A stretch of DNA of 64,000 bases, from the NCBI RefSeq assembly GCF_001280515.1, contig NZ_LBIQ01000015.1:62001-126000 (forward strand). Reading direction: 5' to 3'. A program made the position numbers and the translations under genes. This DNA comes from Mangrovimonas sp. ST2L15 (GTDB lineage Bacteria > Bacteroidota > Bacteroidia > Flavobacteriales > Flavobacteriaceae). Under the pieces are notes generated by a model, which was not told the origin of the DNA, made no database searches, and saw nothing but the letters and a program-made list of their open reading frames with translations. Each line of letters starts with the position of its first letter. Position 1 is the stretch's first letter. Below are positions 1 to 64,000 of the stretch, piece by piece.

Positions 1-660
1 CTCGTACCTTGCAGGTTGGGTAGGAGCAGGATTTATTGGCTGAAGGATTTCAGTCACTTCAAACTCTTCGGTATAAGTTGTAGTCTCAATAGCTGCACCC
101 ATGGCTACCACAGTTATGGTATAAATACCTGGCTCTTGGTAGGTATAAGAAACCGTCTCTCCAATGTCTCCAGATACAGGATCATCATTTCCTGCCTCTC
201 CAAAGTACACATCATAAGTAATAGCATACTCTGCTGTAGCAGTTACATTAACTTGTTTTGAAACTGCTTGGTCATTTTCTATGGTTACTTCTAAATTTTG
301 TGGTGCTGAAAAGGAAACCACCAATTGCTGACTAGCTTCTGTAGTTAATCCGGTAATTCCTTTAGCAATGACACTCACATTATAAGTTCCTTCTTCGTAA
401 ATATGTTCTGCAAACTCGCCATTGGGAAGCTCCTCATTTTCTGAAGCATCTCCAAAAACCACATCAAAAGAAACCGCTCCTTCGGCCGTCGGAATAATAG
501 TTACCATTCCACTATTATCTTGGGTAACATCAAATGTAATCTCCACATTTGAAGGTGCTTTTGCAGTTTGGACAAAATCGGCATTGTCATCGTCTTCAGC
601 ACAAGTGAGTGCCAAAGTAGCTATCAAAAACAGTTGGAATATATATTTTAATTGTTTCAT
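1..660 (-). CDS. PKD-like surface lipoprotein (C-terminus beyond window)
   Basis: The minus-strand frame is open from an ATG at 660 to the window edge, giving 220 residues with no stop. The N-terminus is a lipoprotein signal (MKQLKYIFQLFLIATLALTC) followed by an acidic run, typical of surface lipoproteins in this phylum. Two repeats with PKD-like wording follow (TFDVTQDN...FGDA...GTYNVSVIA and VTATAEYAITYDVYFGEA...PGIYTITVVA). It lies 11 nt downstream of the SusD gene in the same direction. That is the usual place for a SusE/F-like or PKD glycan-binding lipoprotein, so binding of the locus substrate at the cell surface is inferred. The substrate cannot be read from what is visible. Confidence 0.8.
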   Translation of the reverse strand, partial: MKQLKYIFQLFLIATLALTCAEDDDNADFVQTAKAPSNVEITFDVTQDNSGMVTIIPTAEGAVSFDVVFGDASENEELPNGEFAEHIYEEGTYNVSVIAKGITGLTTEASQQLVVSFSAPQNLEVTIENDQAVSKQVNVTATAEYAITYDVYFGEAGNDDPVSGDIGETVSYTYQEPGIYTITVVAMGAAIETTTYTEEFEVTEILQPINPAPTQPARYE

Positions 661-671
661 TATCATTTGTT

Positions 672-2141
672 TTAGTATTGAGGGTTTTGGTTTAATCCAG
701 ATATATCCACTTCTAACTGAGGAACTGGGAATAATTCATGTTTGCCTGTCACAAATCCATCAATAACTGAAGCCGCTTGACCAGTTCTTACCAAATCAAA
801 GAACCTATGACCTTCCATGGAAAGTTCTAAATTTCTCTCATTCCAAATAGCTTGAACTAAGGCTTGCCCTGAAGTGCTGATATTATGGTCACTGTTTCCA
901 AAAGCACGTTGGCGCACTTGGTTCAAGTAATTTCTTGCCAAATCCTCATTGATTCCACCACGAGCATTAGCTTCAGCAGCCATTAGTAATACATCGGCAT
1001 ATCTAATAGCTCTGTAATTATTCAAATAATTTAATTCAGTCTGAGCTCCACTTTCTCCGGCTCTTGGGATATATTTTCTGTTATAATATCCTGTATGTTC
1101 ATAACCTTCAGCATAACTTGCACCAGTTTCAGCTGCCCATGCCTCAATATCCAAGATGGAAGCATCTCTACGGGAATCGGCTTCATCAAAAGAATTATAT
1201 AGATTAGGGGTTGGCAAATTAAAGCTCCACCCTGTTGCAAATTCAGGACCTGAATAAGCTCTTGGCCCATTATGGATAATTCCAAAATTACCCTCACCAC
1301 AGGTTGGGCAACCCCAATCCCACCATTCAGATTCATTAGAATATTGAATTTCAAATACAGATTCTGGACCATTCTCACCAGACTTCAAGAATTGACTGCC
1401 ATAATCAGGCACCAAACTGTAAAGACCAATTACATTTTGTAACATGGACGCAGCTTCAGAAAATTTATCTTGATATAAGTAAACTTTTCCTAGCAAAGCT
1501 TGAGCCGCAGATTTGGTTACGCGTCCTGCTTGGTTTTGAGATGCAGGCAACACGTCAATAGCATTTAGCAAATCGGCTTCAATCTGAGCATAAACTTCCT
1601 CTTTTGAAGCTCTTTGAAGCGTTCCAGTATCAGAGGCATCTAAACGTCTGTCTGTGATCAATGGAACGCCACCAAAGAATTTGACTAATTCAAAATAATA
1701 ATATGATCTTAAAAAATAGGCTTCACCATAAAGTGCTGCTTTGCCATCAAAATCAATTTTGTTTTTGTTTTCTTCCATATAATTAACCCTATTCACGCCT
1801 TCAAAACACCACCTCCAGATAGAGGTTAAATTATCATTTTGAGGGTAGTGGGTCATATCGTCAATTTGTTGCAACCCTATAACGTCTGTGGCGCTTTCGC
1901 CCCCACAAAAAGAATTGTCAGACGCTATATCTCCTATCAAGGTATTTAAGTACAACCATTGTAATGGATCATAACTTCCTATAAGTGCTGCCTGATAATT
2001 GGCTTCGGATTGGAAGTAAGAATCTGCATCAATCTGATACACTTCTGAAGCTTCAAGGTCTACATAATCTGAACATGCCTGAAAAGTCAGCAGCATACCG
2101 CAAATCATTAAAGTGTGTTTAAAATATTTCATAGATCTCAT
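672..2141 (-). CDS. RagB/SusD family outer-membrane lipoprotein
   Basis: SusD-like proteins are surface lipoproteins that cap the SusC channel and bind the glycan. The sequence shows a lipoprotein signal (MKYFKHTLMICGMLLTFQAC), the TPR-like SusD helices (YFLRSYYYFELVKFFGGVPLIT; RASKEEVYAQIEADL; AAQALLGKVYLYQDKFSEA) and the C-terminal signature (NYRAIRYADVLLMAAEA, WNERNLELSMEGHRFFDLVR). The ATG at 2141 is chosen because it lies just after the SusC stop. ATG 2132 is equally possible, and an upstream ATG at 2159 would overlap susC. It is co-transcribed with the SusC gene upstream and the PKD lipoprotein downstream. Confidence 0.95.
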   Translation of the reverse strand: MRSMKYFKHTLMICGMLLTFQACSDYVDLEASEVYQIDADSYFQSEANYQAALIGSYDPLQWLYLNTLIGDIASDNSFCGGESATDVIGLQQIDDMTHYPQNDNLTSIWRWCFEGVNRVNYMEENKNKIDFDGKAALYGEAYFLRSYYYFELVKFFGGVPLITDRRLDASDTGTLQRASKEEVYAQIEADLLNAIDVLPASQNQAGRVTKSAAQALLGKVYLYQDKFSEAASMLQNVIGLYSLVPDYGSQFLKSGENGPESVFEIQYSNESEWWDWGCPTCGEGNFGIIHNGPRAYSGPEFATGWSFNLPTPNLYNSFDEADSRRDASILDIEAWAAETGASYAEGYEHTGYYNRKYIPRAGESGAQTELNYLNNYRAIRYADVLLMAAEANARGGINEDLARNYLNQVRQRAFGNSDHNISTSGQALVQAIWNERNLELSMEGHRFFDLVRTGQAASVIDGFVTGKHELFPVPQLEVDISGLNQNPQY

Positions 2142-2145
2142 TTTT

Positions 2146-5100
2146 TTAAAATTTAACATTGATACCCATCATCCAAATTCTTGGAATAGGATATGCACCT
2201 CTATCAATACCAGTATCTACAAAACTTCCGGCTGTAACTTCTGGGTCATAACCAGAATACTTGGTAAAAGTGAAGGCATTTTTAACTTGAGCATAAATTC
2301 TAACATTGTTTAAACCTGTTGCATCATAAAGTGATTTTGGCAGGGTATAGCCCAATTGTATGTTCTTGAACCTGAAATAACTTCCGTCCTCGATATATCT
2401 ATCAGAAGCTCGTGTATTGTTATTGTTGTCCACAAAAGTGACTCTAGGTTCTGAGTTACTAGTTCCTGGACCTGTCCATCTATCTAAAGTTCTAGCTGAA
2501 CGGTTGGTGAACGCCGAATTTCTCTCATAAGCTCTGTAAATATCATTACCAACTGAAGCAAATGTGGAAACATTGAAATCAAAACTCTTGTAGTTGATAC
2601 TTAAGTTCCATCCCAAGGTGAAATCTGGAAATGGATTCCCAATTTCGGTTCTGTCCAAATCATCTATAACACCGTCTCCATTAACATCTACAAATCTGAT
2701 ATCTCCTGGTTGCGCTCCGTTTTGGGTAGCGTGACCATCAATCTCTGATTGACTTTGGAAAATACCATCGGTTTTGTACCCATAGAAATACCATGGAGAG
2801 TAACCTTCTTCAAAGCGATTGATAACGGTAAAAGGAATTCCGTATCCAGCACCATCTTGTCTTTTACTATCATTATTTACCTCAGTTACCTCGGTATTAA
2901 CCGTAGTTACATTTAAACTTGTATTGATAGAAAAGTCCTCAGAAACTGTTTTATTATAAGTTAATGACAAATCAAAACCGTTTGTTTTTGAAGTACCAAT
3001 ATTTGTAGGAGGCGAAGTTACTGTTCCTGCTGAAGGAGGTAATACTGGAGCGAACAATAAATCCTCAGTTGTTTTTTGATAATAGTCTCCTGTAAAAGAT
3101 AAGGAATTATCAAGCAATCTGATGTCTAGACCAGCATTCATTTGAATTTGACTTTCCCATGACACCGTTTCATCTGGTATGGTTCCTAGTGTAGAACCCG
3201 CAATTATATTGCCATCGAAAGTATATTTAGGAAAGGTTGAAATACTTGAAAATTGGTTAGAGATATTGTCATTACCAACATTACCATAACTTCCTCTTAG
3301 TTTTAGAAAATCAATGCCATTAACATCAAAGAATTCTTCATTAGAAAGCACCCAACCTAAAGAACCTGAAGGGAAGAAACCATATTTATTATCTGTTCCA
3401 AAAACAGTTGAACCATCTACTCTTCCCGTAAATGACAGTAAATATCGGTCTTTATAGTCGTAATTAACTCTTCCAAAATAGGAAATGTTCCTTTTAACAT
3501 CAGACCAAGATCCTGTTTGTTGAGATGCTAAATCTCCAGTAGCCGATGCTATATCTGCATATTCCCAAGAGTTAAATGGAATATCTTGTGCTGATCCACT
3601 TAAGCCTTCTCCCTTATATCTTTGAAGGGACATCCCAGCTACAGTCTGGAAGTTATGAGCTTCATTTATACTGAAATCGTAGTTACCAAATAGTTCATAG
3701 GTGTAAGTAAAATAAGTTGTTTTAGACTCATTTACTCTGTTATGAGTAGAAGTCTCTTCTCCTGTTTCAGGATCGACTGTCACTATTGGTGAAAGATCTG
3801 GATTGGCGTTTGTAGCGGTATGACCTACACCATAAAATACTAATGGAGAGAAACTTTTATTGTACACATCTACATAAGTATAACTGAATCTTGAAGAAAT
3901 CCTCAAATCCTCAATAGGCTCATATTGAAGTTCCAGCTTACCAAACCATTTGTTGGTATTGTTATTATTATAGGTGTTATCAATTAATGCTAAAGGATTA
4001 ACGATTTCCTGAGTAATGTTATCACTAATACTATAATTACCATTATCATCATAAACTGGTAGCGTAGGATCAAAGTTCAAAGCATTGGAAAGCACACTTG
4101 TAATACTATTTTCTGCCAAGGCTTTACCTTTAATATTAGCATAATTATTGTTGACCAACACTTTAAACTTATCAGATAGGTCAATGTTTAATCTTTCAGC
4201 CAAGGTAATCCTATCGAAATAAGACTTATCACCACCACCAACTACACCATCTTGTCCTAGATACCCTCCAGAGATAAAATAGGTCATATTATCTGAACCT
4301 CCTGCTGCACTCACATTATGACTTTGAATTGGTGCATCCTTAAGCACCTCATCCTGCCAATTAGTTCCAACTCCTAAATTGCCTATGTTATCAAAAACAA
4401 GACCTTGTCCTGCATTGGAACTAGCTTCATTTAAAATAGCGGCATATTCACTGGCATTAAGAACATCAATAGTGCGAGTAACCTCTTGAATTCCATAACT
4501 TGAATCAAAATTAAAAGTAGTTTTCCCACTCTTGTTTCCTGATTTGGTGGTTACTAAAATAACCCCGTTACCACCTTTAACTCCATAAATTGCAGCTGTG
4601 GCTGCGTCTTTCAAAACGTTCATGGATTCAACATCTGATGGATTTAAGGCATTCAAATCAGCTATAGATTGTTGAATACCATCGATCACTACTAATGGAC
4701 TACTTCCAGCATTGGAAACAATTCCACGAATCGCAATAGCAGGAGCTGCACCAGGCGAACCTGTTGAAACAATATTAACCCCTGTAGCTTGACTTTGCAG
4801 AGCCTCTTCAACCCTTACAGGTTTGAGTTGCTCCAAAGCTTCACTCTTAACTGTTGAAATGGAACCAGAAACATTAGTTACCTTTTGTTGCCCATATCCA
4901 ACAATAACAACCTCATCCAATGATTGGCTATCAGGCATAAGCTGAACCGTTATTGGATTTGAATTAATGACCTGGACTTCTTTAGTGACAAAACCTACAT
5001 AAGAAAATACCAGAGTAGAACTTAGCGGTACACCTTCCAATGAAAAATTTCCATCAAAATCTGTAGCCACCCCTTTTGTGGTGTTTTTAATAATGACATT

Positions 5101-5223
5101 AACACCAGGTAAAGGCATATCGGAATCTGCATCCAATACTGTACCTGTGATGTTGACTTCCTGTGCGACAGACAACATCGACATTAATAAGAATAATGTA
5201 AATGTTAAAATTTTTGAATTCAT
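2146..5223 (-). CDS. SusC/RagA family TonB-linked outer-membrane transporter
   Basis: A TonB-dependent transporter of 1025 residues, the normal SusC length, which imports oligosaccharides with its SusD partner. In order it has a signal peptide (to about residue 20, ending SVAQ), a carboxypeptidase-regulatory-like domain (about 22-105, GTVLDADSDMPLPGVNVIIK), the TonB-box/plug start (SLDEVVIVGYG), the plug (LKDAATAAIYGVKGGNGVILVTTK) and a long beta-barrel ending in an aromatic-type C-terminus (MMGINVKF). Its stop is 4 nt before the chosen SusD start. The 243-nt upstream gap contains a perfect 14-bp palindrome and separates it from the putative regulator gene. Confidence 0.96.
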   Translation of the reverse strand: MNSKILTFTLFLLMSMLSVAQEVNITGTVLDADSDMPLPGVNVIIKNTTKGVATDFDGNFSLEGVPLSSTLVFSYVGFVTKEVQVINSNPITVQLMPDSQSLDEVVIVGYGQQKVTNVSGSISTVKSEALEQLKPVRVEEALQSQATGVNIVSTGSPGAAPAIAIRGIVSNAGSSPLVVIDGIQQSIADLNALNPSDVESMNVLKDAATAAIYGVKGGNGVILVTTKSGNKSGKTTFNFDSSYGIQEVTRTIDVLNASEYAAILNEASSNAGQGLVFDNIGNLGVGTNWQDEVLKDAPIQSHNVSAAGGSDNMTYFISGGYLGQDGVVGGGDKSYFDRITLAERLNIDLSDKFKVLVNNNYANIKGKALAENSITSVLSNALNFDPTLPVYDDNGNYSISDNITQEIVNPLALIDNTYNNNNTNKWFGKLELQYEPIEDLRISSRFSYTYVDVYNKSFSPLVFYGVGHTATNANPDLSPIVTVDPETGEETSTHNRVNESKTTYFTYTYELFGNYDFSINEAHNFQTVAGMSLQRYKGEGLSGSAQDIPFNSWEYADIASATGDLASQQTGSWSDVKRNISYFGRVNYDYKDRYLLSFTGRVDGSTVFGTDNKYGFFPSGSLGWVLSNEEFFDVNGIDFLKLRGSYGNVGNDNISNQFSSISTFPKYTFDGNIIAGSTLGTIPDETVSWESQIQMNAGLDIRLLDNSLSFTGDYYQKTTEDLLFAPVLPPSAGTVTSPPTNIGTSKTNGFDLSLTYNKTVSEDFSINTSLNVTTVNTEVTEVNNDSKRQDGAGYGIPFTVINRFEEGYSPWYFYGYKTDGIFQSQSEIDGHATQNGAQPGDIRFVDVNGDGVIDDLDRTEIGNPFPDFTLGWNLSINYKSFDFNVSTFASVGNDIYRAYERNSAFTNRSARTLDRWTGPGTSNSEPRVTFVDNNNNTRASDRYIEDGSYFRFKNIQLGYTLPKSLYDATGLNNVRIYAQVKNAFTFTKYSGYDPEVTAGSFVDTGIDRGAYPIPRIWMMGINVKF

Positions 5224-5391
5224 AATTAGTCTGAACTTTTATTAGTTGTTTAAAATTAGAACAATACATTGCGAATTATTCAAAAACATACACAACAAAA
5301 AACATACAATGTATATTTAAGTGTTTTTTTTAAGAATATAATAATACAAACCCTTTAAAACTGCGGTTTGAGAAAAGTTAAAAAAATTAAC

Positions 5392-5405
5392 CTAAAACGT
5401 TTTAG
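5392..5405. promoter_or_regulatory. 14-bp perfect palindrome upstream of susC
   Basis: CTAAAACGTTTTAG reads the same on both strands, and the flanking pair at 5390/5407 extends it after one mismatch. It lies about 170 nt upstream of the susC start, inside the gap between the regulator gene and susC. A central CG in an A/T palindrome is common in operators of dimeric regulators, so an operator for the glycan locus is inferred. No -7 box of the TANNTTTG type was found beside it. Confidence 0.4.
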
Positions 5406-5466
5406 TTGGCTTAAAATATGTTAATGTAGTGGTAATGTATGGGTATTTTTTAAAACTGTTAAGGTC

Positions 5467-8280
5467 TTAAATTTCAAGAATGTAATTTGTTAAGCTAGCA
5501 TCATGCGGTAAATCCATCTTTTTTCGCAAACGATATCGTTTAACTTCCACGCTTTTAGGAGATATATTCAATAATGGAGCAATCTCTTTTGAAGACAAAT
5601 TCAGCCTTAAATAGGCACATAATTTCAAATCATTGGGTGTCAAAGCTGGATGCTTTGCTTTCATTTTCTTCAAGAAGTCTTTATCTGCATTGTTAAAGGC
5701 TTCCTCAAAGAAGGTCCAGTCATCTGTATTATTCAAATTGCGATCAATTATCCGAATGACTGATTTCACATTCTTATCCTCCTTAGATTTTTTGAGTTCA
5801 TTTTTAATAGTGTGTAAGAATTCATTTTTCTTAATCAAACTCATTGTTGAAATAGCCAACTCACGATTCTTGTTATCAACATCCTGCTCCAGTTTTTCAT
5901 TTTTAAGCTTCATGAACTGTTGCTTACTAGCCATCTCCTTCATTTCCATCTCACGTTCAGTTTCCAAAAGAAGTTTTGCTTGTTGATTCTTGTAGTATCT
6001 ATTATAGATAAAATGAGTAAGTAACGCCAACATAATAAAGCCTATAACATATAATATAATGGCAATTGTGGACAAGTACCAAGGACGATTAATTACAAAG
6101 GAATATTCTGAAGTATTTGTAGTCAAACTATCTCCCACTCTTCCCCGCACCTTAAATGTATAGGTTCCAAATGGTAAATTTTCAAACAATTCTGATGGTG
6201 AATTTGACCAAGCGCTCCATTCATTATTAAAGCCCTCTAAACGATATTGATACTCAGGCTCTTGAAATTTATCAAACTCAGGGATACTGAAGGTAAATTC
6301 AAAATTATTGGACTTAGTTTCAAATTCTGCATTATCATGAGAACCAATCAATTTTGGTGTTTCATTTAACTTGTAATTTTTGATAGTATTGATAGTAATT
6401 TCATATTCCTTTTCTACAATGTTGTTAAGATCAATAATCGTATAACCTGTAGATGAACCAAACAAATACTTTGAATCTCCAAGACTTGAAATACTTTCAT
6501 ATCCGGTCATTCCCTTTCGTAGCTCACTGGGAAATGAAATATGGTAAACCTCCAAATCATTAGTTAGTTTACCCTTAGCGACAAAGCTTAAATTCTTCTT
6601 TGAGAACCCCCATAACATTTGATCATCAGTAACCACCAACTTACCCGAAGTATATTTATTATTAGGAAATAGTTGACTCAAAACGCTATCTCTTTTAAAA
6701 ACATTTGATTGTTTTTCATATGAAAAAACACCCTGCCTGTATGCATATAGTATTTTATCTTGGTATTTAACAATACTAGAATTTAATCCCTTATTGATTG
6801 AATCCTTTTCAACTTGAAGTGCTTTTCTATAATCGTTATCCACTTCAATTCTATACACCCCTTTGTATTCATGACTTACAAATACAGTATGTTCATCCAA
6901 AAGTTCAAAATACTTCGAAGAATTTTGAAATCCCTCTATCCTATTTCTGAAACTCCATTCACCTGCACGGTTTTCCAAAACATTCAATCCATTATAATTC
7001 CCTTGCAGTAATAAATTTGTTTTTGGAACGGGCTTAATATCCCAAGTTCCATCAACCGAAGAAATTTCTGTAACCCGATTACCATTGACTATAAAAGTAC
7101 CAAGATTGTGTCCGCAAAACAGTTGGCTGTTTATTTCCTTTAAACACCAAACCTGTCCTTTGGTTCCCTCAATAAATTTAAAGGATTCTTTGGAAAGAAA
7201 GGGTTTATAAAACAAACCTTGATTTGTTCCTATATAGAGGTTTCCTTGATAGATAATTGAAGCATATACTGTACCTAGTGTACCTTTATCATCTGTGTAA
7301 ATCCTATAAGGAGAGGTAATATTTACAGAATTGATTCCGTTATCCAGACCCAACCAAATATTATTCTCTTGATCTTCAAATAAGGCCAAAACCGTATTAT
7401 TACTCAACCCCTTTGCTTGATTTATTTCATAATTAGCCTCACCATCTGTAGTTAGATGAATTAGACCCTTTGAAATAGTCCCCAGAGCAAAACTTCCATC
7501 ATGAAGCTTAATACTACAATACACCCCTACTTTTGACAACAATTCATTTGCAGGAATTTGCCACTTTTCAATTACTGAACCTTCTAAGACATAAAAACCA
7601 CTTTCCATGGTTTGCACAAGTAAATTACCTCCTTTGTTGTAAACATTAATAATATTAGCATCCCTTAAGATCAAATGATTGGAAACCAAAACCGCTATAC
7701 CATTATCAATCTGAAAAAGCCCCTCGCCTATGCTTTGAAAATAGACCTTACCGTCTACCTCGTACATTTTGGTGATACCAATTTTAGAATCAATGATATT
7801 AAAAGTTTCATCCTTTAAACTATAAATATAGATACGGTTTAGGGATTGAAATAGGACATACTCATCTATGGAAAAAATCTTCCAGAATTGCTCATCATCA
7901 ATTAACGCCTTGTTAAGTTGGGCCGATAATGAATCATATTTCAACCTTCCCACGTCATTTCTACGCCACACCCCGAATTCCATGTAACAGCCTGTAAAAA
8001 TCATATCATCCAAGGAATAAACCGATCTTATAATGGTTTCATTGGGTGAGGGATAAAGATTCCATTGAGCTCCATTGAATTCCAGCAACCCTTTGTTATT
8101 TCCTACATATATATACTGATTATCGGATTGGGAAATGGACCAATTTTGATTTTCTGCCCCATAATCCTTTGGGGTATATACTTCAATAGGCGGCAATTCT
8201 TGGCCTACACCCTGAACCATCATAGTTAAAATGACGACTAGAGTTGTGAAGTATATTCGATTAAGAAAAAGTGATTTCAT
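5467..8280 (-). CDS. Propeller/Y_Y_Y sensor with C-terminal LuxR-type HTH (glycan-locus regulator)
   Basis: A 937-residue one-protein sensor-regulator. After a signal peptide (to about residue 27) comes a long periplasmic region of beta-propeller repeats (for example ALFEDQENNIWLGLDNGINSV, QGNLYIGTNQGLFY). Then follow a Y_Y_Y domain (YQYRLEGFNNEWSAW...LPFGTYTFKVRGR, about 655-715), one membrane helix (STIAIILYVIGFIMLALLTHF), a charged coiled coil and a C-terminal helix-turn-helix (LTPNDLKLCAYLRLNLSSKE...SVEVKRYRLRKKM). There is no histidine kinase or receiver domain, so the signal seems to pass straight to the DNA-binding end. Its position directly upstream of susC on the same strand suggests it controls that locus. 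Confidence 0.9.
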   Translation of the reverse strand: MKSLFLNRIYFTTLVVILTMMVQGVGQELPPIEVYTPKDYGAENQNWSISQSDNQYIYVGNNKGLLEFNGAQWNLYPSPNETIIRSVYSLDDMIFTGCYMEFGVWRRNDVGRLKYDSLSAQLNKALIDDEQFWKIFSIDEYVLFQSLNRIYIYSLKDETFNIIDSKIGITKMYEVDGKVYFQSIGEGLFQIDNGIAVLVSNHLILRDANIINVYNKGGNLLVQTMESGFYVLEGSVIEKWQIPANELLSKVGVYCSIKLHDGSFALGTISKGLIHLTTDGEANYEINQAKGLSNNTVLALFEDQENNIWLGLDNGINSVNITSPYRIYTDDKGTLGTVYASIIYQGNLYIGTNQGLFYKPFLSKESFKFIEGTKGQVWCLKEINSQLFCGHNLGTFIVNGNRVTEISSVDGTWDIKPVPKTNLLLQGNYNGLNVLENRAGEWSFRNRIEGFQNSSKYFELLDEHTVFVSHEYKGVYRIEVDNDYRKALQVEKDSINKGLNSSIVKYQDKILYAYRQGVFSYEKQSNVFKRDSVLSQLFPNNKYTSGKLVVTDDQMLWGFSKKNLSFVAKGKLTNDLEVYHISFPSELRKGMTGYESISSLGDSKYLFGSSTGYTIIDLNNIVEKEYEITINTIKNYKLNETPKLIGSHDNAEFETKSNNFEFTFSIPEFDKFQEPEYQYRLEGFNNEWSAWSNSPSELFENLPFGTYTFKVRGRVGDSLTTNTSEYSFVINRPWYLSTIAIILYVIGFIMLALLTHFIYNRYYKNQQAKLLLETEREMEMKEMASKQQFMKLKNEKLEQDVDNKNRELAISTMSLIKKNEFLHTIKNELKKSKEDKNVKSVIRIIDRNLNNTDDWTFFEEAFNNADKDFLKKMKAKHPALTPNDLKLCAYLRLNLSSKEIAPLLNISPKSVEVKRYRLRKKMDLPHDASLTNYILEI

Positions 8281-8337
8281 CTGTATAACAATAATACAAA
8301 CTATCTTCGAATTGAACCGATTAAATGAAGATTGTAG

Positions 8338-9336
8338 TTATAAATCTGTTGTCAAGATGCTCTCAATAATCTCCAGTTCTTGTTTTGAAAAATCCTTATT
8401 ATCTAGAGCTCCCAAATTATCCAAGAGTTGCTTTTCACTACTCACCCCAACTAATACGGAAGTAACTCGTTTATCCTTCAGTAACCAGGCTACGGCCATT
8501 TGGGCAAGGGATTGATTTCGTTCCTCGGCCACTTGGTTTAATTCCATGGCCTTGGCTATTTTTTCATGAGTCACTTGATCCTTTTGTAAAAAACCTGTTG
8601 ATTTTGCAGCACGGGAATCCTCTGGGATACCTTTAAGATATTTGGAAGTCAAAATCCCCTGTTCTAAAGGTGAAAAAGGAATACATCCTATACCTTCTTC
8701 CTCCAAAACGTCCATCAAACCACTCTCTACCCAGCGATCCATCATATTATATCTAGGTTGATGTATCAAACAAGGAGTACCTAAATCTTTCAATATAGCA
8801 ACTGCCTTTTTGGCATCTTCGGCACTGTAAGAAGAAATCCCTACATACAAAGCCTTACCTTGTCTTACAATTAAATCTAACGCGGCCATGGTTTCTTCAA
8901 GTGGTGTTTGATCATCTGGCCTATGGCTGTAAAAAATATCCACATAATCCAATCCCATCCGTTTTAAACTTTGATCCAAACTAGCAACCAGATATTTTTT
9001 GGAACCCCACTCGCCATAAGGTCCTGGCCACATATAATAACCTGCCTTTGTCGAAATCACCATTTCATCCCTATATCCCAGAAAGCTTTGCTTTAGTATC
9101 TTACCGAAATTCGCTTCTGCCGAACCCGGTGGCGGCCCATAATTATTAGCCAAATCAAAGTGGGTAATGCCATGATCAAAAGCTGTATGTAATATTCTCT
9201 TGGAGTTGGACAAATCATCGACATGACCAAAGTTGTGCCAAAGACCCAAAGAAATCTCAGGTAATAGCAAACCGCTTTTCCCACAACGTCTGTAGGTCAT
9301 ATTTTGGTATCTTGTTTCTGAAGGTGTGTAAGACAT
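8338..9336 (-). CDS. Aldo/keto reductase, YghZ-like
   Basis: An NADPH-dependent aldo/keto reductase barrel. The N-terminus (SYTPSETRYQNMTYRRCGKS) and the following LLLPEISLGLWHNFG match the YghZ / L-glyceraldehyde-3-phosphate reductase branch. Catalytic residues can be placed: Asp and Tyr in THFDLANNYG, Lys in VISTKAGY and His in FYSHRPDDQTPLEE. The cofactor-binding tail is TSVLVGVSSEKQLLDNLGAL. The ATG at 9336 fits the family N-terminus; ATG 9345 is also possible, and the frame runs on to a TTG at 9357. It is separate from the glycan locus by 57 nt, and its substrate is not evident. Confidence 0.92.
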   Translation of the reverse strand: MSYTPSETRYQNMTYRRCGKSGLLLPEISLGLWHNFGHVDDLSNSKRILHTAFDHGITHFDLANNYGPPPGSAEANFGKILKQSFLGYRDEMVISTKAGYYMWPGPYGEWGSKKYLVASLDQSLKRMGLDYVDIFYSHRPDDQTPLEETMAALDLIVRQGKALYVGISSYSAEDAKKAVAILKDLGTPCLIHQPRYNMMDRWVESGLMDVLEEEGIGCIPFSPLEQGILTSKYLKGIPEDSRAAKSTGFLQKDQVTHEKIAKAMELNQVAEERNQSLAQMAVAWLLKDKRVTSVLVGVSSEKQLLDNLGALDNKDFSKQELEIIESILTTDL

Positions 9337-9369
9337 AATAGACATATTATATCTCAAATTTAGGCATAA

Positions 9370-9392
9370 AAAAAGCCTTAATCAAACATGAT
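9370..9392. repeat. Left copy of 23-bp direct repeat bracketing the NAD module
   Basis: These 23 bases are identical to 13615-13637. At 13615 they form the left arm and loop of a complete hairpin. Here the second arm is missing and the sequence turns into unrelated DNA after position 9392. The copy lies between the aldo/keto reductase start and the phosphatase pseudogene, so the two copies enclose exactly the NAD-linked gene cluster. Confidence 0.75.
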
Positions 9393-9467
9393 GAGTTATA
9401 TTAAAAGCAATGGACTTAATCCAAGATCATATTTTTACAACAACTAGGTTTTGTCCAATTTCATTGA

Positions 9468-10196
9468 TCAATTCCTTCCTTTTTCATCAGGATATAATTC
9501 GGGTAATGGATCACTCTGCCAAAACTCTTTAGTATCTATGTCTAAAATGGTAAGTCTTCCTGTAAAAGCTGCTCCTGTATCTACATTCCAAACATTGATA
9601 GCTTGCATTGGAAGTTAAACATCATAATACAATGTTGGAGTATGACCTATATAAATTTCATTATAAAGTTTTAATCGCTTAGGATAAAGGCTTGATTGCT
9701 TTTTAACTCTTTTATCCATTACAAGAGCCATTTCCCAAAGTGTTCTGTCCCAATTATAATTAGATTCATAAAATTCTTGCTCTGGTCCTTTCATAGAGGT
9801 GAAACCTGCATGAATGAAGAGCCTATTTTTATCGTAAATGTGATATAATTTCATTCTTTCAAAAAAGAATAAATGCTCTTTTTTCTCTTCTTCTGTTAAT
9901 TTCTCGTAGCTCTCAACCGTCAAGCTCCCGCCATGAAACAGCCAAGTTGTGCTAGCCTCCTCTGTCTTCAAATATTTTTCACTCCAAACGTCATGATTAC
10001 CTTTAATGAAAATGCATTCTTGCTTTTCTGATAAATCAATAAGGTATTGAATAGTTTGTGCAGATTCGCTCCACCCATCAACATAATCACCTAAGAAAAT
10101 TAAAACATCATCTTTAGTTACTTTAGCTCGTTCAACAACTTGAATTAATGCCCTCAAGCCCCCATGTATATCCCCAATCACTAATGTTCTTTTCAT
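9468..10196 (-). pseudogene. Calcineurin-like metallophosphatase broken by in-frame TAA
   Basis: The gene starts with ATG at 10196 and shows the metallophosphatase motifs GDIHG (D9, H11), FLGDYVDG (D37), KGNHD (N67, H68) and IHAGF. It reaches a TAA at 9615-9617 after 193 codons, in the middle of the conserved C-terminal part (GHTPTLYYDV). The same frame continues without shift for 48 more codons (LPMQAINVWNVDTGAAFTGR...QSDPLPELYPDEKGRN) to TGA at 9468. That tail is the usual end of this protein-phosphatase-like family, so a nonsense change is the simplest reading. The truncated product keeps the listed metal-site motifs but loses the late strand. It follows kptA by 4 nt and is the last gene of the NAD module. 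Confidence 0.85.
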
Positions 10197-10200
10197 TGTT

Positions 10201-10743
10201 TCATGAATTAAAGTCTATAAATGCTGTTGGCACCTCATCAGTTAACCAAACTCCATTTTCTGATTTAAAAAATTGATGCCCATTATTGCACATTTCTAAT
10301 GCTCTAATACTGAGAATTACAGGTTTTCCCCTTCTCAATCCAACATTTGTTGCCGTGTCTTTATCCTTGCTTAAATGTACATATTGGCGACTCATTTTTT
10401 TTAGGCCATATAACTTTATTTGCGACATAAACTTTTCTACTGTACCATGATATAAAACTAATGGAGGCGTTAATGGCTTTAAGTTTAAATCTATCTCCTT
10501 TAATGAATGCCCTTGATTTGCTCTAATTTTAGTCTGGTCTGAATTAAATGAAAATCGCTGTTTGTCGTTTGTTGTTACAACCTCTGCCATTTCTTTAAAT
10601 GTAAATCGCAATTCAGATTTCTCTAAAATTTCACCTACAGAAGCCCACCCCTGTTCATCTAATGAGAGGCCAATACTATCAGGTTTATGTCTTAATACTA
10701 AACTTAAAAACTTACTAATTTGTTTTTTATCTTTTTCGTTCAT
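10201..10743 (-). CDS. kptA: RNA 2'-phosphotransferase Tpt1/KptA
   Basis: Tpt1/KptA moves an internal RNA 2'-phosphate to NAD+, giving ADP-ribose 1'',2''-cyclic phosphate and nicotinamide. The protein is full length (180 residues). It has the N-terminal winged helix (FLSLVLRHKPDSIGLSLDEQ, then GWASVGEIL) and the C-terminal ADP-ribosyltransferase-like lobe (LYHGT, YVHLS, GKPVILSI, NGVWLTDEVP). The conserved family positions R18, R74 and H79 in IRANQGHS, and R137/R138, are present. It starts 20 nt after the NAD kinase-like gene and ends 4 nt before the phosphatase. Bacteria generally lack the tRNA-splicing pathway that makes the classical substrate, so its RNA target here is unknown. Confidence 0.95.
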   Translation of the reverse strand: MNEKDKKQISKFLSLVLRHKPDSIGLSLDEQGWASVGEILEKSELRFTFKEMAEVVTTNDKQRFSFNSDQTKIRANQGHSLKEIDLNLKPLTPPLVLYHGTVEKFMSQIKLYGLKKMSRQYVHLSKDKDTATNVGLRRGKPVILSIRALEMCNNGHQFFKSENGVWLTDEVPTAFIDFNS

Positions 10744-10763
10744 CTTTCTCTGTTTAAAATCAT

Positions 10764-11687
10764 TTATATTATCAAATTAGCTTTTTCTCCAGCAATACCT
10801 ATTTCTACTCTACTCCCTGAATTAAAATTCAAAAAATCAGATTCAATACCATCACTAAAAATAACACCTTTGGTTGGCATATTAGATTCAATTTTCAACG
10901 TTTGTCTTTTAGTTATAACCCCAAAGCCTATATCTGTTTGAGTAACTTTACTCAAAAAAGGTTCTCTAACTACAAAAATTAGTTTTTCATCTTCCCAATT
11001 AATTTGAGATTGATGCTCATTTTCCCCAATTGTGTTAAATCCATAAATATTATGTGACATATTGAAAATGGAACTCAACCAACCTGTCGAACCAGCCCCA
11101 GTGGAAACAATAATTCCACTTGATGATTGCTTTTCTTTTCTCCCTTTAAACCCTATTTCATATCTAGAAGATATATGTGAATCTGCTCCTATGTAAAAGT
11201 CATTAAATGCCAATAAGGTTTGTCCATCATTCAATTTTGCTTGAGCCATAGTGACTTTCTTTGTCTCAAAAACTCCTTTAACCACTTCCTTAATTAGATT
11301 ATTCAAATCACTTGGAGTATGTTTTAACAGAATACCGTCATAACGCTCTGGGTCTGGATTTACTCCTAAAATTGGAAATCCATTTACATACTTTGCTGTA
11401 TTGGCTACCAATCCATCCTGTCCTATAACTACAATCAAATCATTTTCAGTAAAAATATAAGTTGGCAAAAACGAACGATAAATAATCTTGAGCTTTAAAT
11501 GTTTGGAAATACTTTTTTGAACTTCATTCAATGATTCATAGAATTTTTCATTTTCTATTTCATAAAAATTGAAATCACCTCCAGACCTTTCGATATAAAA
11601 CTTGGCTTGAGCCTTTGAGTTAAATCTTTCGATTAGCTGCTCAAGCCTTGTTTTTTCTCTAATTATTATTGCTCGTTCAAAATTCAT
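10764..11687 (-). CDS. Divergent NAD kinase-like protein of the NAD module
   Basis: A 307-residue protein with the NAD kinase fold. The first signature reads VVIGQDGLVANTAKY (Asp91) where true NAD kinases have GGDGT. The second reads STGAGSTGWLSS where the usual text is TPTGSTAY. A canonical NAD kinase is also present at 58382-59266, so this one is a paralogue that may bind or phosphorylate NAD or a related nucleotide. ATG 11687 lies 6 nt after the SPFH stop and kptA follows 20 nt later, so the genes are very probably co-transcribed. Kinase activity cannot be assumed because of the changed motif. Confidence 0.85.
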   Translation of the reverse strand: MNFERAIIIREKTRLEQLIERFNSKAQAKFYIERSGGDFNFYEIENEKFYESLNEVQKSISKHLKLKIIYRSFLPTYIFTENDLIVVIGQDGLVANTAKYVNGFPILGVNPDPERYDGILLKHTPSDLNNLIKEVVKGVFETKKVTMAQAKLNDGQTLLAFNDFYIGADSHISSRYEIGFKGRKEKQSSSGIIVSTGAGSTGWLSSIFNMSHNIYGFNTIGENEHQSQINWEDEKLIFVVREPFLSKVTQTDIGFGVITKRQTLKIESNMPTKGVIFSDGIESDFLNFNSGSRVEIGIAGEKANLII

Positions 11688-11693
11688 ACTTAA

Positions 11694-12704
11694 TTATTTA
11701 CTGGCTAGTATTGAATCCAACAATTCTGGGGAAATATTCAAGTTCCCAATTTTATCGGCATTTTCAGCAAGTTCTCTAAAAGCCAATGCTATATTATTAC
11801 TTGGGTTATTTCCAGAGTTACTTATAGCCATTAAAGTTTTCCAGTCCACCTCTTTATATGGTTTTAAATTCGCATTTAAAACATACTCTTTCATATCAGC
11901 TTCCTTCTTCTCATTGGCAACTTGAATATCAATAAGGCCTTTTTTCTTTTCTTCTAAGGAAATATTGGAGCTCATTTCCATTTCTTTTAGCTTTTGTTCA
12001 TTTTGCTGTTTCACTACATCTGTTTCCATTTTCTTTTCGACAATCTGTTTTTGCTTTTCTTCTACAGCAATTTCAGTATTCAATTCACTTTCCCTTATCA
12101 TTCGCTCTTGCTCAACAGCAAAATTTCTACGTTCGTAAATAGCCTGGTCGGCTTCTTTTTGCAAAGATTCTCTCATTTGCGCCTCCAATGCCCTAGCCAT
12201 TTCGGGATTAGGAGTAACAGCTAATACATTTACACTTAAAATTTCCAGACCTAGCATTTGAACCGTTTTGGATTTCTGAATACTCGTGAATATTTCAGTT
12301 TCTATCTCATCAAGCTTTCTCAAAGCTTCTTTTAAACTCAAACGTTGAATAATAGACGCACTAGCTGTTTGAGCTTCATTTATAATACGCTGTTGAATCT
12401 TTTCATAATCGTTTTTTAAGTACTGCTTTCTGTTGTTTACAGTAAAGTCCAAAGTCTCGGCCAATTGTTTTGGATTCAAAATCTTATAGGTGACCTGACC
12501 TTGCAATGAAACTTCCTGATAATCTTTAGTTGTTTCATTAAATACAAATTGAAAATCATCACTTTGTACAGGAATTGAAACTATAGATGAATTAGGTGAA
12601 AAATAGAAGAATGACAATCCTCTCCCTTCTTTTTTAATTTTCCCTGCCTTGTAATGAATTACATAATTCATTGAGTCGAATTTTATATAATTTATTCCTA
12701 ACAT
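11694..12704 (-). CDS. SPFH/band-7 domain protein
   Basis: A 336-residue SPFH (prohibitin/flotillin-like) protein. The SPFH domain covers about residues 1-175 (for example DYQEVSLQGQVTYKILNPKQ, MLGLEILSVNVLAVTPNPEM). A long charged helix rich in E, K and Q follows (about 176-275), as expected for oligomer assembly. No membrane segment or signal peptide is visible, unlike many SPFH proteins, so it may act in the cytoplasm or attach to the membrane peripherally. It is the first gene after the regulator and is preceded by two TTTGCGT-N7-ACGCAAA sites, the nearer one overlapping a -7 promoter box. Its role in the module is not known. Confidence 0.88.
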   Translation of the reverse strand: MLGINYIKFDSMNYVIHYKAGKIKKEGRGLSFFYFSPNSSIVSIPVQSDDFQFVFNETTKDYQEVSLQGQVTYKILNPKQLAETLDFTVNNRKQYLKNDYEKIQQRIINEAQTASASIIQRLSLKEALRKLDEIETEIFTSIQKSKTVQMLGLEILSVNVLAVTPNPEMARALEAQMRESLQKEADQAIYERRNFAVEQERMIRESELNTEIAVEEKQKQIVEKKMETDVVKQQNEQKLKEMEMSSNISLEEKKKGLIDIQVANEKKEADMKEYVLNANLKPYKEVDWKTLMAISNSGNNPSNNIALAFRELAENADKIGNLNISPELLDSILASK

Positions 12705-12726
12705 AACTTTGAGTTTTAAATATTAG

Positions 12727-12747
12727 TTTGCGTATTTATTACACAAA
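12727..12747. promoter_or_regulatory. Operator 1 of the NAD module, overlapping the SPFH promoter
   Basis: The site is TTTGCGT-N7-ACACAAA (one mismatch from a perfect inverted repeat), 22 nt upstream of the SPFH start codon. On the minus strand its outer half-site runs into TACATTTG (12744-12751), a match to the flavobacterial -7 element TANNTTTG. A TTG stands 20 nt further upstream (complement of 12772-12774), the normal -33 spacing. Binding here would cover the promoter, so repression is inferred. The likely binder is the Nudix-winged-helix protein encoded upstream. Confidence 0.65.
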
Positions 12748-12780
12748 TGTAGTCAGAGAAAATATTTCAACCAAACATAT

Positions 12781-12801
12781 TTTGCGTTTTTTTTACGCAA
12801 A
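12781..12801. promoter_or_regulatory. Operator 2 of the NAD module
   Basis: A perfect inverted repeat TTTGCGT-N7-ACGCAAA with an all-T spacer, of the same size as the sites at 12727 and 13506. It lies in the gap between the regulator stop (12829) and the SPFH start (12704). Its outer half-site overlaps TATATTTG on the minus strand (12798-12805), again a TANNTTTG box. The hairpin-with-T-tract look could also suggest a weak terminator of the regulator gene, but the identical spacing in three sites favours an operator. Confidence 0.62.
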
Positions 12802-12828
12802 TATATTAATTAATTGATTTTAAGCTTT

Positions 12829-13506
12829 TTAAATTTCGAATATTATTCCTTCTTTTTTCAGCTGGAAGTAACGCTTCTGATTAAATTGGAATAAATTGGC
12901 AGGTCTACCCGATCCTTTCGAAGTCTTTTCTTCTAGTTCATCAAGGATATTTAAACTCAATATTTTCTTTCTAAAATTTCGTCTATCAATATCCCTACCT
13001 AAAAGAGTAGTGTAGAGTTTTTCTAAATCTGAAAAAGGGAATTTTTTATCAAGTAGCTCAAAACCTAAAGGTTCATAGGTTATTTTACCTTGCAATCTTT
13101 TGATAGCAATGTCGAGAATATTTTTATGGTCAAAGGAAAGTTTTGGTAGATTCTTAATATTAAACCATTCTACTTCTGCTGCATCAGTTGATGCAAATAA
13201 TTTGAATGCATTAGGTCTAACCAAAGCAAAATATGCTACAGATACCACTCGCCCCCTTGGATCTCTTTCGGGTTTACCAAATGTATATAACTGCTCAAGA
13301 TAGTTTATCTTAACACCTGTTTCTTCATGTAGTTCTCTCTCGACTGCTTCTTCTAAAGATTCTCCATTGAGGACAAATCCCCCAGGAATAGCCCACGCTC
13401 CTTTAAAGGGGTCATATTTTCTCTTAATTAATAGTACCGAAATATTACCTTCTTCATATCCAAATACGACAGCATCAACCGTTAATTTTATAAATTGGTC
13501 ACTCAT
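12829..13506 (-). CDS. Nudix domain - winged-helix regulator, NrtR-like
   Basis: A 225-residue protein with an N-terminal Nudix domain and a C-terminal winged helix, the layout of NrtR, the ADP-ribose-responsive repressor of NAD metabolism. The Nudix box is complete (G43-x5-E49-x7-R57-E58-L59-x-E61-E62-x-G64), so hydrolase activity may be retained. NrtR proteins include both active and inactive forms. The DNA-binding part is LEKLYTTLLGRDIDRRNFRK with the wing KGSGRPANLFQFN. ATG 13506 is the first codon and abuts a TATGTGT-N7-ACGCAAA site, so self-control is likely. It heads the NAD module and is separated from SPFH by a 124-nt gap with two further sites. Confidence 0.88.
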   Translation of the reverse strand: MSDQFIKLTVDAVVFGYEEGNISVLLIKRKYDPFKGAWAIPGGFVLNGESLEEAVERELHEETGVKINYLEQLYTFGKPERDPRGRVVSVAYFALVRPNAFKLFASTDAAEVEWFNIKNLPKLSFDHKNILDIAIKRLQGKITYEPLGFELLDKKFPFSDLEKLYTTLLGRDIDRRNFRKKILSLNILDELEEKTSKGSGRPANLFQFNQKRYFQLKKEGIIFEI

Positions 13507-13526
13507 ATGTGTAGTTTATACGCAAA
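13506..13526. promoter_or_regulatory. Operator 3, at the start of the nrtR-like gene
   Basis: TATGTGT-N7-ACGCAAA, the same 21-bp layout as operators 1 and 2 with two changes in the inner half. Its outer half-site overlaps TACTTTTG on the minus strand (13523-13530), a -7 box of the TANNTTTG type. It therefore covers the presumed promoter and touches the start codon of the regulator gene, as expected for autorepression. No clear -33 TTG was found at the usual distance. Confidence 0.58.
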
Positions 13527-13614
13527 AGTAATTGTTTTTATTCGACATAATGTTACTTTAAAATCCTATTAAGAAAGATAATAAACAAATTAAAATAGTT
13601 TGACTTATAACATT

Positions 13615-13637
13615 AAAAAGCCTTAATCAAACATGAT
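13615..13637. repeat. Right copy of 23-bp direct repeat bracketing the NAD module
   Basis: Identical over 23 bases to 9370-9392. Here it forms part of an intact hairpin, whereas the left copy is half a hairpin. The pair flanks the whole nrtR-SPFH-NADK-kptA-phosphatase cluster, which suggests insertion or duplication at a terminator. Confidence 0.75.
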
Positions 13638-13647
13638 TAAGGCTTTT
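13616..13647. terminator. Perfect bidirectional hairpin
   Basis: The arms AAAAGCCTTAATCA (13616-13629) and TGATTAAGGCTTTT (13634-13647) pair perfectly around a 4-nt loop, giving A and T tracts on both sides. This is a typical intrinsic terminator for either strand. It lies downstream of the dioxygenase gene and upstream of the nrtR-like promoter. Confidence 0.75.
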
Positions 13648-13789
13648 AATTGACTAACTAAAACAATCAAAAAATAAATATGAATCTGCTATATAACCTT
13701 TTAATGGCTTCATATATGTTTTCAAATTTATCCGATTACTTTAAACTTTAAAAACAATTGAGGTCAACCATCTATACAACAGGGTGAAC

Positions 13790-13823
13790 AAAAAAAAACC
13801 GAGCCTTCCTAAAGAAAGCCCGG
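13790..13823 (-). terminator. Terminator downstream of the dioxygenase-like gene
   Basis: On the minus strand CCGGGCTTTC, a TTTA loop and GGAAGGCTCGG form a GC-rich stem with two G-T pairs and one unpaired G. Nine T residues follow directly. It lies about 120 nt downstream of the stop codon at 13945. Confidence 0.85.
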
Positions 13824-13944
13824 AATCGCTATTAACCCATCCTGTAGGGTCCATAGACTTGGATTATCATAAATATTATTTTGCTATTAATTCTTTATCC
13901 GTAATTTATTTAACAAACAAAGGCAATGATAACTATCTTGTTCA

Positions 13945-14646
13945 CTAAACTACCACCGTTTTCAACAACGTATAACCATCCGATGTGTTTCCAGTGATGG
14001 AATCCAACATATTCCCACTCAAACTATCTGAAAAAACATTGTCGTTTGCATTCAATGTATTTGCTTCACCGTTGTAACCCAATGTTGCATAAACAGTATC
14101 ACAAACATCTTTTGGAAAGGCAATCTGTGTTACCCGAATAGAATTTTCATTGGAATCTAAAATCTCTAAATGTATATGTGGAGCTCTTCCATTATACCAT
14201 CCCGGAAAAATACTTATAAAAGAAACTTGACCATTTTCATCTGTCAACTGCCTACCTCTTAAAAAATGTACATCCGTATAATCGGTGCTTTGCATTTGGG
14301 TGCCACCGTATTCTGAATAGTTGCCTTCTGCATCACAATGCCATAAATCTACATACACTCCAGACAACGGATTGCAATCATCACTTTGATCTTGAACTGT
14401 TATATTAATCAACAATGCTACACCATTTCTATCTGAAACAATATTGGCCTGCACCAAATCGGCCGGAGTCATTATGGGGAAAGGACCCGCCGTCTCACTT
14501 GGTGAAAGCGTACAATCACCCACTACATTTTCTCCATCAACAGTAGCATCATCATCACTTGAACAGGAATTAAAAACTGTCGGGATAGCAACAATGGTTC
14601 CCATACCTATCAGCCCCTTTTTTAAAAATTCATTTCTTTTCATCAT
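13945..14646 (-). CDS. Secreted intradiol ring-cleavage dioxygenase-like protein
   Basis: The protein has an export signal with a Cys (MKRNEFLKKGLIGMGTIVAI...FNSC) followed by an SSDDD stretch, so it is probably a lipoprotein. The rest matches the intradiol dioxygenase fold: ETAGPFP near the start, LSGVYVDLWHCDAEGNYSEY, and FISIFPGWYNGRAPHIHLEI. The Tyr and His residues in YSEY, GWYNGR and HIH fit the Fe(III)-binding set of two Tyr and two His. Secreted members of this family are common in Bacteroidota and their substrate is unknown. Two ATG codons in tandem (14646, 14643) give the start. The frame extends to a TTG at 14649, which is not needed. Confidence 0.88.
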   Translation of the reverse strand: MMKRNEFLKKGLIGMGTIVAIPTVFNSCSSDDDATVDGENVVGDCTLSPSETAGPFPIMTPADLVQANIVSDRNGVALLINITVQDQSDDCNPLSGVYVDLWHCDAEGNYSEYGGTQMQSTDYTDVHFLRGRQLTDENGQVSFISIFPGWYNGRAPHIHLEILDSNENSIRVTQIAFPKDVCDTVYATLGYNGEANTLNANDNVFSDSLSGNMLDSITGNTSDGYTLLKTVVV

Positions 14647-14774
14647 CAAAAAAATTAGTTACAATCCTAAATTATTATCAATGAATGGATTGCGAAAAAA
14701 ATTGCGAGGAACTCGGTCTATAGTGAGGTAAATTTGATCATTTAAGGATGTAGCAGGAAAATTGAGGTGAAAAT

Positions 14775-15461
14775 TTATAAGAAATTCTCTATGTTTTTTT
14801 TGTAGGTAGTTCCTATCGGAAAGGTATTATTTTTAATTATTACCGATTGGTTTTCAATCCTTTTTATTCTATCCAGGGCAACTATATACGATTTATGTAT
14901 TCTAATAAATTTAGAACTTGGCAATTTCCTTAAAACCGCTTTCATGGTTGAACGTGCTACCACAGGTCTATCATCTTCCAAATGGATTTTAATATAATCG
15001 TCCATAGCTTCAATATAAATTATGGTGTTTAAAGCTATATTGTATAGTTTATAATTGGCCCTAATAGCCAAGTGCGTATTTTCTTTTGAGCTACTGTTTT
15101 CAAGCTCTACTTGCTTAACAACTCTTTGAACAGCTTGATTGAATCGCTCTTGTGAAATTGGTTTTAATAAGTAATCTGAAGCATTAATCTTAAAACCTTC
15201 AACTGCATATTTTGAGTGTGCCGTAGTAAAAATAACCTTAACTGTTTTCTTTAAAGCATTGTAAAAATCGATCCCGTTTGCCTTTGGCATTTCTATATCC
15301 AGGAAAATGACATCCACATCAAACTTATTTATGTAACGTTTAGCATTATCTAAATTAGTAAATGTGTGTGCCAATGTCATTACACTCGTTAGTTCCTCAG
15401 AATACACTTGAATAATTTCAAGGGCAAGTGGCTCGTCGTCTATGGCTATGGCTGTAATCAT
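14775..15461 (-). CDS. LytTR-family response regulator
   Basis: A 228-residue response regulator. The receiver domain (about 1-120) has the acidic pair IDDE, the phospho-acceptor Asp55 in VIFLDIEMP, Thr/Ala in FTTAHS and Lys in LLKPIS. The LytTR DNA-binding domain (about 130-228) shows YIEAMDDYIKIHLEDDRPVV, FIRIHKSYIVALDRI and FPIGTTYKKN. Its ATG overlaps the 3' end of the kinase gene upstream by 4 nt, so the two are translated together as a LytS/LytR-type pair. Target genes are not evident; the gene downstream is the dioxygenase-like lipoprotein. Confidence 0.95.
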   Translation of the reverse strand: MITAIAIDDEPLALEIIQVYSEELTSVMTLAHTFTNLDNAKRYINKFDVDVIFLDIEMPKANGIDFYNALKKTVKVIFTTAHSKYAVEGFKINASDYLLKPISQERFNQAVQRVVKQVELENSSSKENTHLAIRANYKLYNIALNTIIYIEAMDDYIKIHLEDDRPVVARSTMKAVLRKLPSSKFIRIHKSYIVALDRIKRIENQSVIIKNNTFPIGTTYKKNIENFL

Positions 15462-16513
15462 TGCAATTCTATTTCCAGCTTTACTTTAAAATATTGCGAG
15501 GTTTCAATAATTTTTAAATCGTGTTTATTTGGATAAATATAAGCTAAACGTCTCTGAGTGTTTTTTATGCCTTCCTTTGTAGAGTTTATGTCAACTATTT
15601 GCGTATTGTAATTGGTGTTTTTAACTATAAAAAAAAGTGTATTATCTTCAATGGACATCAAAATATCTATTTCTGATTTTTCATCTTGACATATCCCATA
15701 TTTAAAGGCATTCTCAACAAAGTTGATAAGCAACATAGGCGCAATGGAATGATGGTCGGTAATACCTTCTTGTTTAAAGTTGATTACAACATCGTCGCTT
15801 AACCTCAATTTTTGCAGGTCAATATAATCGTTAATGTAGTCAATCTCATTTTGAATAGACACACGAGCTTGATCGTTTTCTGTCACCACATACCTCATTA
15901 TATTGGATAGTTTTAAAACTGCCATAGGAGTGGTATTCGCCTTTTTTAAAGCCAATGCATAAATCGTATTTAAAGTGTTGAATAAAAAATGGGGGTTAAT
16001 TTGAGCCTTTAAATATGAGAGTTCTGTTTGCAATTGCTCATTTTTTAAATCTTTTAAATGGTTATCCAAACGTAAATAAAGTGATAATAGGAAAATCAAG
16101 ACAAAAGGAAACAGACGACTTTCCCGTGGAAAAATATTGAATAGCGGATTTTTCACTTCAGGACCGCCCTGTCTGGGAGGCATATTACCGGGGTTATTCG
16201 GGATAGGCAAATCTGGTTTCAAATCCATCAATAAATCTGGAACAAAATAAATAATAGCATAACTGATTAACAGACTTATCAATAGCAATCCCCAACGCTT
16301 AGAAATGTAAAACTTTGGCACAATAAAGTAATAATTGAGATAAAAGAAAACCAACAATAATAGATAACTTAACAAGCTCTTTTTAAAGGGCTCAACTTTA
16401 AATATGCTAAAATCCCATGACAAATCTGGTGATGACAAAAACGGAATACTTATGATGGCAAGACCAAAAAAAATACTAATCAATAATTGTCTGTTCTGTA
16501 AAAGTGATGTCAT
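15458..16513 (-). CDS. Membrane sensor histidine kinase, LytS/YehU type
   Basis: A 351-residue sensor kinase of the His_kinase (LytS/YehU) class. Four hydrophobic segments in the first 145 residues make a membrane input domain. A short proline-rich loop (NNPGNMPPRQGGPEVKNP) lies between the third and fourth. A coiled helix leads to the phospho-acceptor motif KAQINPHFLFNTLNTIYAL. The ATPase part is short, with MLLINFVENAFKYGI as the N-box and GIKNTQRRLAYIYP near the end. It overlaps the response regulator by 4 nt. The signal sensed cannot be inferred. Confidence 0.93.
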   Translation of the reverse strand: MTSLLQNRQLLISIFFGLAIISIPFLSSPDLSWDFSIFKVEPFKKSLLSYLLLLVFFYLNYYFIVPKFYISKRWGLLLISLLISYAIIYFVPDLLMDLKPDLPIPNNPGNMPPRQGGPEVKNPLFNIFPRESRLFPFVLIFLLSLYLRLDNHLKDLKNEQLQTELSYLKAQINPHFLFNTLNTIYALALKKANTTPMAVLKLSNIMRYVVTENDQARVSIQNEIDYINDYIDLQKLRLSDDVVINFKQEGITDHHSIAPMLLINFVENAFKYGICQDEKSEIDILMSIEDNTLFFIVKNTNYNTQIVDINSTKEGIKNTQRRLAYIYPNKHDLKIIETSQYFKVKLEIELQ

Positions 16514-16850
16514 TACCCAATTTATTATATAAAATTACAGATCCATAAAAATATATTAAAAAAAAAGCGGTTTATATGGACATTTCTGAGGTAAACAAAG
16601 TTAGATCCCTGAACAGTAAGTAAAAATTAGAAGTAGTTAAAAAACTTGGAAGCCAAAACCACATGCATCGCACTAAACTAAAAACAAAAAATCCGCAACC
16701 ACTTGTAAATCAAGCCTGTTACGGATCTTTCTAGTACAGAAGGCGGGACTTGAACTTTTCAAATATTGAACATCTTAAAACACCCTAAAACAACCAGACT
16801 TCTCTTTATTCACAAAGCTTTAGAAGATTTATAAACAATTTAACTTTTGA
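16514..16850. other. Gap holding the left island end
   Basis: A 337-nt non-coding stretch. It contains the displaced tRNA-Leu terminator (about 16690-16727), the attL core (16732-16755) and, to the right of it, about 95 nt of AT-rich island DNA before the integrase frame. No gene is visible. Confidence 0.7.
16681..16755. repeat. attL: tRNA-Leu 3' end plus terminator copy
   Basis: These 75 nt match 34766-34840 with four differences. The last 24 (16732-16755) are identical and correspond to the T-arm and 3' acceptor strand of tRNA-Leu(UAA). After 16755 the sequence no longer resembles a tRNA, so this is the left junction of an element integrated in that tRNA gene. The outer 51 nt repeat the tRNA terminator hairpin (ATCCGCAAC...GTTACGGAT). 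Because the crossover should fall in the identical core, this outer part is probably the original chromosomal terminator and the right copy came with the element. Confidence 0.88.
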
Positions 16851-16885
16851 ATGTATTTGCATGTTTTTGTATTAAACGTATTTTT

Positions 16886-16905
16886 ACCGTACAAAAATCG
16901 TACAA
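16886..16905. repeat. CGTACAA repeat pair at the integrase start (arm-type site, left)
   Basis: CGTACAA-AAAT-CGTACAA, two direct copies with an 11-bp period, ends 2 nt before the integrase ATG at 16908. A nearly identical stretch (19 of 20 bases) lies at 34741-34760 inside the right end. Matching short repeats inside both ends of an element are typical of integrase arm-binding sites. Here the left one could also let integrase shut down its own translation or transcription. Confidence 0.55.
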
Positions 16906-16907
16906 TT

Positions 16908-18161
16908 ATGGCCTCCATTAATTTCCTCTACAGATCTACAAAAGATTATGCTCCATTAAATTTAAGACTTCTTTTTAGAATTAATAACCAAGATAAAGTG
17001 ATCGGCACAAAAACTAAACTTGTCGTTTCAAAAAATTACTGGAAGAAACATAATTTAAAAAGATTAAAGGATATAGATATTTTAAATGAAAGAAAAAAAG
17101 TTAACGACGAACTTGATAAAATTGAAAGTTTTCTTCTAAAAAAATTCCACAACTCCAACCCAAATCTTATTGACAAAAAGTGGCTCAACAACCAATTAGA
17201 AGCCTACTACCAAGAGGAAAATGATTTTATAGAAGAACCTACTGACGGACTAGTAGAATATTTCGAAGATTTTCTAAGAATTAAAGGAAAAGAAATTTCC
17301 GATAGCTCCATAAAAAAATATACTACGGTGAAAAACCTAGTCATTAAATTTGATAATTATACACAAAGAAAAACCAAGATAAATGAAGTAAATCTTGCCT
17401 TCAAAGATGAATTCGAAGATTTCTGTTTAAACAATCACTATTCGTCCAATACCATTGCAAAGGCACTTAGAACAATCAAAACGGTATGCAATCATGCTAA
17501 ATTAAACGGGCATTCAATTAGCCACCAAATAGATTCCATCAAACCTAAATACCTCAAACCCGATCATATTTACCTAAATGAAAAGGAAATAACCTCCATA
17601 GAATCTATTGATGAAAATAAACTTACCGAAAGCCTTACAAATGCAAGAGACTGGCTATTAATCAGCTGCTACTGCGGTCAAAGAGTTTCCGATTTCATGA
17701 GATTTGATAAATCCATGATTAGGTTCGAAAAAAACAAGCCACTAATTGAATTTACGCAAAAGAAAACTGGAAAAATAATGACCATTCCAGTGCACCAAAA
17801 AATCATGAAGATTTTAAGCAGAAGAGACGGAAACTTCCCAAGACCAATATCTGACCAGAAATACAATAAATACATAAAAGATGTATGTGACTTAGCAAAA
17901 ATCAATCAAATCATTAAAGGAAGTAAAAAACAGGAGACTAAAAAGGACAGTAAAATTTATCGTAAAATTTCTGGGGAATTTCCAAAACACGAATTAGTTT
18001 CGTCTCATATTGGCAGGAGATCTTTCGCCACTAATCACTATGGAATTATTCCTACCACATTCCTAATGTATATTACTGGACACAGCACGGAAGCAATGTT
18101 TCTTAAATACATTGGGAAGAGCAATAAAGATTTAGCTTTAGAGATATCTAAATTCTTTTGA
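16908..18161 (+). CDS. Tyrosine recombinase/integrase of the island
   Basis: A phage-type site-specific recombinase that would cut and join the tRNA-Leu att sites. The ATG at 16908 gives the typical N-terminus (MASINFLYRSTKDYAPLNLR), an arm-binding domain; the frame upstream of it is not needed. A SAM-like core-binding domain (about 110-205) is followed by the catalytic domain with R259 (GQRVSD), H367 and R370 (SSHIGRRSF), H392 (TGHST) and nucleophile Y401 (LKYIG), a complete set. It is 418 residues long, normal for Bacteroidota integrases. It lies next to attL and reads into the element. Confidence 0.95.
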   Translation: MASINFLYRSTKDYAPLNLRLLFRINNQDKVIGTKTKLVVSKNYWKKHNLKRLKDIDILNERKKVNDELDKIESFLLKKFHNSNPNLIDKKWLNNQLEAYYQEENDFIEEPTDGLVEYFEDFLRIKGKEISDSSIKKYTTVKNLVIKFDNYTQRKTKINEVNLAFKDEFEDFCLNNHYSSNTIAKALRTIKTVCNHAKLNGHSISHQIDSIKPKYLKPDHIYLNEKEITSIESIDENKLTESLTNARDWLLISCYCGQRVSDFMRFDKSMIRFEKNKPLIEFTQKKTGKIMTIPVHQKIMKILSRRDGNFPRPISDQKYNKYIKDVCDLAKINQIIKGSKKQETKKDSKIYRKISGEFPKHELVSSHIGRRSFATNHYGIIPTTFLMYITGHSTEAMFLKYIGKSNKDLALEISKFF

Positions 18162-18192
18162 CGATAGAAGAATACGCTTTAAGATAAATTAA

Positions 18193-18222
18193 GAAAGCCT
18201 GCATTACCAAACGCAAGCTTTC
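18193..18222. terminator. Hairpin between integrase and immunity gene
   Basis: GAAAGCCTGC (18193-18202) pairs with GCAAGCTTTC (18213-18222) with one mismatch. It lies between the convergent integrase and immunity genes. There is no strong T tract, so termination is plausible but not sure. Confidence 0.45.
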
Positions 18223-18235
18223 CTAAATATAAAAA

Positions 18236-19018
18236 TCAATTTAAATCATCAGGATAATAAATATTTCCACGAAGCGTTTCATCATTCAAATTTTCAATTT
18301 TCACGATAGCAGCCGCTAAAAAACACCAATAACCTCGATGAATTTCGTTGCTCTTATGGGTTCCATAATAGCCCGACCCTTTAAGACATTGATACCATTT
18401 ATTTTCCAAGAAAAATTTAAGTTCACTTAATAAATTTATCTTATCACCTTCTTGAATTACTTTTTTTAAATGGCCAAAGTTCTTATCAATATCAACATAG
18501 GCTTTTTCACTTTCTTCAAAGTTGAGATTTACGTTTGGATACACTAAATATTCTAACAACAAATCCTTTACATTATCCCTCTCAAATTGTTCATGAAATA
18601 AGATAAAATATTCGTCATTTGGAGGAAGAATTAATCTAGCAATTGACAAAAGCTGAATCAGCGCAACATAAACATTATAAACATATTGCCCATAATACAA
18701 TGGTTTTCTATCCTTTAGCACATATGCCAAACTTAGGCCACCATGCTTCCTGTGAGATAGGAAATACATTGCAGATTTTTTAAGGATTTTTTTTACCTCA
18801 TCTTTTGAAAAATCATCCCCTTTAGAATATTTGGCTATTAAAAGATTTCTAAAAAAATCAAAATATAATTTCTCTTGCCTTTGCAAAATCTTCACATCCA
18901 AGGAATTTTTATCTTTTTCAAACCTACGTTCAATTTTTTCCAAATCCTTAACTTCTCTGTCCACCAATTCTTTGAAATAACTATAGCTCTTAAAAGGATC
19001 TCTTTGCTTTAAATTCAT
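18236..19018 (-). CDS. DUF1911/PoNi-like immunity protein
   Basis: A 260-residue soluble helical protein without a signal peptide. The C-terminal part (WYQCLKGSGYYGTHKSNEIH, then RGYWCFLAAAIVKIENLND and YYPDDL at the end) matches my memory of the DUF1911 half of PoNi proteins, and the N-terminal part with a conserved SYSYFKELVDRE start fits the DUF1910 half. PoNi proteins neutralise PoNe DNase toxins. Its ATG overlaps the last 4 nt of the predicted toxin gene, a typical toxin-then-immunity arrangement. It would act in the cytoplasm of the carrier cell. The family call is from motif memory and should be tested with profiles. Confidence 0.75.
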   Translation of the reverse strand: MNLKQRDPFKSYSYFKELVDREVKDLEKIERRFEKDKNSLDVKILQRQEKLYFDFFRNLLIAKYSKGDDFSKDEVKKILKKSAMYFLSHRKHGGLSLAYVLKDRKPLYYGQYVYNVYVALIQLLSIARLILPPNDEYFILFHEQFERDNVKDLLLEYLVYPNVNLNFEESEKAYVDIDKNFGHLKKVIQEGDKINLLSELKFFLENKWYQCLKGSGYYGTHKSNEIHRGYWCFLAAAIVKIENLNDETLRGNIYYPDDLN

Positions 19019-21111
19019 GGGTTATAAACATCAACTACATTGCCTAATTCGTCTAAAATATAAAAAATATTTGTCCCGTCAGGAAATACAACATTTAAAA
19101 TACTAATATAATTTTGTGATATTTGAGAACTCAATAACAAATCGCCATTTACAGCATTAGTTATTCGATTACTAGATAGAATCCAGGGTTGGCTCATTTG
19201 AATTCCATCTGAAGTATCACCTAAAAGTGATTGAGGATTCACGTTGTAATTAGATGTATATTTACTTTCAACAATTAAAAATTGTCCATTTGTAGTATTC
19301 TCAAAAATTCCATCAATACCCCCGTTGGTAACCGAAGTATCATCCAAATCTATAGCTCTAGTATGCTTTGCCTCATAACCTCTTTCAAACAGCCTTACAT
19401 CAGTGGTCATTTCACCAAAATTACCTTTCCTTACAGTTGAATTATTTAAATCAAGTTCAAACCAATCCACGCCATCAAGAACATTATCTATTATTTGTTT
19501 TTGTGTCTTAAATGTATTGTCAACATATTTAACTATTAATTCTCCTGCTTGAATAAGTTCATCTCCATACTTTATCAACTTGAGACCTTTTACTAAGGCC
19601 GCTCCTGGAATAATATCAACTAAAATAAATCCACCAGCTACCGCTCTACTAGAATCAACACCATAAAAGTCTTCTCCTGTAATTAAAATAATCACATCTT
19701 CAGCTGGCAGAAAATATCTCCCTGCAATAACTAAAGAGTTCTCTATTACTGATTCAAAAAATGAGTTTATATCGCAAGACAGACAATCTGGATCAAAACT
19801 AGGCAAACCATATTCATACCATTCATTCTCAGAATAGCTATACATGTAATGATATGCTTCATCCAAGGGAATATCAGATGGAGCTATAGTCAACTCGCTG
19901 GAAGGATTTATTATTCTTGGTTGCTGAGTTGCAAAAAGAACTAAATCTTCATTGCTCATCAAATAATACATTCCTTCATTATTTGGCAATTGATATGTAG
20001 CAACATATGACAATGCTGGATTGCCTGAATAATTACCTGTTTGACTATAATCCCAATTATCATCTGTTGTAGATCTTAACTCCAAAGTCATCAAGGCTTT
20101 TTCTAAGGCAATGGCACATTCCTCAGAAATATTGCCCTGATTAACACTTAACACATTACATCCTTCATTGTCTAATATATAATCCAAAATAGCTTGAGCA
20201 TCTATCCAATTAATTTCATTATTCAACCAATCAACAATTTCAACATCATCATTAGACAAATCCAATAGCGCACTTAAATTAAGATTTAAGTAGATACCCT
20301 GATCTATTAAATTGGGACTAACAACAAACGGAAGGATATTACCCCCAGATGAAGAAGAGGCTCCACAAGAGCATCCAGGGTCCGGTGTTGAAGTTGTTGG
20401 TGAGGAATCCCCTCCTCCTTGGGTAACCCAAGTACAAGAATTAGATTCCAACTCCCAACTCCCTCCATTTAAGCATCTAGGATCTGTACAGTTTGCTCCA
20501 TGAACTTGACCATCATGAGGCGTAGTTTGTTCATGCCATTGCCAAGTTTCAACACATACAAACTGAGCACTTACCTTTGAAGATTGTTCTAAATCTAATT
20601 CATCAAATATTATTGATGTAAAGGTTGTGTTTAAATTATCCAAACTTTGCAAATCTAAAGTTGAATATTCTTCCCTAGAAAAAGAGAATTCAACCATAAA
20701 AACATCATACTTACCATCACCGACATATGAAAAAACCAAATTTTCTACATGGTTATTTGCTGGATTATCACGAAAAACCAAAAAACTAAAAGAATGGTAA
20801 TCACTATTAGGATCTGTAATCAACTTTACCCAATCTGTGTTTATTGAAAACCCGTATTCTTGGTTATAAATTTCCCTAGAATATTGCTGATTAATATTGG
20901 AATTTAAATCTTCCGAAGATAAAGCATCCAGCTTTGCGACTATGTCAGGTTTATCCATCAAATCCTCTAAACTCACTATGGAATGACTATAACCATCCAA
21001 TGCTTCAAATTTTTCGGTACCAAGATCTGGTTCCTCTATAGTTTGGCAACTATAAAAAGTAACAAAAAACGTAACAAAAATTAAATAAATTGATTTTTTC
21101 AAATGCTTCAA
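19015..21111 (-). CDS. Lipoprotein with C-terminal PoNe-like DNase toxin domain
   Basis: A 698-residue predicted polymorphic toxin. It begins with a lipoprotein signal (lipobox TFYSC, Cys22). The long middle region has a Cys/Ser/Gly-rich linker (near CGASSSSGG) and a pretoxin-like stretch (LPAEDVIILITGEDFYGVDS...VDIIPGAALVKGLKLIKYGD). From about residue 562 comes a PD-(D/E)xK nuclease-like domain. It has Glu567 in GNFGEM, Asp600 in GGIDGIF, Glu615-x-Lys617 in IVESKY, and DGIQMSQPWI further on, the text seen in PoNe DNases. A DUF1911-like gene overlaps its end. A lipidated nuclease implies that the C-terminal part is released into target cells; how is not shown. The promoter at 21137-21167 has a TACGTA pair directly upstream. 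Confidence 0.78.
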   Translation of the reverse strand: MKHLKKSIYLIFVTFFVTFYSCQTIEEPDLGTEKFEALDGYSHSIVSLEDLMDKPDIVAKLDALSSEDLNSNINQQYSREIYNQEYGFSINTDWVKLITDPNSDYHSFSFLVFRDNPANNHVENLVFSYVGDGKYDVFMVEFSFSREEYSTLDLQSLDNLNTTFTSIIFDELDLEQSSKVSAQFVCVETWQWHEQTTPHDGQVHGANCTDPRCLNGGSWELESNSCTWVTQGGGDSSPTTSTPDPGCSCGASSSSGGNILPFVVSPNLIDQGIYLNLNLSALLDLSNDDVEIVDWLNNEINWIDAQAILDYILDNEGCNVLSVNQGNISEECAIALEKALMTLELRSTTDDNWDYSQTGNYSGNPALSYVATYQLPNNEGMYYLMSNEDLVLFATQQPRIINPSSELTIAPSDIPLDEAYHYMYSYSENEWYEYGLPSFDPDCLSCDINSFFESVIENSLVIAGRYFLPAEDVIILITGEDFYGVDSSRAVAGGFILVDIIPGAALVKGLKLIKYGDELIQAGELIVKYVDNTFKTQKQIIDNVLDGVDWFELDLNNSTVRKGNFGEMTTDVRLFERGYEAKHTRAIDLDDTSVTNGGIDGIFENTTNGQFLIVESKYTSNYNVNPQSLLGDTSDGIQMSQPWILSSNRITNAVNGDLLLSSQISQNYISILNVVFPDGTNIFYILDELGNVVDVYNP

Positions 21112-21136
21112 AATTTTTAAATTAAAGGTTATTCCT

Positions 21137-21167
21137 CAAAACTATATAAGCAATATAATTCTTACAA
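21137..21167 (-). promoter_or_regulatory. Promoter of the toxin-immunity operon
   Basis: On the minus strand TTG (complement of 21165-21167) is followed after 20 nt by TAGTTTTG (21137-21144), a full match to the flavobacterial -33/-7 pattern TTG-N17-23-TANNTTTG. The toxin ATG is 26 nt further. The TACGTA pair at 21168-21189 touches the -33 element from upstream, a position typical of activator sites. Confidence 0.6.
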
Positions 21168-21189
21168 TACGTAGAAATACGTAATTTTA
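21168..21189. promoter_or_regulatory. Paired TACGTA motif, copy 1 (toxin promoter)
   Basis: TACGTA-GAAA-TACGTA followed by ATTTTA. The two palindromic hexamers are 10 bp apart, one helical turn. The same arrangement occurs at 25514-25534 and 30302-30323, and nowhere else that I noticed in the window. It is in the divergent region between the toxin gene and the 225-residue gene at 21265, and sits directly upstream of the toxin -33 element. Confidence 0.6.
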
Positions 21190-21264
21190 CCAATTCTAGT
21201 GCACTTTATGCCGTACTCAAAAACTCAGGTCTTTTAAAATCTAATTTTACTCAAATCATATAAA

Positions 21265-21942
21265 ATGCCCAATCCATTTAAAACTAAAGAAGACATATTC
21301 CTAGAATTAGCGCATGGATACCTAAACAACAAGGATTATTTTCACGATCATCTTGAGTTCCTACTAAAAGAAAATAAAGTAAAATATGGCGTTAGCAATC
21401 TTCAGTATTTGAAGAATGGAATTGAGATCGTTTTGATTGAGCTTGAGGAACTCAAAAAGAACAATTCTCCAATTAAAACACTTTCGATCGATGTATTTCA
21501 AGGAAGTTATTTAAAATCAATAGCAATTTCTAGAAATGAACTAAAAGCTCTTTTAAAGAATTTAGAAGATATTACAACTTCTATTCAAAACTCTTCAGCC
21601 TTTCTACCAGCTGAAACAACATCCCAAGATGAAAATCGCGGTAAAAACTTCCCTCCAGATGTTTTTTCTAGTTCTGAAGCCCAAGAGCTATTTATCAGAT
21701 ATATTCAAGATTATGGAAACAATAAAACTAAGGAATCTGCAAATTTCAGCTTTTTGTTTTTTGCAATGAAAAGAACAAAACTCATTCACTGCACCCAAAA
21801 TAAGTTTATGGAAGAATTATCCAAATACAATATCCATTTAGACCAAATTAACGGAAGACAAAGCCTGCCCAAAAACCACGAAAAATATATACCTTTTAAA
21901 TATTTGTATCGCCTAGTAATGAAATCCGAACCACTATTATAG
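21265..21942 (+). CDS. Unrecognised island protein (225 aa)
   Basis: I do not recognise a family. The protein is soluble and charged, with no signal peptide or membrane segment. The first half is helical (FLELAHGYLNNKDYFHDHLE). A Ser/Thr/Glu linker follows, then a conserved-looking C-terminal block (FSFLFFAMKRTKLIHCTQNK) ending in a basic stretch. Proteins of similar shape, including RteC-like regulators, occur near excisionase genes of Bacteroidota elements, so a role in control of the element is a guess. It lies 130 nt upstream of the excisionase-like gene in the same direction, with repeats in between. Confidence 0.6.
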   Translation: MPNPFKTKEDIFLELAHGYLNNKDYFHDHLEFLLKENKVKYGVSNLQYLKNGIEIVLIELEELKKNNSPIKTLSIDVFQGSYLKSIAISRNELKALLKNLEDITTSIQNSSAFLPAETTSQDENRGKNFPPDVFSSSEAQELFIRYIQDYGNNKTKESANFSFLFFAMKRTKLIHCTQNKFMEELSKYNIHLDQINGRQSLPKNHEKYIPFKYLYRLVMKSEPLL

Positions 21943-21969
21943 AAATTGCAAAGAACCCAATAATGCATT

Positions 21970-22008
21970 AAAAAAGGTGCAATTTCGCACCAAAAAAGGT
22001 GCAATTTC
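21970..22008. repeat. Two 17-bp direct repeats with an inner GGTGC palindrome
   Basis: AAAAAAGGTGCAATTTC occurs at 21970-21986 and again at 21992-22008, a 22-bp period (two helical turns). Between them GGTGC-AATTTC-GCACC forms an inverted repeat. The array lies just upstream of a TAATTTTG -7 box (22036-22043) that precedes the excisionase-like gene. It is probably an operator, perhaps for that protein or for the product of the 21265 gene. Confidence 0.55.
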
Positions 22009-22071
22009 TCCTCCTTCGAGCTGACTTCATCTATCTAATTTTGGTCTCAAGTTTAATTTTAAAATCATTTT

Positions 22072-22371
22072 ATGAAACTAGATCAAATTATGTTGAGTCA
22101 GTTTTCCTTTGACCAACTCAAAAAATTAATTGAAGGAGCAGTCAGGAGCCAATTAAATGACTTCGGAAAGTCAATTCTAATTCCAAACTCTCATGATGAA
22201 CTACTCACACGAGAGGAAGCTAGCAACTTCCTAAAGATAGACCAAAGCACACTTTATCACTGGACAAATAAGGGCAAGGTAAAAGCCTATGCCATCGGTG
22301 CAAGGAGGTATTACAAAAAAGCAGAGTTAATAGAATGTTTAACCCCAATTTATAGCTCTAATGAAAAATAA
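22072..22371 (+). CDS. Excisionase-like helix-turn-helix protein
   Basis: A 99-residue protein with a MerR/excisionase-type winged helix in its C-terminal half (LTREEASNFLKIDQSTLYHW, then TNKGKVKAYAIGARRYYKKAEL). The N-terminal half is a helical lead seen in many Bacteroidota element proteins. Such proteins bind att or promoter DNA and help excision or control replication genes. It is followed by the 114-residue gene with an 11-nt overlap and then by the helicase gene, so the three form one operon. A TAATTTTG -7 box lies 29 nt upstream of the ATG. Confidence 0.85.
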   Translation: MKLDQIMLSQFSFDQLKKLIEGAVRSQLNDFGKSILIPNSHDELLTREEASNFLKIDQSTLYHWTNKGKVKAYAIGARRYYKKAELIECLTPIYSSNEK

Positions 22372-22705
22372 TGCCAAAACACAACCAGACATCATCAAAA
22401 ACATCCCCAATTTGCTATCAAAGGTATGTTATTCGCTATCTGATTTATCTTTTAATCTAGTTGGTACAGGAAATTATTCTCAAATCATTGACAAATGTAT
22501 TCTGGACATAGACAAAGCTAAACGCATGGCAGAAAGAAGCCCAAAGGCCTACCTTCAAGAAATTCATAATGGAATGGAAAGCCTATATAAAGAGGATAAT
22601 TCAATTGACACAATTCAAATTGAATACAACTTTAAAAAGCCAGAAGGAGACAAAAGAATTGGATACTTAAAACTAACAAAAAACCAAAATCACGATGATA
22701 AATAA
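22361..22705 (+). CDS. Small unrecognised protein of the replication operon
   Basis: A 114-residue hydrophilic protein that I cannot assign. It overlaps the excisionase-like gene by 11 nt and the helicase gene by 11 nt, which supports it being real and translated with them. The middle has a helical segment (ILDIDKAKRMAERSPKAYLQ) and the end a short strand-like part (IQIEYNFKKPEGDKRIGYLK). It could be an accessory factor of the helicase or of excision. Confidence 0.65.
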   Translation: MKNNAKTQPDIIKNIPNLLSKVCYSLSDLSFNLVGTGNYSQIIDKCILDIDKAKRMAERSPKAYLQEIHNGMESLYKEDNSIDTIQIEYNFKKPEGDKRIGYLKLTKNQNHDDK

Positions 22706-23888
22706 TTATACCAGAATAGGCACAGAATATTATAAAAAAATTGTCGTCCCTCTACATAGTGGAGACAGCTACAATGCTTTAACCAGATGGAAAAAAAGCG
22801 AAATAATAACTGATGAAGGTAAAGACTTCTTACAAGAAATCCCCAAATTTGATGGATTTTGCTTAATTCCATCAAATAATAATTATCAGCAAATCATTGG
22901 GAACTTTTATAACCGATATGAAAAGATAGAGCATCAATTCTGTGAAGGAAAATTCAATAAAACACTGGGATTTTTAAAACATATTTTTGGAGAACAATTA
23001 TCCTTAGGCATGGATTATCTAACAATATTATGGCAAAAGCCCACACACATTTTACCCATACTTTGCCTAGTTAGCTCAGACAGAAAAACAGGTAAAACAA
23101 CTTTTCTAAACTATGTAAAGCTCATATTTCAAAATAACATGACAATCAACAAAAATGAAGATTTTCGCAGCAAATTTAACTCTGATTGGGCCAATAAGTT
23201 AGTTATAGCAGTGGATGAAGTCCTTCTAGACAAAAAGGAAGACAGTGAAAGACTTAAAAACCTCTCAACATCAACTACCTTTAAAATGGAATCCAAGGGG
23301 ATTGACAAGGCTGAAAACCCTTTTTTCGGAAAATTTATCCTATGCTCAAATAATGAAGAAAATTTTATACGAATTGATGAATCCGAAATAAGATACTGGG
23401 TAAGAAAGATACCGTCCCTAACTGACGATAACGAGAATCCTGATTTATTAGAAGACTTAAAAAAGGAACTCCCCTACTTTGTAAACCATTTAAACAATCG
23501 TAAAATAACGTCCAAAAGAAGAACTCGAATGTGGTTCACAAAGGAGGAAATTTATACAGAAGCGCTATCAACTTTAGTTCATGGCAATAGATCACAATTG
23601 GATAAAGAAATCAAGGAACTGATTTTGGATGATTTTGTCAAATTCGAGCAAGATGAAATGAAATACTCATTGTCTGATTTAGTTGAAAAACTGACCAAAA
23701 ACAATATTAGAGTTTCAACTTCAAAAGTTTCAGAGGTCGTAAAGAAAATTTTCAAAGTTGAAAGCAAAAACGGCTCTTACCCAAAATACCACTTAACGAT
23801 TAACCCAATAAATAATTCCTATTTCGTAGAGTGTACAAATATCAAGGGAAGATACTATACGTTTAACAGAAAAGACTTTTTCATCTAA
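22695..23888 (+). CDS. SF3-type primase-helicase of the island
   Basis: A 397-residue ATPase of the phage/plasmid replication helicase type (DUF5906-like). The Walker A motif is in LVSSDRKTGKTTFLNYVKL, the Walker B-like acidic motif in KLVIAVDEVLLDKKED, and the sensor-like motif in GKFILCSNNEENFIRIDE, followed by an Arg-rich piece (EIRYWVRKIP). The C-terminal third looks like a winged helix (SLSDLVEKLTKNNIRVSTSK). No primase catalytic domain is visible in the N-terminal 130 residues. Together with the repeat array beginning 190 nt downstream it suggests that the excised element can replicate. It overlaps the preceding gene by 11 nt. Confidence 0.85.
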   Translation: MINNYTRIGTEYYKKIVVPLHSGDSYNALTRWKKSEIITDEGKDFLQEIPKFDGFCLIPSNNNYQQIIGNFYNRYEKIEHQFCEGKFNKTLGFLKHIFGEQLSLGMDYLTILWQKPTHILPILCLVSSDRKTGKTTFLNYVKLIFQNNMTINKNEDFRSKFNSDWANKLVIAVDEVLLDKKEDSERLKNLSTSTTFKMESKGIDKAENPFFGKFILCSNNEENFIRIDESEIRYWVRKIPSLTDDNENPDLLEDLKKELPYFVNHLNNRKITSKRRTRMWFTKEEIYTEALSTLVHGNRSQLDKEIKELILDDFVKFEQDEMKYSLSDLVEKLTKNNIRVSTSKVSEVVKKIFKVESKNGSYPKYHLTINPINNSYFVECTNIKGRYYTFNRKDFFI

Positions 23889-24080
23889 CTCCTGTTGATT
23901 TGTTGACAAAACCACATCAATTACCACTCACCAAAAGCGCTTGTGTGCTACACTTTTTCAACAATACATCAACATGAGCCAATTTCAACACCAATTAACA
24001 GCCAATCTTAAATCATAACTTTGACATTAGGCTAGCCCTTGTGAGATTATAGAGCCACAAACAACCGACGTTACTTTTCT

Positions 24081-24466
24081 TTGCTGCAATGGTTATCTAT
24101 AAGCCCTGTGGCATAACAACCACCCAGCCACGGTTCCAAACCGAAAACCAACCAAAAAAGCAACGGATTTTTTTACGTTGCTGCAATCCTTACCTATTTG
24201 CCCAATGGCATAAAAACCACCCAGCCACGGTTTCAAACCGAAAACCAACCAAAAAAGCAACTGATTTTTTACGTTGCTACAATGGTTACCTATAAGCCCC
24301 ATGGCATTACAACCATATAGCCGTGGTTCCTAATGGAAAACCAACCAAAACAACGGATTTTTTACGTTGCTGCAATGGTTACCCATAATTTACTGGGTAA
24401 AAGAACCATTTAGTTGTGGTTACAGACCGAAAAACCAACCAAAGCAACAGAAATTATTATTCGTTG
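24081..24466. repeat. Four tandem repeats of about 96 bp
   Basis: Unit starts are at 24081, 24178, 24274 and 24367, with an end at about 24466. Each unit begins TTGCTGCAATGGTTACC or a variant, contains an AACCACCCAGCCACGG-like block and GAAAACCAACCAAA, and ends in a T-rich stretch. At the junctions AGCAACG and CGTTGCT pair across about 10 nt, giving a hairpin at the boundary of units 1/2, with weaker forms at the others. Units 1 and 2 are most alike; unit 4 is the most diverged. The array begins 190 nt downstream of the SF3 helicase gene, so iterons or a structured origin are possible. Confidence 0.8.
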
Positions 24467-25370
24467 CTTGCTCCACTATGTTAAAATTTTGCAAAAAACC
24501 ACCTCGATTACTTAGCAATATTACAATTATGAAAACCATCAACAATTCAACTAATTGATATCTCACCACAAATTTAACTTATATCTTGAGCTCACCGAAA
24601 ATTTCAAATCATTTTGCTTTAACGACCAATTTGCACAACGCTAGATGAATGAATGTGCATTTGTTGACCCAATGTTGAATAAGAATCAAACGCCAACATA
24701 TTAAATAAGTGAAAATTACCCTAAATTTCAACATTCAACACTAAAAAATCAAATGTTTTTTTAAAGGAAATAAAAAGCAATAAATTTATAATTGGTTACA
24801 ACTTAAATAGTGGCTTCTTTTTTAACTATGTAACTATACATATTTCCACAACTGGAGTTTTTTATTTTAGTTATGTTGTTAAATTGAACCAGTTCATGTG
24901 TAAAAAGATTTTTTTTGTTCTTTTCTAAATCAATTGGAACTAATTTTTCACACAAAGCTCTTTAACTTTTTCCTCTGATAATTTTGAAATAATTCTGTAT
25001 TCCCACCAACTAACTTTTAATCCATCCTTTTTGTTATGTCTTATACACTCAACCTTAAAGTCTATCACTATACTTATAAAAAGCCATATTTGAACAATTA
25101 ATTTTAATAAAGAAACTATGACAAATCTAATTAAGAACTACCAAAAACACATCCCTGTTCTTTAATCTGGATAAATAATATTTTGCAAATCCTATTCACT
25201 CATTTTTGAGTGTTAAGCTCTCTTGCTATGACAAACTGATGGACATTCAGTGCCATTGGATCTAGAAGAGGGCTTTTTTTTTTACAACAATCAATCTTTT
25301 TCCTTGTTGCAATACAACCCTCATCATTACCGCCTAATTAACAGCAAGTTAAAAACTGAAAACTTATTCC

Positions 25371-25394
25371 AACAACAATAATTAAATTGTTGTT
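25371..25394. repeat. AACAACAAT inverted repeat
   Basis: AACAACAAT (25371-25379) and ATTGTTGTT (25386-25394) pair perfectly around AATTAA. A related perfect hairpin, AACAATAA/TTATTGTT, lies at 34429-34450, and looser forms at about 25281-25314 and 25474-25500. They are AT-rich and could be terminators or protein-binding sites. Confidence 0.5.
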
Positions 25395-25513
25395 TCAAGC
25401 TTTATATCTACAAGGTTAGAGAGAAGCCAACTGGTTAAAATTAAACACCCACTCAACCCACAATTCAGTTGAATATATTTGACAACAATTATAAATTGTT
25501 TTGAAGTATAGCC

Positions 25514-25534
25514 AAAATTACGTAGTTATACGTA
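25514..25534. promoter_or_regulatory. Paired TACGTA motif, copy 2 (upstream of lipoprotein 1)
   Basis: TACGTA-GTTA-TACGTA (25519-25534) preceded by AAAAT, the same orientation relative to the downstream gene as at the toxin promoter. TTT follows at once and, after 20 nt, TATATTAG (25558-25565), one base from the -7 consensus. This copies the spacing seen at the toxin promoter. The lipoprotein gene starts 136 nt after the -7-like box. Confidence 0.55.
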
Positions 25535-25700
25535 TTTCATTTTAAAAGTTAACTACCTATATTAGAGTCATTAATATTACCATTCATTATTAAACCATTT
25601 ATGAACTCTATAATTCATAATAAAGGGTTTTCCCTTCAAAAAGTATGGCAAAACTTTCCCGAACATTAAAATTCTAAGTTTAACCTACTAAAAAATCACC

Positions 25701-26237
25701 ATGAAAAAACATTTCACCCTATTAGCCTACTGCCTACTGCTTTTTTCCATAACAAACTGCAATAAAGACGACGACCAAATCGCAAACCCTGTAGACCAAC
25801 TGCCACCACCTACGCAAACTGGTGAAAATACCTTTGGATGTTTACTAGACGGAGAGCCTTTTTTACCTGGCAACGGAGGAAACCCATTGGATTGCGTTTA
25901 TCAATTTGTAAATGGAGGATACTATTTTGCACTTCAAGCTAATAGAGAGATTGATTTAAATTTAATCAGGTTGGGTTGTAACACCGAAAATCTTGAAATC
26001 AATCAAGATGGAGTTTATGTACTAAAAGAAAATATCAATGGTAATGCTTCCGGAAAATATTTTTACGAAACATATCTTAATTACACTTCTAATACACACA
26101 CAGGAGAATTGACTATCACTAAATTGGATTTTGACAACCATATTGTTTCAGGTACCTTTTGGTATGATGTCGAAGACCAAAATGGCGTAGTCCATGAAAT
26201 TAGAGAAGGTCGCTTTGATATGCTATTTAGTCAATAA
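25701..26237 (+). CDS. Small lipoprotein, copy 1 (possible immunity partner)
   Basis: A 178-residue predicted lipoprotein (MKKHFTLLAYCLLLFSITNC, Cys20) with an acidic KDDD tail after the Cys. The mature part has LPPPTQTGENTFGCLLDGE, several Cys residues, an aromatic YQFVNGGYYFAL block and the ending LDFDNHIVSGTFWYDVE...REGRFDMLFSQ. This resembles the flavobacterial DUF6252 type, though I am not certain of the number. A paralogue is at 31261. In both copies the lipoprotein stands directly upstream of the T9SS hydrolase coding sequence, here 75 nt before it. A role as a protector against the hydrolase is an inference from position. Confidence 0.82.
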   Translation: MKKHFTLLAYCLLLFSITNCNKDDDQIANPVDQLPPPTQTGENTFGCLLDGEPFLPGNGGNPLDCVYQFVNGGYYFALQANREIDLNLIRLGCNTENLEINQDGVYVLKENINGNASGKYFYETYLNYTSNTHTGELTITKLDFDNHIVSGTFWYDVEDQNGVVHEIREGRFDMLFSQ

Positions 26238-26312
26238 ACCAGAACCTGTCTTCTACCTGTAGAATGAGTCTCTAATTTAACACTGCATTTAACCTTTAAA
26301 TTATTTGACAAT

Positions 26313-29300
26313 ATGAATTTTCAATACTATCGTATCAAGTTTACTTTAATTTTAACGCTATTATGGTATGCTCCAATTTTAGCTCAGACCGTAAACACAA
26401 GTTTTGCAAACCAAATGAACAGTGTATTTGCAGGTATAGATAAAACTAAAGTACCTTACCAGTTACTACAAGATTACGCCATGGAATTTACAGAATTAAC
26501 TGCATATGATGGCAGCTCGATAAATAGCGATAATTTTTTGCATCGAGGGCATTACACCCAAATTTACCATACGCTGCTTATGGCTAAAACCCAAACAAAT
26601 GTTTCTGGTTTGATAAATGCCACAAACTTCAGGAATAATTGGGATAATTTAAGGCAGCCTGGACGTTTGGTGTTAAGCGGGCTATATTTTAAATATAGCA
26701 GGTTTAAGGACAATGCTTACCCAAGTTACCTTACGGTTTCCAATAATAAGTATTATGATAAATATGTTGGTGGTATTTGGCAAAACCCCTACCAAACTGA
26801 ACAGGTCTTTGCAATAGCCCCTCCAGTTTTAAGTTACAACGGTTTAAGCCTTGAAGTACAACTTCCTGCTAGCCTATGGTATACAAATCAAGGTGTTAAT
26901 GTTCAAAGTATATATATAGATTTTGGTGATGGAAATGGCTACCAAAATATAGCACTCAACCAAGTACGTACCATCACCTACCAACAAGCGGGATTTTATG
27001 AGTGGAAATACAAACTTACTTTGACCAATAACCAAATCCTTTATAGCCATAGCCAGATAAAAATTGAGGGAGTATCTACAATATTACCAATGATGAATAG
27101 AAGTATTAATGACCCTTGTGCTACAGATTCTCTGGGTGTAGATAAAGTAGAATTTCATGGAACCAAAACCTATTTAGGGCATGCAAATAACGCAGTATTA
27201 GAAATAGATTACAGGTATACAGATGGATGTTCATCAATAACTAAACCATTGATTGTGGCAGAGGGATTTGACACGGGACTTTCTGGAGTAGAAAATCCGT
27301 TAGGGGATAGCAGATATGCTTATTTTAAACAAGAAGTTCTAGATGCTTCAGGAAGTTTGCCGCTAGAAATTGGAAACTATGATATTATCTATGTCAACTG
27401 GGACAATGGAAGAGACTATTAACAGCGTAATGCTTATTTGCTAGAGGATATTATAGACTGGGTTAATAGTGTCAAAGTGGGCAATGAACCTAATGTTGTA
27501 CTGGGTCAAAGTATGGGGGGAGTAATAGCTCGTTATTCCCTTAAAGATATGGAAGACAATCAGATAGACCATAAGACCAGTCTTTATATAAGTCATGATG
27601 CCCCACACCAAGGAGCCAATATACCATTGGGCATACAGTATTTTGCACGTCATATGATAGACCAATTTGTAAGCACCCCAGCAGGAGACCAAAACCTAAA
27701 TCCCAATGATGGTGGCTCGGTAACCATAGAAGACTTACAAACCTTACTTGAGGCTCCTGGCACCAAACAATTACTGTCCCACACCATAAATAATGGTTTT
27801 GGAGTAGATAATAACAGTAACTGGCAAAATGAACTAGAGCTAAAAGGATACCCACAGCAAACCCGTAATATAGCCATAAGCAATGGTAGTCATTGTGCCA
27901 ATCCTCAAGAATACAGCCCAAATTCTATTTTTTTACAAGTAAAAGGAGAAGGAAAGACTAGCACCCTAACAGATATCATTGCATATATTCTAAAAATGTT
28001 AAGTGGAGTAGCCACAGATATTGTAGCAGACCAATTTAACTCTCCGGCATTCCTGTTAGGAAGATTACCAGGAAACAGCAGCTTTGACATGGATTTTACT
28101 GCTCGGGCATTCCCCAGTTATGGAAACTCAGCTCAAATATACAAAGGGAACCTCACCTACACCAAAAAACTCTTTTGGATAGCAAACATTACTGTTTCCA
28201 TTACAAATGAATCATTTAACAACCCAAGTGGCATATTGCCATACGACAACTACCCCGCAGGATTGTACAGCAATCCTTTTAATAGTGGTGGTTTTGATTC
28301 ATCTAGTTATTTTGGATATTATGACATCACATTTAATAGTTCTGATAACTTTGCTTTTATCCCTACTCCAAGCGCTCTTGATGTGGGTGGTGGCTCAACT
28401 GTCTTAAACCACAATGATTATAATAGAATTTACAATGCAGAAAATCCTCCAATTGGCAACCTCTCAATTCCATTTCAAAACTTTATTACGGCTTACGAAG
28501 ACATTTATAGTTTGAATGAAAACCATATCTCTTTCAATTCCAAAAATGGGAATTGGTTGGCTAAAGAAATAAACTCCGTCAACAATGACGAGGAAGTATT
28601 CAACTGTTCTTTTATGTGTGATGGAACTGAAATATCTGGTGAAGATATTATTTGCTCTACCGGCATTTTCACCATACCCGATATCCCATTAACAGGAACT
28701 ACAGTAACTTGGAGCGTATCACCAACCAGTTCCTTAACATTGACACCTAACAATAATAATAGTGTTAATGTAACCAAAAATCCAGGTTACAGTGGTAATG
28801 TAACACTCACCGCGGAAATAACTTCGGATTGTGGTACTATATCAAAACCAAAAACGTTTTGGGTTGGAACACCTACTGTTGTTGCCAAACTAAGCAATGG
28901 TGAATTAATATCACACGGACACACCAATCAAGTATGCAAATATCAACAAATGTATACTGATATGAGTATTAATGGACAAAACACTGTCACATGGCAACTG
29001 CTGAGTTCTTCCCATACCACTACATGGAGCCAACAGGGCAATAATATATCTTTTTACCTTTGGGCAGTGAACCATACTGCAACCTTTAGGTTTACAACCA
29101 GCAACAGTTGTGGTACCATAACCAGAGATTTCACCTTTGTTTCTAAGGATTGTAGTGGAGGGGGCGGAGATCCAGACCCTTGTGATCCACCATTATTAAC
29201 TTATAGTGTATATCCCAACCCAACAAGTTCTGGGTTAGAAATTGCCCCAACCAATCCAATCCCAAATATTCCTGCGCCATGTCGTACAGGTTCAACTAAA

Positions 29301-29492
29301 TCATCAGAGGATAATGGAAAATTCTCGGGGACACCTTCAATTGCCACTTTATACGATTTTAATGGAAATAAAGTAAAAACTCAAATTCCAGCCCAAGGAA
29401 GAATGGACGTTGAAGATCTAAAAGAAGGTCATTACATTTTGGTCATAAAAAATGGTGATAATTCTGAAAGCCACCATATCATCATAGAGTAA
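26313..29492 (+). pseudogene. T9SS-secreted GxSxG hydrolase, copy 1, interrupted by in-frame TAA
   Basis: One continuous frame from ATG 26313 to TAA 29492 is broken only by TAA at 27420-27422, after GRDY. The text resumes QRNAYLLEDIIDWVNSVK in the same frame. Upstream is a signal peptide (ending PILAQ) and a roughly 250-residue N-terminal domain. Downstream is an alpha/beta hydrolase with the nucleophile elbow GQSMGG (Ser about 400), SHDAPHQGANIP and a likely catalytic His in NENHISFN. PKD/Ig-like repeats follow, then a type A T9SS sorting domain (YSVYPNPTSS...EDLKEGHYILVI). It looks like a secreted lipase or esterase. The stop separates the signal peptide from the catalytic part, so an exported active enzyme is unlikely unless the stop is a sequence error. 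Confidence 0.85.
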
Positions 29493-29805
29493 ATAGATTA
29501 TTTAACAATAGAATGAATTACATAGCCCTTTAATCGGGGCTATGTTTTTTATCATCTAGACAATTCAAAAAAGTAAATTCATTCTTGAAATTGAAAATAG
29601 CCTTAAACTAAAAACAGAGAAAAAAGGAGTGGTATTACCCCCTAATCTTACAAGTAGTGGATTAAGATTTAAAGAAGTAACCTAATATTTAGTCAGTCAA
29701 TAATCAAAGCCATATTATCTTATTGGAATCTGTAACTTTTATTGTTGTTACAAGACCAATAGATTAACTAGTCAATTTTATTAAGATTTCGTTACAAATA
29801 GTCAA
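29493..29805. other. Gap after hydrolase copy 1
   Basis: 313 nt. It holds the terminator at 29521-29550. The rest is AT-rich and no gene or clear regulatory site is seen. Confidence 0.5.
29521..29550 (+). terminator. Terminator of hydrolase copy 1
   Basis: CATAGCCC (29521-29528) and GGGCTATG (29537-29544) pair perfectly and six T residues follow. The related structure after copy 2 (34329-34357) shows that the duplication included the terminator. Confidence 0.88.
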
Positions 29806-30078
29806 ATGATTATACTACTCATCCTTTCTATAGTTGGATTTATAATTTTGGATATATTCCTTTTTACCAAACTATTTAGGTTGTTCTTTAAAAAAAAGGG
29901 CTCCTTAAATGAATCTGTTTGGTATTCATTAAAACCTGACCTACTCTCATTTTTTGACGGAGAGTTTTGGCGCGATAAAGCATCTGAAACAAAATTAAAG
30001 TTCTTTCTATTCCTTTGTTTCGTAATTATAGCTGGAGAATTTATTATTTTAAAACAAACAGGGCTATTACCTAATTAA
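29806..30078 (+). CDS. Small two-helix membrane protein
   Basis: A 90-residue protein with one hydrophobic helix at the N-terminus (MIILLILSIVGFIILDIFLF) and a second near the end (FFLFLCFVIIAGEFIIL), joined by a charged loop of about 45 residues. I recognise no family. It stands alone between the two hydrolase clusters. Small membrane proteins are sometimes immunity factors, but nothing here proves that. The ATG and length look sound, but no clear promoter was seen. Confidence 0.55.
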   Translation: MIILLILSIVGFIILDIFLFTKLFRLFFKKKGSLNESVWYSLKPDLLSFFDGEFWRDKASETKLKFFLFLCFVIIAGEFIILKQTGLLPN

Positions 30079-30301
30079 AAGTACTAATTGTTTTAACTAC
30101 AGGAAATATAGATAGGTTTTTAAGATTATCTTTTATTAAATCCAGAATCAAAATCAATACTTTTCTCTTGTAAATAGTAAGTTAAAGCCTTATTGTATTT
30201 TTAAAATTTGAATATTACCACCTTGAAAAACTACTAAGAAAAAACTAACCTCTTTTAGAATCTTTCAAAACACTCACCTAACTATTCCCTTCAAAATTAA
30301 C

Positions 30302-30323
30302 TACGTAGAACTACGTAATTTTA
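30302..30323. promoter_or_regulatory. Paired TACGTA motif, copy 3 (upstream of hydrolase cluster 2)
   Basis: TACGTA-GAAC-TACGTA followed by ATTTTA, identical to copy 1 except for one spacer base. It lies 110 nt upstream of the 30433 start. Its orientation is opposite to that of copies 1 and 2 relative to the gene, but the paired core is palindromic. No good -7 box at the toxin-promoter spacing was found here. Confidence 0.55.
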
Positions 30324-30348
30324 AACAATTTTACAATTTAATAATATC

Positions 30349-30370
30349 AATTACGGTTTTTACCGTAATT
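30349..30370. promoter_or_regulatory. Perfect inverted repeat upstream of cluster 2
   Basis: AATTACGGT and ACCGTAATT pair perfectly around TTTT. It lies about 60 nt upstream of the ATG at 30433 and 25 nt downstream of the TACGTA pair. It could be an operator or a hairpin in the leader; without a GC-rich stem or T tract a terminator is less likely. Confidence 0.45.
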
Positions 30371-30432
30371 AAAATATAATCATTCTTTATACTTTTAACA
30401 GTATCTAACATTTAACATTAAATAAATTAATC

Positions 30433-31242
30433 ATGAATAAAATAGTTCCTGCTCTCATGCTTTTGATGATTACATCAATCACATTTGGTCAAAAAGAAGT
30501 AAACGCTTCTTGGAAAAACTATATTAATCCCATTTTTCAAGGTCTTGATAAAGCCAAAGTGCCCCATGCCATATTATTGGATTATGCTATGGAATTTGCT
30601 AACGTACAGGCTTACAATGGCACATTAACAGACAGCACTTATGTAGATATGGCTTCTTTAAGCAACATTTACAAAACCCTTTACATGGGTAAAGTTACTA
30701 ATGACACAATCTATTTTCCAAACATACATCATGTTGCCTACAATTGGATCACAGAAAGGATTGACCAAAATACAACGTCAAAAAACACCCTGGTAATTAC
30801 GGGACTTCTTTATGAATACTCGATAATAAGCCCAAATGCTTTGGCTCAAAATAAAATTATTGTAAACAACAATAAGTATTATGACAAATACATACATGGT
30901 ACTTGGCAAAATCCTTATTTGTCGCAATTAGCAATCGCATTCTCATTACCTGTAACTAAATACAATAAACGGGATATCAACCTTGTACTCCCATTGAATC
31001 TTATGTTATCAAATATGGCACTAGATATACAGAAAATCGAACTCAACCCTAACGACGGATTGGGCTACAGACAAATCAATTACAATCAAAATTATGCCAT
31101 TAGCTACGCTTCAAATGGCACTTATGATGTGGTATTTAAAGTAACCTTAACGAACAATCAAATACTATATTCCCATACTCAAATAGAAATAAACCAAAAA
31201 TTTACAAGTGTTAAATGGGAAGACAGATATGGTAATCCCTAA
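30433..31242 (+). CDS. Stand-alone N-terminal domain of the hydrolase family, copy 2
   Basis: A 269-residue exported protein (signal peptide ending ITFGQ). It is clearly homologous to the N-terminal domain of hydrolase copy 1. Matching blocks are DKAKVPHAILLDYAMEF versus DKTKVPYQLLQDYAMEF, NNNKYYDKYIHGTWQNPY versus SNNKYYDKYVGGIWQNPY, and VTLTNNQILYSHTQIEI versus LTLTNNQILYSHSQIKI. After that it stops with a short unrelated tail (KFTSVKWEDRYGNP), without the hydrolase and T9SS parts, which are found 570 nt further on. Either the domain was split off during duplication or it works as a separate subunit. Its function is unknown. Confidence 0.8.
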   Translation: MNKIVPALMLLMITSITFGQKEVNASWKNYINPIFQGLDKAKVPHAILLDYAMEFANVQAYNGTLTDSTYVDMASLSNIYKTLYMGKVTNDTIYFPNIHHVAYNWITERIDQNTTSKNTLVITGLLYEYSIISPNALAQNKIIVNNNKYYDKYIHGTWQNPYLSQLAIAFSLPVTKYNKRDINLVLPLNLMLSNMALDIQKIELNPNDGLGYRQINYNQNYAISYASNGTYDVVFKVTLTNNQILYSHTQIEINQKFTSVKWEDRYGNP

Positions 31243-31260
31243 ATAATAAACTAAATCTTT

Positions 31261-31788
31261 ATGAAAAAACTAATTTTAATTGCCCTTGTTTTGCTATTTG
31301 CCTGCAAAAACGATGACGATGACAACACCCCCGAAATAGATAAATTACCACCCGCTACTCAGACAGGAGCAGGCACTTTTGGTTGCTTGGTTAATGGAGA
31401 GGCATTTGTTGAGACAGGAACTTATTTTAACTGTTATTATCAATTTGTAGATAACGAGTATTATTTTGCCTTAGGAGCTGAGAATGATTCTCACAATATC
31501 CTAAGACAAATCATATTGGGATCTAACTCAGCGGAAATTGAAAGCAACAACTCTTATGAACTAGGCTGTTATGAAATACCTCATTCTCATTATGGTGAAG
31601 TTTCGTTTACAAACTTAATGGGGGATTATTTTACTTGTGAATCAGAATATGGATTTTTAGAAATAACCCTATTGGATTTTACAAACCACATCGTATCGGG
31701 GACATTCGAATTTGACATAGAACATCCGACAACAGGAAATATCATTGAAATTAGAAATGGTAGATTTGACACCATTTTCACTCAATAA
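31261..31788 (+). CDS. Small lipoprotein, copy 2 (possible immunity partner)
   Basis: A 175-residue lipoprotein (MKKLILIALVLLFAC, Cys15, then KNDDDD). It is a paralogue of the 25701 product, sharing LPPATQTGAGTFGCLVNGE, CYYQFVDNEYYFALG and LLDFTNHIVSGTFEFDIE...IRNGRFDTIFTQ. It contains six further Cys residues. It starts 18 nt after the stand-alone N-terminal domain gene and ends 19 nt before the ATG of hydrolase copy 2, so the three are one transcription unit. In both clusters the lipoprotein is the gene directly before the catalytic domain, which supports a functional link. Confidence 0.83.
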   Translation: MKKLILIALVLLFACKNDDDDNTPEIDKLPPATQTGAGTFGCLVNGEAFVETGTYFNCYYQFVDNEYYFALGAENDSHNILRQIILGSNSAEIESNNSYELGCYEIPHSHYGEVSFTNLMGDYFTCESEYGFLEITLLDFTNHIVSGTFEFDIEHPTTGNIIEIRNGRFDTIFTQ

Positions 31789-31807
31789 ACTAACCAAACT
31801 ATTAATC

Positions 31808-34296
31808 ATGAAAAACTCATTTTAATACTTTATTTTATAAGCCTAACGGGAATAGCTCAAGAACCTCAATTTTTAGAACATAGTATTTTTTTATATGGGT
31901 CTTCAAATATCCAGAACCTTCATAAATCTGTCACCTTACAGATAGACCTTATTCCAGGAAATCTGGAAATCACGAAGCCTTTTATTCTGGTAGAAGGGTT
32001 TGATCCTGGCAGTATCACTGCACCCGATGAAGCATACGGAGATACCAATATTATGGATTTTGATGACGGAATAGATCTTTCTGGAGCAAATTTGAGGAGT
32101 TTAATAGATATTGACTTCATGAGTCAAGACTACGATATCATCTATATCAACTGGAACAATGGAGTAGGAGACATTAGGGAAAATAGTGACTTGCTGGAAA
32201 TGGTACTGGATTGGGTGAATACTAACAAGCAGGGCAATGAACATAACGTGCTGTTAGGGCAAAGTATGGGTGGTGTCATTGGGCGTTACACCTTAGCCCG
32301 TATGGAGCAAGAAGACGCTAATTTTAACCCTAATGACCCTAGTACATCACCTCATGATGTAGAACTTTTCATTGCCCATGATAGTCCTATGCAAGGAAGC
32401 AATACACCCATAAGCATTCAGCATTTTTCAAGGCACATGCTAAATTTCTATATGGGCACACCCGTAGCATACGCCATAGGAGAAAATGCATTGCCAGTAA
32501 TTTATGGCATAGCAGAATTGGGCAGTAGTCTAATTAACGATTTATTTGGGTGGAACACAACGGTAGATCCCTATGTAAGTCCAGAAGCCTACTTAACTAT
32601 ACAAGACTCACCTGCGGCAGTGCAAATGAATTATTGGTGGGTTGATTATGAAGAAAATGCCACAACAGACCTCCATGATTCATGGCAACAAGAGTTTGAG
32701 GCTATGGGCTACCCTCAAGGCCCAAGAAATATTGCGATAAGCAATGGTAGTGAATGTGCTGACGATCATGGATTTTCTCCTGGAGACCTTCTTCTTCAAG
32801 TAGATGACTTAGATAATCCTGATATTTTTGGAGACATTGTTAATATGATTGCTGTTGCAGGGTCTAATGACATAGGATTATCGTTCGTAGGTTCTTTACC
32901 TGGAGCCAGTAAATGGTATTATGATTTTGATTTAAGGTCAACACCTAATGGAGGAGGCCAACAAGTGTATTATGGAAGTATCAATTATGAAAAAAAATTA
33001 CTTTGGCTATTAACAATTACCCAGAATGTAACGCAGAGGAATATAAATTCTCCAAGTGGAATATTACCTCATGGATACTATCCAGGTGGCTCATATGATG
33101 TGGACAACGCCTTAGGTAATTTGCCTGATCAATTCCCTCCTGTCATAGTTCACAATCAAAAATATGGATTCATTCCAGTTGTTAGTGCTCTGGATATTAA
33201 ACGGAATAGTAATCAAGTAAACCAGTCAGATTACCTTAAAAGCTATTCTGGAGGAACCACACCTGAACCAGCTTTAACCTCTAATTTTGAAAATTTCATA
33301 GTAGGGTTCGCTCCAGGCGAAAACAATGAGCATATTTCGTTTCAGACTAGAAACGGTAACTGGCTCGCCACTGAACTGGGTGATAATAATGCAACTACCA
33401 CAGACTATTCATATATATGTGACGACACACAAATATCTGGAAACGAGTACCTCTGTTTTAGTAGTGTTTATTCTGTACCAAATATTGCTAGCACCTATAA
33501 TTGGACAGTTACAAGTGGAGGTAACTTGGTTACTTTGTCTGGCAGCAATTCACATGCGGTCACTGTTACGCCTAATAACAATCTTAGTGGAAACATAACC
33601 CTAGAGGTAACCTATGGGGATGGAGGTACAGTTTGTGGAGATGTAACAAAAATATTAAATATTAGAGTTGGAGCTCCTACAGTAATTGCCAAATTGAGCA
33701 ACGGTGAATATATATCACATGGATACACCAATCAAGTATGCAAAAATCAACAAATGTATACTGATATGAGCATTAATGGTCAAACATCCGTTACTTGGAC
33801 ATTGTTAAGTTCTTCCCATACCACTTCATGGAGTCAACAAGGCAACAATATTACTTTTTATCTTTGGGCTGTAAATCATACAGCAACCTTTAGGTTTACT
33901 ACCAGTAACAATTGTGGGACCATAACTAGAGATTACACCTTTGTTTCAAAAGATTGTAGTGGTGGAGGTGGGGACCCAGATCCTTGTGACCCACCATTAT
34001 TAACTTATAGCGTATATCCCAATCCAACAAGTTCGAGTTTAGAAATAGGGACGAGTAACCCTACTCCAAATATTCCTGCACCATGTCGAACAGCTTCAAC
34101 TAAACCATCTGAGAAGAATGGGAAATTCTCGGGTACACCTTCAAGAGCTACTTTATATGATTTTAATGGAAATGAAGTAAAAACTCAAATTCCTGCACAA
34201 GGAAAAATGGATATTGAGGATTTAAAGGAAGGGCATTACATTTTGGTCATACAGGATGGTGATGAATCTGAAAGCCATCATATAATCATAAAGTAA
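31808..34296 (+). pseudogene. T9SS-secreted GxSxG hydrolase, copy 2, frameshifted in the signal peptide
   Basis: The hydrolase frame is open from 31789 to TAA 34296, but its only nearby ATG (31808) is one base out of frame. It is followed by five A residues and reads into a stop at once. One extra A would give MKKLILILYFISLTGIAQ, a perfect signal peptide, joined to EPQFLEHSIFLYG and onward. The next in-frame ATG (32053) would lack the signal peptide and early strands. The rest is intact: VEGFDPG, GQSMGG (Ser codon at 32263), HDSPMQGSNTP, NNEHISFQ, Ig-like repeats and a type A T9SS sorting tail (YSVYPNPTSS...EDLKEGHYILVI). It is probably a recently inactivated lipase or esterase, or a site of slippage or sequence error. 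Confidence 0.82.
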
Positions 34297-34328
34297 ATAG
34301 GTTATTTAACATTGGAATAAATTGCAAC

Positions 34329-34357
34329 AGCCCCTTAATTGGGGCTATGCTTTTTTT
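34329..34357 (+). terminator. Terminator of hydrolase copy 2
   Basis: AGCCCC and GGGGCT pair around TTAATT, and seven T residues follow after four bases. It is similar in sequence to the terminator after copy 1. Confidence 0.8.
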
Positions 34358-34740
34358 AGTAATAAAGGAAATAAAAGGTTAATGGTCAACACCAAATCAC
34401 TAATTCAAAAAAACAGCCAACAATAGAAAACAATAATTATTTTTATTGTTGTTGTTGTGATACAATCAATAATACAGGGAATTAAGAGGCTCAACTATCT
34501 TTTCTTAATGTCTTTTCCTTGCTACCGAGGTAACCTTTTCGATTGGCGGCTCTCACACATCCCAAAATCCTAAACATCCCACCAAGTCATTAACTCTACC
34601 GCATCAAAAGCTCCTTCCTCCTTCAAGCAAGCCAAGTAATGACAAAAATCTCGTGAACATAATCCCTTTTCTACCGAATAATTTTGTTACACCCTTGTGC
34701 AATGAAGAAAAGTGTCAATACTTGAATCACAATTAAACAA

Positions 34741-34760
34741 ACCATACAAAAATCGTACAA
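34741..34760. repeat. CGTACAA-type repeat, right end (arm-type site)
   Basis: Identical to 16886-16905 in 19 of 20 bases; the one change turns the first CGTACAA into CATACAA. It lies 56 nt inside the right core. Two such stretches, one inside each end, fit arm-binding sites of the integrase. Confidence 0.55.
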
Positions 34761-34765
34761 AAATA

Positions 34766-34840
34766 AAAACAAAAAATCCGCAACTACTTGTAAATCAAGC
34801 TTGTTACGGATTTTTTTAGTACAGAAGGCGGGACTTGAAC
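34766..34840. repeat. attR: tRNA-Leu 3' end plus terminator
   Basis: 75 nt matching 16681-16755 with four differences. The core 34817-34840 is identical and forms the end of the intact tRNA-Leu gene. The outer part is the tRNA terminator, probably carried in by the element so that the tRNA unit stays complete after integration. Confidence 0.88.
34771..34817 (-). terminator. Terminator of the tRNA pair
   Basis: On the minus strand ATCCGTAAC and GTTGCGGAT form a 9-bp stem with one G-T pair, followed by a T run. It lies directly downstream of tRNA-Leu and serves both tRNA genes. Confidence 0.8.
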
Positions 34841-34903
34841 CCGCACGAACTAATGTTCATTGGATTTTAAGTCCAACGTGTCTACCAATTCCACCACTTC
34901 TGC
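34820..34903 (-). tRNA. tRNA-Leu (anticodon UAA)
   Basis: 84 nt without an encoded CCA. The acceptor strands GCAGAAG and CTTCTGT pair with one G-T. The anticodon loop CTTAAAA gives UAA, the variable arm is long as in class II tRNAs, and the T-arm is GCGGGTTCAAGTCCCGC. Its 3' part is the integration site of the island, and the gene remains complete. tRNA-Gly lies 23 nt upstream. Confidence 0.96.
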
Positions 34904-34926
34904 ATCGTATTTTGTGGTAAACCCAG

Positions 34927-34998
34927 AGCGAAAGACGGGATTTGAACCCGCGACCCTCACCTTGGCAAGGTGATGCTCTACCCCTGAGCTACTTTCGC
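34927..34998 (-). tRNA. tRNA-Gly (anticodon GCC)
   Basis: 72 nt. The acceptor strands GCGAAAG and CTTTCGC pair perfectly. The D-arm is AGCTCAGGGGTAGAGC, the anticodon stem-loop CACCTTGCCAAGGTG has anticodon GCC, and the T-arm is GCGGGTTCAAATCCCGT. No CCA is encoded. It is transcribed with the tRNA-Leu downstream. Confidence 0.97.
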
Positions 34999-35093
34999 AG
35001 TATTTTAAGAACGTGCATTTGTCTAAATGCGGATGCAAATTTAAAATTTTTAAATGAAAAGCAAAGCCTTTTTTAAAAAATAATACAAATTAT

Positions 35094-37703
35094 TTAAGCC
35101 TGCTTCTTTTTCACAAGCATTCTTTTGATTTCATTGAGCTTCATTAAAGCCTCAACTGGTGTCAACGTATCAATATCTGTATGCAAAATCTCCTCCTTAA
35201 TTTGTTCTAATAAAGGATCATCCAAATTAAAGAAACTCAATTGTAAATCATCTGTTAAGGTTTTTACCTTATCTGTCAACTCTTCACTGGAATGGGACTT
35301 TTCAAGTTTTTCCAAGATTTTATTTGCTCTACGAATGACCTGTTGTGGCATCCCAGCCATTTTCGCCACATGGATTCCAAAACTATGCTCACTACCTCCT
35401 TCTACCAGCTTCCTTAAAAACAGCACATTATCTTTCAACTCTTTTACGGAAACATTGAAATTCTTGATACGACCAAACGTTTCACTCATCTCATTCAACT
35501 CGTGATAATGGGTCGCAAACAACGTTTTTGGTTTGGCCGGATGCTCATGTAAATACTCGGTGATGGCCCACGCGATGGAAATTCCATCATAGGTGCTTGT
35601 TCCACGACCAATTTCATCCAATAACACCAAACTCCTATCTGAGATGTTATTCAAAATAGACGCCGTTTCATTCATCTCAACCATGAAAGTAGATTCGCCC
35701 ATAGAAATATTATCACTGGCTCCTACCCTTGTAAAAATCTTGTCAACCAATCCCAATTTAGCCGATTCGGCTGGAACAAAACTTCCTATTTGCGCCATCA
35801 AAACAATTAAAGCCGTTTGACGTAAGATGGCCGATTTACCAGACATATTAGGACCTGTAATCATTATGATTTGCTGGTCATCTCTTGTTAAGAGTACATC
35901 ATTGGCAATATAAGCCTCACTTGGCGGCAATTGTTTTTCAATAACCGGATGTCTACCATTTTTGATATCCAAATCATGCGATTCATCAATAATGGGATAG
36001 GTATAATTATTTTCTTGAGCTAATTGGGTAAAACCTGAAAGACAATCTAACTGACCTATTAAAAAGGCATTTTGTTGCACTGGTTTGATATATTGACTCA
36101 TCCAGGAAACCAGTTCTCCAAATAATTGTTGCTCGATCGTCAAAATACGTTCTTCGGCACCTAGTATCTTAGATTCATATTCTTTAAGCTCTTCGGTTAT
36201 ATAGCGTTCGGCATTAACCAATGTTTGCTTTCTGATCCATTCTTGAGGTACCTTATCCTTATGTGTATTTCTTACTTCAATGTAATATCCAAATACATTG
36301 TTGGAAGCAATTTTAAGCGACGGAATCCCCGTACGTTCACTTTCACGATCCAGCATCTCATCCAAATACTGCTTCCCAGAACTGGAAAGCTTTCTTAAAT
36401 CATCCAACTCTGCCGAATAGCCTTCTGCAATGGTATGCCCTTTTAACACATTGACCGGAGCATCCTCATTGAGCATCTCCTTGATTTTCTGCCTTAGGGC
36501 ATCACAACTCTGCAACATATCGCCAATGGCACGAAGCGATTCATTTTCACTATTAGTAGCCATAGCCTTTATAGGCACGATGGCTTCCAAGGAATTTTTG
36601 AGTTGAATCACCTCTCGCGGACTTACCTTAGCCGTAGCCACTTTTGAAATCAAGCGTTCAATATCGCCTATATGCTTTATATGGCCCTGTAACTTCTGCA
36701 AGACCGTTTGATTGTCCTTTAAATACTGAACAACTTGGTGTCGCTGGTTGATTTTTTCTATGTTTTTTAAGGGAAGTGCCAACCATCTTTTAAGCATACG
36801 TCCTCCCATGGGTGTTATCGTTCTATCGATAATATTCAGTAAGGTCACCGCCGCATGGTTATTGGAATGGTACAACTCTAAATTTCTAATAGTAAAGCGA
36901 TCCATCCAAACGTATTCATCCTCTGCAATCCTACTTATCGAAGTAATATGCTCTAGTTTATGATGCTGCGTCTCCCCTAAATAATGCAGGATTGCTCCTG
37001 AAGCAATAATCCCTTCATACAAATTATCAATTCCAAAGCCTTTGAGAGACTTGGTATCAAAATGCCTTGTAAGTGTTTCATTGGCATAATCAGGCTGATA
37101 TACCCAATCTTCCATATAAAATGTATGGTGATCATCACCAAAAGCCTCAGCAAATTCTCTTCTTTTTTGTTTGGAAACCAAAACTTCACTTGGCCCAAAA
37201 TTCTGAAGCAACTTATCGATATATTCTTCGTCTCCCTGAGAGGTTAAAAACTCACCAGTAGAAATATCCAAAAAGCTAATTCCGATATACTTTTTATCAA
37301 AATGTACAGCACAGAGAAAGTTATTGGATTTGGACCTTAGCACCTCATCATTCAAAGCCACACCTGGAGTTACCAGTTCTGTCACCCCTCTTTTGACAAT
37401 GGTCTTAGTTTGTTTGGGGTCTTCCAATTGATCACAAATAGCTACCCGTTCACCAGCCTTTACCAATTTTGGTAAATAGGTGTTTAAAGAATGATGTGGA
37501 AAACCAGCCAATTCGGTTCTTTCTCCACCATTATTTCTATTGGTCAAAACAATATCCAAAATCTTAGCTGCCTTAACGGCGTCTTCTCCAAACGTCTCAT
37601 AAAAATCCCCAACCCGGAAAAGCAATAACGCATCAGGATACTTTGCCTTAATGGTATTGTATTGTTGCATTAACGGGGTTACTTTTTTTGCTTTTTTAGC
37701 CAA
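35094..37703 (-). CDS. mutS: DNA mismatch repair protein MutS
   Basis: MutS recognises base mismatches and starts repair with MutL. The protein is full length (869 residues). The mismatch-binding motif with the stacking Phe is in [15 protein letters not shown] (domain I). Domains II-IV follow, and the ATPase has Walker A GPNMSGKS (about residue 615), [16 protein letters not shown] as Walker B and [10 protein letters not shown]. The start is a TTG at 37703: it gives the usual N-terminus [16 protein letters not shown], and the next ATG would remove it. It lies upstream of the tRNA pair on the same strand. Confidence 0.97.
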
Positions 37704-37823
37704 TGGTTAAATGATTTTATTCTATTATTTTTGCCAATAAGTATAGCTGCTAAAGTAACTATATTTTCAAGGTTTTTGAAACTGATAACCTATAAGTTAT
37801 CTACATTTATCCACAAAGGTCGC

Positions 37824-38354
37824 ATGCGTAAATTAAAAAACAGTGAGTTAGAACGATTAAGCATTGAAGAATTCAAATCTTCTGAAAAGACACCCATTAT
37901 TGTCATTCTGGACAACATCAGAAGTCTGAACAATATCGGTTCGGTTTTTAGGACAAGTGACGCTTTTTTAATAGAAAAAATATACTTGTGCGGTATCACT
38001 GCCAAACCACCAAACAAAGACATTCACAAAACAGCTTTGGGCAGTACAGAGACTGTGGCTTGGGAATATGTAGAAAACACCCTGGAATTGGTCAAAAAAC
38101 TACAAGCGGAGGGCGTTAAAATAGCTTCCATAGAACAAGCTGAAAACGCTACTATGCTAAATGATTTTCAACCAGACCCAGGAACCACCTATGCTCTGGT
38201 ATTTGGAAATGAAGTAAAAGGGGTATCACAAGAAGTAGTTAGTCACAGTGATTTGGTGTTGGAAATTCCACAATTTGGAACCAAACACTCCTTAAATATC
38301 TCTGTAAGTTGCGGCGTGGTGATATGGGATCTATTCAGTAAAATAAACAATTAG
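37824..38354 (+). CDS. SpoU/TrmH-family RNA 2'-O-methyltransferase
   Basis: An AdoMet-dependent RNA ribose methyltransferase of the trefoil-knot SPOUT class. Motif 1 is LDNIRSLNNIGSVFRTSDAF, motif 2 YALVFGNEVKGVSQEVV and motif 3 LEIPQFGTKHSLNISVSCGV. The ATG at 37824 (MRKLKNSELERLSIEEF) gives a 176-residue protein of normal size. The frame runs further up to a TTG at 37731, which is not needed. It is divergent from mutS. Its stop overlaps the GTG start of the next gene by one base. tRNA or rRNA is the probable substrate. Confidence 0.92.
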   Translation: MRKLKNSELERLSIEEFKSSEKTPIIVILDNIRSLNNIGSVFRTSDAFLIEKIYLCGITAKPPNKDIHKTALGSTETVAWEYVENTLELVKKLQAEGVKIASIEQAENATMLNDFQPDPGTTYALVFGNEVKGVSQEVVSHSDLVLEIPQFGTKHSLNISVSCGVVIWDLFSKINN

Positions 38355-39010
38355 TGTCCAAAAGACCCAAACAACCTTGGCCTACTAAGGCGTCCATGGA
38401 ACAAATTTATGACCAACACCTTTGGGGTGGATACCCACATGATTTCTATTCGGGCGAAGGGTCTCACGACCCAAAAATAGTCGAGCCTTATGTCGATTCT
38501 GTTTCGGCTTTTCTAAAAAACTTTGACTCCTCATTGATTGTTTGTGATTTGGGCTGTGGCGATTTTAATATAGGTAGGCAATTAGCTCCATTCACTCAAA
38601 AATATATCGGCATTGATATTGTAGCATCCTTGATTGAAAGAAACAAAACGCTATTCACGGAAAAAGACCTGGAATTTTACACATTGGATATTTCCAAAGA
38701 CAACCTCCCTCCCGCTGATTGCGTTATTCTGCGTCAAGTTCTTCAGCACCTCTCCAACATAGAAATAAGGCGCATTCTAAAGAAAATAGCTTCATATAAA
38801 TACATCATACTCACGGAGCACCTTCCTATGGGAGATTTTACTCCAAATAAGGATATAATCTCGGGTCAAGGCATTAGATTGAAACAAAAAAGCGGGGTGG
38901 ATCTTTTACAACCACCATTTAATTTCACACCTAAAACCCAGCAAATCTTAAATGAAATAACGCTGGACAATCAGAAAGGGCGGATTGTGACGACATTCTT
39001 TACAACCTAG
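38354..39010 (+). CDS. Class I AdoMet-dependent methyltransferase
   Basis: A 218-residue methyltransferase with the Rossmann motif I IVCDLGCGDFNIGRQLA, motif II YIGIDIVASLIERN and the post-motif VILRQVLQHLSNIEI. The start is a GTG overlapping the TAG of the SpoU-type gene, giving SKRPKQPWPTKASMEQIYDQ; the first in-frame ATG is at 38396. Translational coupling with an RNA methyltransferase hints at a shared RNA-related role, but the substrate is not known. Confidence 0.85.
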   Translation: MSKRPKQPWPTKASMEQIYDQHLWGGYPHDFYSGEGSHDPKIVEPYVDSVSAFLKNFDSSLIVCDLGCGDFNIGRQLAPFTQKYIGIDIVASLIERNKTLFTEKDLEFYTLDISKDNLPPADCVILRQVLQHLSNIEIRRILKKIASYKYIILTEHLPMGDFTPNKDIISGQGIRLKQKSGVDLLQPPFNFTPKTQQILNEITLDNQKGRIVTTFFTT

Positions 39011-39068
39011 ATATGGTAACTATCAAGACAAGATAAATCTATCAAAACCTAAATAACAGGCCTAATTT

Positions 39069-39557
39069 TCACTTTAAAACCAAAGGTACCCAAACTTCCT
39101 CTTTATTAATGGGATTTAGCGGATTGTAAGTTTTCGGGAGTTTTTCAAAATGGGGTCTTTTATCCAGCTTATAGTTGGAGAATGGCAACCATCCTTGCAA
39201 AATAAATTGCCAAAGCTTAGGAAAATCAGACGGAGAGCCTTCAAATTCTATAACCAAATAGGCTCCTCCTGGCAAAACCAAAGAATTCATCCCCTCGGGT
39301 ACATTTTCAAAATCTGAAACTTCCACACCTACCCATTTTCCAAAAGAGGTTTGAGGTGTGACATCCTGAAACACAGCATCATAGTCCTGAACAGAAAAGG
39401 AATGTGTCCCTATGCGGTTCTCAATCTCTTTACGCCTCGGCATAAATGCTCTTGCCAAACTCCCTGTTACATGAGCTATGGTTTGAAAGGTCGCTGGAGC
39501 ATGAACACCCACAACTTTGATATCCTCCACTTGAACAACTTGATGTTTATACGACAT
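39069..39557 (-). CDS. GyrI-like/AraC effector-binding-domain protein
   Basis: A 162-residue stand-alone SHV/GyrI-like domain. It shows the paired half-domains (VVGVHAPATFQTIAHVTGSL ... WVGVEVSDFENVPEGMNSLV) and the typical PGGAYLVIEFEGSPSDFPKL with Glu in a pocket position. Such proteins bind small hydrophobic molecules and some hydrolyse electrophiles. It overlaps the preceding folK-dNK gene by 11 nt on the same strand. The ligand is unknown. Confidence 0.85.
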   Translation of the reverse strand: MSYKHQVVQVEDIKVVGVHAPATFQTIAHVTGSLARAFMPRRKEIENRIGTHSFSVQDYDAVFQDVTPQTSFGKWVGVEVSDFENVPEGMNSLVLPGGAYLVIEFEGSPSDFPKLWQFILQGWLPFSNYKLDKRPHFEKLPKTYNPLNPINKEEVWVPLVLK

Positions 39558-40680
39558 GACAAATCTCCTTTAACAGCCACAAATAGTCTTCTCTATTGCG
39601 AACAAAATCTCTTTCAGAAATATCTATGATTTTCACCTTTAGCTCGTTTTGATTTTTCAAAAACTCCAAATAACCCGCATTGATTTTTTCTAAATACTCA
39701 TCTTGAATGTTCTGCTCATAATCACGTCCGCGATGTTTGATGTTTTGCTGTAAACGCTGGGTGTTTTGATACAAATACACATAAAGATCGGGTTTAGCAA
39801 TGTCTTTATACATCAGGTAAAACAGCTTTCTGTATAGATTAAATTCATCTTCGGGAAGTGTAATCTTGGAAAAAATCAACGATTTGAATATATCATAATC
39901 ACTAACGATAAAATCTTTAAACAAATCAAACTGAGAGAGATCGTCGGATATTTGCTGATAGCGATCTGCCAAGAATGACATTTCCAGGGTAAAAGCATAC
40001 CGTTTGGCATCCTCATAAAATTTGGGCAAAAAGGGATTATCAGCAAAACGCTCTAAAACCAATTTTGCATTAAAATCTTTTGAAATCTGGGTTGCCAAAC
40101 TGGTTTTTCCTGCCCCAATATTGCCCTCTATAGCAATATAATTGTATTGGTTGAACTCAAATCTACTTTTAGGATTCTTAAGCCAAATATTGACAGGTTC
40201 CAAAGGAGACTGGTCCACACTTTCCTGCTGCAATTCCTTGACTGTTTTTTTAAGTTTAGGATGCACCATTTCTGCAGATAAATCCATAAGTGGCTTTAAA
40301 ACAAATTGCCGGTTTTGAATCTCGGGATGCGGAACAATCAAGTTGCTGTCATTAATTTCCGCCTCACCATAAAGCAACAAATCCAAGTCAATGGTTCGAG
40401 ATTCATAGCCCGCTCCTTCAGACCGCTCTCGACCCAACCGATTCTCGATGCCCATCAATTCGGTTAAAACCTTTTGCGCTGATAAATTAGTCTCTACCAT
40501 CACGCATGCATTATAAAAATCATCACCATCAAAACCAACCGCTTCGGTTTGATAAACTTTGGAAATAGCTTTTACAGCCCCTACCTTCTCAAAGATCAAA
40601 TCTATGGCTTGCTGTAAATTATCAAACTTATGGCCTTTGTTACTTCCTAATGCTATGTAGACGTTTATTGCATGGATCAT
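39547..40680 (-). CDS. folK: FolK-deoxynucleoside kinase fusion
   Basis: Two enzymes in one 377-residue chain. Residues 1-155 are 6-hydroxymethyl-7,8-dihydropterin pyrophosphokinase of folate synthesis (YIALGSNKGHKFDNLQQAI, GRERSEGAGYESRTIDLDLL, VPHPEIQNRQFVLKPL). Residues about 175-377 are a deoxynucleoside kinase with Walker A EGNIGAGKTSLA, VLERFADNPFL, and the LID-type arginines in QNTQRLQQNIKHRGRDYEQN. This fusion is common in Bacteroidota. It is divergent from the transporter gene at 40750 and overlaps the GyrI-like gene by 11 nt. Confidence 0.95.
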   Translation of the reverse strand: MIHAINVYIALGSNKGHKFDNLQQAIDLIFEKVGAVKAISKVYQTEAVGFDGDDFYNACVMVETNLSAQKVLTELMGIENRLGRERSEGAGYESRTIDLDLLLYGEAEINDSNLIVPHPEIQNRQFVLKPLMDLSAEMVHPKLKKTVKELQQESVDQSPLEPVNIWLKNPKSRFEFNQYNYIAIEGNIGAGKTSLATQISKDFNAKLVLERFADNPFLPKFYEDAKRYAFTLEMSFLADRYQQISDDLSQFDLFKDFIVSDYDIFKSLIFSKITLPEDEFNLYRKLFYLMYKDIAKPDLYVYLYQNTQRLQQNIKHRGRDYEQNIQDEYLEKINAGYLEFLKNQNELKVKIIDISERDFVRNREDYLWLLKEICHVV

Positions 40681-40749
40681 AGTCAGGCAAAATAACTAAA
40701 AGAAATTTTAATACTTTATATTTACAAAACCTATTTATCCACAAATTAT

Positions 40750-41454
40750 ATGACGTCAAAAGACAAGCTAGCAGCCCAAAACACCTATTTATTTTTAGCA
40801 GCTTTATTTATCACTTCACTAGTGGTTTCCAACCTCATATTTCAAAAGTTTTTCTATTGGTACCCATTGGAAGTTGAAATTTTTGGCACCAAATTATTTG
40901 AAATTTCGGTTGGCATTTTGCCCTATCCCGTCACCTTCCTTATCACCGATTTAATCAGTGAGATCTACGGAAAGAAAAGAGCAAACCATGTGGTTATTGC
41001 TGGAATATTTGCTTCTTTCTTTTCCTTATTGATTGTATATGTTTCAAACGCTGTACCGGCAACCGATTGGTCACCCGTTCAAAACGACTTATTTTCAAAG
41101 GTCTTCGGAAGTACTGCCATTGCTGTCTTTGCAAGTATGTTGGCCTATTTGTTCGCCCAATTTATTGACATCCAAATTTATCACTTCTGGAAACGTTTGA
41201 CCAAAGGAAAACACCTGTGGTTGCGCAATAACTTCTCAACCTTCACCTCTCAATTTGTAGACACCAGCACAGTACTCATTTTATTGTGTTCGTTTGGCAA
41301 AATTTCATGGGATTTATTCTTCGGCCTTTTAGTAAGCGGTTTTATTTTCAAAATAATTATTGCAGTCCTCGATACCCCGTTTCTATATTTAGGCGTCTAT
41401 CTTTTTAAAAGGAAATTTAAACTCAAAGAAAACGAAGAAATCAGCCTGTTGTAG
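40750..41454 (+). CDS. Queuosine precursor transporter (YhhQ family)
   Basis: A 234-residue inner-membrane protein with about six hydrophobic segments. The family motifs are FEISVGILPYPVTFLITDLI and SEIYGKKRANHVV near the N-terminus, FIDIQIYHFWKRLTKGKHLW LRNNFST in the middle, and a charged C-terminal tail. YhhQ proteins import queuine/preQ0-type precursors for tRNA modification. No preQ1 riboswitch is recognisable in the 69-nt gap upstream. Confidence 0.93.
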   Translation: MTSKDKLAAQNTYLFLAALFITSLVVSNLIFQKFFYWYPLEVEIFGTKLFEISVGILPYPVTFLITDLISEIYGKKRANHVVIAGIFASFFSLLIVYVSNAVPATDWSPVQNDLFSKVFGSTAIAVFASMLAYLFAQFIDIQIYHFWKRLTKGKHLWLRNNFSTFTSQFVDTSTVLILLCSFGKISWDLFFGLLVSGFIFKIIIAVLDTPFLYLGVYLFKRKFKLKENEEISLL

Positions 41455-41541
41455 AATATTAAAGTTTTATTAAACTTTTGCAAACCGCCAACTAGCCAGT
41501 TATTTTAATACGTACATACCTACACAACCAAAAACCATTTC

Positions 41542-44178
41542 ATGAAAAAAGCACTAAAAATACTAGGTGGAATTATTATTACCCTTTTGCTTATTTTACT
41601 TATTGCCCCATTTGCATTTCAATCGCAAATCAAAGATTTAGTAAAAAACTATATCAATGATAACCTGAATGCCAAGGTAGAATTTACAGATGTTGATTTA
41701 AGTCTCATACAAAACTTTCCTAAAGCTCATGTGAGTGTAGACAATTTAGTCATCACTAATAATGCGCCTTTTAAAGATGAAACCTTTGCCACAGTTAAGT
41801 CTATTTCCTTTTCTATGCCACTTCCTGAACTTTTTAAAAACACTAGTGAAGGACCTATGGTTATCAATAGCATTCATGTAAATGAAGCGATGGTCACTTT
41901 AAAAACAGATAAGTTAGGCAACAACAATTATGACATTACCAAAGAAAGTCCAGAAACTCCAACTCTAGAGGATTCTACTGAAAATGGTTTTGCGTTTGAA
42001 ATTGAAGATTACAGCATCAACAACAGTGCGATTACCTATTTGGATGAGACCTCAAAAATGGAGGTTTATATAACGGAATTGAACCATTCGGGTAAAGGTG
42101 TTTTCTCTGCAGAAACTTCGGAACTGGATACTGAAACCGAAACCAATGTAAGTTTTAGCATGGATAGCACCAACTATTTAACCAATAACCATTTCAAATT
42201 GGATGCCCTTTTAGCATTGGATTTGGAAAACGGCAAGTACACCTTTAAAGAAAATAAAGCTCTTATTAATCAATTGCCACTGGAGTTTGATGGTTATGTG
42301 CAATTATTGGATGAAGGGCAGGACATTGATTTAACGTTCCAAAATCCTGGATCTTCGTTCAAAGACTTTTTAGCACTCATCCCAGAGACCTATTCCAAGG
42401 ATCTTGATAAAGTAGAAACTAATGGTGATTTTAAAATATCGGGTGCTGTCAAAGGTTTGCTTTCAGAAGAAACCATCCCAACCTTTGATATAGCTATCAC
42501 CTCAAATAATGCTGCATTTAAATATCCAGACCTTCCCAAAGGCATCAATGACATTACCATTAATACAATTATCAAAAATGAAACTGGGGAAAAAGATGAC
42601 ACCTATGTTGATATTAAAACTTTAAATTTTGCAATTGATCAAGATAAATTTAAGTCATCAGCCACTATCAGAAATCTCACTTCAAATATGCAGGTGCAAG
42701 CATTTGTGGATGGTGTTTTAAACCTAAGTAATTTAACAAAGGCCTACCCAATATCTTTAGAAAATGAATTGAGCGGTATACTAAAAGGAAATGTCAATAC
42801 TTCTTTTGATATGGATGCCGTTGAAAACAACCGATATGAAAGAATTAAAACTAGTGGTAATTTAACTTTGACCAATCTCGTTTATTCTTCTGAAGGATTT
42901 CAAAATCCAATTCAAATAGAAACAGCAAGCCTCGACTTCAATCCAAGTATTGTCAACGTTACCAACTTTAAAGCAAGAACAGGACAATCTGATCTACAAA
43001 TGAACGGATCATTGAAAAACTTCATGGGCTTTATTTTCGGTAAAAATAAACTTCAAGGAAACTTCAACTTAAATTCAAAAAATTTGGTAGTTAGTGATTT
43101 TATGACTTCGGAAGTTGAAAATGAAGAAGAGACCTCAACCAACAATGAAGAAAGCTCCCCGACAAAAATTCCTGATTTTCTGGATTGCACCATTCAAGCC
43201 AAAGCTAATACCGTGGTCTACGACAATCTTGAATTAAAAAATCTGAACGGGACGCTTAGCATTAAAGATCAAGAAGCCAATCTACAAAATATGACAGCTA
43301 ATATCTTTGATGGTACTCTGGCTTTAATGGGAACGGTTTCCACCAAAAATGACACCCCTACCTTTAAAATGAACTTAGGTGCTGAAGATTTTGATATCTC
43401 TAAATCATTTAAGGATTTAGAATTACTGCAAGCTCTTGCTCCTATTGCCAAATTTCTAGAAGGGCAATTGAACACAACGATTAGCTTAAACGGGAATCTA
43501 GACGAACAAATGACACCGAGTTTAAATTCAATCTCTGGATCTGCCTTTGCCGAATTATTGACAAGGGAAATCAATACCAGTAATAGTCCTTTATTAAATC
43601 AATTGGACAACACTTTCAACTTTATAGATTTTGATGCACTATCAGACAAAGACTTAAAGACTGATTTGGTATTTGACAACGGACAAGTAAATGTGAAACC
43701 ATTTAAACTAGCTTATAAGGATATTGATATTGAAATTTCAGGTTCCCATGGTTTTGATCAAAACATGAATTATAAGGCAGTATTAGACGTTCCAGCCAAA
43801 TATTTAGGAAGTGAAGTCAACAGACTTATTGGTAAAATCAATGATAATGAGGTAAACAACATCAGTATCCCAGTTACAGCTAACATAACAGGAGCCATTT
43901 CCAATCCAGCTATTTCGACAGATCTCAATGCTTCAGTTTCTAAATTGACACAACAGCTTATTGAGATTCAAAAAGAAAAACTATTGAATGAAGGTGCGGG
44001 TGCCATTAAAGATTTATTATCAGGAATTGGTCAGGCACAAGAATCTGCACATCAAGAAAGTGCTACCGACACTACGGAGACAACAACAAATAATTCGAAC
44101 ACCGTTCAACAAGGAATCAAAAATGTCTTAGGCGGTCTCTTAAACAAACAGAAAAAAGAATCTGACTCTATAAAATAG
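41542..44178 (+). CDS. AsmA-family protein
   Basis: An 878-residue AsmA-like protein. One N-terminal membrane helix (KILGGIIITLLLILLIAPFA) anchors a very long beta-rich periplasmic part, starting IKDLVKNYINDNLNAKVEFT and ending in AsmA C-terminal repeats (KAVLDVPAKYLGSEVNRLIG). A low-complexity Thr/Asn/Ser-rich stretch and a basic tail (LNKQKKESDSIK) follow. AsmA-type proteins are thought to bridge the envelope and move phospholipids to the outer membrane. A strong terminator follows at 44192. Confidence 0.88.
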   Translation: MKKALKILGGIIITLLLILLIAPFAFQSQIKDLVKNYINDNLNAKVEFTDVDLSLIQNFPKAHVSVDNLVITNNAPFKDETFATVKSISFSMPLPELFKNTSEGPMVINSIHVNEAMVTLKTDKLGNNNYDITKESPETPTLEDSTENGFAFEIEDYSINNSAITYLDETSKMEVYITELNHSGKGVFSAETSELDTETETNVSFSMDSTNYLTNNHFKLDALLALDLENGKYTFKENKALINQLPLEFDGYVQLLDEGQDIDLTFQNPGSSFKDFLALIPETYSKDLDKVETNGDFKISGAVKGLLSEETIPTFDIAITSNNAAFKYPDLPKGINDITINTIIKNETGEKDDTYVDIKTLNFAIDQDKFKSSATIRNLTSNMQVQAFVDGVLNLSNLTKAYPISLENELSGILKGNVNTSFDMDAVENNRYERIKTSGNLTLTNLVYSSEGFQNPIQIETASLDFNPSIVNVTNFKARTGQSDLQMNGSLKNFMGFIFGKNKLQGNFNLNSKNLVVSDFMTSEVENEEETSTNNEESSPTKIPDFLDCTIQAKANTVVYDNLELKNLNGTLSIKDQEANLQNMTANIFDGTLALMGTVSTKNDTPTFKMNLGAEDFDISKSFKDLELLQALAPIAKFLEGQLNTTISLNGNLDEQMTPSLNSISGSAFAELLTREINTSNSPLLNQLDNTFNFIDFDALSDKDLKTDLVFDNGQVNVKPFKLAYKDIDIEISGSHGFDQNMNYKAVLDVPAKYLGSEVNRLIGKINDNEVNNISIPVTANITGAISNPAISTDLNASVSKLTQQLIEIQKEKLLNEGAGAIKDLLSGIGQAQESAHQESATDTTETTTNNSNTVQQGIKNVLGGLLNKQKKESDSIK

Positions 44179-44191
44179 GATAAAATTCATA

Positions 44192-44238
44192 AAAATGACC
44201 AAAACTCACTTGATTTAGCATGAATTTTGGTCATTTTT
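44192..44238. terminator. Terminator after the AsmA gene
   Basis: AAAATGACCAAAA (44192-44204) and TTTTGGTCATTTT (44225-44237) form a 13-bp perfect stem with a 20-nt loop and a T run. It separates the AsmA gene from rpoD. Confidence 0.85.
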
Positions 44239-44326
44239 ATTAAAGAATTGCCTTTTTCTTTGGATATTTCAATAAAAAGGTTATCATGTAAAGCTAGAGA
44301 AACATTTAAATATCTAAATCTTTTAC

Positions 44327-45190
44327 ATGAGGCAATTAAAAATTACCAAGCAAGTTACAAACAGGGAATCAAAATCATTGGATAAATATCTTCAGGATAT
44401 TAGCAAAATCCCAATGATTACCGCCGAAGAAGAAGTAGAACTGGCCCAAAGAATAAAAGAAGGAGACCAGATTGCTTTGGAAAAATTAACCACAGCCAAC
44501 TTGCGATTTGTAGTTTCAGTAGCCAAACAGTATCAAAATCAAGGCCTTAAACTCCCCGATTTAATTAACGAAGGAAACGCAGGACTTGTAAAAGCAGCGA
44601 AGCGTTTTGATGAAACCCGCGGATTTAAATTCATTTCTTATGCTGTGTGGTGGATTAGGCAATCGATTCTTCAAGCTCTTGCCGAACAAGCGAGAATTGT
44701 TAGATTGCCATTAAATAAAATCGGCTCCATCAACAAAATCAATAAAGCCTTCTCTACCTTAGAGCAAGTGCATGAAAGACCTCCAAGCGCTGAGGAGATT
44801 GCAAAGGAGCTGGATATGACTGTTACAGACGTTAAGCAATCCATCAAAAACTCGGGACGCCATTTATCTATGGACGCGCCTCTTAAAGAAGGTGAAGATT
44901 CCAGCCTATATGATGTTGTAAAATCTGGAGAATCGCCCAACCCAGATAAAGATTTAATGAGAGATTCCTTAAATGTGGAAATCAACCGAGCATTAGACAC
45001 CTTATCTCAAAGAGAAGCAGACGTCATTAGACTTTATTATGGCATCAGCAATGAACAACCTATGAGTTTGGAAGAAATTGGAGAAACCTTTGGGCTTACA
45101 AGGGAACGAGTTAGACAGATCAAAGAAAAAGGTATCAGAAGATTAAGACATACCTCAAAAAACAAAATATTAAAAACTTACTTGGGATAG
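44327..45190 (+). CDS. rpoD: Primary sigma factor RpoD/SigA
   Basis: A 287-residue group 1 sigma factor of the short Bacteroidota type without the long region 1.1. Region 1.2 is [20 protein letters not shown], region 2 includes [20 protein letters not shown] and [20 protein letters not shown], region 3 is [20 protein letters not shown], and region 4 is [20 protein letters not shown]. In this phylum it recognises TTG/TANNTTTG promoters like those noted elsewhere in the window. rpsU follows 32 nt downstream. Confidence 0.96.
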
Positions 45191-45222
45191 ACCTAAGATT
45201 CATAAACAATTAAAATCTATAC

Positions 45223-45417
45223 ATGATTAAAATCGAAGTAAAAGAAGGAGAAAAAATTGAAAGAGCATTAAAACGTTACAAGAGGAAACACCGTAACGTA
45301 AAAATTATGCAAAACTTAAGAGAAAATCAATACTACACCAAAAAATCGGTAAGACGACGCAGAGAAATCCAAAAGGCTGCTTACATTCAGCAGATTAGGG
45401 ATGAGGAAGCGGTATAA
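45223..45417 (+). CDS. rpsU: 30S ribosomal protein S21
   Basis: 64 residues, normal for bS21 of Bacteroidota. The N-terminus MIKIEVKEGEKIERALKRYK and the basic repeats RRRREIQKAAYIQ are family features. Its position just after rpoD is notable, since rpsU and rpoD are linked in many bacteria. In this phylum S21 has been connected with control of anti-Shine-Dalgarno access. A GNAT gene starts 2 nt after its stop. Confidence 0.96.
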   Translation: MIKIEVKEGEKIERALKRYKRKHRNVKIMQNLRENQYYTKKSVRRRREIQKAAYIQQIRDEEAV

Positions 45418-45419
45418 TT

Positions 45420-45863
45420 ATGAATGTATTCAAATTATATAACCCTAATACCAAACCAACAGACGAAGAAAAAGAAACCATCATTGGCTTTTTACATACC
45501 CATCTTGAACAATATGGGGATAAAAAGGAAGATATTGCCAAATGCCTAGATTATGCAGTAAAAGACAATATCTCGGCACAGGGTGGTTTTGTTTTGGTAA
45601 TCAAAGATAAAGAAGGTATCAAGGGCATCACCATCTTCAATGAAACTGGGATGCAAGGTTATATTCCTGAGAACATTTTGGTATATATTGCTGTTCATCA
45701 TGATGCCAGAGGCCAAGGAATTGGCAAGCAACTCATGGAAAAAGCCATAGAATTGGCACAAGGCAGTATAGCGTTGCATGTCGAACCAGACAATCCTGCC
45801 AAACTTCTTTACGAAAAATTGGGTTTCGAGAATAAATATCTTGAAATGCGACTTCAAAAGTAG
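45420..45863 (+). CDS. GNAT-family N-acetyltransferase
   Basis: A 147-residue acetyltransferase of the Gcn5-related fold. The acetyl-CoA-binding loop is IAVHHDARGQGIGKQLMEKA (R/Q-x-x-G-x-G/A) and the last strand is VEPDNPAKLLYEKLGFENKY. ATG 45420 lies 2 nt after rpsU, so it is probably translated from the same message. The acceptor substrate is unknown; small GNATs beside ribosomal protein genes sometimes modify ribosomal proteins, which is only a possibility here. Confidence 0.9.
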   Translation: MNVFKLYNPNTKPTDEEKETIIGFLHTHLEQYGDKKEDIAKCLDYAVKDNISAQGGFVLVIKDKEGIKGITIFNETGMQGYIPENILVYIAVHHDARGQGIGKQLMEKAIELAQGSIALHVEPDNPAKLLYEKLGFENKYLEMRLQK

Positions 45864-45985
45864 AAGTTCACAATGGCTTCAAAAAATTTGCTTTTTACCA
45901 TGGACATGATTCTTATTTCTTGAATGGACTTGCGAAGTTTTATTTCCTTCTTAAATGATTCATAATTTGAAGAATTAAAAGATTT

Positions 45986-46014
45986 AAAACCCTCCTATTT
46001 AAAGAGGGTTTTAA
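45986..46014 (+). terminator. Terminator after the rpsU-GNAT unit
   Basis: AAAACCCTC and GAGGGTTTT pair perfectly around a 9-nt loop with T residues after the stem. It lies about 120 nt after the GNAT stop and before the M20 gene. Confidence 0.78.
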
Positions 46015-46105
46015 TCTTAATTTAGCTCTCACCTATTGGCTTTTATGCTATCTTAGTAGAAATCACCAAATCATTAATGATCTATCAGCTATCAAAAATA
46101 GTCTT

Positions 46106-47248
46106 ATGAAAATACATGGATTGAAAGATTTGATTGAGTTTAGAAAAGAACTACACAAACATCCAGAACTTTCAGGCTATGAAGTAAAAACAGCCAAAAA
46201 AATTTCTGAAACCCTAAAATATTTCAATCCGTCACAAATCATAACCCAACTAGGCGGATTTGGCGTAGCCGCTATTTTTGAAGCCGACAAAGAAGGCCCA
46301 ACTAGCTTATATCGAGCTGAACTTGATGCTCTTCCAATTAGAGAAATAAATACATTTGATCATGCTTCTGAATATGACAACATTTCCCATAAATGTGGAC
46401 ATGATGGACATAGCACTATTTTGATAGGACTAGCAAGAGAAATATACAACCATCCCATTTCATCTGGAAAAGTGATTCTACTCTTCCAACCGGCTGAAGA
46501 AATTGGTACCGGAGCTAAAGCCATACTGAAAGAACCGCTCCTTTTAGAAAAGAAGCCTGATTTTGCATTCGCTCTTCACAATGTTCCTGGGTTTGATATA
46601 GGACAGATTATATGTAGAGAAAACACCTTTACTCCTTCGGTCATTAGTCTTGCGATTACTTTGACTGGTAAAACTTCGCATGCCGCTGAACCAGACAAGG
46701 GCATCAACCCTGACTTAGCTATTTCAGAATTAATCCAGCGAATCAAAGGGCTATCAAATCCTGAAGAAACGAATCCCAATTTTTCAACGATTGCAACAGT
46801 TTACAGCAGAATAGGATCAAAGGACTACGGTATTTCTGCGGGAGATGGGGAAGTTCATTTTACTTTGAGATGTTGGACCACCACTCAATTGGAACACTTA
46901 AAAAATCATCTCATAACGATAGTCAAAAAGACCTGTCATATTTACAAACTCAACTATACCATTCAATGGTTTGATGAATTCCTTTCAAACAACAACCATC
47001 CTGAAGCAGTTTCTCATATTAAAGAAGCTGCTAATACTCTTGGATTTTCATACGTCAACAAACAGTTCCCTTTTAAATGGGGAGAGGATTTTGGTCTATT
47101 TACCCAAAAATTCAAAGGGGCCATGTTTGGGCTTGGTGCAGGACAAAATGCTCCAGCTTTACATAACCCCGATTATGATTTCCCAGATGAAATCATCACT
47201 CACGGAATAAACATGTTCCATCAAATAATAAAACAAATACATGCCTAA
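46106..47248 (+). CDS. M20-family amidohydrolase/aminoacylase
   Basis: A 380-residue metal-dependent amidohydrolase of the M20D (IAA-amino acid/hippurate hydrolase) type. The start is FRKELHKHPELSGYEVKTAK. Metal ligands are in ALPIRE-adjacent ELDALP and HKCGHDGHSTILIG, the catalytic Glu pair in LLFQPAEEIGTGAKA, then LHNVPGFDIGQI, and a His in TGKTSHAAEPDKGINP. It removes acyl groups from amino acids or small amides. It overlaps the alanine racemase gene by 8 nt, so the two are coupled, which suggests work on N-acyl or D-amino acids. Confidence 0.92.
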   Translation: MKIHGLKDLIEFRKELHKHPELSGYEVKTAKKISETLKYFNPSQIITQLGGFGVAAIFEADKEGPTSLYRAELDALPIREINTFDHASEYDNISHKCGHDGHSTILIGLAREIYNHPISSGKVILLFQPAEEIGTGAKAILKEPLLLEKKPDFAFALHNVPGFDIGQIICRENTFTPSVISLAITLTGKTSHAAEPDKGINPDLAISELIQRIKGLSNPEETNPNFSTIATVYSRIGSKDYGISAGDGEVHFTLRCWTTTQLEHLKNHLITIVKKTCHIYKLNYTIQWFDEFLSNNNHPEAVSHIKEAANTLGFSYVNKQFPFKWGEDFGLFTQKFKGAMFGLGAGQNAPALHNPDYDFPDEIITHGINMFHQIIKQIHA

Positions 47249-48386
47249 TTCGATTCTTGAAATAAATAAAAAAGCATTAGCTAAAAACATCACATACATA
47301 AAAACCTTATTGGATGAAGGAACCATTATTTCTTCGGTTTTAAAAGGGAATGCTTATGGGCATGGAATCTCCATTATGGTTCCCTTACTACAAGAATTGG
47401 GTATCAATCATTTTGCAGTGTTTAGCTCCCTAGAAGCCAAACAAGTTTTTGAAAAAGCAAAAGGCGATTTTTCCATAATGATTATGGGAGATATCAGCGA
47501 GGAGCATGCTTCATGGGTATTGGAGAATGACATTGAGTTTTATGTGTTTAATATCCAACGATTGGATTACATGGTTCAATTAGCAAAAACCATGAACCGA
47601 AAAGCTCGTGTTCATTTAGAAATTGAAACTGGTATGAATCGAACGGGGTTTAATCAGGATGAATGGAAAAACTTAGCGAATACCCTCCTACTGAATAACG
47701 AACATTTAGGCATACAGGGAATTTGCACCCATTACGCGGGGGCAGAGAGCATCAGCAACTATCTAAGAGTAAAAAATCAGAGACAAATCTTTAAAAAAGC
47801 CATCAAGTTTTTTAAGAAAAAGGGTATTAAACCTGAAAGAATACATGCCTCTTGTAGCGCTGCAGTTCTATCATTTCCTAAAGATAATTATGACATGGTG
47901 CGTGTCGGAATTCTTCAATACGGCCTTTGGCCAAGTAGAGAAAATTTCATCTCACATATTACCCAGAAACATGTGCATAAAGATCCTCTAAAACCTATTT
48001 TAAGTTGGAAATCCTATGTCATGGACATCAAAGAGGTTCCTAAAGGTCAATATATTGGTTACGGAAATTCGTACCTTGCAGAACAGGATATGACTATAGC
48101 ATCTGTCCCTATTGGATACGGTTATGGCTATAGCAGGAGTCTAAGCAACCAAGGCCGTGTTATCATTAACAATCAAAGATATGGTGTCACTGGTATTGTA
48201 AACATGAACATGCTTCTAATCGATATTACAAGTGACCCAACCATTAAAATAAATGATGAGGTCATTTTGATAGGCAAACAAGGAGATCTGGAAATTACGG
48301 TATCTTCTTTCGGAAATATGACCGATCAACTCAATTATGAAGTCCTTTCAAGAATCGATAAAGACATACCAAGAATTATAAACTAA
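47241..48386 (+). CDS. alr: Alanine racemase-like PLP enzyme
   Basis: A 381-residue fold type III racemase. The PLP lysine is in ISSVLKGNAYGHGISIMVPL, IETGMNRTGF follows, and the second catalytic Tyr fits SVPIGYGYGYSRSLSNQG. The motif VNMNMLLIDIT stands where the usual text is CMDQ-type. It is not fused to MurF, unlike the common Bacteroidota MurF-Alr, so it may be an additional racemase rather than the cell-wall one. It overlaps the M20 gene by 8 nt and precedes a second racemase-like gene by 3 nt. Confidence 0.9.
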   Translation: MPNSILEINKKALAKNITYIKTLLDEGTIISSVLKGNAYGHGISIMVPLLQELGINHFAVFSSLEAKQVFEKAKGDFSIMIMGDISEEHASWVLENDIEFYVFNIQRLDYMVQLAKTMNRKARVHLEIETGMNRTGFNQDEWKNLANTLLLNNEHLGIQGICTHYAGAESISNYLRVKNQRQIFKKAIKFFKKKGIKPERIHASCSAAVLSFPKDNYDMVRVGILQYGLWPSRENFISHITQKHVHKDPLKPILSWKSYVMDIKEVPKGQYIGYGNSYLAEQDMTIASVPIGYGYGYSRSLSNQGRVIINNQRYGVTGIVNMNMLLIDITSDPTIKINDEVILIGKQGDLEITVSSFGNMTDQLNYEVLSRIDKDIPRIIN

Positions 48387-48389
48387 ACC

Positions 48390-49463
48390 ATGGCCTATTT
48401 TACTTTAAACAAAGCTTCGCTTGTTCATAATTACCAATTTTTAAAGGATCTGTTTGATAGCCACCAAGTAGAATGGGCTCCAGTTCTAAAAATGCTTTGC
48501 GGCAATGAACTTTTTCTGGAATTTGTTTTGAGTTTAGGTGATGAACAAGTTTGCGATGCGCGGTTGACAAATCTCAAAACCATTAGGAAAATAAAACCTG
48601 AAGTAGGCACTATTTATATCAAGCCACCTTCCAAGCATATCATTAAGGACATTGTCACCTTTGCTGATGTAAGTTTTAATACCGAATTCACCACTATTAA
48701 ATGGCTATCTGAGGAAGCCAAAAGACAAAATAAAGTACACCGAGTTGTCATCATGATTGAATTAGGTGACTTAAGGGAAGGGATCATGGGAGATCATTTG
48801 ATGGATTTCTATAAGGCTATTTTTGAGCTTCCAAACATACAAGTTGCTGGTATAGGTACCAACTTGAATTGTTTAAGTGGTGTCATGCCTAGTAAGGACA
48901 AACTCATTCAGCTTTGTCTTTACGAACAGCTTATTGAAGCCAAATTTGATCAAAAAATAGATGGTGTTTCTGGTGGATCATCTGTAATGGTACCCTTACT
49001 ATTAAAAGGCATTGTTCCGAAAGGGATCAATCATTTTAGAGTGGGTGAAACCCTTTTCTTCGGGAGCGATCTTTTTGAAAACACCACCATAGAGGGCATG
49101 AAAGATGATGTTTTCACCCTGCATTGTGAAATCATAGAAATTACAGAAAAACCAAGCGTTCCATATGGCGAATTGGAAAAAAACCCTTCGGGCGACATGT
49201 TTGAAGTTGATGAGTCAAAATGGACAGAAATACAGAAACGAGCCATTCTAGACGTCGGTTTACTGGATGTTTCTAAAATTGATTTTTTAAGATGTTTGGA
49301 TGAGTCCGTCAATTTTGTAGGCGCGAGCTCAGACATGTTGGTCCTTGATATTTCACAAACTGAAATTGATTACAAAATAGGTGACATCATTAGCTTTAGA
49401 ACAGATTATATGGGAGCTTTGAGAATTATGAATTCAGAATATATTGAAAAAAGACTGATTTAA
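48390..49463 (+). CDS. Ornithine/alanine racemase-family PLP protein
   Basis: A 357-residue member of the alanine racemase N-terminal barrel family, close in pattern to ornithine racemase/YhfX proteins. The PLP lysine lies in EWAPVLKMLCGNELFLEFVL. The phosphate-binding part is DGVSGGSSVMVPLLLKG and the start of the C-terminal domain is NHFRVGETLFFGSDLFE. It follows the alanine racemase-like gene by 3 nt in an operon of M20 hydrolase and two racemases. Its amino-acid substrate is not known. It meets the small membrane-protein gene tail to tail with a 4-nt overlap. Confidence 0.85.
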   Translation: MAYFTLNKASLVHNYQFLKDLFDSHQVEWAPVLKMLCGNELFLEFVLSLGDEQVCDARLTNLKTIRKIKPEVGTIYIKPPSKHIIKDIVTFADVSFNTEFTTIKWLSEEAKRQNKVHRVVIMIELGDLREGIMGDHLMDFYKAIFELPNIQVAGIGTNLNCLSGVMPSKDKLIQLCLYEQLIEAKFDQKIDGVSGGSSVMVPLLLKGIVPKGINHFRVGETLFFGSDLFENTTIEGMKDDVFTLHCEIIEITEKPSVPYGELEKNPSGDMFEVDESKWTEIQKRAILDVGLLDVSKIDFLRCLDESVNFVGASSDMLVLDISQTEIDYKIGDIISFRTDYMGALRIMNSEYIEKRLI

Positions 49464-49681
49464 TCATTTGTGATAGGATGGTCTTCATAAAAGTCTTTAA
49501 AGGTTTTATTGGTCCTGTAGTTATCCCTTAAAACTTTATACACCATAATCAACATCATTAGCTGCCCAAAAATCATCACATAATAAACCCAATGGAATGG
49601 CAACCCCATACCTACCATAACAGTTAAAGCTACTAGACATAAGGTAGTAAATACCACATAGAACATTACTGGGATTTTCAT
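49460..49681 (-). CDS. Small two-helix membrane protein
   Basis: 73 residues with two hydrophobic helices (MFYVVFTTLCLVALTVMVGM and WVYYVMIFGQLMMLIMVYKV) and a charged tail (LRDNYRTNKTFKDFYEDHP). I recognise only a general flavobacterial small membrane-protein pattern. It lies 51 nt downstream of the DUF2797 gene on the same strand and its stop overlaps the racemase stop. Confidence 0.75.
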   Translation of the reverse strand: MKIPVMFYVVFTTLCLVALTVMVGMGLPFHWVYYVMIFGQLMMLIMVYKVLRDNYRTNKTFKDFYEDHPITND

Positions 49682-49732
49682 GTTTTCTTCTTAAAGTACT
49701 CAAAAAGAAAACGCACCTCTATTAAAGAGCTG

Positions 49733-50530
49733 TTAAACTTTAATTTCGATGGCTACAACAAGCCCTTCGTTGGACCGGACATTAAAGACGGTATCATCTT
49801 CAAAAATCAGGTATTGTCCCTTTACCCCAACTAATTTACCTTCAAAACTTTTTTGCTTTTCAATATTCAAACTACTGGGCTTTGTAGGATATTTAGAAAC
49901 AGGAAAATCAAGTTCGGTTTCAGTGTTGTTTTCGATATAATATTCCTTTGCTTCCTCAGGAATAAACTCCTTTAATCGTTCACGCCACTCGACCAGATTT
50001 TCATCAACCACATCATTCTTGAGCATGGTTCTCCAATTGGTCTTATCACTCACATGCTCCTTTAGAGCTACTTCAGTAATCCCTGCCAAATATCTATTGG
50101 GAACCTCAACAATTTCAATAGCTTCATGTGCGCCTTGATCAATCCACCTAGTTGGCACTTGAGTTTTTCTAGTGACTCCAACTTTCACGCTACTGGAATT
50201 CGCCAAATAAACGATATGGGGCTGTAATTGTACTTTCTTTTCATATGCTAAATCACGTTCTTCCTGATCCAAATGTGCCTTACTCAATTCAGGCTTCATC
50301 ACCCAATCTGCTGCTTGTGGAACTTCAAAAAAGCAACTTTTACAAAATCCCTGGCGATAGATGGGCTTATCTAAACCACAGTTTAAACACTGGTATTTAA
50401 CAAATTGCATGGTGATTGTTTTACCCAACAATTGATTCAGATTGATAAAGTCATTTTCAAACACCAAATAGTATTGAATCGGGTTTAAAAACTCAGTCTC
50501 CATTTTTGTCAAGACACCTTGGTAGGTCAT
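49733..50530 (-). CDS. DUF2797-domain protein
   Basis: A 265-residue protein of the DUF2797 family, of unknown function. It has a Cys4 zinc-binding-like motif (QCLNCGLDKPIYRQGFCKSC, about residues 49-66), YLANSSSVKVGVTRKTQVPT RWIDQG typical of the family, and the ending VVAIEIKV. The domain text around KVGVTR resembles GIY-YIG-like folds, but this is only an impression. It is divergent from the GH3 gene. Confidence 0.85.
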   Translation of the reverse strand: MTYQGVLTKMETEFLNPIQYYLVFENDFINLNQLLGKTITMQFVKYQCLNCGLDKPIYRQGFCKSCFFEVPQAADWVMKPELSKAHLDQEERDLAYEKKVQLQPHIVYLANSSSVKVGVTRKTQVPTRWIDQGAHEAIEIVEVPNRYLAGITEVALKEHVSDKTNWRTMLKNDVVDENLVEWRERLKEFIPEEAKEYYIENNTETELDFPVSKYPTKPSSLNIEKQKSFEGKLVGVKGQYLIFEDDTVFNVRSNEGLVVAIEIKV

Positions 50531-50572
50531 AAAAAAAAGTATTATTTTTAGTTTTTTAAAGATAATGCAAAT

Positions 50573-52087
50573 ATGCCATTTCCAATAGTAAATTCTATTG
50601 CTTCTTGGTTTTTAAAGAAACGATTTCACCAGATAGAACTTTTCTTAAAGTACCCCAATGAAGTGCAGATGGAACTGCTTTCCCATTTATTGGAGAAAGC
50701 CAAAGACACAGAAATTGGTAGACGCTATGATTTCCAATCCATTGGGGATTATGAAACTTTTGCAAAACGCATTCCTATTTCCAACTACGAAGATTTAAGC
50801 CCAGACATTGAACGTTCCCGTCAAGGCGAAACCAATATATTCTGGCCAGAACCTATTAAATGGTTTGCCAAATCAAGCGGCACCACAAACAGTAAAAGTA
50901 AATTCATTCCTGTAAGTGGAGATTCCTTGGAGGATTGCCATTATGCGGCGAGCAAGGATCTACTGTGTATGTACTTAAACAATAATGAAGATTCCCAACT
51001 TTTTACTGGAAAGAGTTTAAGACTGGGAGGAAGCAAAGAACTGTATAGAGAAAATGGAACCATTTTTGGCGATTTATCAGCCATTCTAATTGACAATATG
51101 CCCTTTTGGGCAGAGTTCAGCAGCACGCCGAGTAACCGTGTTTCATTAATGAGCAATTGGGAAGAAAAAATGCAGGCCATTGTAGAAGAGACCGTTGAAG
51201 AGAATGTGACAAGTTTAGCTGGCGTACCATCATGGATGTTGGTGTTATTAAACAATGTTTTAGATTATACCAATAAAGATAGTTTATTGGATATTTGGCC
51301 CAACTTGGAAGTTTACTTCCATGGCGGTGTTAGTTTCACTCCATATAAAAACCAATACAAATCAATCCTTCCCAAAAAAGATTTCAGGTATTATGAAATC
51401 TATAATGCTTCGGAAGGTTTTTTTGCTATTCAAGACAGGAACAAATCCAGTGAATTATTGCTCATGTTGGACTATGGAATTTTCTACGAATTCATTCCAA
51501 TGGATTGCTACGGAACAGAATCTGAACATGTGATTCCTCTCAACCAAGTAGAGCTTGATAAAAACTATGCTATTGTCATCACAACAAATGCAGGTCTGTG
51601 GCGTTATAAAATTGGTGATACGGTAAAATTCACCTCCGTAAAACCGTACCGGATCAAAGTTTCTGGTAGAACCAAGCATCATATTAATGTGTTTGGTGAA
51701 GAATTGATCATTGAAAATGCTGAAGATGCCCTAAGAAAGGTATGTCAAAAAACAGGAGCACAAATTGTAGATTATACGGCAGCTCCTATTTTCATGGAAG
51801 GCAAGGAAAAAGGGGCCCACGAGTGGCTCATTGAATTTAAAATTCCACCTCAAGACATTGATTATTTTAACGAATTGTTTGACAATGCTCTGAAGGCCTT
51901 AAATTCAGACTATGAAGCCAAAAGGTACAACAATATGACTCTGAATAAACCTAAGATTCACATGGCAAGACCCAAACTATTTTATGATTGGTTAAAACAA
52001 CATGGTAAATTGGGAGGTCAACACAAGGTCCCTAGGCTCTCAAATACAAGAATGTACCTTGACGATTTGTTAGGCATGAACCAATAG
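50573..52087 (+). CDS. GH3 auxin-promoter-family protein
   Basis: A 504-residue member of the GH3/acyl-adenylate-forming superfamily. The ATP-binding motif is WFAKSSGTTNSKSKFIPVS, then LRLGGSKELYRENGTIFGDL, the YNASEGFFAIQD core motif and GLWRYKIGDTVKFTSVKPYR I KVSGRTKHHINVFGEEL. Plant members join amino acids to jasmonate or auxin. In Bacteroidota the natural acid and amine are not known. It ends 175 nt before a bidirectional terminator shared with clpX. Confidence 0.92.
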   Translation: MPFPIVNSIASWFLKKRFHQIELFLKYPNEVQMELLSHLLEKAKDTEIGRRYDFQSIGDYETFAKRIPISNYEDLSPDIERSRQGETNIFWPEPIKWFAKSSGTTNSKSKFIPVSGDSLEDCHYAASKDLLCMYLNNNEDSQLFTGKSLRLGGSKELYRENGTIFGDLSAILIDNMPFWAEFSSTPSNRVSLMSNWEEKMQAIVEETVEENVTSLAGVPSWMLVLLNNVLDYTNKDSLLDIWPNLEVYFHGGVSFTPYKNQYKSILPKKDFRYYEIYNASEGFFAIQDRNKSSELLLMLDYGIFYEFIPMDCYGTESEHVIPLNQVELDKNYAIVITTNAGLWRYKIGDTVKFTSVKPYRIKVSGRTKHHINVFGEELIIENAEDALRKVCQKTGAQIVDYTAAPIFMEGKEKGAHEWLIEFKIPPQDIDYFNELFDNALKALNSDYEAKRYNNMTLNKPKIHMARPKLFYDWLKQHGKLGGQHKVPRLSNTRMYLDDLLGMNQ

Positions 52088-52261
52088 GTACTTAATCGGA
52101 GAAATTGACTGTAAGAAAATTTTTATCGAGTATTTTTTAAGGTTGGTCTAAAAGGCATTTTATCTCCTTTTTTAAAAAGGATAATTCTATTAGATTTACC
52201 TCAATATTAGAAGAAAACGAATTATAATATTGCATTATTAATTACTTCAATCCATAGAAAT

Positions 52262-52293
52262 AAAAAAGCCTCCTAGATTTAGGAGGCTTTTTT
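52262..52293. terminator. Bidirectional terminator between GH3 and clpX
   Basis: AAAAAAGCCTCCTA and TAGGAGGCTTTTTT form a perfect 14-bp stem around GATT. A and T tracts on both sides let it stop transcription from either gene. Confidence 0.93.
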
Positions 52294-52309
52294 TATGTAG
52301 TAAAGCTAC

Positions 52310-53542
52310 TTACGAAACCGCTTTCAGTTTCTTTAATGTAGTTTTTGTCAATTTATCTTCAGCATAGGCCTTAGTGACCTTAAGCTCTTTGTCATTTGTA
52401 CCTGGCATTTCAAACATAGCATCCGTTAAAATTTCCTCGCATAAAGAACGTAGTCCACGTGCTCCAAGTTTGTATTCTACGGCTTTTTCAACAATAAAGT
52501 CTAAAGCGCCATCGGTGATACTAAAATCGATATCATCCATTTCAAACAACTTTTTATATTGCTTGATAATAGCATTCTTAGGCTCTGTCAAAATAGCTCT
52601 CAACGTTTTATCATCCAACGGATTCATATACGTAAGAACCGGTAAACGCCCAATTATTTCAGGAATCAATCCAAAGTCCTTTAAATCTTTCGGAATGATA
52701 TATTGCAATAAATTGTCATTGTCAATTTGGTCATCAGACATGGAAGCACTATACCCAACCGCTTTCATATTTAAACGCTTGGAGATGATTTTTTCGATAC
52801 CATCAAAAGCTCCTCCTGCAATGAACAAAATGTTTTCGGTATTGACTTCTATGAATTTTTGATCGGGGTGCTTTCTACCTCCTTTGGGCGGTACATTAAC
52901 TACTGTACCTTCCAATAATTTCAACAAGGCCTGCTGTACTCCCTCTCCAGATACGTCTCTTGTAATGGATGGATTATCACTTTTACGCGCAATCTTATCT
53001 ATCTCATCGATAAAAACGATGCCTTTTTCTGCCTTTTCCAAATTGTAATCAGCCGCTTGCAGCAATCGGGTCAAAATACTTTCCACATCTTCACCCACAT
53101 AGCCTGCCTCTGTTAAAACAGTGGCGTCAACAATAGCTAACGGCACATTAAGCATACGGGCAATGGTTTTCGCCATTAAGGTTTTACCAGTACCAGTCTG
53201 TCCCACCATAACGATATTACTTTTTTGAATTTCAATATCATCATCTGTAGGTGATTGCAATAACCTTTTGTAGTGGTTATATACAGCCACAGACATCACT
53301 TTTTTAGTAGCTTCTTGACCAATAATATATTCATCAAGAAATTGTTTGATTTTTTGAGGCTTACGCAACATCAATTCGGCCGACAACTCGGTGTTATGGC
53401 TTTGCTTGGATTCTTCCAAAACAATACCATGGGCCTGTTCGATACAACGGTCACAAATGTGAGCATCTAAACCTGCAATCAATAAATTAGTTTCTGGCTT
53501 TTTTCTACCACAAAACGAGCATTCTAATTCTTCTTTTGCCAT
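52310..53542 (-). CDS. clpX: ATP-dependent Clp protease ATPase subunit ClpX
   Basis: ClpX unfolds proteins and feeds them to ClpP. The 410-residue protein has the N-terminal zinc domain (Cys8, Cys11, Cys30, Cys33), Walker A GQTGTGKT (114-121), Walker [11 protein letters not shown], the pore loop region and the sensor 2 arginine in [16 protein letters not shown]. The ClpP-contact IGF loop has the variant GLIPEIIGR upstream of its usual place, so its exact tripeptide should be checked by alignment. It follows clpP by 25 nt in the order tig-clpP-clpX. Confidence 0.97.
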
Positions 53543-53567
53543 ACTTTACTTTTACTTACTTCTATGA

Positions 53568-54242
53568 TTAACTGCGCATCAATACTTCGTCAATCATTCC
53601 ATATTCTTTAGCTTGTTCAGCTTTCATCCAGTAATCACGATCACTGTCATCATATACCTTGTCGTAAGGTTGACCCGAGTGCTTACTGATAATTTGATAT
53701 AATTCTTCTTTTAATTTTAAAATCTCCCTAGCCGTAATTTCAATATCACTAGCCTGACCTTGAGCGCCACCTAAAGGTTGATGAATCATCACCCTTGAGT
53801 GCGGCAATCCGCTACGTTTACCTTCTTTACCAGCACATAGCAATACTGCTCCCATTGATGCTGCCATACCAGTACAAATAGTAGCCACATCTGGCTTAAT
53901 AAACTGCATGGTGTCATAAATACCCAAACCAGCATATACACCCCCACCTGGAGAGTTTATATAAATCTGAATGTCTTTAGAAGAGTCTGTACTTTCCAAA
54001 AACAACAATTGGGCCTGAATGATATTTGCAACTTGATCATTAATTGCCGTTCCCAAGAAGATAATTCGGTCCATCATTAAACGTGAAAACACATCAAAAA
54101 TCGCAATGTTCATTTGACGTTCTTCAATAATATTGGGAGTTAAACCAACAGGATACATACTACTCATTATCTTGTTGTAGTAAGTACTGCTAATCCCTTG
54201 ATCTTTTATAGCGAATTTTTCAAATTCTTTAGCGTAATCCAT
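53568..54242 (-). CDS. clpP: ATP-dependent Clp protease proteolytic subunit ClpP
   Basis: A serine peptidase forming the chamber of ClpXP. The 224-residue protein has Ser129 ([12 protein letters not shown]) and His154 ([10 protein letters not shown]), with Asp201 in [10 protein letters not shown] the probable third residue. The processive loop and [17 protein letters not shown] are typical. The N-terminal 30 residues may be a propeptide. It lies between tig and clpX on the minus strand; a hairpin upstream partly separates it from tig. Confidence 0.97.
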
Positions 54243-54276
54243 AAATATATTCTAATAAAAATTAACCAATTAAAAA

Positions 54277-54303
54277 GGCGTTGAAAGCTTAATTTCCAAC
54301 GCC
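54277..54303 (-). terminator. Hairpin between tig and clpP
   Basis: GGCGTTG and CAACGCC pair with inner AAA/TTT pairs, and on the minus strand a T run follows. It would end or reduce transcription of tig before clpP, so clpPX may also have a promoter of its own. Confidence 0.75.
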
Positions 54304-54338
54304 TAAATATAAGCATTTATTCTTTAAAAGAATCTTAA

Positions 54339-55667
54339 TTACTTGTCTCCGTAAACTTCTTTCACAAAGTTCTCGTAAGTTACTTCCTTCTCTTTAAGCT
54401 TTACATTTTCCTTATAAAAGGATAGTAATTTTTGACTAATGATTTGCTCAGAAATTCTACGAACTTCTTCTTGGTTAGTCAAAACTCTTGAAGCGATTCC
54501 ATCTAATTCCTCTTCAGAAGGATTCATTTGACCAAATTGCGCCATTTGTGCTTTAATCATTTCTTTAGTATGACCAGTCACATCCTCCATAGTCACTTGG
54601 ATGTTATTATCACCCACCAACTTTCCTTCAATCAACTGATAACGCAATCCTTTTTCAGACTTTTCATACTCTTCTTTAGCTTGTACTTCATCCAAAGGTT
54701 GCTCTCCAGATGTTTGAATCCATTTTTGAAGGAATTCTGCTGGTAATTCAAATTTGGTACTGTCAACTAAATATTCAGTTACGTCATTCAACAATTTTTG
54801 ATCAGCTTGTTGCTTAAATTGTTTCTCAGCATCTTCTTTGATTTTTTCTTTCAATTCAGTTACTGACTTCACTACGTCCTTACCAAATAATTTATCAAAT
54901 AAGTCTTGATCTAAATCTGCTAATTCACGGTTGTTAATTTCAGAAATTGTAAAGTTCACTTCAATATCCAAATCATGAACTTCATCATGACTTACCTTCA
55001 ATGCATGCATTAATTCGTGGTCATCGCTATACAATCCTTTAGTTTTTAAAGTAATGACATCACCAACTTTTGCTCCAATAAATTTCTTTTCAGTCGCTTT
55101 TCCTTTGAATTTATCTAGGGTTAAAGTAACTCTATTTTCGATACCTTTCTCCTCGTTACTGTAAACACCAGTAACCTCGCTGTCTTTAGAAACTTCTTCT
55201 TGAGAAACTAATTTACCATATTGCTTTTGGATGCTTTCGACTTGTTCGTTGATCATTTTGTCATCCGCTATGATAGTATAATGGGTAATTGCTTTTTTAG
55301 GACTTAAATCAACTGAAAATTCAGGAGCTAATCCTAATTCAAATTCAAAAGACAATTGCTCTGCATCCCAATCAAGGTTATCTTGTGGCTTTGGAAGTGG
55401 ATGACCTAAAACATCCAATTTTTCCTCAGTCAAATATTTGTTAAGTGCATCCTGTAAAAGCTTGTTCACTTCATCAACCAAAACTGCTTTACCGTACTGC
55501 TTTTTTACCATCCCAATAGGCACGTGACCTTTTCTAAATCCAGGTACAGAAGCAGTTTTACGGTAATCCGATAAGATCTTTTCAACTTTGTCGCTGTAAT
55601 CCGATTTCTCGATATCTACCTTTACTACAGCATTTAACTCATCAATGTTTTCTCTTGTAATATTCAT
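54339..55667 (-). CDS. tig: Trigger factor
   Basis: A ribosome-bound folding chaperone of 442 residues. The ribosome-binding loop is VPGFRKGHVPIGMVKKQYGK at the N-terminus. The peptidyl-prolyl isomerase-like middle domain is poorly conserved here, as in other Bacteroidota. The C-terminal arms are long helices (QADQKLLNDVTEYLVDSTKF, VRRISEQIISQKLLSFYKEN). It precedes clpP and clpX, the common arrangement. Confidence 0.95.
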   Translation of the reverse strand: MNITRENIDELNAVVKVDIEKSDYSDKVEKILSDYRKTASVPGFRKGHVPIGMVKKQYGKAVLVDEVNKLLQDALNKYLTEEKLDVLGHPLPKPQDNLDWDAEQLSFEFELGLAPEFSVDLSPKKAITHYTIIADDKMINEQVESIQKQYGKLVSQEEVSKDSEVTGVYSNEEKGIENRVTLTLDKFKGKATEKKFIGAKVGDVITLKTKGLYSDDHELMHALKVSHDEVHDLDIEVNFTISEINNRELADLDQDLFDKLFGKDVVKSVTELKEKIKEDAEKQFKQQADQKLLNDVTEYLVDSTKFELPAEFLQKWIQTSGEQPLDEVQAKEEYEKSEKGLRYQLIEGKLVGDNNIQVTMEDVTGHTKEMIKAQMAQFGQMNPSEEELDGIASRVLTNQEEVRRISEQIISQKLLSFYKENVKLKEKEVTYENFVKEVYGDK

Positions 55668-55716
55668 ATGGAATGTAATAAACCCTAAGGGTAATAAAAC
55701 TTATTGTAATTAAAAA

Positions 55717-55747
55717 GGGTTGCAAAAGTATAACTTTTTCGCAACCC
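55717..55747 (-). terminator. Terminator upstream of tig
   Basis: GGGTTGC and GCAACCC pair with an A/T-rich inner stem. On the minus strand TTTTT follows. It terminates transcription of the holin-like gene at 55777-56124 before tig. Confidence 0.75.
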
Positions 55748-55776
55748 CACAAAGTTTTTAACGGTCTGAAATTCAC

Positions 55777-56124
55777 TTACTTTTTATCCTTATCCAAAAG
55801 GGAATGTAGAATAGATTCTAGAATGGATAAAAGAATGCTAAAAAGTATGGCTGTCCAGATGCTACTCACATCAAAACCGCCAATCATTTCCCTGGCAATC
55901 AAAATAATAATGGCATTAACCACCAATAAAAATAACCCTAGGGTTAAAATGGTAATGGGCAATGTCAAGATAACCAACAAAGGCTTGACCAAAAGGTTTA
56001 AAATTCCAAGAACCAAAGCCACCAAAATGGCGGTTCCGAAGCCGGATACAGATACTCCCGGAAGGATGTAGGCCAAAATAATGACGGCCACGGCATTTAA
56101 TAAAATTTTGAGGATAAGATTCAT
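55777..56124 (-). CDS. Phage-holin-like family (DUF) membrane protein
   Basis: 115 residues with four hydrophobic helices (LILKILLNAVAVIILAYILP; FGTAILVALVLGILNLLVKP; LTLPITILTLGLFLLVVNAI; IWTAILFSILLSILESILHS). This is the family-4 holin-superfamily protein often annotated on chromosomes, not a phage gene. The motif NLLVKPLLVILTLPIT is typical. It lies 32 nt downstream of the alpha/beta hydrolase gene. Function unknown. Confidence 0.9.
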   Translation of the reverse strand: MNLILKILLNAVAVIILAYILPGVSVSGFGTAILVALVLGILNLLVKPLLVILTLPITILTLGLFLLVVNAIIILIAREMIGGFDVSSIWTAILFSILLSILESILHSLLDKDKK

Positions 56125-56156
56125 ATCGTAATCGTTTTTCTTAAAAGTACAAAAAA

Positions 56157-56921
56157 CTACTTGATAAAATCTATGACGTAATTATAAAATTCCTCTGGAT
56201 TCTCGGCATGCAACCAATGTCCCGCATTACTTACTGTTACAATTTTAGCTTTTGGGAAGTGTCTATGGATGATTGACTCATCCTCAAGGGAAATATACTC
56301 ACTTTTATCACCTCTTAAAAACAAGGTGTCACCATCAAATTTCGCATGCATCGGCAAAGCCTCACCTACTTCTTCAACCTGCGCTTTTAACACCGGTAAG
56401 TTCATTCTCAAACCTAGCTGCCCTTTTTCTACCCAATAAAGATTCTTCAATAAAAACTGTCTTGTACCAAAATCTGAAACATACTTTGCCAATTGATCGT
56501 CGGCTTCACCCCTAGAAGCTAATTCTGAAAAATCCAAACTACTTAAGCCTTCTAGTATTCGATCATGATGTACTGGATAAAACCTAGGAGAGATATCTGC
56601 TACCATCAATTTAGAAACCAATTCTGGATACTGTGTGGCAAACAACATGGCTGTTTTACCACCCATAGAGTGCCCTAGAAGGATAATATCTCGCAAATTA
56701 TTGACTTCACAATAATGTTTGAGGTCTGCCACCAACACTTCATAATTAAAGGCCTCATCATGAAAACTTCGTCCATGGTTTCTTTGATCTAAAAGATGTA
56801 CTTCAAATCCCTGCTCTCCAAAAGCCTTTCCAAGGCTTTTCCAGTTATCACCCATGCCCAAAAAGCCATGAAGAATAATAAACGGGCGACCTTCACCAAT
56901 AACATTTGAATACAATTCCAT
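56157..56921 (-). CDS. Alpha/beta hydrolase, YbfF-like
   Basis: A 254-residue esterase-type hydrolase. The oxyanion-hole region is IILHGFLGMGDNWKSLG, the nucleophile elbow GHSMGGKTAM (Ser), the acidic residue in LFLRGDKSEYI, and the His in SNAGHWLHAENPEEFY. It resembles the YbfF/acyl-CoA esterase branch. It starts directly after the pdxJ stop (the genes touch) and is followed by the holin-like gene. Substrate unknown. Confidence 0.92.
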   Translation of the reverse strand: MELYSNVIGEGRPFIILHGFLGMGDNWKSLGKAFGEQGFEVHLLDQRNHGRSFHDEAFNYEVLVADLKHYCEVNNLRDIILLGHSMGGKTAMLFATQYPELVSKLMVADISPRFYPVHHDRILEGLSSLDFSELASRGEADDQLAKYVSDFGTRQFLLKNLYWVEKGQLGLRMNLPVLKAQVEEVGEALPMHAKFDGDTLFLRGDKSEYISLEDESIIHRHFPKAKIVTVSNAGHWLHAENPEEFYNYVIDFIK

Positions 56922-57635
56922 TTACTTCAACTTGTTTAAATACATTTGAACCACATTCTCAATACCCAAATAAAGACTTTCAGAAATTAGAGCATGTCCA
57001 ATTGAGACTTCCAACAACCCCGGAATATGTTCTTTAAAAAACTGGATATTATCCAAAGACAAATCGTGTCCAGCATTGATTCCTAAACCTAATTGATTGG
57101 CCAGTTCTGCACATGCCGAATAAGGTTTAATGCCATTCTTATTACCCAAACCGAATTGATGTGCAAAAGCTTCGGTATACAATTCAATTCTGTCTGTACC
57201 AGTTTCTTTAGCACCTTCAATTTGAGCCTCAACTGGATCAACAAAAATAGAAGTCCTAATCCCACTTTCTTTAAATTGGGCGATGACATCCTGAAGAAAG
57301 CTCTTATGCTTAATGGTATCCCAACCTGCGTTACTTGTAATAGCATCCTCTGCATCGGGAACCAAGGTTACTTGAGTGGGCTTTACCTCAAGCACCATTT
57401 TATTGAACTTATCTATAGGATTCCCTTCAATATTAAACTCGGTATAGACTTCTGATTTTAAATCATAAACATCTTGATAGGTAATGTGGCGTTCATCTGG
57501 CCTTGGGTGAACAGTGACACCCTCAGCACCAAATCTTTGAACATCTCTTGCGAATTGAACCACATTTGGAACATCCCCTCCTCTTGAATTTCTTAGAGTG
57601 GCGATCTTATTTATATTAACACTTAGCTTGGTCAT
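56922..57635 (-). CDS. pdxJ: Pyridoxine 5'-phosphate synthase
   Basis: PdxJ condenses 1-deoxyxylulose 5-phosphate with 3-amino-2-oxopropyl phosphate to pyridoxine 5'-phosphate. The 237-residue protein has LSVNINKIATLRNSRGGDVP, VTVHPRPDERHI, NIEGNPIDKF, VTLVPDAEDAITSNAGWDTI and LGINAGHDLSLDNIQFF. ATG 57635 is the proper start; the frame runs up to a TTG at 57656. It is divergent from the CBS-domain gene and its stop touches the hydrolase start. Confidence 0.96.
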   Translation of the reverse strand: MTKLSVNINKIATLRNSRGGDVPNVVQFARDVQRFGAEGVTVHPRPDERHITYQDVYDLKSEVYTEFNIEGNPIDKFNKMVLEVKPTQVTLVPDAEDAITSNAGWDTIKHKSFLQDVIAQFKESGIRTSIFVDPVEAQIEGAKETGTDRIELYTEAFAHQFGLGNKNGIKPYSACAELANQLGLGINAGHDLSLDNIQFFKEHIPGLLEVSIGHALISESLYLGIENVVQMYLNKLK

Positions 57636-57721
57636 TTTTAACGTTTCTTTCAACAAAAATACAAACTGAATCAGGCTTATTGTAGCATTTTTTTGATTAA
57701 TTTGCAGATAAAAGAAAGTGT

Positions 57722-58381
57722 ATGAACCTTGCTGAATTTATCATAAACGACATCAAACCCTTGAACATCAAGGACCACATTGGTGATGTTCAGGTTATGT
57801 TCAATCAGCTGACTTACTCTCACATTCCTATTGTAAATGACTTGAACCAGTATCTAGGCTGTATTTCTGAAAATGACGCCCATTGCCTTGATGGTAAAAA
57901 ACTTATTTCTGATTACGGACATACTATTGAAGGTTTTTTCGTTAGAGATACAACTGTATGGCTTGATGTTTTGGAATCTTTTGCTCAAAACTCGACCAAT
58001 ATCATGCCCGTCCTTGATGTCAAAAACACCTATTTAGGTTACTACGAGCTCAATGATATTATCACCTTATTTAACGAAACTCCATTTTTTGCTGAAGCTG
58101 GTGGTATTTTAATCATAGAAAAGGGTATTAATGACTATTCCTTTAGTGAGTTGAGTCAAATTGTAGAATCAAACAACGGGAAACTTTTAGGAGCTTTTAT
58201 TTCAAAAATTGAAAATGACCTAGTTCAAATCACCCTGAAAGTGGGCAATACAGGACTTAACGATATCATGCAAACCTTTAGAAGATATAGCTACAATATA
58301 ATTTCTGGACATGAGGAGGACAGTTATATGGAAAGCCTCAAAGAACGTTCTGATTATCTCAATAAATATCTGAACATATAG
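57722..58381 (+). CDS. CBS-domain protein
   Basis: 219 residues with a pair of CBS domains in the first 130 residues (LNIKDHIGDVQVMFNQLTYS HIPIVNDLNQYLGCISENDA; TVWLDVLESFAQNSTNIMPV LDVKNTYLGYYELNDI). CBS pairs usually bind adenosyl nucleotides. The C-terminal part (GGILIIEKGINDYSFSELSQ) looks ACT-like. It is joined end to end with nadK (its stop is directly before the nadK ATG), so a regulatory link to NAD or nucleotide level is possible. Confidence 0.9.
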   Translation: MNLAEFIINDIKPLNIKDHIGDVQVMFNQLTYSHIPIVNDLNQYLGCISENDAHCLDGKKLISDYGHTIEGFFVRDTTVWLDVLESFAQNSTNIMPVLDVKNTYLGYYELNDIITLFNETPFFAEAGGILIIEKGINDYSFSELSQIVESNNGKLLGAFISKIENDLVQITLKVGNTGLNDIMQTFRRYSYNIISGHEEDSYMESLKERSDYLNKYLNI

Positions 58382-59266
58382 ATGAAGGTAGCGATATTTG
58401 GGCAATTTTACCATCAAAATGCCGAGGAGGCTATAAAGATTCTTTTTGATTATCTCGAAAAGAAAAATGGGGATTTCTTTATTGAAGAAACTTTCTTGCA
58501 AATCATCAACAGCCAAATCAATCCCGATGAAAATGCTTACCATTTTAATACCTTCAAAACATTAGATGACAGTTTTGATTTATTAATAAGTATCGGTGGC
58601 GACGGCACTATTTTAAGAGCAATCACCTTTGTAAAAGATAAATCCATTCCCATTGTTGGAATTAATACCGGGCGATTAGGTTTTTTGGCAACCATTCAAA
58701 ACAATCGCATTGAAACTGCAATGGATAACATTTTTGAAGGGAGATACAAGATTTCAGAACGTAGTCTATTGGAAGTCAAAACAACACCTTCCAATGAAAA
58801 TATGGAAAACCTAAATTTCGCATTAAACGAAATTACGGTAAGTCGAAAAAACACTACTTCCATGATTACGGTAGACACTCATTTAAATGGAGAATACCTT
58901 ACATCATACTGGAGTGATGGCTTGATTGTTTCTACCCCCACGGGCTCTACAGGATATTCTCTAAGTTGCGGTGGCCCAGTAATTGACCCCCATGCTGAAA
59001 GTTTTGTGCTCACCCCTATTGCGCCACACAATTTAAACGCAAGACCTCTTGTTATTAAAGACACTACAGAAATTCAATTGAAAGTATCTGGAAGAGAACA
59101 CCAACATTTAATCTCCCTAGACTCTAGAATAGCCACTTTAGATAATGAAACACTCATAACCATCTCCAAAGCACCTTTCAAAATAAAAATGATTGAACTC
59201 TTAGATGAAAGTTTTCTAGACACCCTTAGAAAAAAACTTCTTTGGGGAGAAGATAAGCGTAATTAA
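58382..59266 (+). CDS. nadK: NAD kinase (canonical)
   Basis: Makes NADP+ from NAD+ and ATP. The 294-residue protein has the complete signature ISIGGDGTILRA (Asp74), GINTGRLGFLA, the NE motif (FALNEITVSRK), and STPTGSTGYSLSCGGP. Tail motifs RPLVI and ISLDSR are present. It directly follows the CBS-domain gene. Compare the divergent paralogue at 10764-11687, which lacks GGDGT. Confidence 0.96.
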   Translation: MKVAIFGQFYHQNAEEAIKILFDYLEKKNGDFFIEETFLQIINSQINPDENAYHFNTFKTLDDSFDLLISIGGDGTILRAITFVKDKSIPIVGINTGRLGFLATIQNNRIETAMDNIFEGRYKISERSLLEVKTTPSNENMENLNFALNEITVSRKNTTSMITVDTHLNGEYLTSYWSDGLIVSTPTGSTGYSLSCGGPVIDPHAESFVLTPIAPHNLNARPLVIKDTTEIQLKVSGREHQHLISLDSRIATLDNETLITISKAPFKIKMIELLDESFLDTLRKKLLWGEDKRN

Positions 59267-59317
59267 ACAATAAAAGTGAATAAATCTTGTTTTAAACCTA
59301 ACACAAACCCCTACAAT

Positions 59318-59349
59318 TTGTTATTGGGAATTTAGATTTATTATATTTG
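59318..59349 (+). promoter_or_regulatory. Promoter of the DUF6089-uppS-bamA operon
   Basis: TTG (59318-59320), 21 nt, then TATATTTG (59342-59349), an exact match to the Bacteroidota -33/-7 pattern. The ATG of the DUF6089 gene is 17 nt further on. Confidence 0.7.
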
Positions 59350-59366
59350 CAAACTTTTAAGTGTTT

Positions 59367-60056
59367 ATGAGGTATTTAACCACTTTAATCATATTATTTT
59401 TTACCGTCCAAATTTGCCATTCGCAAACCCATGAGTTGGGTGTCTTTTTGGGGGGTAGCAACTTTATAGGAGATATTGGCTCGACCAAATACATCGCCCC
59501 TAACAAACCGGCTATTGGAGCCGTTTGGAAATGGAATCGTAGCAATAGACACTCCTTCAGGTTTTCTGCAATTTTTTCTGAATTAGAAGGAAGAGACAGT
59601 GAATCTGATGATCCCAGACGACAAGAAAGAAATTATAGTTTTAAAAATGGCGTTGTGGAATTGGCCGCTGGTTTGGAATTTACCTTTTTCGATTACAGTT
59701 TACACGATGGCCGACGTAATTTCACCCCATATCTTTTTTCAGGTATTGCAGTTGCCTACCACGATAACTTCTATTATAGAAACGACAGAATTATTGATGA
59801 AGACACTGAAAGCTTAGCCTTCGGGATTCCGATGGCACTAGGAGTAAAAGGAAGACTAACCGAGCATATTATTTTATCTTTTGAAATTGGAGCACGATAT
59901 ACTTTTTCAGATGAAATAGATGGAAGTGAACCAGATTCCCATCAAATTAAAGACACTATGAGCATTGGAAATGTTAATAACAATGACTGGTATGTGTTTT
60001 CTGGTTTAACCATTACCTATACCTTTGGCCGAAAACCATGTTACTGCAATTTTTAG
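59367..60056 (+). CDS. DUF6089-family outer-membrane-type protein
   Basis: A secreted protein (signal MRYLTTLIILFFTVQICHSQ) of about 229 residues with strands of an outer-membrane beta-barrel (ELGVFLGGSNFIGDIGSTKY; WYVFSGLTITYTFGRKPCYC). The family is regularly found just before uppS and bamA in Bacteroidota, which suggests a role in outer-membrane assembly, but no activity is known. ATG 59367 is preferred over the GTG at 59361. The stop is 4 nt before the uppS GTG. Confidence 0.9.
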   Translation: MRYLTTLIILFFTVQICHSQTHELGVFLGGSNFIGDIGSTKYIAPNKPAIGAVWKWNRSNRHSFRFSAIFSELEGRDSESDDPRRQERNYSFKNGVVELAAGLEFTFFDYSLHDGRRNFTPYLFSGIAVAYHDNFYYRNDRIIDEDTESLAFGIPMALGVKGRLTEHIILSFEIGARYTFSDEIDGSEPDSHQIKDTMSIGNVNNNDWYVFSGLTITYTFGRKPCYCNF

Positions 60057-60060
60057 GCAA

Positions 60061-60801
60061 GTGGACTTAAAAGATCAAATACATACCGAAAAGTTACCAA
60101 ATCATATTGCCATTATCATGGATGGTAACGGCAGATGGGCCAAACAGAAAGGTTTGATAAGAGCCATAGGCCATGAAAATGGAACCAAATCGGTAAGACA
60201 AGTGGTAGAAGCCTCAGCAGAATTAGGCATTAAAAATCTAACCTTGTATGCATTTTCTACGGAAAACTGGAACAGACCAAAACCAGAGGTTCAGGCCCTT
60301 ATGAGGTTATTAGTATCTTCCTTGAAGAACGAATTGGAGACACTCCAGAAGAATGACATCAAATTAAATGCCATAGGCAACTTAGATGCGCTTCCAAAAA
60401 AAATAAATAAAGAGCTTTTGGAGGTCATGGAAAAAACCAAAAACAATAACCGAATGATACTAACCCTTGCCTTAAGTTATGGCTCTAGGGATGAAATCAC
60501 TCAGGTTATCAAGGATTTATGCCATAAAGTTAAAAATAACATAATTTCTCCCGAAAATATTGACGAATCGGTTATTAATAAGCATCTTTACACGCAAAAT
60601 TTACACGATGTGGATTTGCTTATTAGAACGAGCGGAGAACGCAGGATAAGCAATTTCCTTTTGTGGCAAATTGCTTATGCTGAATTATATTTTACGGAAG
60701 TTCTTTGGCCAGATTTCACCAAGGAGGATTTATTTAAGGCCATCATTGATTATCAAAATAGAGAGAGAAGATTTGGGAAAACAAGTGAACAAATTAATTG
60801 A
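60061..60801 (+). CDS. uppS: Undecaprenyl diphosphate synthase
   Basis: A cis-prenyltransferase that makes the C55 carrier for cell-wall and O-antigen synthesis. The start is a GTG at 60061, 4 nt after the preceding stop; it gives MDLKDQIHTEKLPNHIAIIM, the usual N-terminus. The open frame runs further up inside the DUF6089 gene, which is not needed. Motifs include IIMDGNGRWAKQKG (catalytic Asp), LYAFSTENWNRPKPEVQ and DLLIRTSGERRISNFLLWQI AYAELYFTEVLWPDF. The bamA start overlaps its end. Confidence 0.95.
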   Translation: MDLKDQIHTEKLPNHIAIIMDGNGRWAKQKGLIRAIGHENGTKSVRQVVEASAELGIKNLTLYAFSTENWNRPKPEVQALMRLLVSSLKNELETLQKNDIKLNAIGNLDALPKKINKELLEVMEKTKNNNRMILTLALSYGSRDEITQVIKDLCHKVKNNIISPENIDESVINKHLYTQNLHDVDLLIRTSGERRISNFLLWQIAYAELYFTEVLWPDFTKEDLFKAIIDYQNRERRFGKTSEQIN

Positions 60802-63412
60802 TAGCAAGCTATTGAAAACACAATTACTTTTTACATTATTACTTACCTTAATTTTAAGTATTCCATCGGCTGTCGCCCAAGAATTAACGGTTCAAGACAG
60901 TAAAACATATACAATTGCTGAGATTACTGTAAATGGTGAAACCTCCTTTAGTGAACAAACCATTATTGCTTATTCGGGATTAAGAAAAGGAGAAGAAATT
61001 GCTATTCCTGGAGAAAAAATAAGCAAAGCCATTACCAAGCTTTGGAATTCCAACCTTTTCAACAACATAGAAATTTACCTTAAGGATGTTAAAAATGGCA
61101 ACCAGGCTTATTTGGAAATTAGATTAACTGATTTACCAGAACTGAATGAGGTTAAAATTACAGGTGTTAAGAAATCAAAGAGGGAAAAAATCATCAAGGA
61201 AAACAAACTTGATAAAGGTGTAAAGGTGACCGAAAACCTTATTACAACTACAAAAAACTACCTTATTAATACGTATAAAAAAGATGGTTACTACAATTCT
61301 AAAGTAGCCATTAATACAATTGAAGTTCAAGATTCAATTCAAAAAGCTAGAGTCAATATGGTTGTGAGGATTGATAAAGGCAGTAAGGTAAAAGTCAAAG
61401 ACATCGATTTTACTGGTAATGAAGTTTTCACCGACAATAAATTGAAAGCTGCGATGAAAAAGACGAAACAAAAGAATTTCATTCGCGTGTACAAGCGGTC
61501 TAAATATATAGAAGCCGATTATAAGGAAGACTTAAAAGCTGTCATCGATAAGTATAAAGAAAATGGTTATCGAGATGCGCGAATAGTGGCAGATTCTATT
61601 ACGGTTGTTGATGATAAAAATGTAGCCATTGGTATTCATATTGAAGAAGGAGAATTATACACTTTTGGAGATATTTCTTTCATTGGTAATACCGTTTATT
61701 CAGATGAACAACTTAAACGTGTTTTAAGGATTGAAAAAGGTGATGAATACAATGGCGTTATGCTGGAAAAACGTATTGCAGATAATACATCTCCTGATGC
61801 ATTGGATATCACAAACATGTATCAAAACAACGGATATCTTTTTTCTACCATTAATCCAGTCGAGGTTAGTGCTGAAGGCAACGTCATTGATTTAGAGATT
61901 AGAATTTCAGAAGGTAAACCAGTTCATTTTAATGATATCACCATTGTTGGAAATGAAGTTACCAATGATAAGGTAATTTACAGAGAGCTTTATACAAGAC
62001 CAGGTCAACTTTACAAAAAGTCTAATGTAATAAGAACCATCAGGGAATTAAGTCAATTAGGATTCTTTGATGCCGAACAAATTGGAACTAATTTTAAAAA
62101 TCCAAAACCTAATGAAGGAACCATCGATTTGGAATACTCTGTGGTTGAAACAGGTTCAAGCCAAGTAGAATTACAAGGTGGTTACGGTGGTGGCGGTTTC
62201 ATTGGAACACTGGGCCTTTCCTTTAACAACTTTTCACTAAAGAATATCCTTAATAAGGATGCATATACACCTGTTCCAAGAGGTGACGGACAGAAACTAG
62301 CTTTAAGACTGCAAGCCAGTCAATTCTTCCAGACCTATAGTTTTTCATTTACAGAACCTTGGATGGGAGGAAAAAAACCGGTTCAATTTTCAACGTCATT
62401 CTCTCATTCCAAGCAGTTTTCTTACGATTACACTACAGGAAAGCCAGACAGAAGTAGAAGTTTTAATGTTACCGGGGTTACTTTAGGTTTAGCAAAAAGA
62501 TTAACAATTCCAGATGACTATTTTTCTATTTCCCATGCTTTGACTTTTCAACATTATAACTTAAACAATTATAACACAAGCTTATTTACTTTTGGAGATG
62601 GGTACTCAAATAACTTAGCCTATACCATTGGTTTAAGTAGAAATAACACCTATAATGATCCTATTTACCCTACAGGAGGGTCTAACTTTACAGTAAGCGC
62701 CAAAGTCACGTTCCCTTACTCTTTAGTGAATGGTGTTGATTACAAGGCTTTAAGGGATGAAAGAAACGAATTAGATGAATTTGTTTCCGATACCAACAAT
62801 CCTGAAGCAGATCGTGTGGAAGCTGTAGACAGAATTGCTGAGATAGATCAAGAACGTTTTAAATGGTTAGAATTCTACAAAATAAAATTTAGGGTAGACT
62901 GGTATTCAGAACTAGCAAAAAAGCTCGTTTTAAAACCTAGTTTAGAATTTGGTTTCTTAGGGGCCTATAATCCAAATAGAGGTGTGATACCATTTGAAAG
63001 ATTTTTCCTTGGAGGTGATGGTTTAGCCAATTACACCTTAGATGGAAGGGAAACCATTGCTTTAAGAGGATATCCTAACCAATCCATTCAACCATTAGAT
63101 GAAAATGGAAATCCAACAAATGATGGAGGAACGATTTATAATAAATTCTCTTTAGAATTACGATATCCTATTACTTTAAGTCAAACAGCTAAAATTTATG
63201 GATTAACCTTCTTAGAAGGAGGTGTTACCTACAATGATTTTCATGACTACAATCCTTTTGATCTTAAAAGATCTGCAGGTGTAGGGGTAAGAATCTTTAT
63301 GCCCGCCTTTGGTCTGTTAGGTATTGATTTCGGGTATGGATTTGATCCTGTACCTGGTGAGTTTAATCCTAGTAGATGGCAAACGCATTTCATTATTGGA
63401 CAACAATTTTAG
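60785..63412 (+). CDS. bamA: Outer-membrane protein assembly factor BamA
   Basis: An Omp85-family insertase for outer-membrane proteins. After a signal peptide (LLFTLLLTLILSIPSAVAQ) come five POTRA domains (for example YTIAEITVNGETSFSEQTII; EGELYTFGDISFIGNTVYSD) and the 16-strand barrel with a late motif FERFFLGGDGLANYTLDGRE and FMPAFGLLGIDFGYGFD. The start is uncertain. GTG 60785 overlaps uppS by 17 nt; TTG 60812, 11 nt after the uppS stop, gives the cleaner signal peptide MKTQLLFTLL. Length is about 875 residues. It is in one operon with uppS and DUF6089. Confidence 0.93.
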   Translation: MNKLIDSKLLKTQLLFTLLLTLILSIPSAVAQELTVQDSKTYTIAEITVNGETSFSEQTIIAYSGLRKGEEIAIPGEKISKAITKLWNSNLFNNIEIYLKDVKNGNQAYLEIRLTDLPELNEVKITGVKKSKREKIIKENKLDKGVKVTENLITTTKNYLINTYKKDGYYNSKVAINTIEVQDSIQKARVNMVVRIDKGSKVKVKDIDFTGNEVFTDNKLKAAMKKTKQKNFIRVYKRSKYIEADYKEDLKAVIDKYKENGYRDARIVADSITVVDDKNVAIGIHIEEGELYTFGDISFIGNTVYSDEQLKRVLRIEKGDEYNGVMLEKRIADNTSPDALDITNMYQNNGYLFSTINPVEVSAEGNVIDLEIRISEGKPVHFNDITIVGNEVTNDKVIYRELYTRPGQLYKKSNVIRTIRELSQLGFFDAEQIGTNFKNPKPNEGTIDLEYSVVETGSSQVELQGGYGGGGFIGTLGLSFNNFSLKNILNKDAYTPVPRGDGQKLALRLQASQFFQTYSFSFTEPWMGGKKPVQFSTSFSHSKQFSYDYTTGKPDRSRSFNVTGVTLGLAKRLTIPDDYFSISHALTFQHYNLNNYNTSLFTFGDGYSNNLAYTIGLSRNNTYNDPIYPTGGSNFTVSAKVTFPYSLVNGVDYKALRDERNELDEFVSDTNNPEADRVEAVDRIAEIDQERFKWLEFYKIKFRVDWYSELAKKLVLKPSLEFGFLGAYNPNRGVIPFERFFLGGDGLANYTLDGRETIALRGYPNQSIQPLDENGNPTNDGGTIYNKFSLELRYPITLSQTAKIYGLTFLEGGVTYNDFHDYNPFDLKRSAGVGVRIFMPAFGLLGIDFGYGFDPVPGEFNPSRWQTHFIIGQQF

Positions 63413-63570
63413 TTTGGCACGATATTTTCTAATACCAAATAGATTATTTACATTGGGAATTAAAATTTTTAAAGTTAAATTTCGTTAATTTTGAAAACGT
63501 TAATTCTAAAGAAAGCAGGAGTTTCTGCATCTGTTGTTTTTAGAATTTATGAAACCATAAATCATTAAAC

Positions 63571-64000
63571 ATGAAGCAGATCAAATTAAAAGTTCTTTTT
63601 TTACTGATAGTGATTTCCACCATTGGTGTATCCTCTTACGCTCAACGAGGCGTAAGAATTGGTTACATTGATACCGAATATATTCTCCAAAACGTCCCAG
63701 AATATCAAATAGCTACCTCACAATTAGACAAGAAAGTATTGCAATGGAAGCAAGAAATTGAAACCAAACTAAGTGAGATTGAACAAAAAAGAAAAGATCT
63801 GAGCAACGAGAAAGTGCTTTTAACTAAAGAATTGATTGAGGAACGAGAAGAAGACATAGCCTTTGAAGAGAAAGAGATCCTTGATTACCAACAAAAGCGT
63901 TTTGGTCCTAATGGTGATTTAATGATTCAAAAGAAACAATTAATCCAACCCATACAAGATCAAATTTTTGCTGCTGTTCAAGATATGGCTGAAAAAAGAA
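63571..64000 (+). CDS. OmpH/Skp-family periplasmic chaperone (C-terminus beyond window)
   Basis: The start of an OmpH/Skp-like chaperone, 143 codons visible and open at the window edge. It has a signal peptide (ending GVSSYAQ), the conserved RIGYIDTEYILQNVPEYQIA, then a long coiled helix (LDKKVLQWKQEIETKLSEIE). It stands after bamA, the usual place for the chaperone that hands unfolded outer-membrane proteins to BamA. A TAATTTTG -7-like box is at 63486-63493, but no well-spaced -33 TTG was found. Confidence 0.92.
   Translation, partial: MKQIKLKVLFLLIVISTIGVSSYAQRGVRIGYIDTEYILQNVPEYQIATSQLDKKVLQWKQEIETKLSEIEQKRKDLSNEKVLLTKELIEEREEDIAFEEKEILDYQQKRFGPNGDLMIQKKQLIQPIQDQIFAAVQDMAEKR

What the first reader, a model, noticed from the sequence alone, without database searches (positions are those of the whole stretch)
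9468..13506. NAD-linked RNA-phosphate module under a Nudix-type regulator
Five adjacent genes combine an NrtR-like Nudix/winged-helix regulator, an SPFH protein, a divergent NAD kinase, the NAD-consuming RNA 2'-phosphotransferase KptA and a metallophosphatase. KptA needs an RNA with a 2'-phosphate and releases ADP-ribose 1'',2''-cyclic phosphate. Such RNA ends are not part of normal bacterial tRNA processing, so the module may repair or mark RNA under stress, or respond to NAD loss during attack. The regulator could sense an ADP-ribose-type product and close a loop. Linked genes of this kind are known from studies of NAD-using gene clusters, but the full role is unsettled.
Basis: partly seen in the sequence, partly recalled or inferred. 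Interest (0 to 1): 0.72.

Follow-up and report, generated by a model that had tools for sequence, protein, structure and literature searches.

The report
ADP-ribose-regulated NAD kinase and SPFH module
This is a compact, apparently inserted set of bacterial genes in which a NAD/ADP-ribose-type regulator probably controls a scaffold protein, an unrecognised NAD kinase that resembles the one in our mitochondria, and RNA 2'-phosphate enzymes; it matters because the kinase-scaffold pair is widespread among bacteria and its role is unknown.

Summary
In detail: five adjacent minus-strand genes (12829-13506 NrtR-like regulator, 11694-12704 SPFH, 10764-11687 divergent NAD kinase, 10201-10743 KptA, 9615-10196 metallophosphatase, the last with an in-frame TAA at codon 194 of 243). 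KptA is not the core. The core is the SPFH-kinase pair: SPFH lies within 200 bp upstream in 77 of 80 related loci from many phyla, and the two proteins' distances correlate (r 0.87). The kinase is structurally closest to human mitochondrial NADK2 (Z 27-28 against at most 22.6 for other listed NAD kinases). Three palindromic operators (two before SPFH, one over the nrtR start) recur in relatives. KptA and phosphatase are variable payload: elsewhere such regulators head clusters with NADAR, macro, PARG, ARH and Sir2 genes. In 12 of 18 KptA clusters without the kinase, clamp-bearing Namat (NARP1 NAD rebuilding) appears; in 22 loci with it, never (11 of the 12 from one genus). An exact 23-bp direct repeat, otherwise absent from the genome at up to two mismatches, bounds the unit. 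Best reading: an ADP-ribose-induced NAD(H)-kinase/scaffold stress unit with an RNA 2'-phosphate clean-up payload. No activity is shown.

The parts
12829..13506 (-). NrtR-like regulator: Nudix domain with an intact Nudix box plus NrtR winged helix
   Evidence: NUDIX 6.5e-22, NrtR_WHD 7e-24; NF050029 155 bits, below its cut-off of 400; 5bs6 AraR 3e-50; 3gz5, recalled as Shewanella NrtR, 1.7e-33; box present
11694..12704 (-). SPFH/Band 7 protein, predicted without a transmembrane helix; long helix 167-284
   Evidence: (Band_7 2.3e-21)
10764..11687 (-). NADK2-type NAD(H) kinase homologue (NADKL); GQDG, ND and GSTG motifs
10201..10743 (-). KptA/Tpt1 RNA 2'-phosphotransferase, tetrad R18-H19-R63-R119 present
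   Evidence: (NF002014 244 bits, over its cut-off 239); tetrad positions from PMC6333775, mapped by hand on the alignments
9615..10196 (-). Calcineurin-like metallophosphatase, cut short by an in-frame TAA; the expected catalytic motifs lie before the stop
9468..9614 (-). Remaining open part of the metallophosphatase frame after the stop, similar to the C-terminus of full-length relatives
13506..13526 (.). Operator-like palindrome at the nrtR start codon (1 mismatch)
12781..12801 (.). Operator-like palindrome TTTGCGT-N7-ACGCAAA upstream of SPFH
12727..12747 (.). Second operator-like palindrome upstream of SPFH
9370..9392 (.). 23-bp direct repeat, copy at the far end of the unit
13615..13637 (.). 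23-bp direct repeat, copy inside a terminator-like hairpin (arms 13611-13629 and 13634-13652) upstream of nrtR

Best explanation
A mobile, NrtR-regulated NAD/ADP-ribose stress unit. The Nudix/winged-helix protein represses itself and the SPFH-kinase-kptA-phosphatase operon through three palindromes (operators: supported by recurrence in relatives; repression: inferred). When NAD+ is cleaved, ADP-ribose or a related product binds the Nudix domain and releases the operators (inferred from characterised NrtR proteins). SPFH forms a soluble ring or cage through its long helices and holds the NADK2-type kinase, its near-constant partner (pairing shown; complex inferred). The kinase phosphorylates NAD(H) to NADP(H), shifting the remaining dinucleotide into a form that NAD+-cleaving enzymes may use less well and that feeds NADPH-dependent recovery (inferred). 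KptA, with the phosphatase where intact, removes 2'-phosphates from damaged or marked RNA, giving Appr>p (inferred from the conserved active site). KptA and phosphatase are payload; related clusters carry NADAR, macro, PARG, ARH and Sir2 instead or as well.
For: SPFH within 200 bp upstream of the kinase in 77 of 80 loci, gap <=30 bp in 64; distance correlation 0.87 over 74 of the 80 loci, permuted maximum 0.23. NADK2 similarity: whole-sequence profile E 2.7e-14 against 3e-6 for the best other NAD kinase; Z 27.2-28.4 for five human NADK2 entries against at most 22.6 for the other entries listed. Regulator: NrtR_WHD; a strong homologue within 5 kb of the pair in 20 of 80 loci, against 3 in the whole own genome, itself included; regulator-SPFH-kinase trio on Providencia, Acinetobacter and two Rhizobium plasmids. 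Operators: the only two zero-mismatch sites in the 3.56 Mb genome are here (the pattern was read from these sites); 17 sites in 3,510 b upstream of nrtR/SPFH against 5 in 92,593 b elsewhere in 7 close relatives, 22 in 5,940 b against 17 in 183,249 b in 11 others. ADP-ribose theme: at least one other gene of the recurrent ADP-ribose cluster set in 21 of 29 KptA loci of other genomes; clamp-bearing Namat in 12 of 18 KptA clusters without the kinase and 0 of 22 loci with it; NAMPT-like genes without the clamp upstream of the pair in L043, L176, L180.
Against: No activity, complex or expression was measured. In 60 of 80 kinase loci no NrtR-like gene lies within 5 kb and in 64 of 80 no gene of the ADP-ribose set within 8 kb (32 of the 80 have under 5 kb on a side), so the stress reading rests on a minority, mostly Bacteroidota. 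One locus, L050, has no SPFH signal in the 498 bp held upstream. By best single stretch the NADK2 profile match (27.8 bits) does not exceed that of a bacterial NAD kinase (29.0 bits), and Foldseek separates them little (1.6e-21 against 7.2e-20). GQDG replaces GGDG, so the acceptor may differ. NrtR-family proteins also sense sugars (AraR, PMC4666351), and AraR is the best PDB match of the regulator. Its intact Nudix box is unlike characterised NrtR regulators. The Namat contrast is confounded: 11 of the 12 Namat clusters are from one genus (g127). The operator was found in only 4 of 17 KptA clusters without the kinase, 11 of which hold a regulator.
Confidence: 0.45

Rival explanations
1. Primarily an RNA 2'-phosphate repair or marking module: KptA and the phosphatase are the effectors, SPFH and kinase are helpers.
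For: KptA active site intact; the phosphatase family within the 3.5 kb held in 12 of 29 other KptA loci; RlaP RNA-repair nucleotidyltransferase directly downstream of the pair in L054; RtcB within the locus of L023, L033, L060, L090, 3.5-5.7 kb away.
Against: KptA within 8 kb of only 9 of 80 kinase loci; the phosphatase has an in-frame stop here; no RtcB match in the own genome; regulator and core occur without KptA in other phyla and on plasmids.
Confidence: 0.15
2. Ordinary NAD cofactor homeostasis: a NrtR-type repressor with an extra NAD kinase and a scaffold; KptA and phosphatase are passengers.
For: NrtR proteins control NAD genes (PMC6800001, PMC4666351, passages seen); NAMPT-like genes in three kinase loci.
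Against: The genome already has a canonical NAD kinase, in this same window (58394-58747); the patchy spread (strong matches in 5 of 199 family genomes; 13 of 395 in the phylum) fits an accessory, not a household gene; association with many ADP-ribose hydrolases in Bacteroidota.
Confidence: 0.17
3. A dedicated anti-phage system in which the SPFH-kinase pair is sensor and effector.
For: Patchy, mobile distribution; type I restriction gene near the pair in L029, HD-CE/HATPase gene directly downstream in L095; regulator and phosphatase match PADLOC candidate families PDC-S07 (7.7e-12) and PDC-S10 (3.5e-7), and a DarG-like macrodomain occurs in the extended clusters.
Against: No PADLOC match for kinase or SPFH at E 0.01; no toxin-like partner recognised in the window unit; no phage or viral-contig homologue found.
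Confidence: 0.12
4. Writer and eraser pair: the kinase puts a 2'-phosphate on RNA or a NAD-capped RNA end and KptA removes it, as ArkI and KptA do on archaeal tRNA (PMC9095486, passages seen).
For: NAD kinases phosphorylate a ribose 2'-OH (general knowledge); kinase and KptA directly adjacent here and in two Hymenobacter loci, L045 and L046.
Against: 71 of 80 kinase loci have no KptA within 8 kb and 42 of 47 KptA genomes lack the kinase; fold and motifs are those of a dinucleotide kinase.
Confidence: 0.05

Closest known systems
NrtR family (Nudix-related repressors of NAD metabolism; Shewanella NrtR, Mycobacterium NrtR, Bacteroides AraR)
   Same: Nudix plus NrtR winged helix; palindromic operators before its own gene and the neighbouring operon, including TTAGTGT-type forms in two relatives of other phyla
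   Different: Intact Nudix box; AT-rich TTTGYGT-N7-ACRCAAA operator; sits before SPFH-NADKL-KptA rather than NAD synthesis genes; effector unknown
Human mitochondrial NADK2 (C5orf33/MNADK)
   Same: Best fold match over the whole chain including the N-terminal helical region; SSG and a GxGSxxW-type motif in place of SDG and GST.Y
   Different: GQDG instead of GGDG; beside an SPFH gene in nearly every locus; about 21% identity; function untested
NARP1 (Adps + Namat, phage and bacterial NAD+ reconstitution)
   Same: Found in NrtR- and KptA-bearing clusters of related Bacteroidota that lack SPFH-NADKL
   Different: The window unit has neither Adps nor Namat
KptA/Tpt1 RNA 2'-phosphotransferase
   Same: Family model over cut-off and complete Arg-His-Arg-Arg tetrad
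   Different: Sits in a putatively regulated NAD operon; bacterial substrate unknown
SPFH proteins (stomatin, erlin, prohibitin, HflK/C, vault protein)
   Same: Predicted SPFH domain followed by one very long helix
   Different: No N-terminal membrane anchor predicted in the window protein; C-terminal motif conserved among its kinase-linked relatives (alignment A3)
KptA-macro-NADAR neighbourhoods predicted by de Souza and Aravind 2012 (recalled; paper not held)
   Same: NAD/ADP-ribose gene clustering with RNA-repair theme
   Different: Whether that paper lists SPFH-NADKL could not be checked

Membership tests
NrtR family | Nudix domain fused to NrtR winged helix | tested here: met
   NUDIX 6.5e-22, NrtR_WHD 7e-24, both over cut-off
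NrtR family | Palindromic operator upstream of itself and its targets | tested here: met
   (sequence recurrence only; no binding assay)
NrtR family | NCBIfam equivalog ADPR-responsive NtrR (NF050029) cut-off | tested here: not met
   155 bits against 400; so not filed as that equivalog
NrtR family | ADP-ribose as effector | not testable with these tools
   Needs binding assay
NAD kinase, NADK2-type | Full NAD kinase fold, best match NADK2 | tested here: met
   pLDDT 89.5; Z 28.4, 290 residues, 2.5 A; Foldseek margin small
NAD kinase, NADK2-type | GGDG, N-E/D and GST-type motifs | tested here: inconclusive
   G89, D91, G92, N162, D163 and G199 invariant in 35 rows, S200-T201-G202 nearly so, but the second G of GGDG is Q in at least 90%
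NAD kinase, NADK2-type | Pfam NAD_kinase match | tested here: not met
   none at E 0.001; so the claim is relationship by fold and profile, not Pfam membership
NAD kinase, NADK2-type | Phosphorylation of NAD(H) | not testable with these tools
   Needs enzyme assay
KptA/Tpt1 | PF01885 over cut-off and Arg-His-Arg-Arg tetrad | tested here: met
   tetrad from PMC6333775
SPFH/Band 7 | Band_7 match and SPFH fold | tested here: met
   (77.1 bits, cut-off 23.6)
SPFH/Band 7 | Membrane anchor, as in stomatin or HflK/C | tested here: not met
   window maximum 1.34 over 19 residues (under 1.6), no N-terminal helix; 41 of 83 homologues reach 1.6, seven of the eight highest at residues 147-180, so for the family as a whole the hydropathy test is inconclusive
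NARP1 | Adps and Namat genes | tested here: not met
   none in window 2001-24000
RNA repair operon with RtcB | RtcB ligase in the genome | tested here: not met
   0 matches in own genome at E 0.001; 9 of 14 control genomes ring
Known anti-phage system | PADLOC core genes | tested here: inconclusive
   no match for SPFH or kinase at E 0.01; regulator matches candidate PDC-S07 (7.7e-12) and PDC-M62B (0.0095), phosphatase PDC-S10 (3.5e-7), KptA REase_II (0.0098), none of them a complete named system

The most novel reading that the evidence does not exclude
The SPFH-NADKL pair is an undescribed, mobile bacterial system in which a soluble SPFH cage holds an NADK2-type NAD(H) kinase; it is switched on by ADP-ribose and rescues cells from NAD+ loss as an alternative to NARP1, and its kinase is a bacterial relative of mitochondrial NADK2.
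Probability: 0.22. Interest if true: 0.85.

Novelty: new variant of a known kind. Interest (0 to 1): 0.66.

Why it matters
It gives an unnamed pair of genes, carried by many phyla and on plasmids, a concrete and testable identity: an NADK2-like kinase with an SPFH scaffold. It ties the puzzling bacterial KptA (no agreed substrate) to a NAD/ADP-ribose gene set with candidate operators, and it links that set to NAD+ reconstitution genes known from phages. It also offers bacterial relatives for studying mitochondrial NADK2.

Tried and rejected
Reading KptA as the core: rejected, since the kinase-SPFH pair is conserved and KptA is not. Virus origin: no relative of the kinase was confirmed in viral contigs or found in phage records, nor of SPFH in phage records. 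Empty-site test in the genus relative G028: its aldo/keto reductase matches were distant (28-32% identity) and the response-regulator gene near the unit has many paralogues, so no orthologous flank could be set; inconclusive. Direct repeats as a general feature of such units: not supported; of 37 other units compared, only L044 (34 bp) and, marginally, L071 (14 bp, shuffles up to 11) have an exact flanking repeat of 14 bp or more, and in several (L085, L096, L158, L160, L162, L163) the flank on one side was under 200 b, too short to judge. The repeat's 17-base core has one exact match in viral contigs (L202), not followed; its 19-base core was in 8 of 201 loci, all pieces of the own genome. 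Strict exclusion of SPFH-NADKL with NAD salvage: rejected; NAMPT-like genes lie upstream of the pair in L043, L176 and L180; only the clamp-bearing Namat form was never seen with it, in flanks of limited length and with one genus over-represented. A first claim that SPFH is missing in L050 only because of a contig edge: mended, since no SPFH signal was found in the 498 bp held there. Pfam scans of 20 neighbours outside the recurrent families gave mostly unrelated genes or no match, RlaP in L054 excepted. Papers: no paper in the library holds both 'SPFH' and 'NAD kinase'; de Souza and Aravind 2012, Burroughs and Aravind 2016 and the Nature 2024 NARP paper are not held, so prior description there is not excluded. 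Foldseek and VIA-align list only top matches; families not listed are not excluded.


Full report
What is there. Five minus-strand genes occupy 9468-13506: NrtR-like regulator (12829-13506), SPFH protein (11694-12704), NAD-kinase-like protein 'NADKL' (10764-11687), KptA (10201-10743) and a calcineurin-like metallophosphatase (9615-10196). NADKL has no Pfam match. The metallophosphatase frame holds an in-frame TAA at codon 194 of 243; of the 16 other sequences aligned, 14 are full length (242-258 aa) and carry a residue at that place, and two are pieces of a split copy in L161. The DxH, GDxxD, GNH, HAG and GHTP motifs all lie before the stop (motif names recalled; positions seen), so activity is not excluded.

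The conserved core is SPFH-NADKL. A scan of bacterial and archaeal genomes found at least 572 stretches encoding relatives of NADKL; the best 80 were kept. In these 80, SPFH lies under 200 bp upstream in 77, with a gap of 30 bp or less in 64 and overlapping genes in 35. The three others are L079 (gap 212 bp), L087 (over-long gene call overlapping an SPFH reading frame) and L050, where the 498 bp held upstream show no SPFH signal, a possible true exception. Pairwise distances of the two proteins correlate at r = 0.87 over the 74 of 80 loci with a long enough SPFH (500 permutations, maximum 0.23), and the NADKL tree mixes phyla: 11 groups, 20 changes where 10 is the minimum. Some loci are metagenome bins that may hold stray contigs; named isolates outside Bacteroidota include Corallococcus, Hyalangium, Aromatoleum and plasmids of Rhizobium, Providencia and Acinetobacter. 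On these four plasmids NADKL is annotated 'hypothetical protein' or 'sugar kinase'. Spread is patchy: strong matches (E 1e-100 or better) in 5 of 199 genomes of the own family, own included (8 further genomes match only at 7e-4 to 1.6e-5 and 24-30% identity, which I take for ordinary NAD kinases), and matches at E 1e-20 in 13 of 395 of the phylum.

What NADKL is. A profile of 35 NADKL rows matches human mitochondrial NADK2 at 2.7e-14 for the whole sequence (two stretches) and the next NAD kinase at 3e-6; by the best single stretch the two are level (27.8 and 29.0 bits). The AlphaFold2 model (pLDDT 89.5) gives five human NADK2 entries Z 27.2-28.4 (275-293 residues, 2.3-2.5 A) and all other listed entries 22.6 or less, including a model titled NADK2-ACKA at 20.3 that I take for another enzyme of that name. 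Foldseek ranks human NADK2 first, but bacterial NAD kinase follows closely in E-value (1.6e-21 and 7.2e-20; TM-score by query 0.77 and 0.64). Shared features read: DPER..G, E.QSSG / EKQKSSG and TG.GS..W. The Asp of GxDG is invariant in 35 rows, but the second Gly is Gln in at least 90%. NADK2 phosphorylates NAD+ with ATP or polyphosphate and, preliminarily, NADH; ADP-ribose was not evidently phosphorylated by ATP/polyphosphate NAD kinases (PMC8553519, passages seen). So NAD(H) is the likely acceptor; this is inference.

SPFH. The model has an SPFH domain, one helix of 118 residues and a C-terminal motif conserved in 23 aligned sequences; pTM is only 0.49 and the C-terminus is of low confidence. 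The best PDB matches include erlin, stomatin, HflK/C, prohibitin, flotillin and vault protein. The window protein has no stretch reaching mean hydropathy 1.6; 41 of 83 homologues do, seven of the eight highest at residues 147-180.

Regulator and operators. The regulator is nearest in sequence to AraR (5bs6, 3e-50) and also matches 3gz5 (1.7e-33; recalled as Shewanella NrtR, labelled MutT/nudix in the call), but keeps an intact Nudix box, as do 20 of 27 homologues tested; NrtR and AraR proteins described so far have impaired boxes (PMC4666351 and PMC6800001, passages seen). Palindromes TTTGYGT-N7-ACRCAAA lie at 12727-12747, 12781-12801 and, with one mismatch, 13506-13526. The pattern was read from these sites, so their perfect fit is no test; but in the 3.56 Mb genome no other perfect site exists and three other one-mismatch sites do. 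At up to two mismatches the genome has 48 sites and the reversed-pattern control 85, so only near-perfect sites are informative. The independent test is in other loci: in 7 close relatives 17 sites fall in 3,510 b upstream of nrtR or SPFH and 5 in 92,593 b elsewhere; in 11 other Bacteroidota loci 22 in 5,940 b and 17 in 183,249 b; in 17 KptA clusters without NADKL (11 with a regulator) only 4 in 2,571 b against 35 in 281,777 b; in 11 loci of other phyla 3 in 5,922 b against 4 in 145,650 b, of TTAGTGT-type form. A strong regulator homologue lies within 5 kb of the pair in 20 of 80 loci (32 of the 80 have under 5 kb on a side), and the own genome has 3 in all, itself included.

The payload. In Bacteroidota the pair lies in larger clusters with NADAR, macro, DarG-like macro, PARG, ARH, Sir2, DUF4291, 2OG oxygenase, KptA and the metallophosphatase. 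At least one such gene lies within 8 kb in 16 of 80 loci and KptA in 9. KptA occurs in 47 of 395 genomes of the phylum, with NADKL in 5, co-located in 3 (P 0.012); without the own genome 4 of 394, co-located in 2 (P 0.040; neither corrected for relatedness). Of 29 KptA loci of other genomes, the best-scoring of 46, 21 have another gene of this set, phosphatase and two unnamed families counted, within the 3.5 kb held. Regulator, SPFH, kinase and KptA are together in 8 of 83 loci (the 80, plus L016, L152, L153) and all five families in 3 of them.

Link to NAD+ reconstitution. In clusters of genus g127 (unnamed; I suppose Flavobacterium) the regulator is followed by a PRPP-synthetase-like gene, with a NAMPT-like gene at the end. 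The NAMPT-like protein of L155 matches the solved phage Namat (9W5X, 9W5W; 625 bits) far better than mammalian-type NAMPT entries (about 243-246 bits), and residues aligned with the clamp residues R40, F392 and Y396 named in PMC12774641 are kept (mapped by hand). The PRPP-synthetase-like protein matches phage proteins at about 43% in the ten best rows of 1,488 records; that it is an Adps is inference. Proteins with both clamp motifs are present in 12 of 18 KptA clusters without NADKL and 0 of 22 loci with it, window included (Fisher P 3e-6, inflated because 11 of the 12 belong to g127). NAMPT-like genes without the clamp motif lie upstream of SPFH-NADKL in L043, L176 and L180. So the same kind of regulated cluster carries NARP1-like genes, or SPFH-NADKL, or salvage genes plus SPFH-NADKL.

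A discrete unit. An exact 23-bp direct repeat lies at 9370-9392 and 13615-13637, 4,245 bp apart, enclosing the five genes; a 22-base probe finds no other copy in the genome within two mismatches. The upstream copy covers most of one arm and the loop of a terminator-like hairpin (13611-13652). This fits insertion of the unit as one piece; no integrase is in it. Among 37 other units compared only L044 (34 bp) and marginally L071 (14 bp) show such a repeat, several flanks being too short to judge.

Mechanism. Shown by sequence: operon-like layout, operator recurrence, pairing, predicted fold, KptA tetrad. Inferred: repression, ADP-ribose as effector, the SPFH-kinase complex, NAD(H) phosphorylation, RNA clean-up. 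KptA chemistry and the lack of an agreed bacterial substrate are from PMC6333775, and a KptA that erases an internal tRNA 2'-phosphate in archaea from PMC9095486 (passages seen). The own genome has a canonical NAD kinase at 58394-58747 of this window (and a second, weaker family match on contig C10) and no RtcB or Pfam macro match, so NADKL is probably not the household enzyme, and Appr>p handling here is unexplained.

Novelty. No paper in the searched library holds both SPFH and NAD kinase, but key papers on NAD gene neighbourhoods are not held. I therefore call it a new variant of a known kind: an NrtR-type NAD/ADP-ribose operon with a new core.

Noticed in passing
window 9370-9392 and 13615-13637: Exact 23-bp direct repeat bounding the five-gene unit, otherwise absent from the genome at up to two mismatches; the upstream copy is part of a terminator-like hairpin.
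   Followed up: yes
window 58394-58747: Canonical NAD kinase of the genome lies in the same window, about 47 kb from the NADK2-like gene.
   Followed up: partly
L157:5276-7698, also L159, L160, L164: Recurrent trio of about 111 aa, about 285 aa (both without Pfam match) and an adenylosuccinate-synthetase-like protein inside NrtR/KptA-type clusters.
   Followed up: partly
L155, L157, L159, L164 and others: NrtR-KptA clusters carry clamp-bearing Namat plus an Adps-like gene, that is NARP1-type NAD+ reconstitution beside ADP-ribose hydrolases.
   Followed up: yes
L195 (Acinetobacter lwoffii plasmid pALWED1.1): Nudix regulator, SPFH (read in two pieces) and NADKL lie directly beside tetR(H)-tet(H); the plasmid search also lists partial NADKL matches on small Pasteurellaceae plasmids.
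   Followed up: no
L044: A 34-bp exact direct repeat flanks the SPFH-NADKL-NrtR trio in a Bryobacteraceae bin.
   Followed up: no
L080:9148-9621: Recurrent 157-aa protein of the extended clusters has no Pfam match but resembles the macrodomain part of DarG (PADLOC, 8.8e-13).
   Followed up: partly
L054:1404-2234: RlaP-type RNA-repair nucleotidyltransferase directly downstream of SPFH-NADKL in a Bacteroidota bin.
   Followed up: no
L050: The one NADKL locus of 80 without an SPFH signal upstream (498 bp held); could be an SPFH-free relative.
   Followed up: partly
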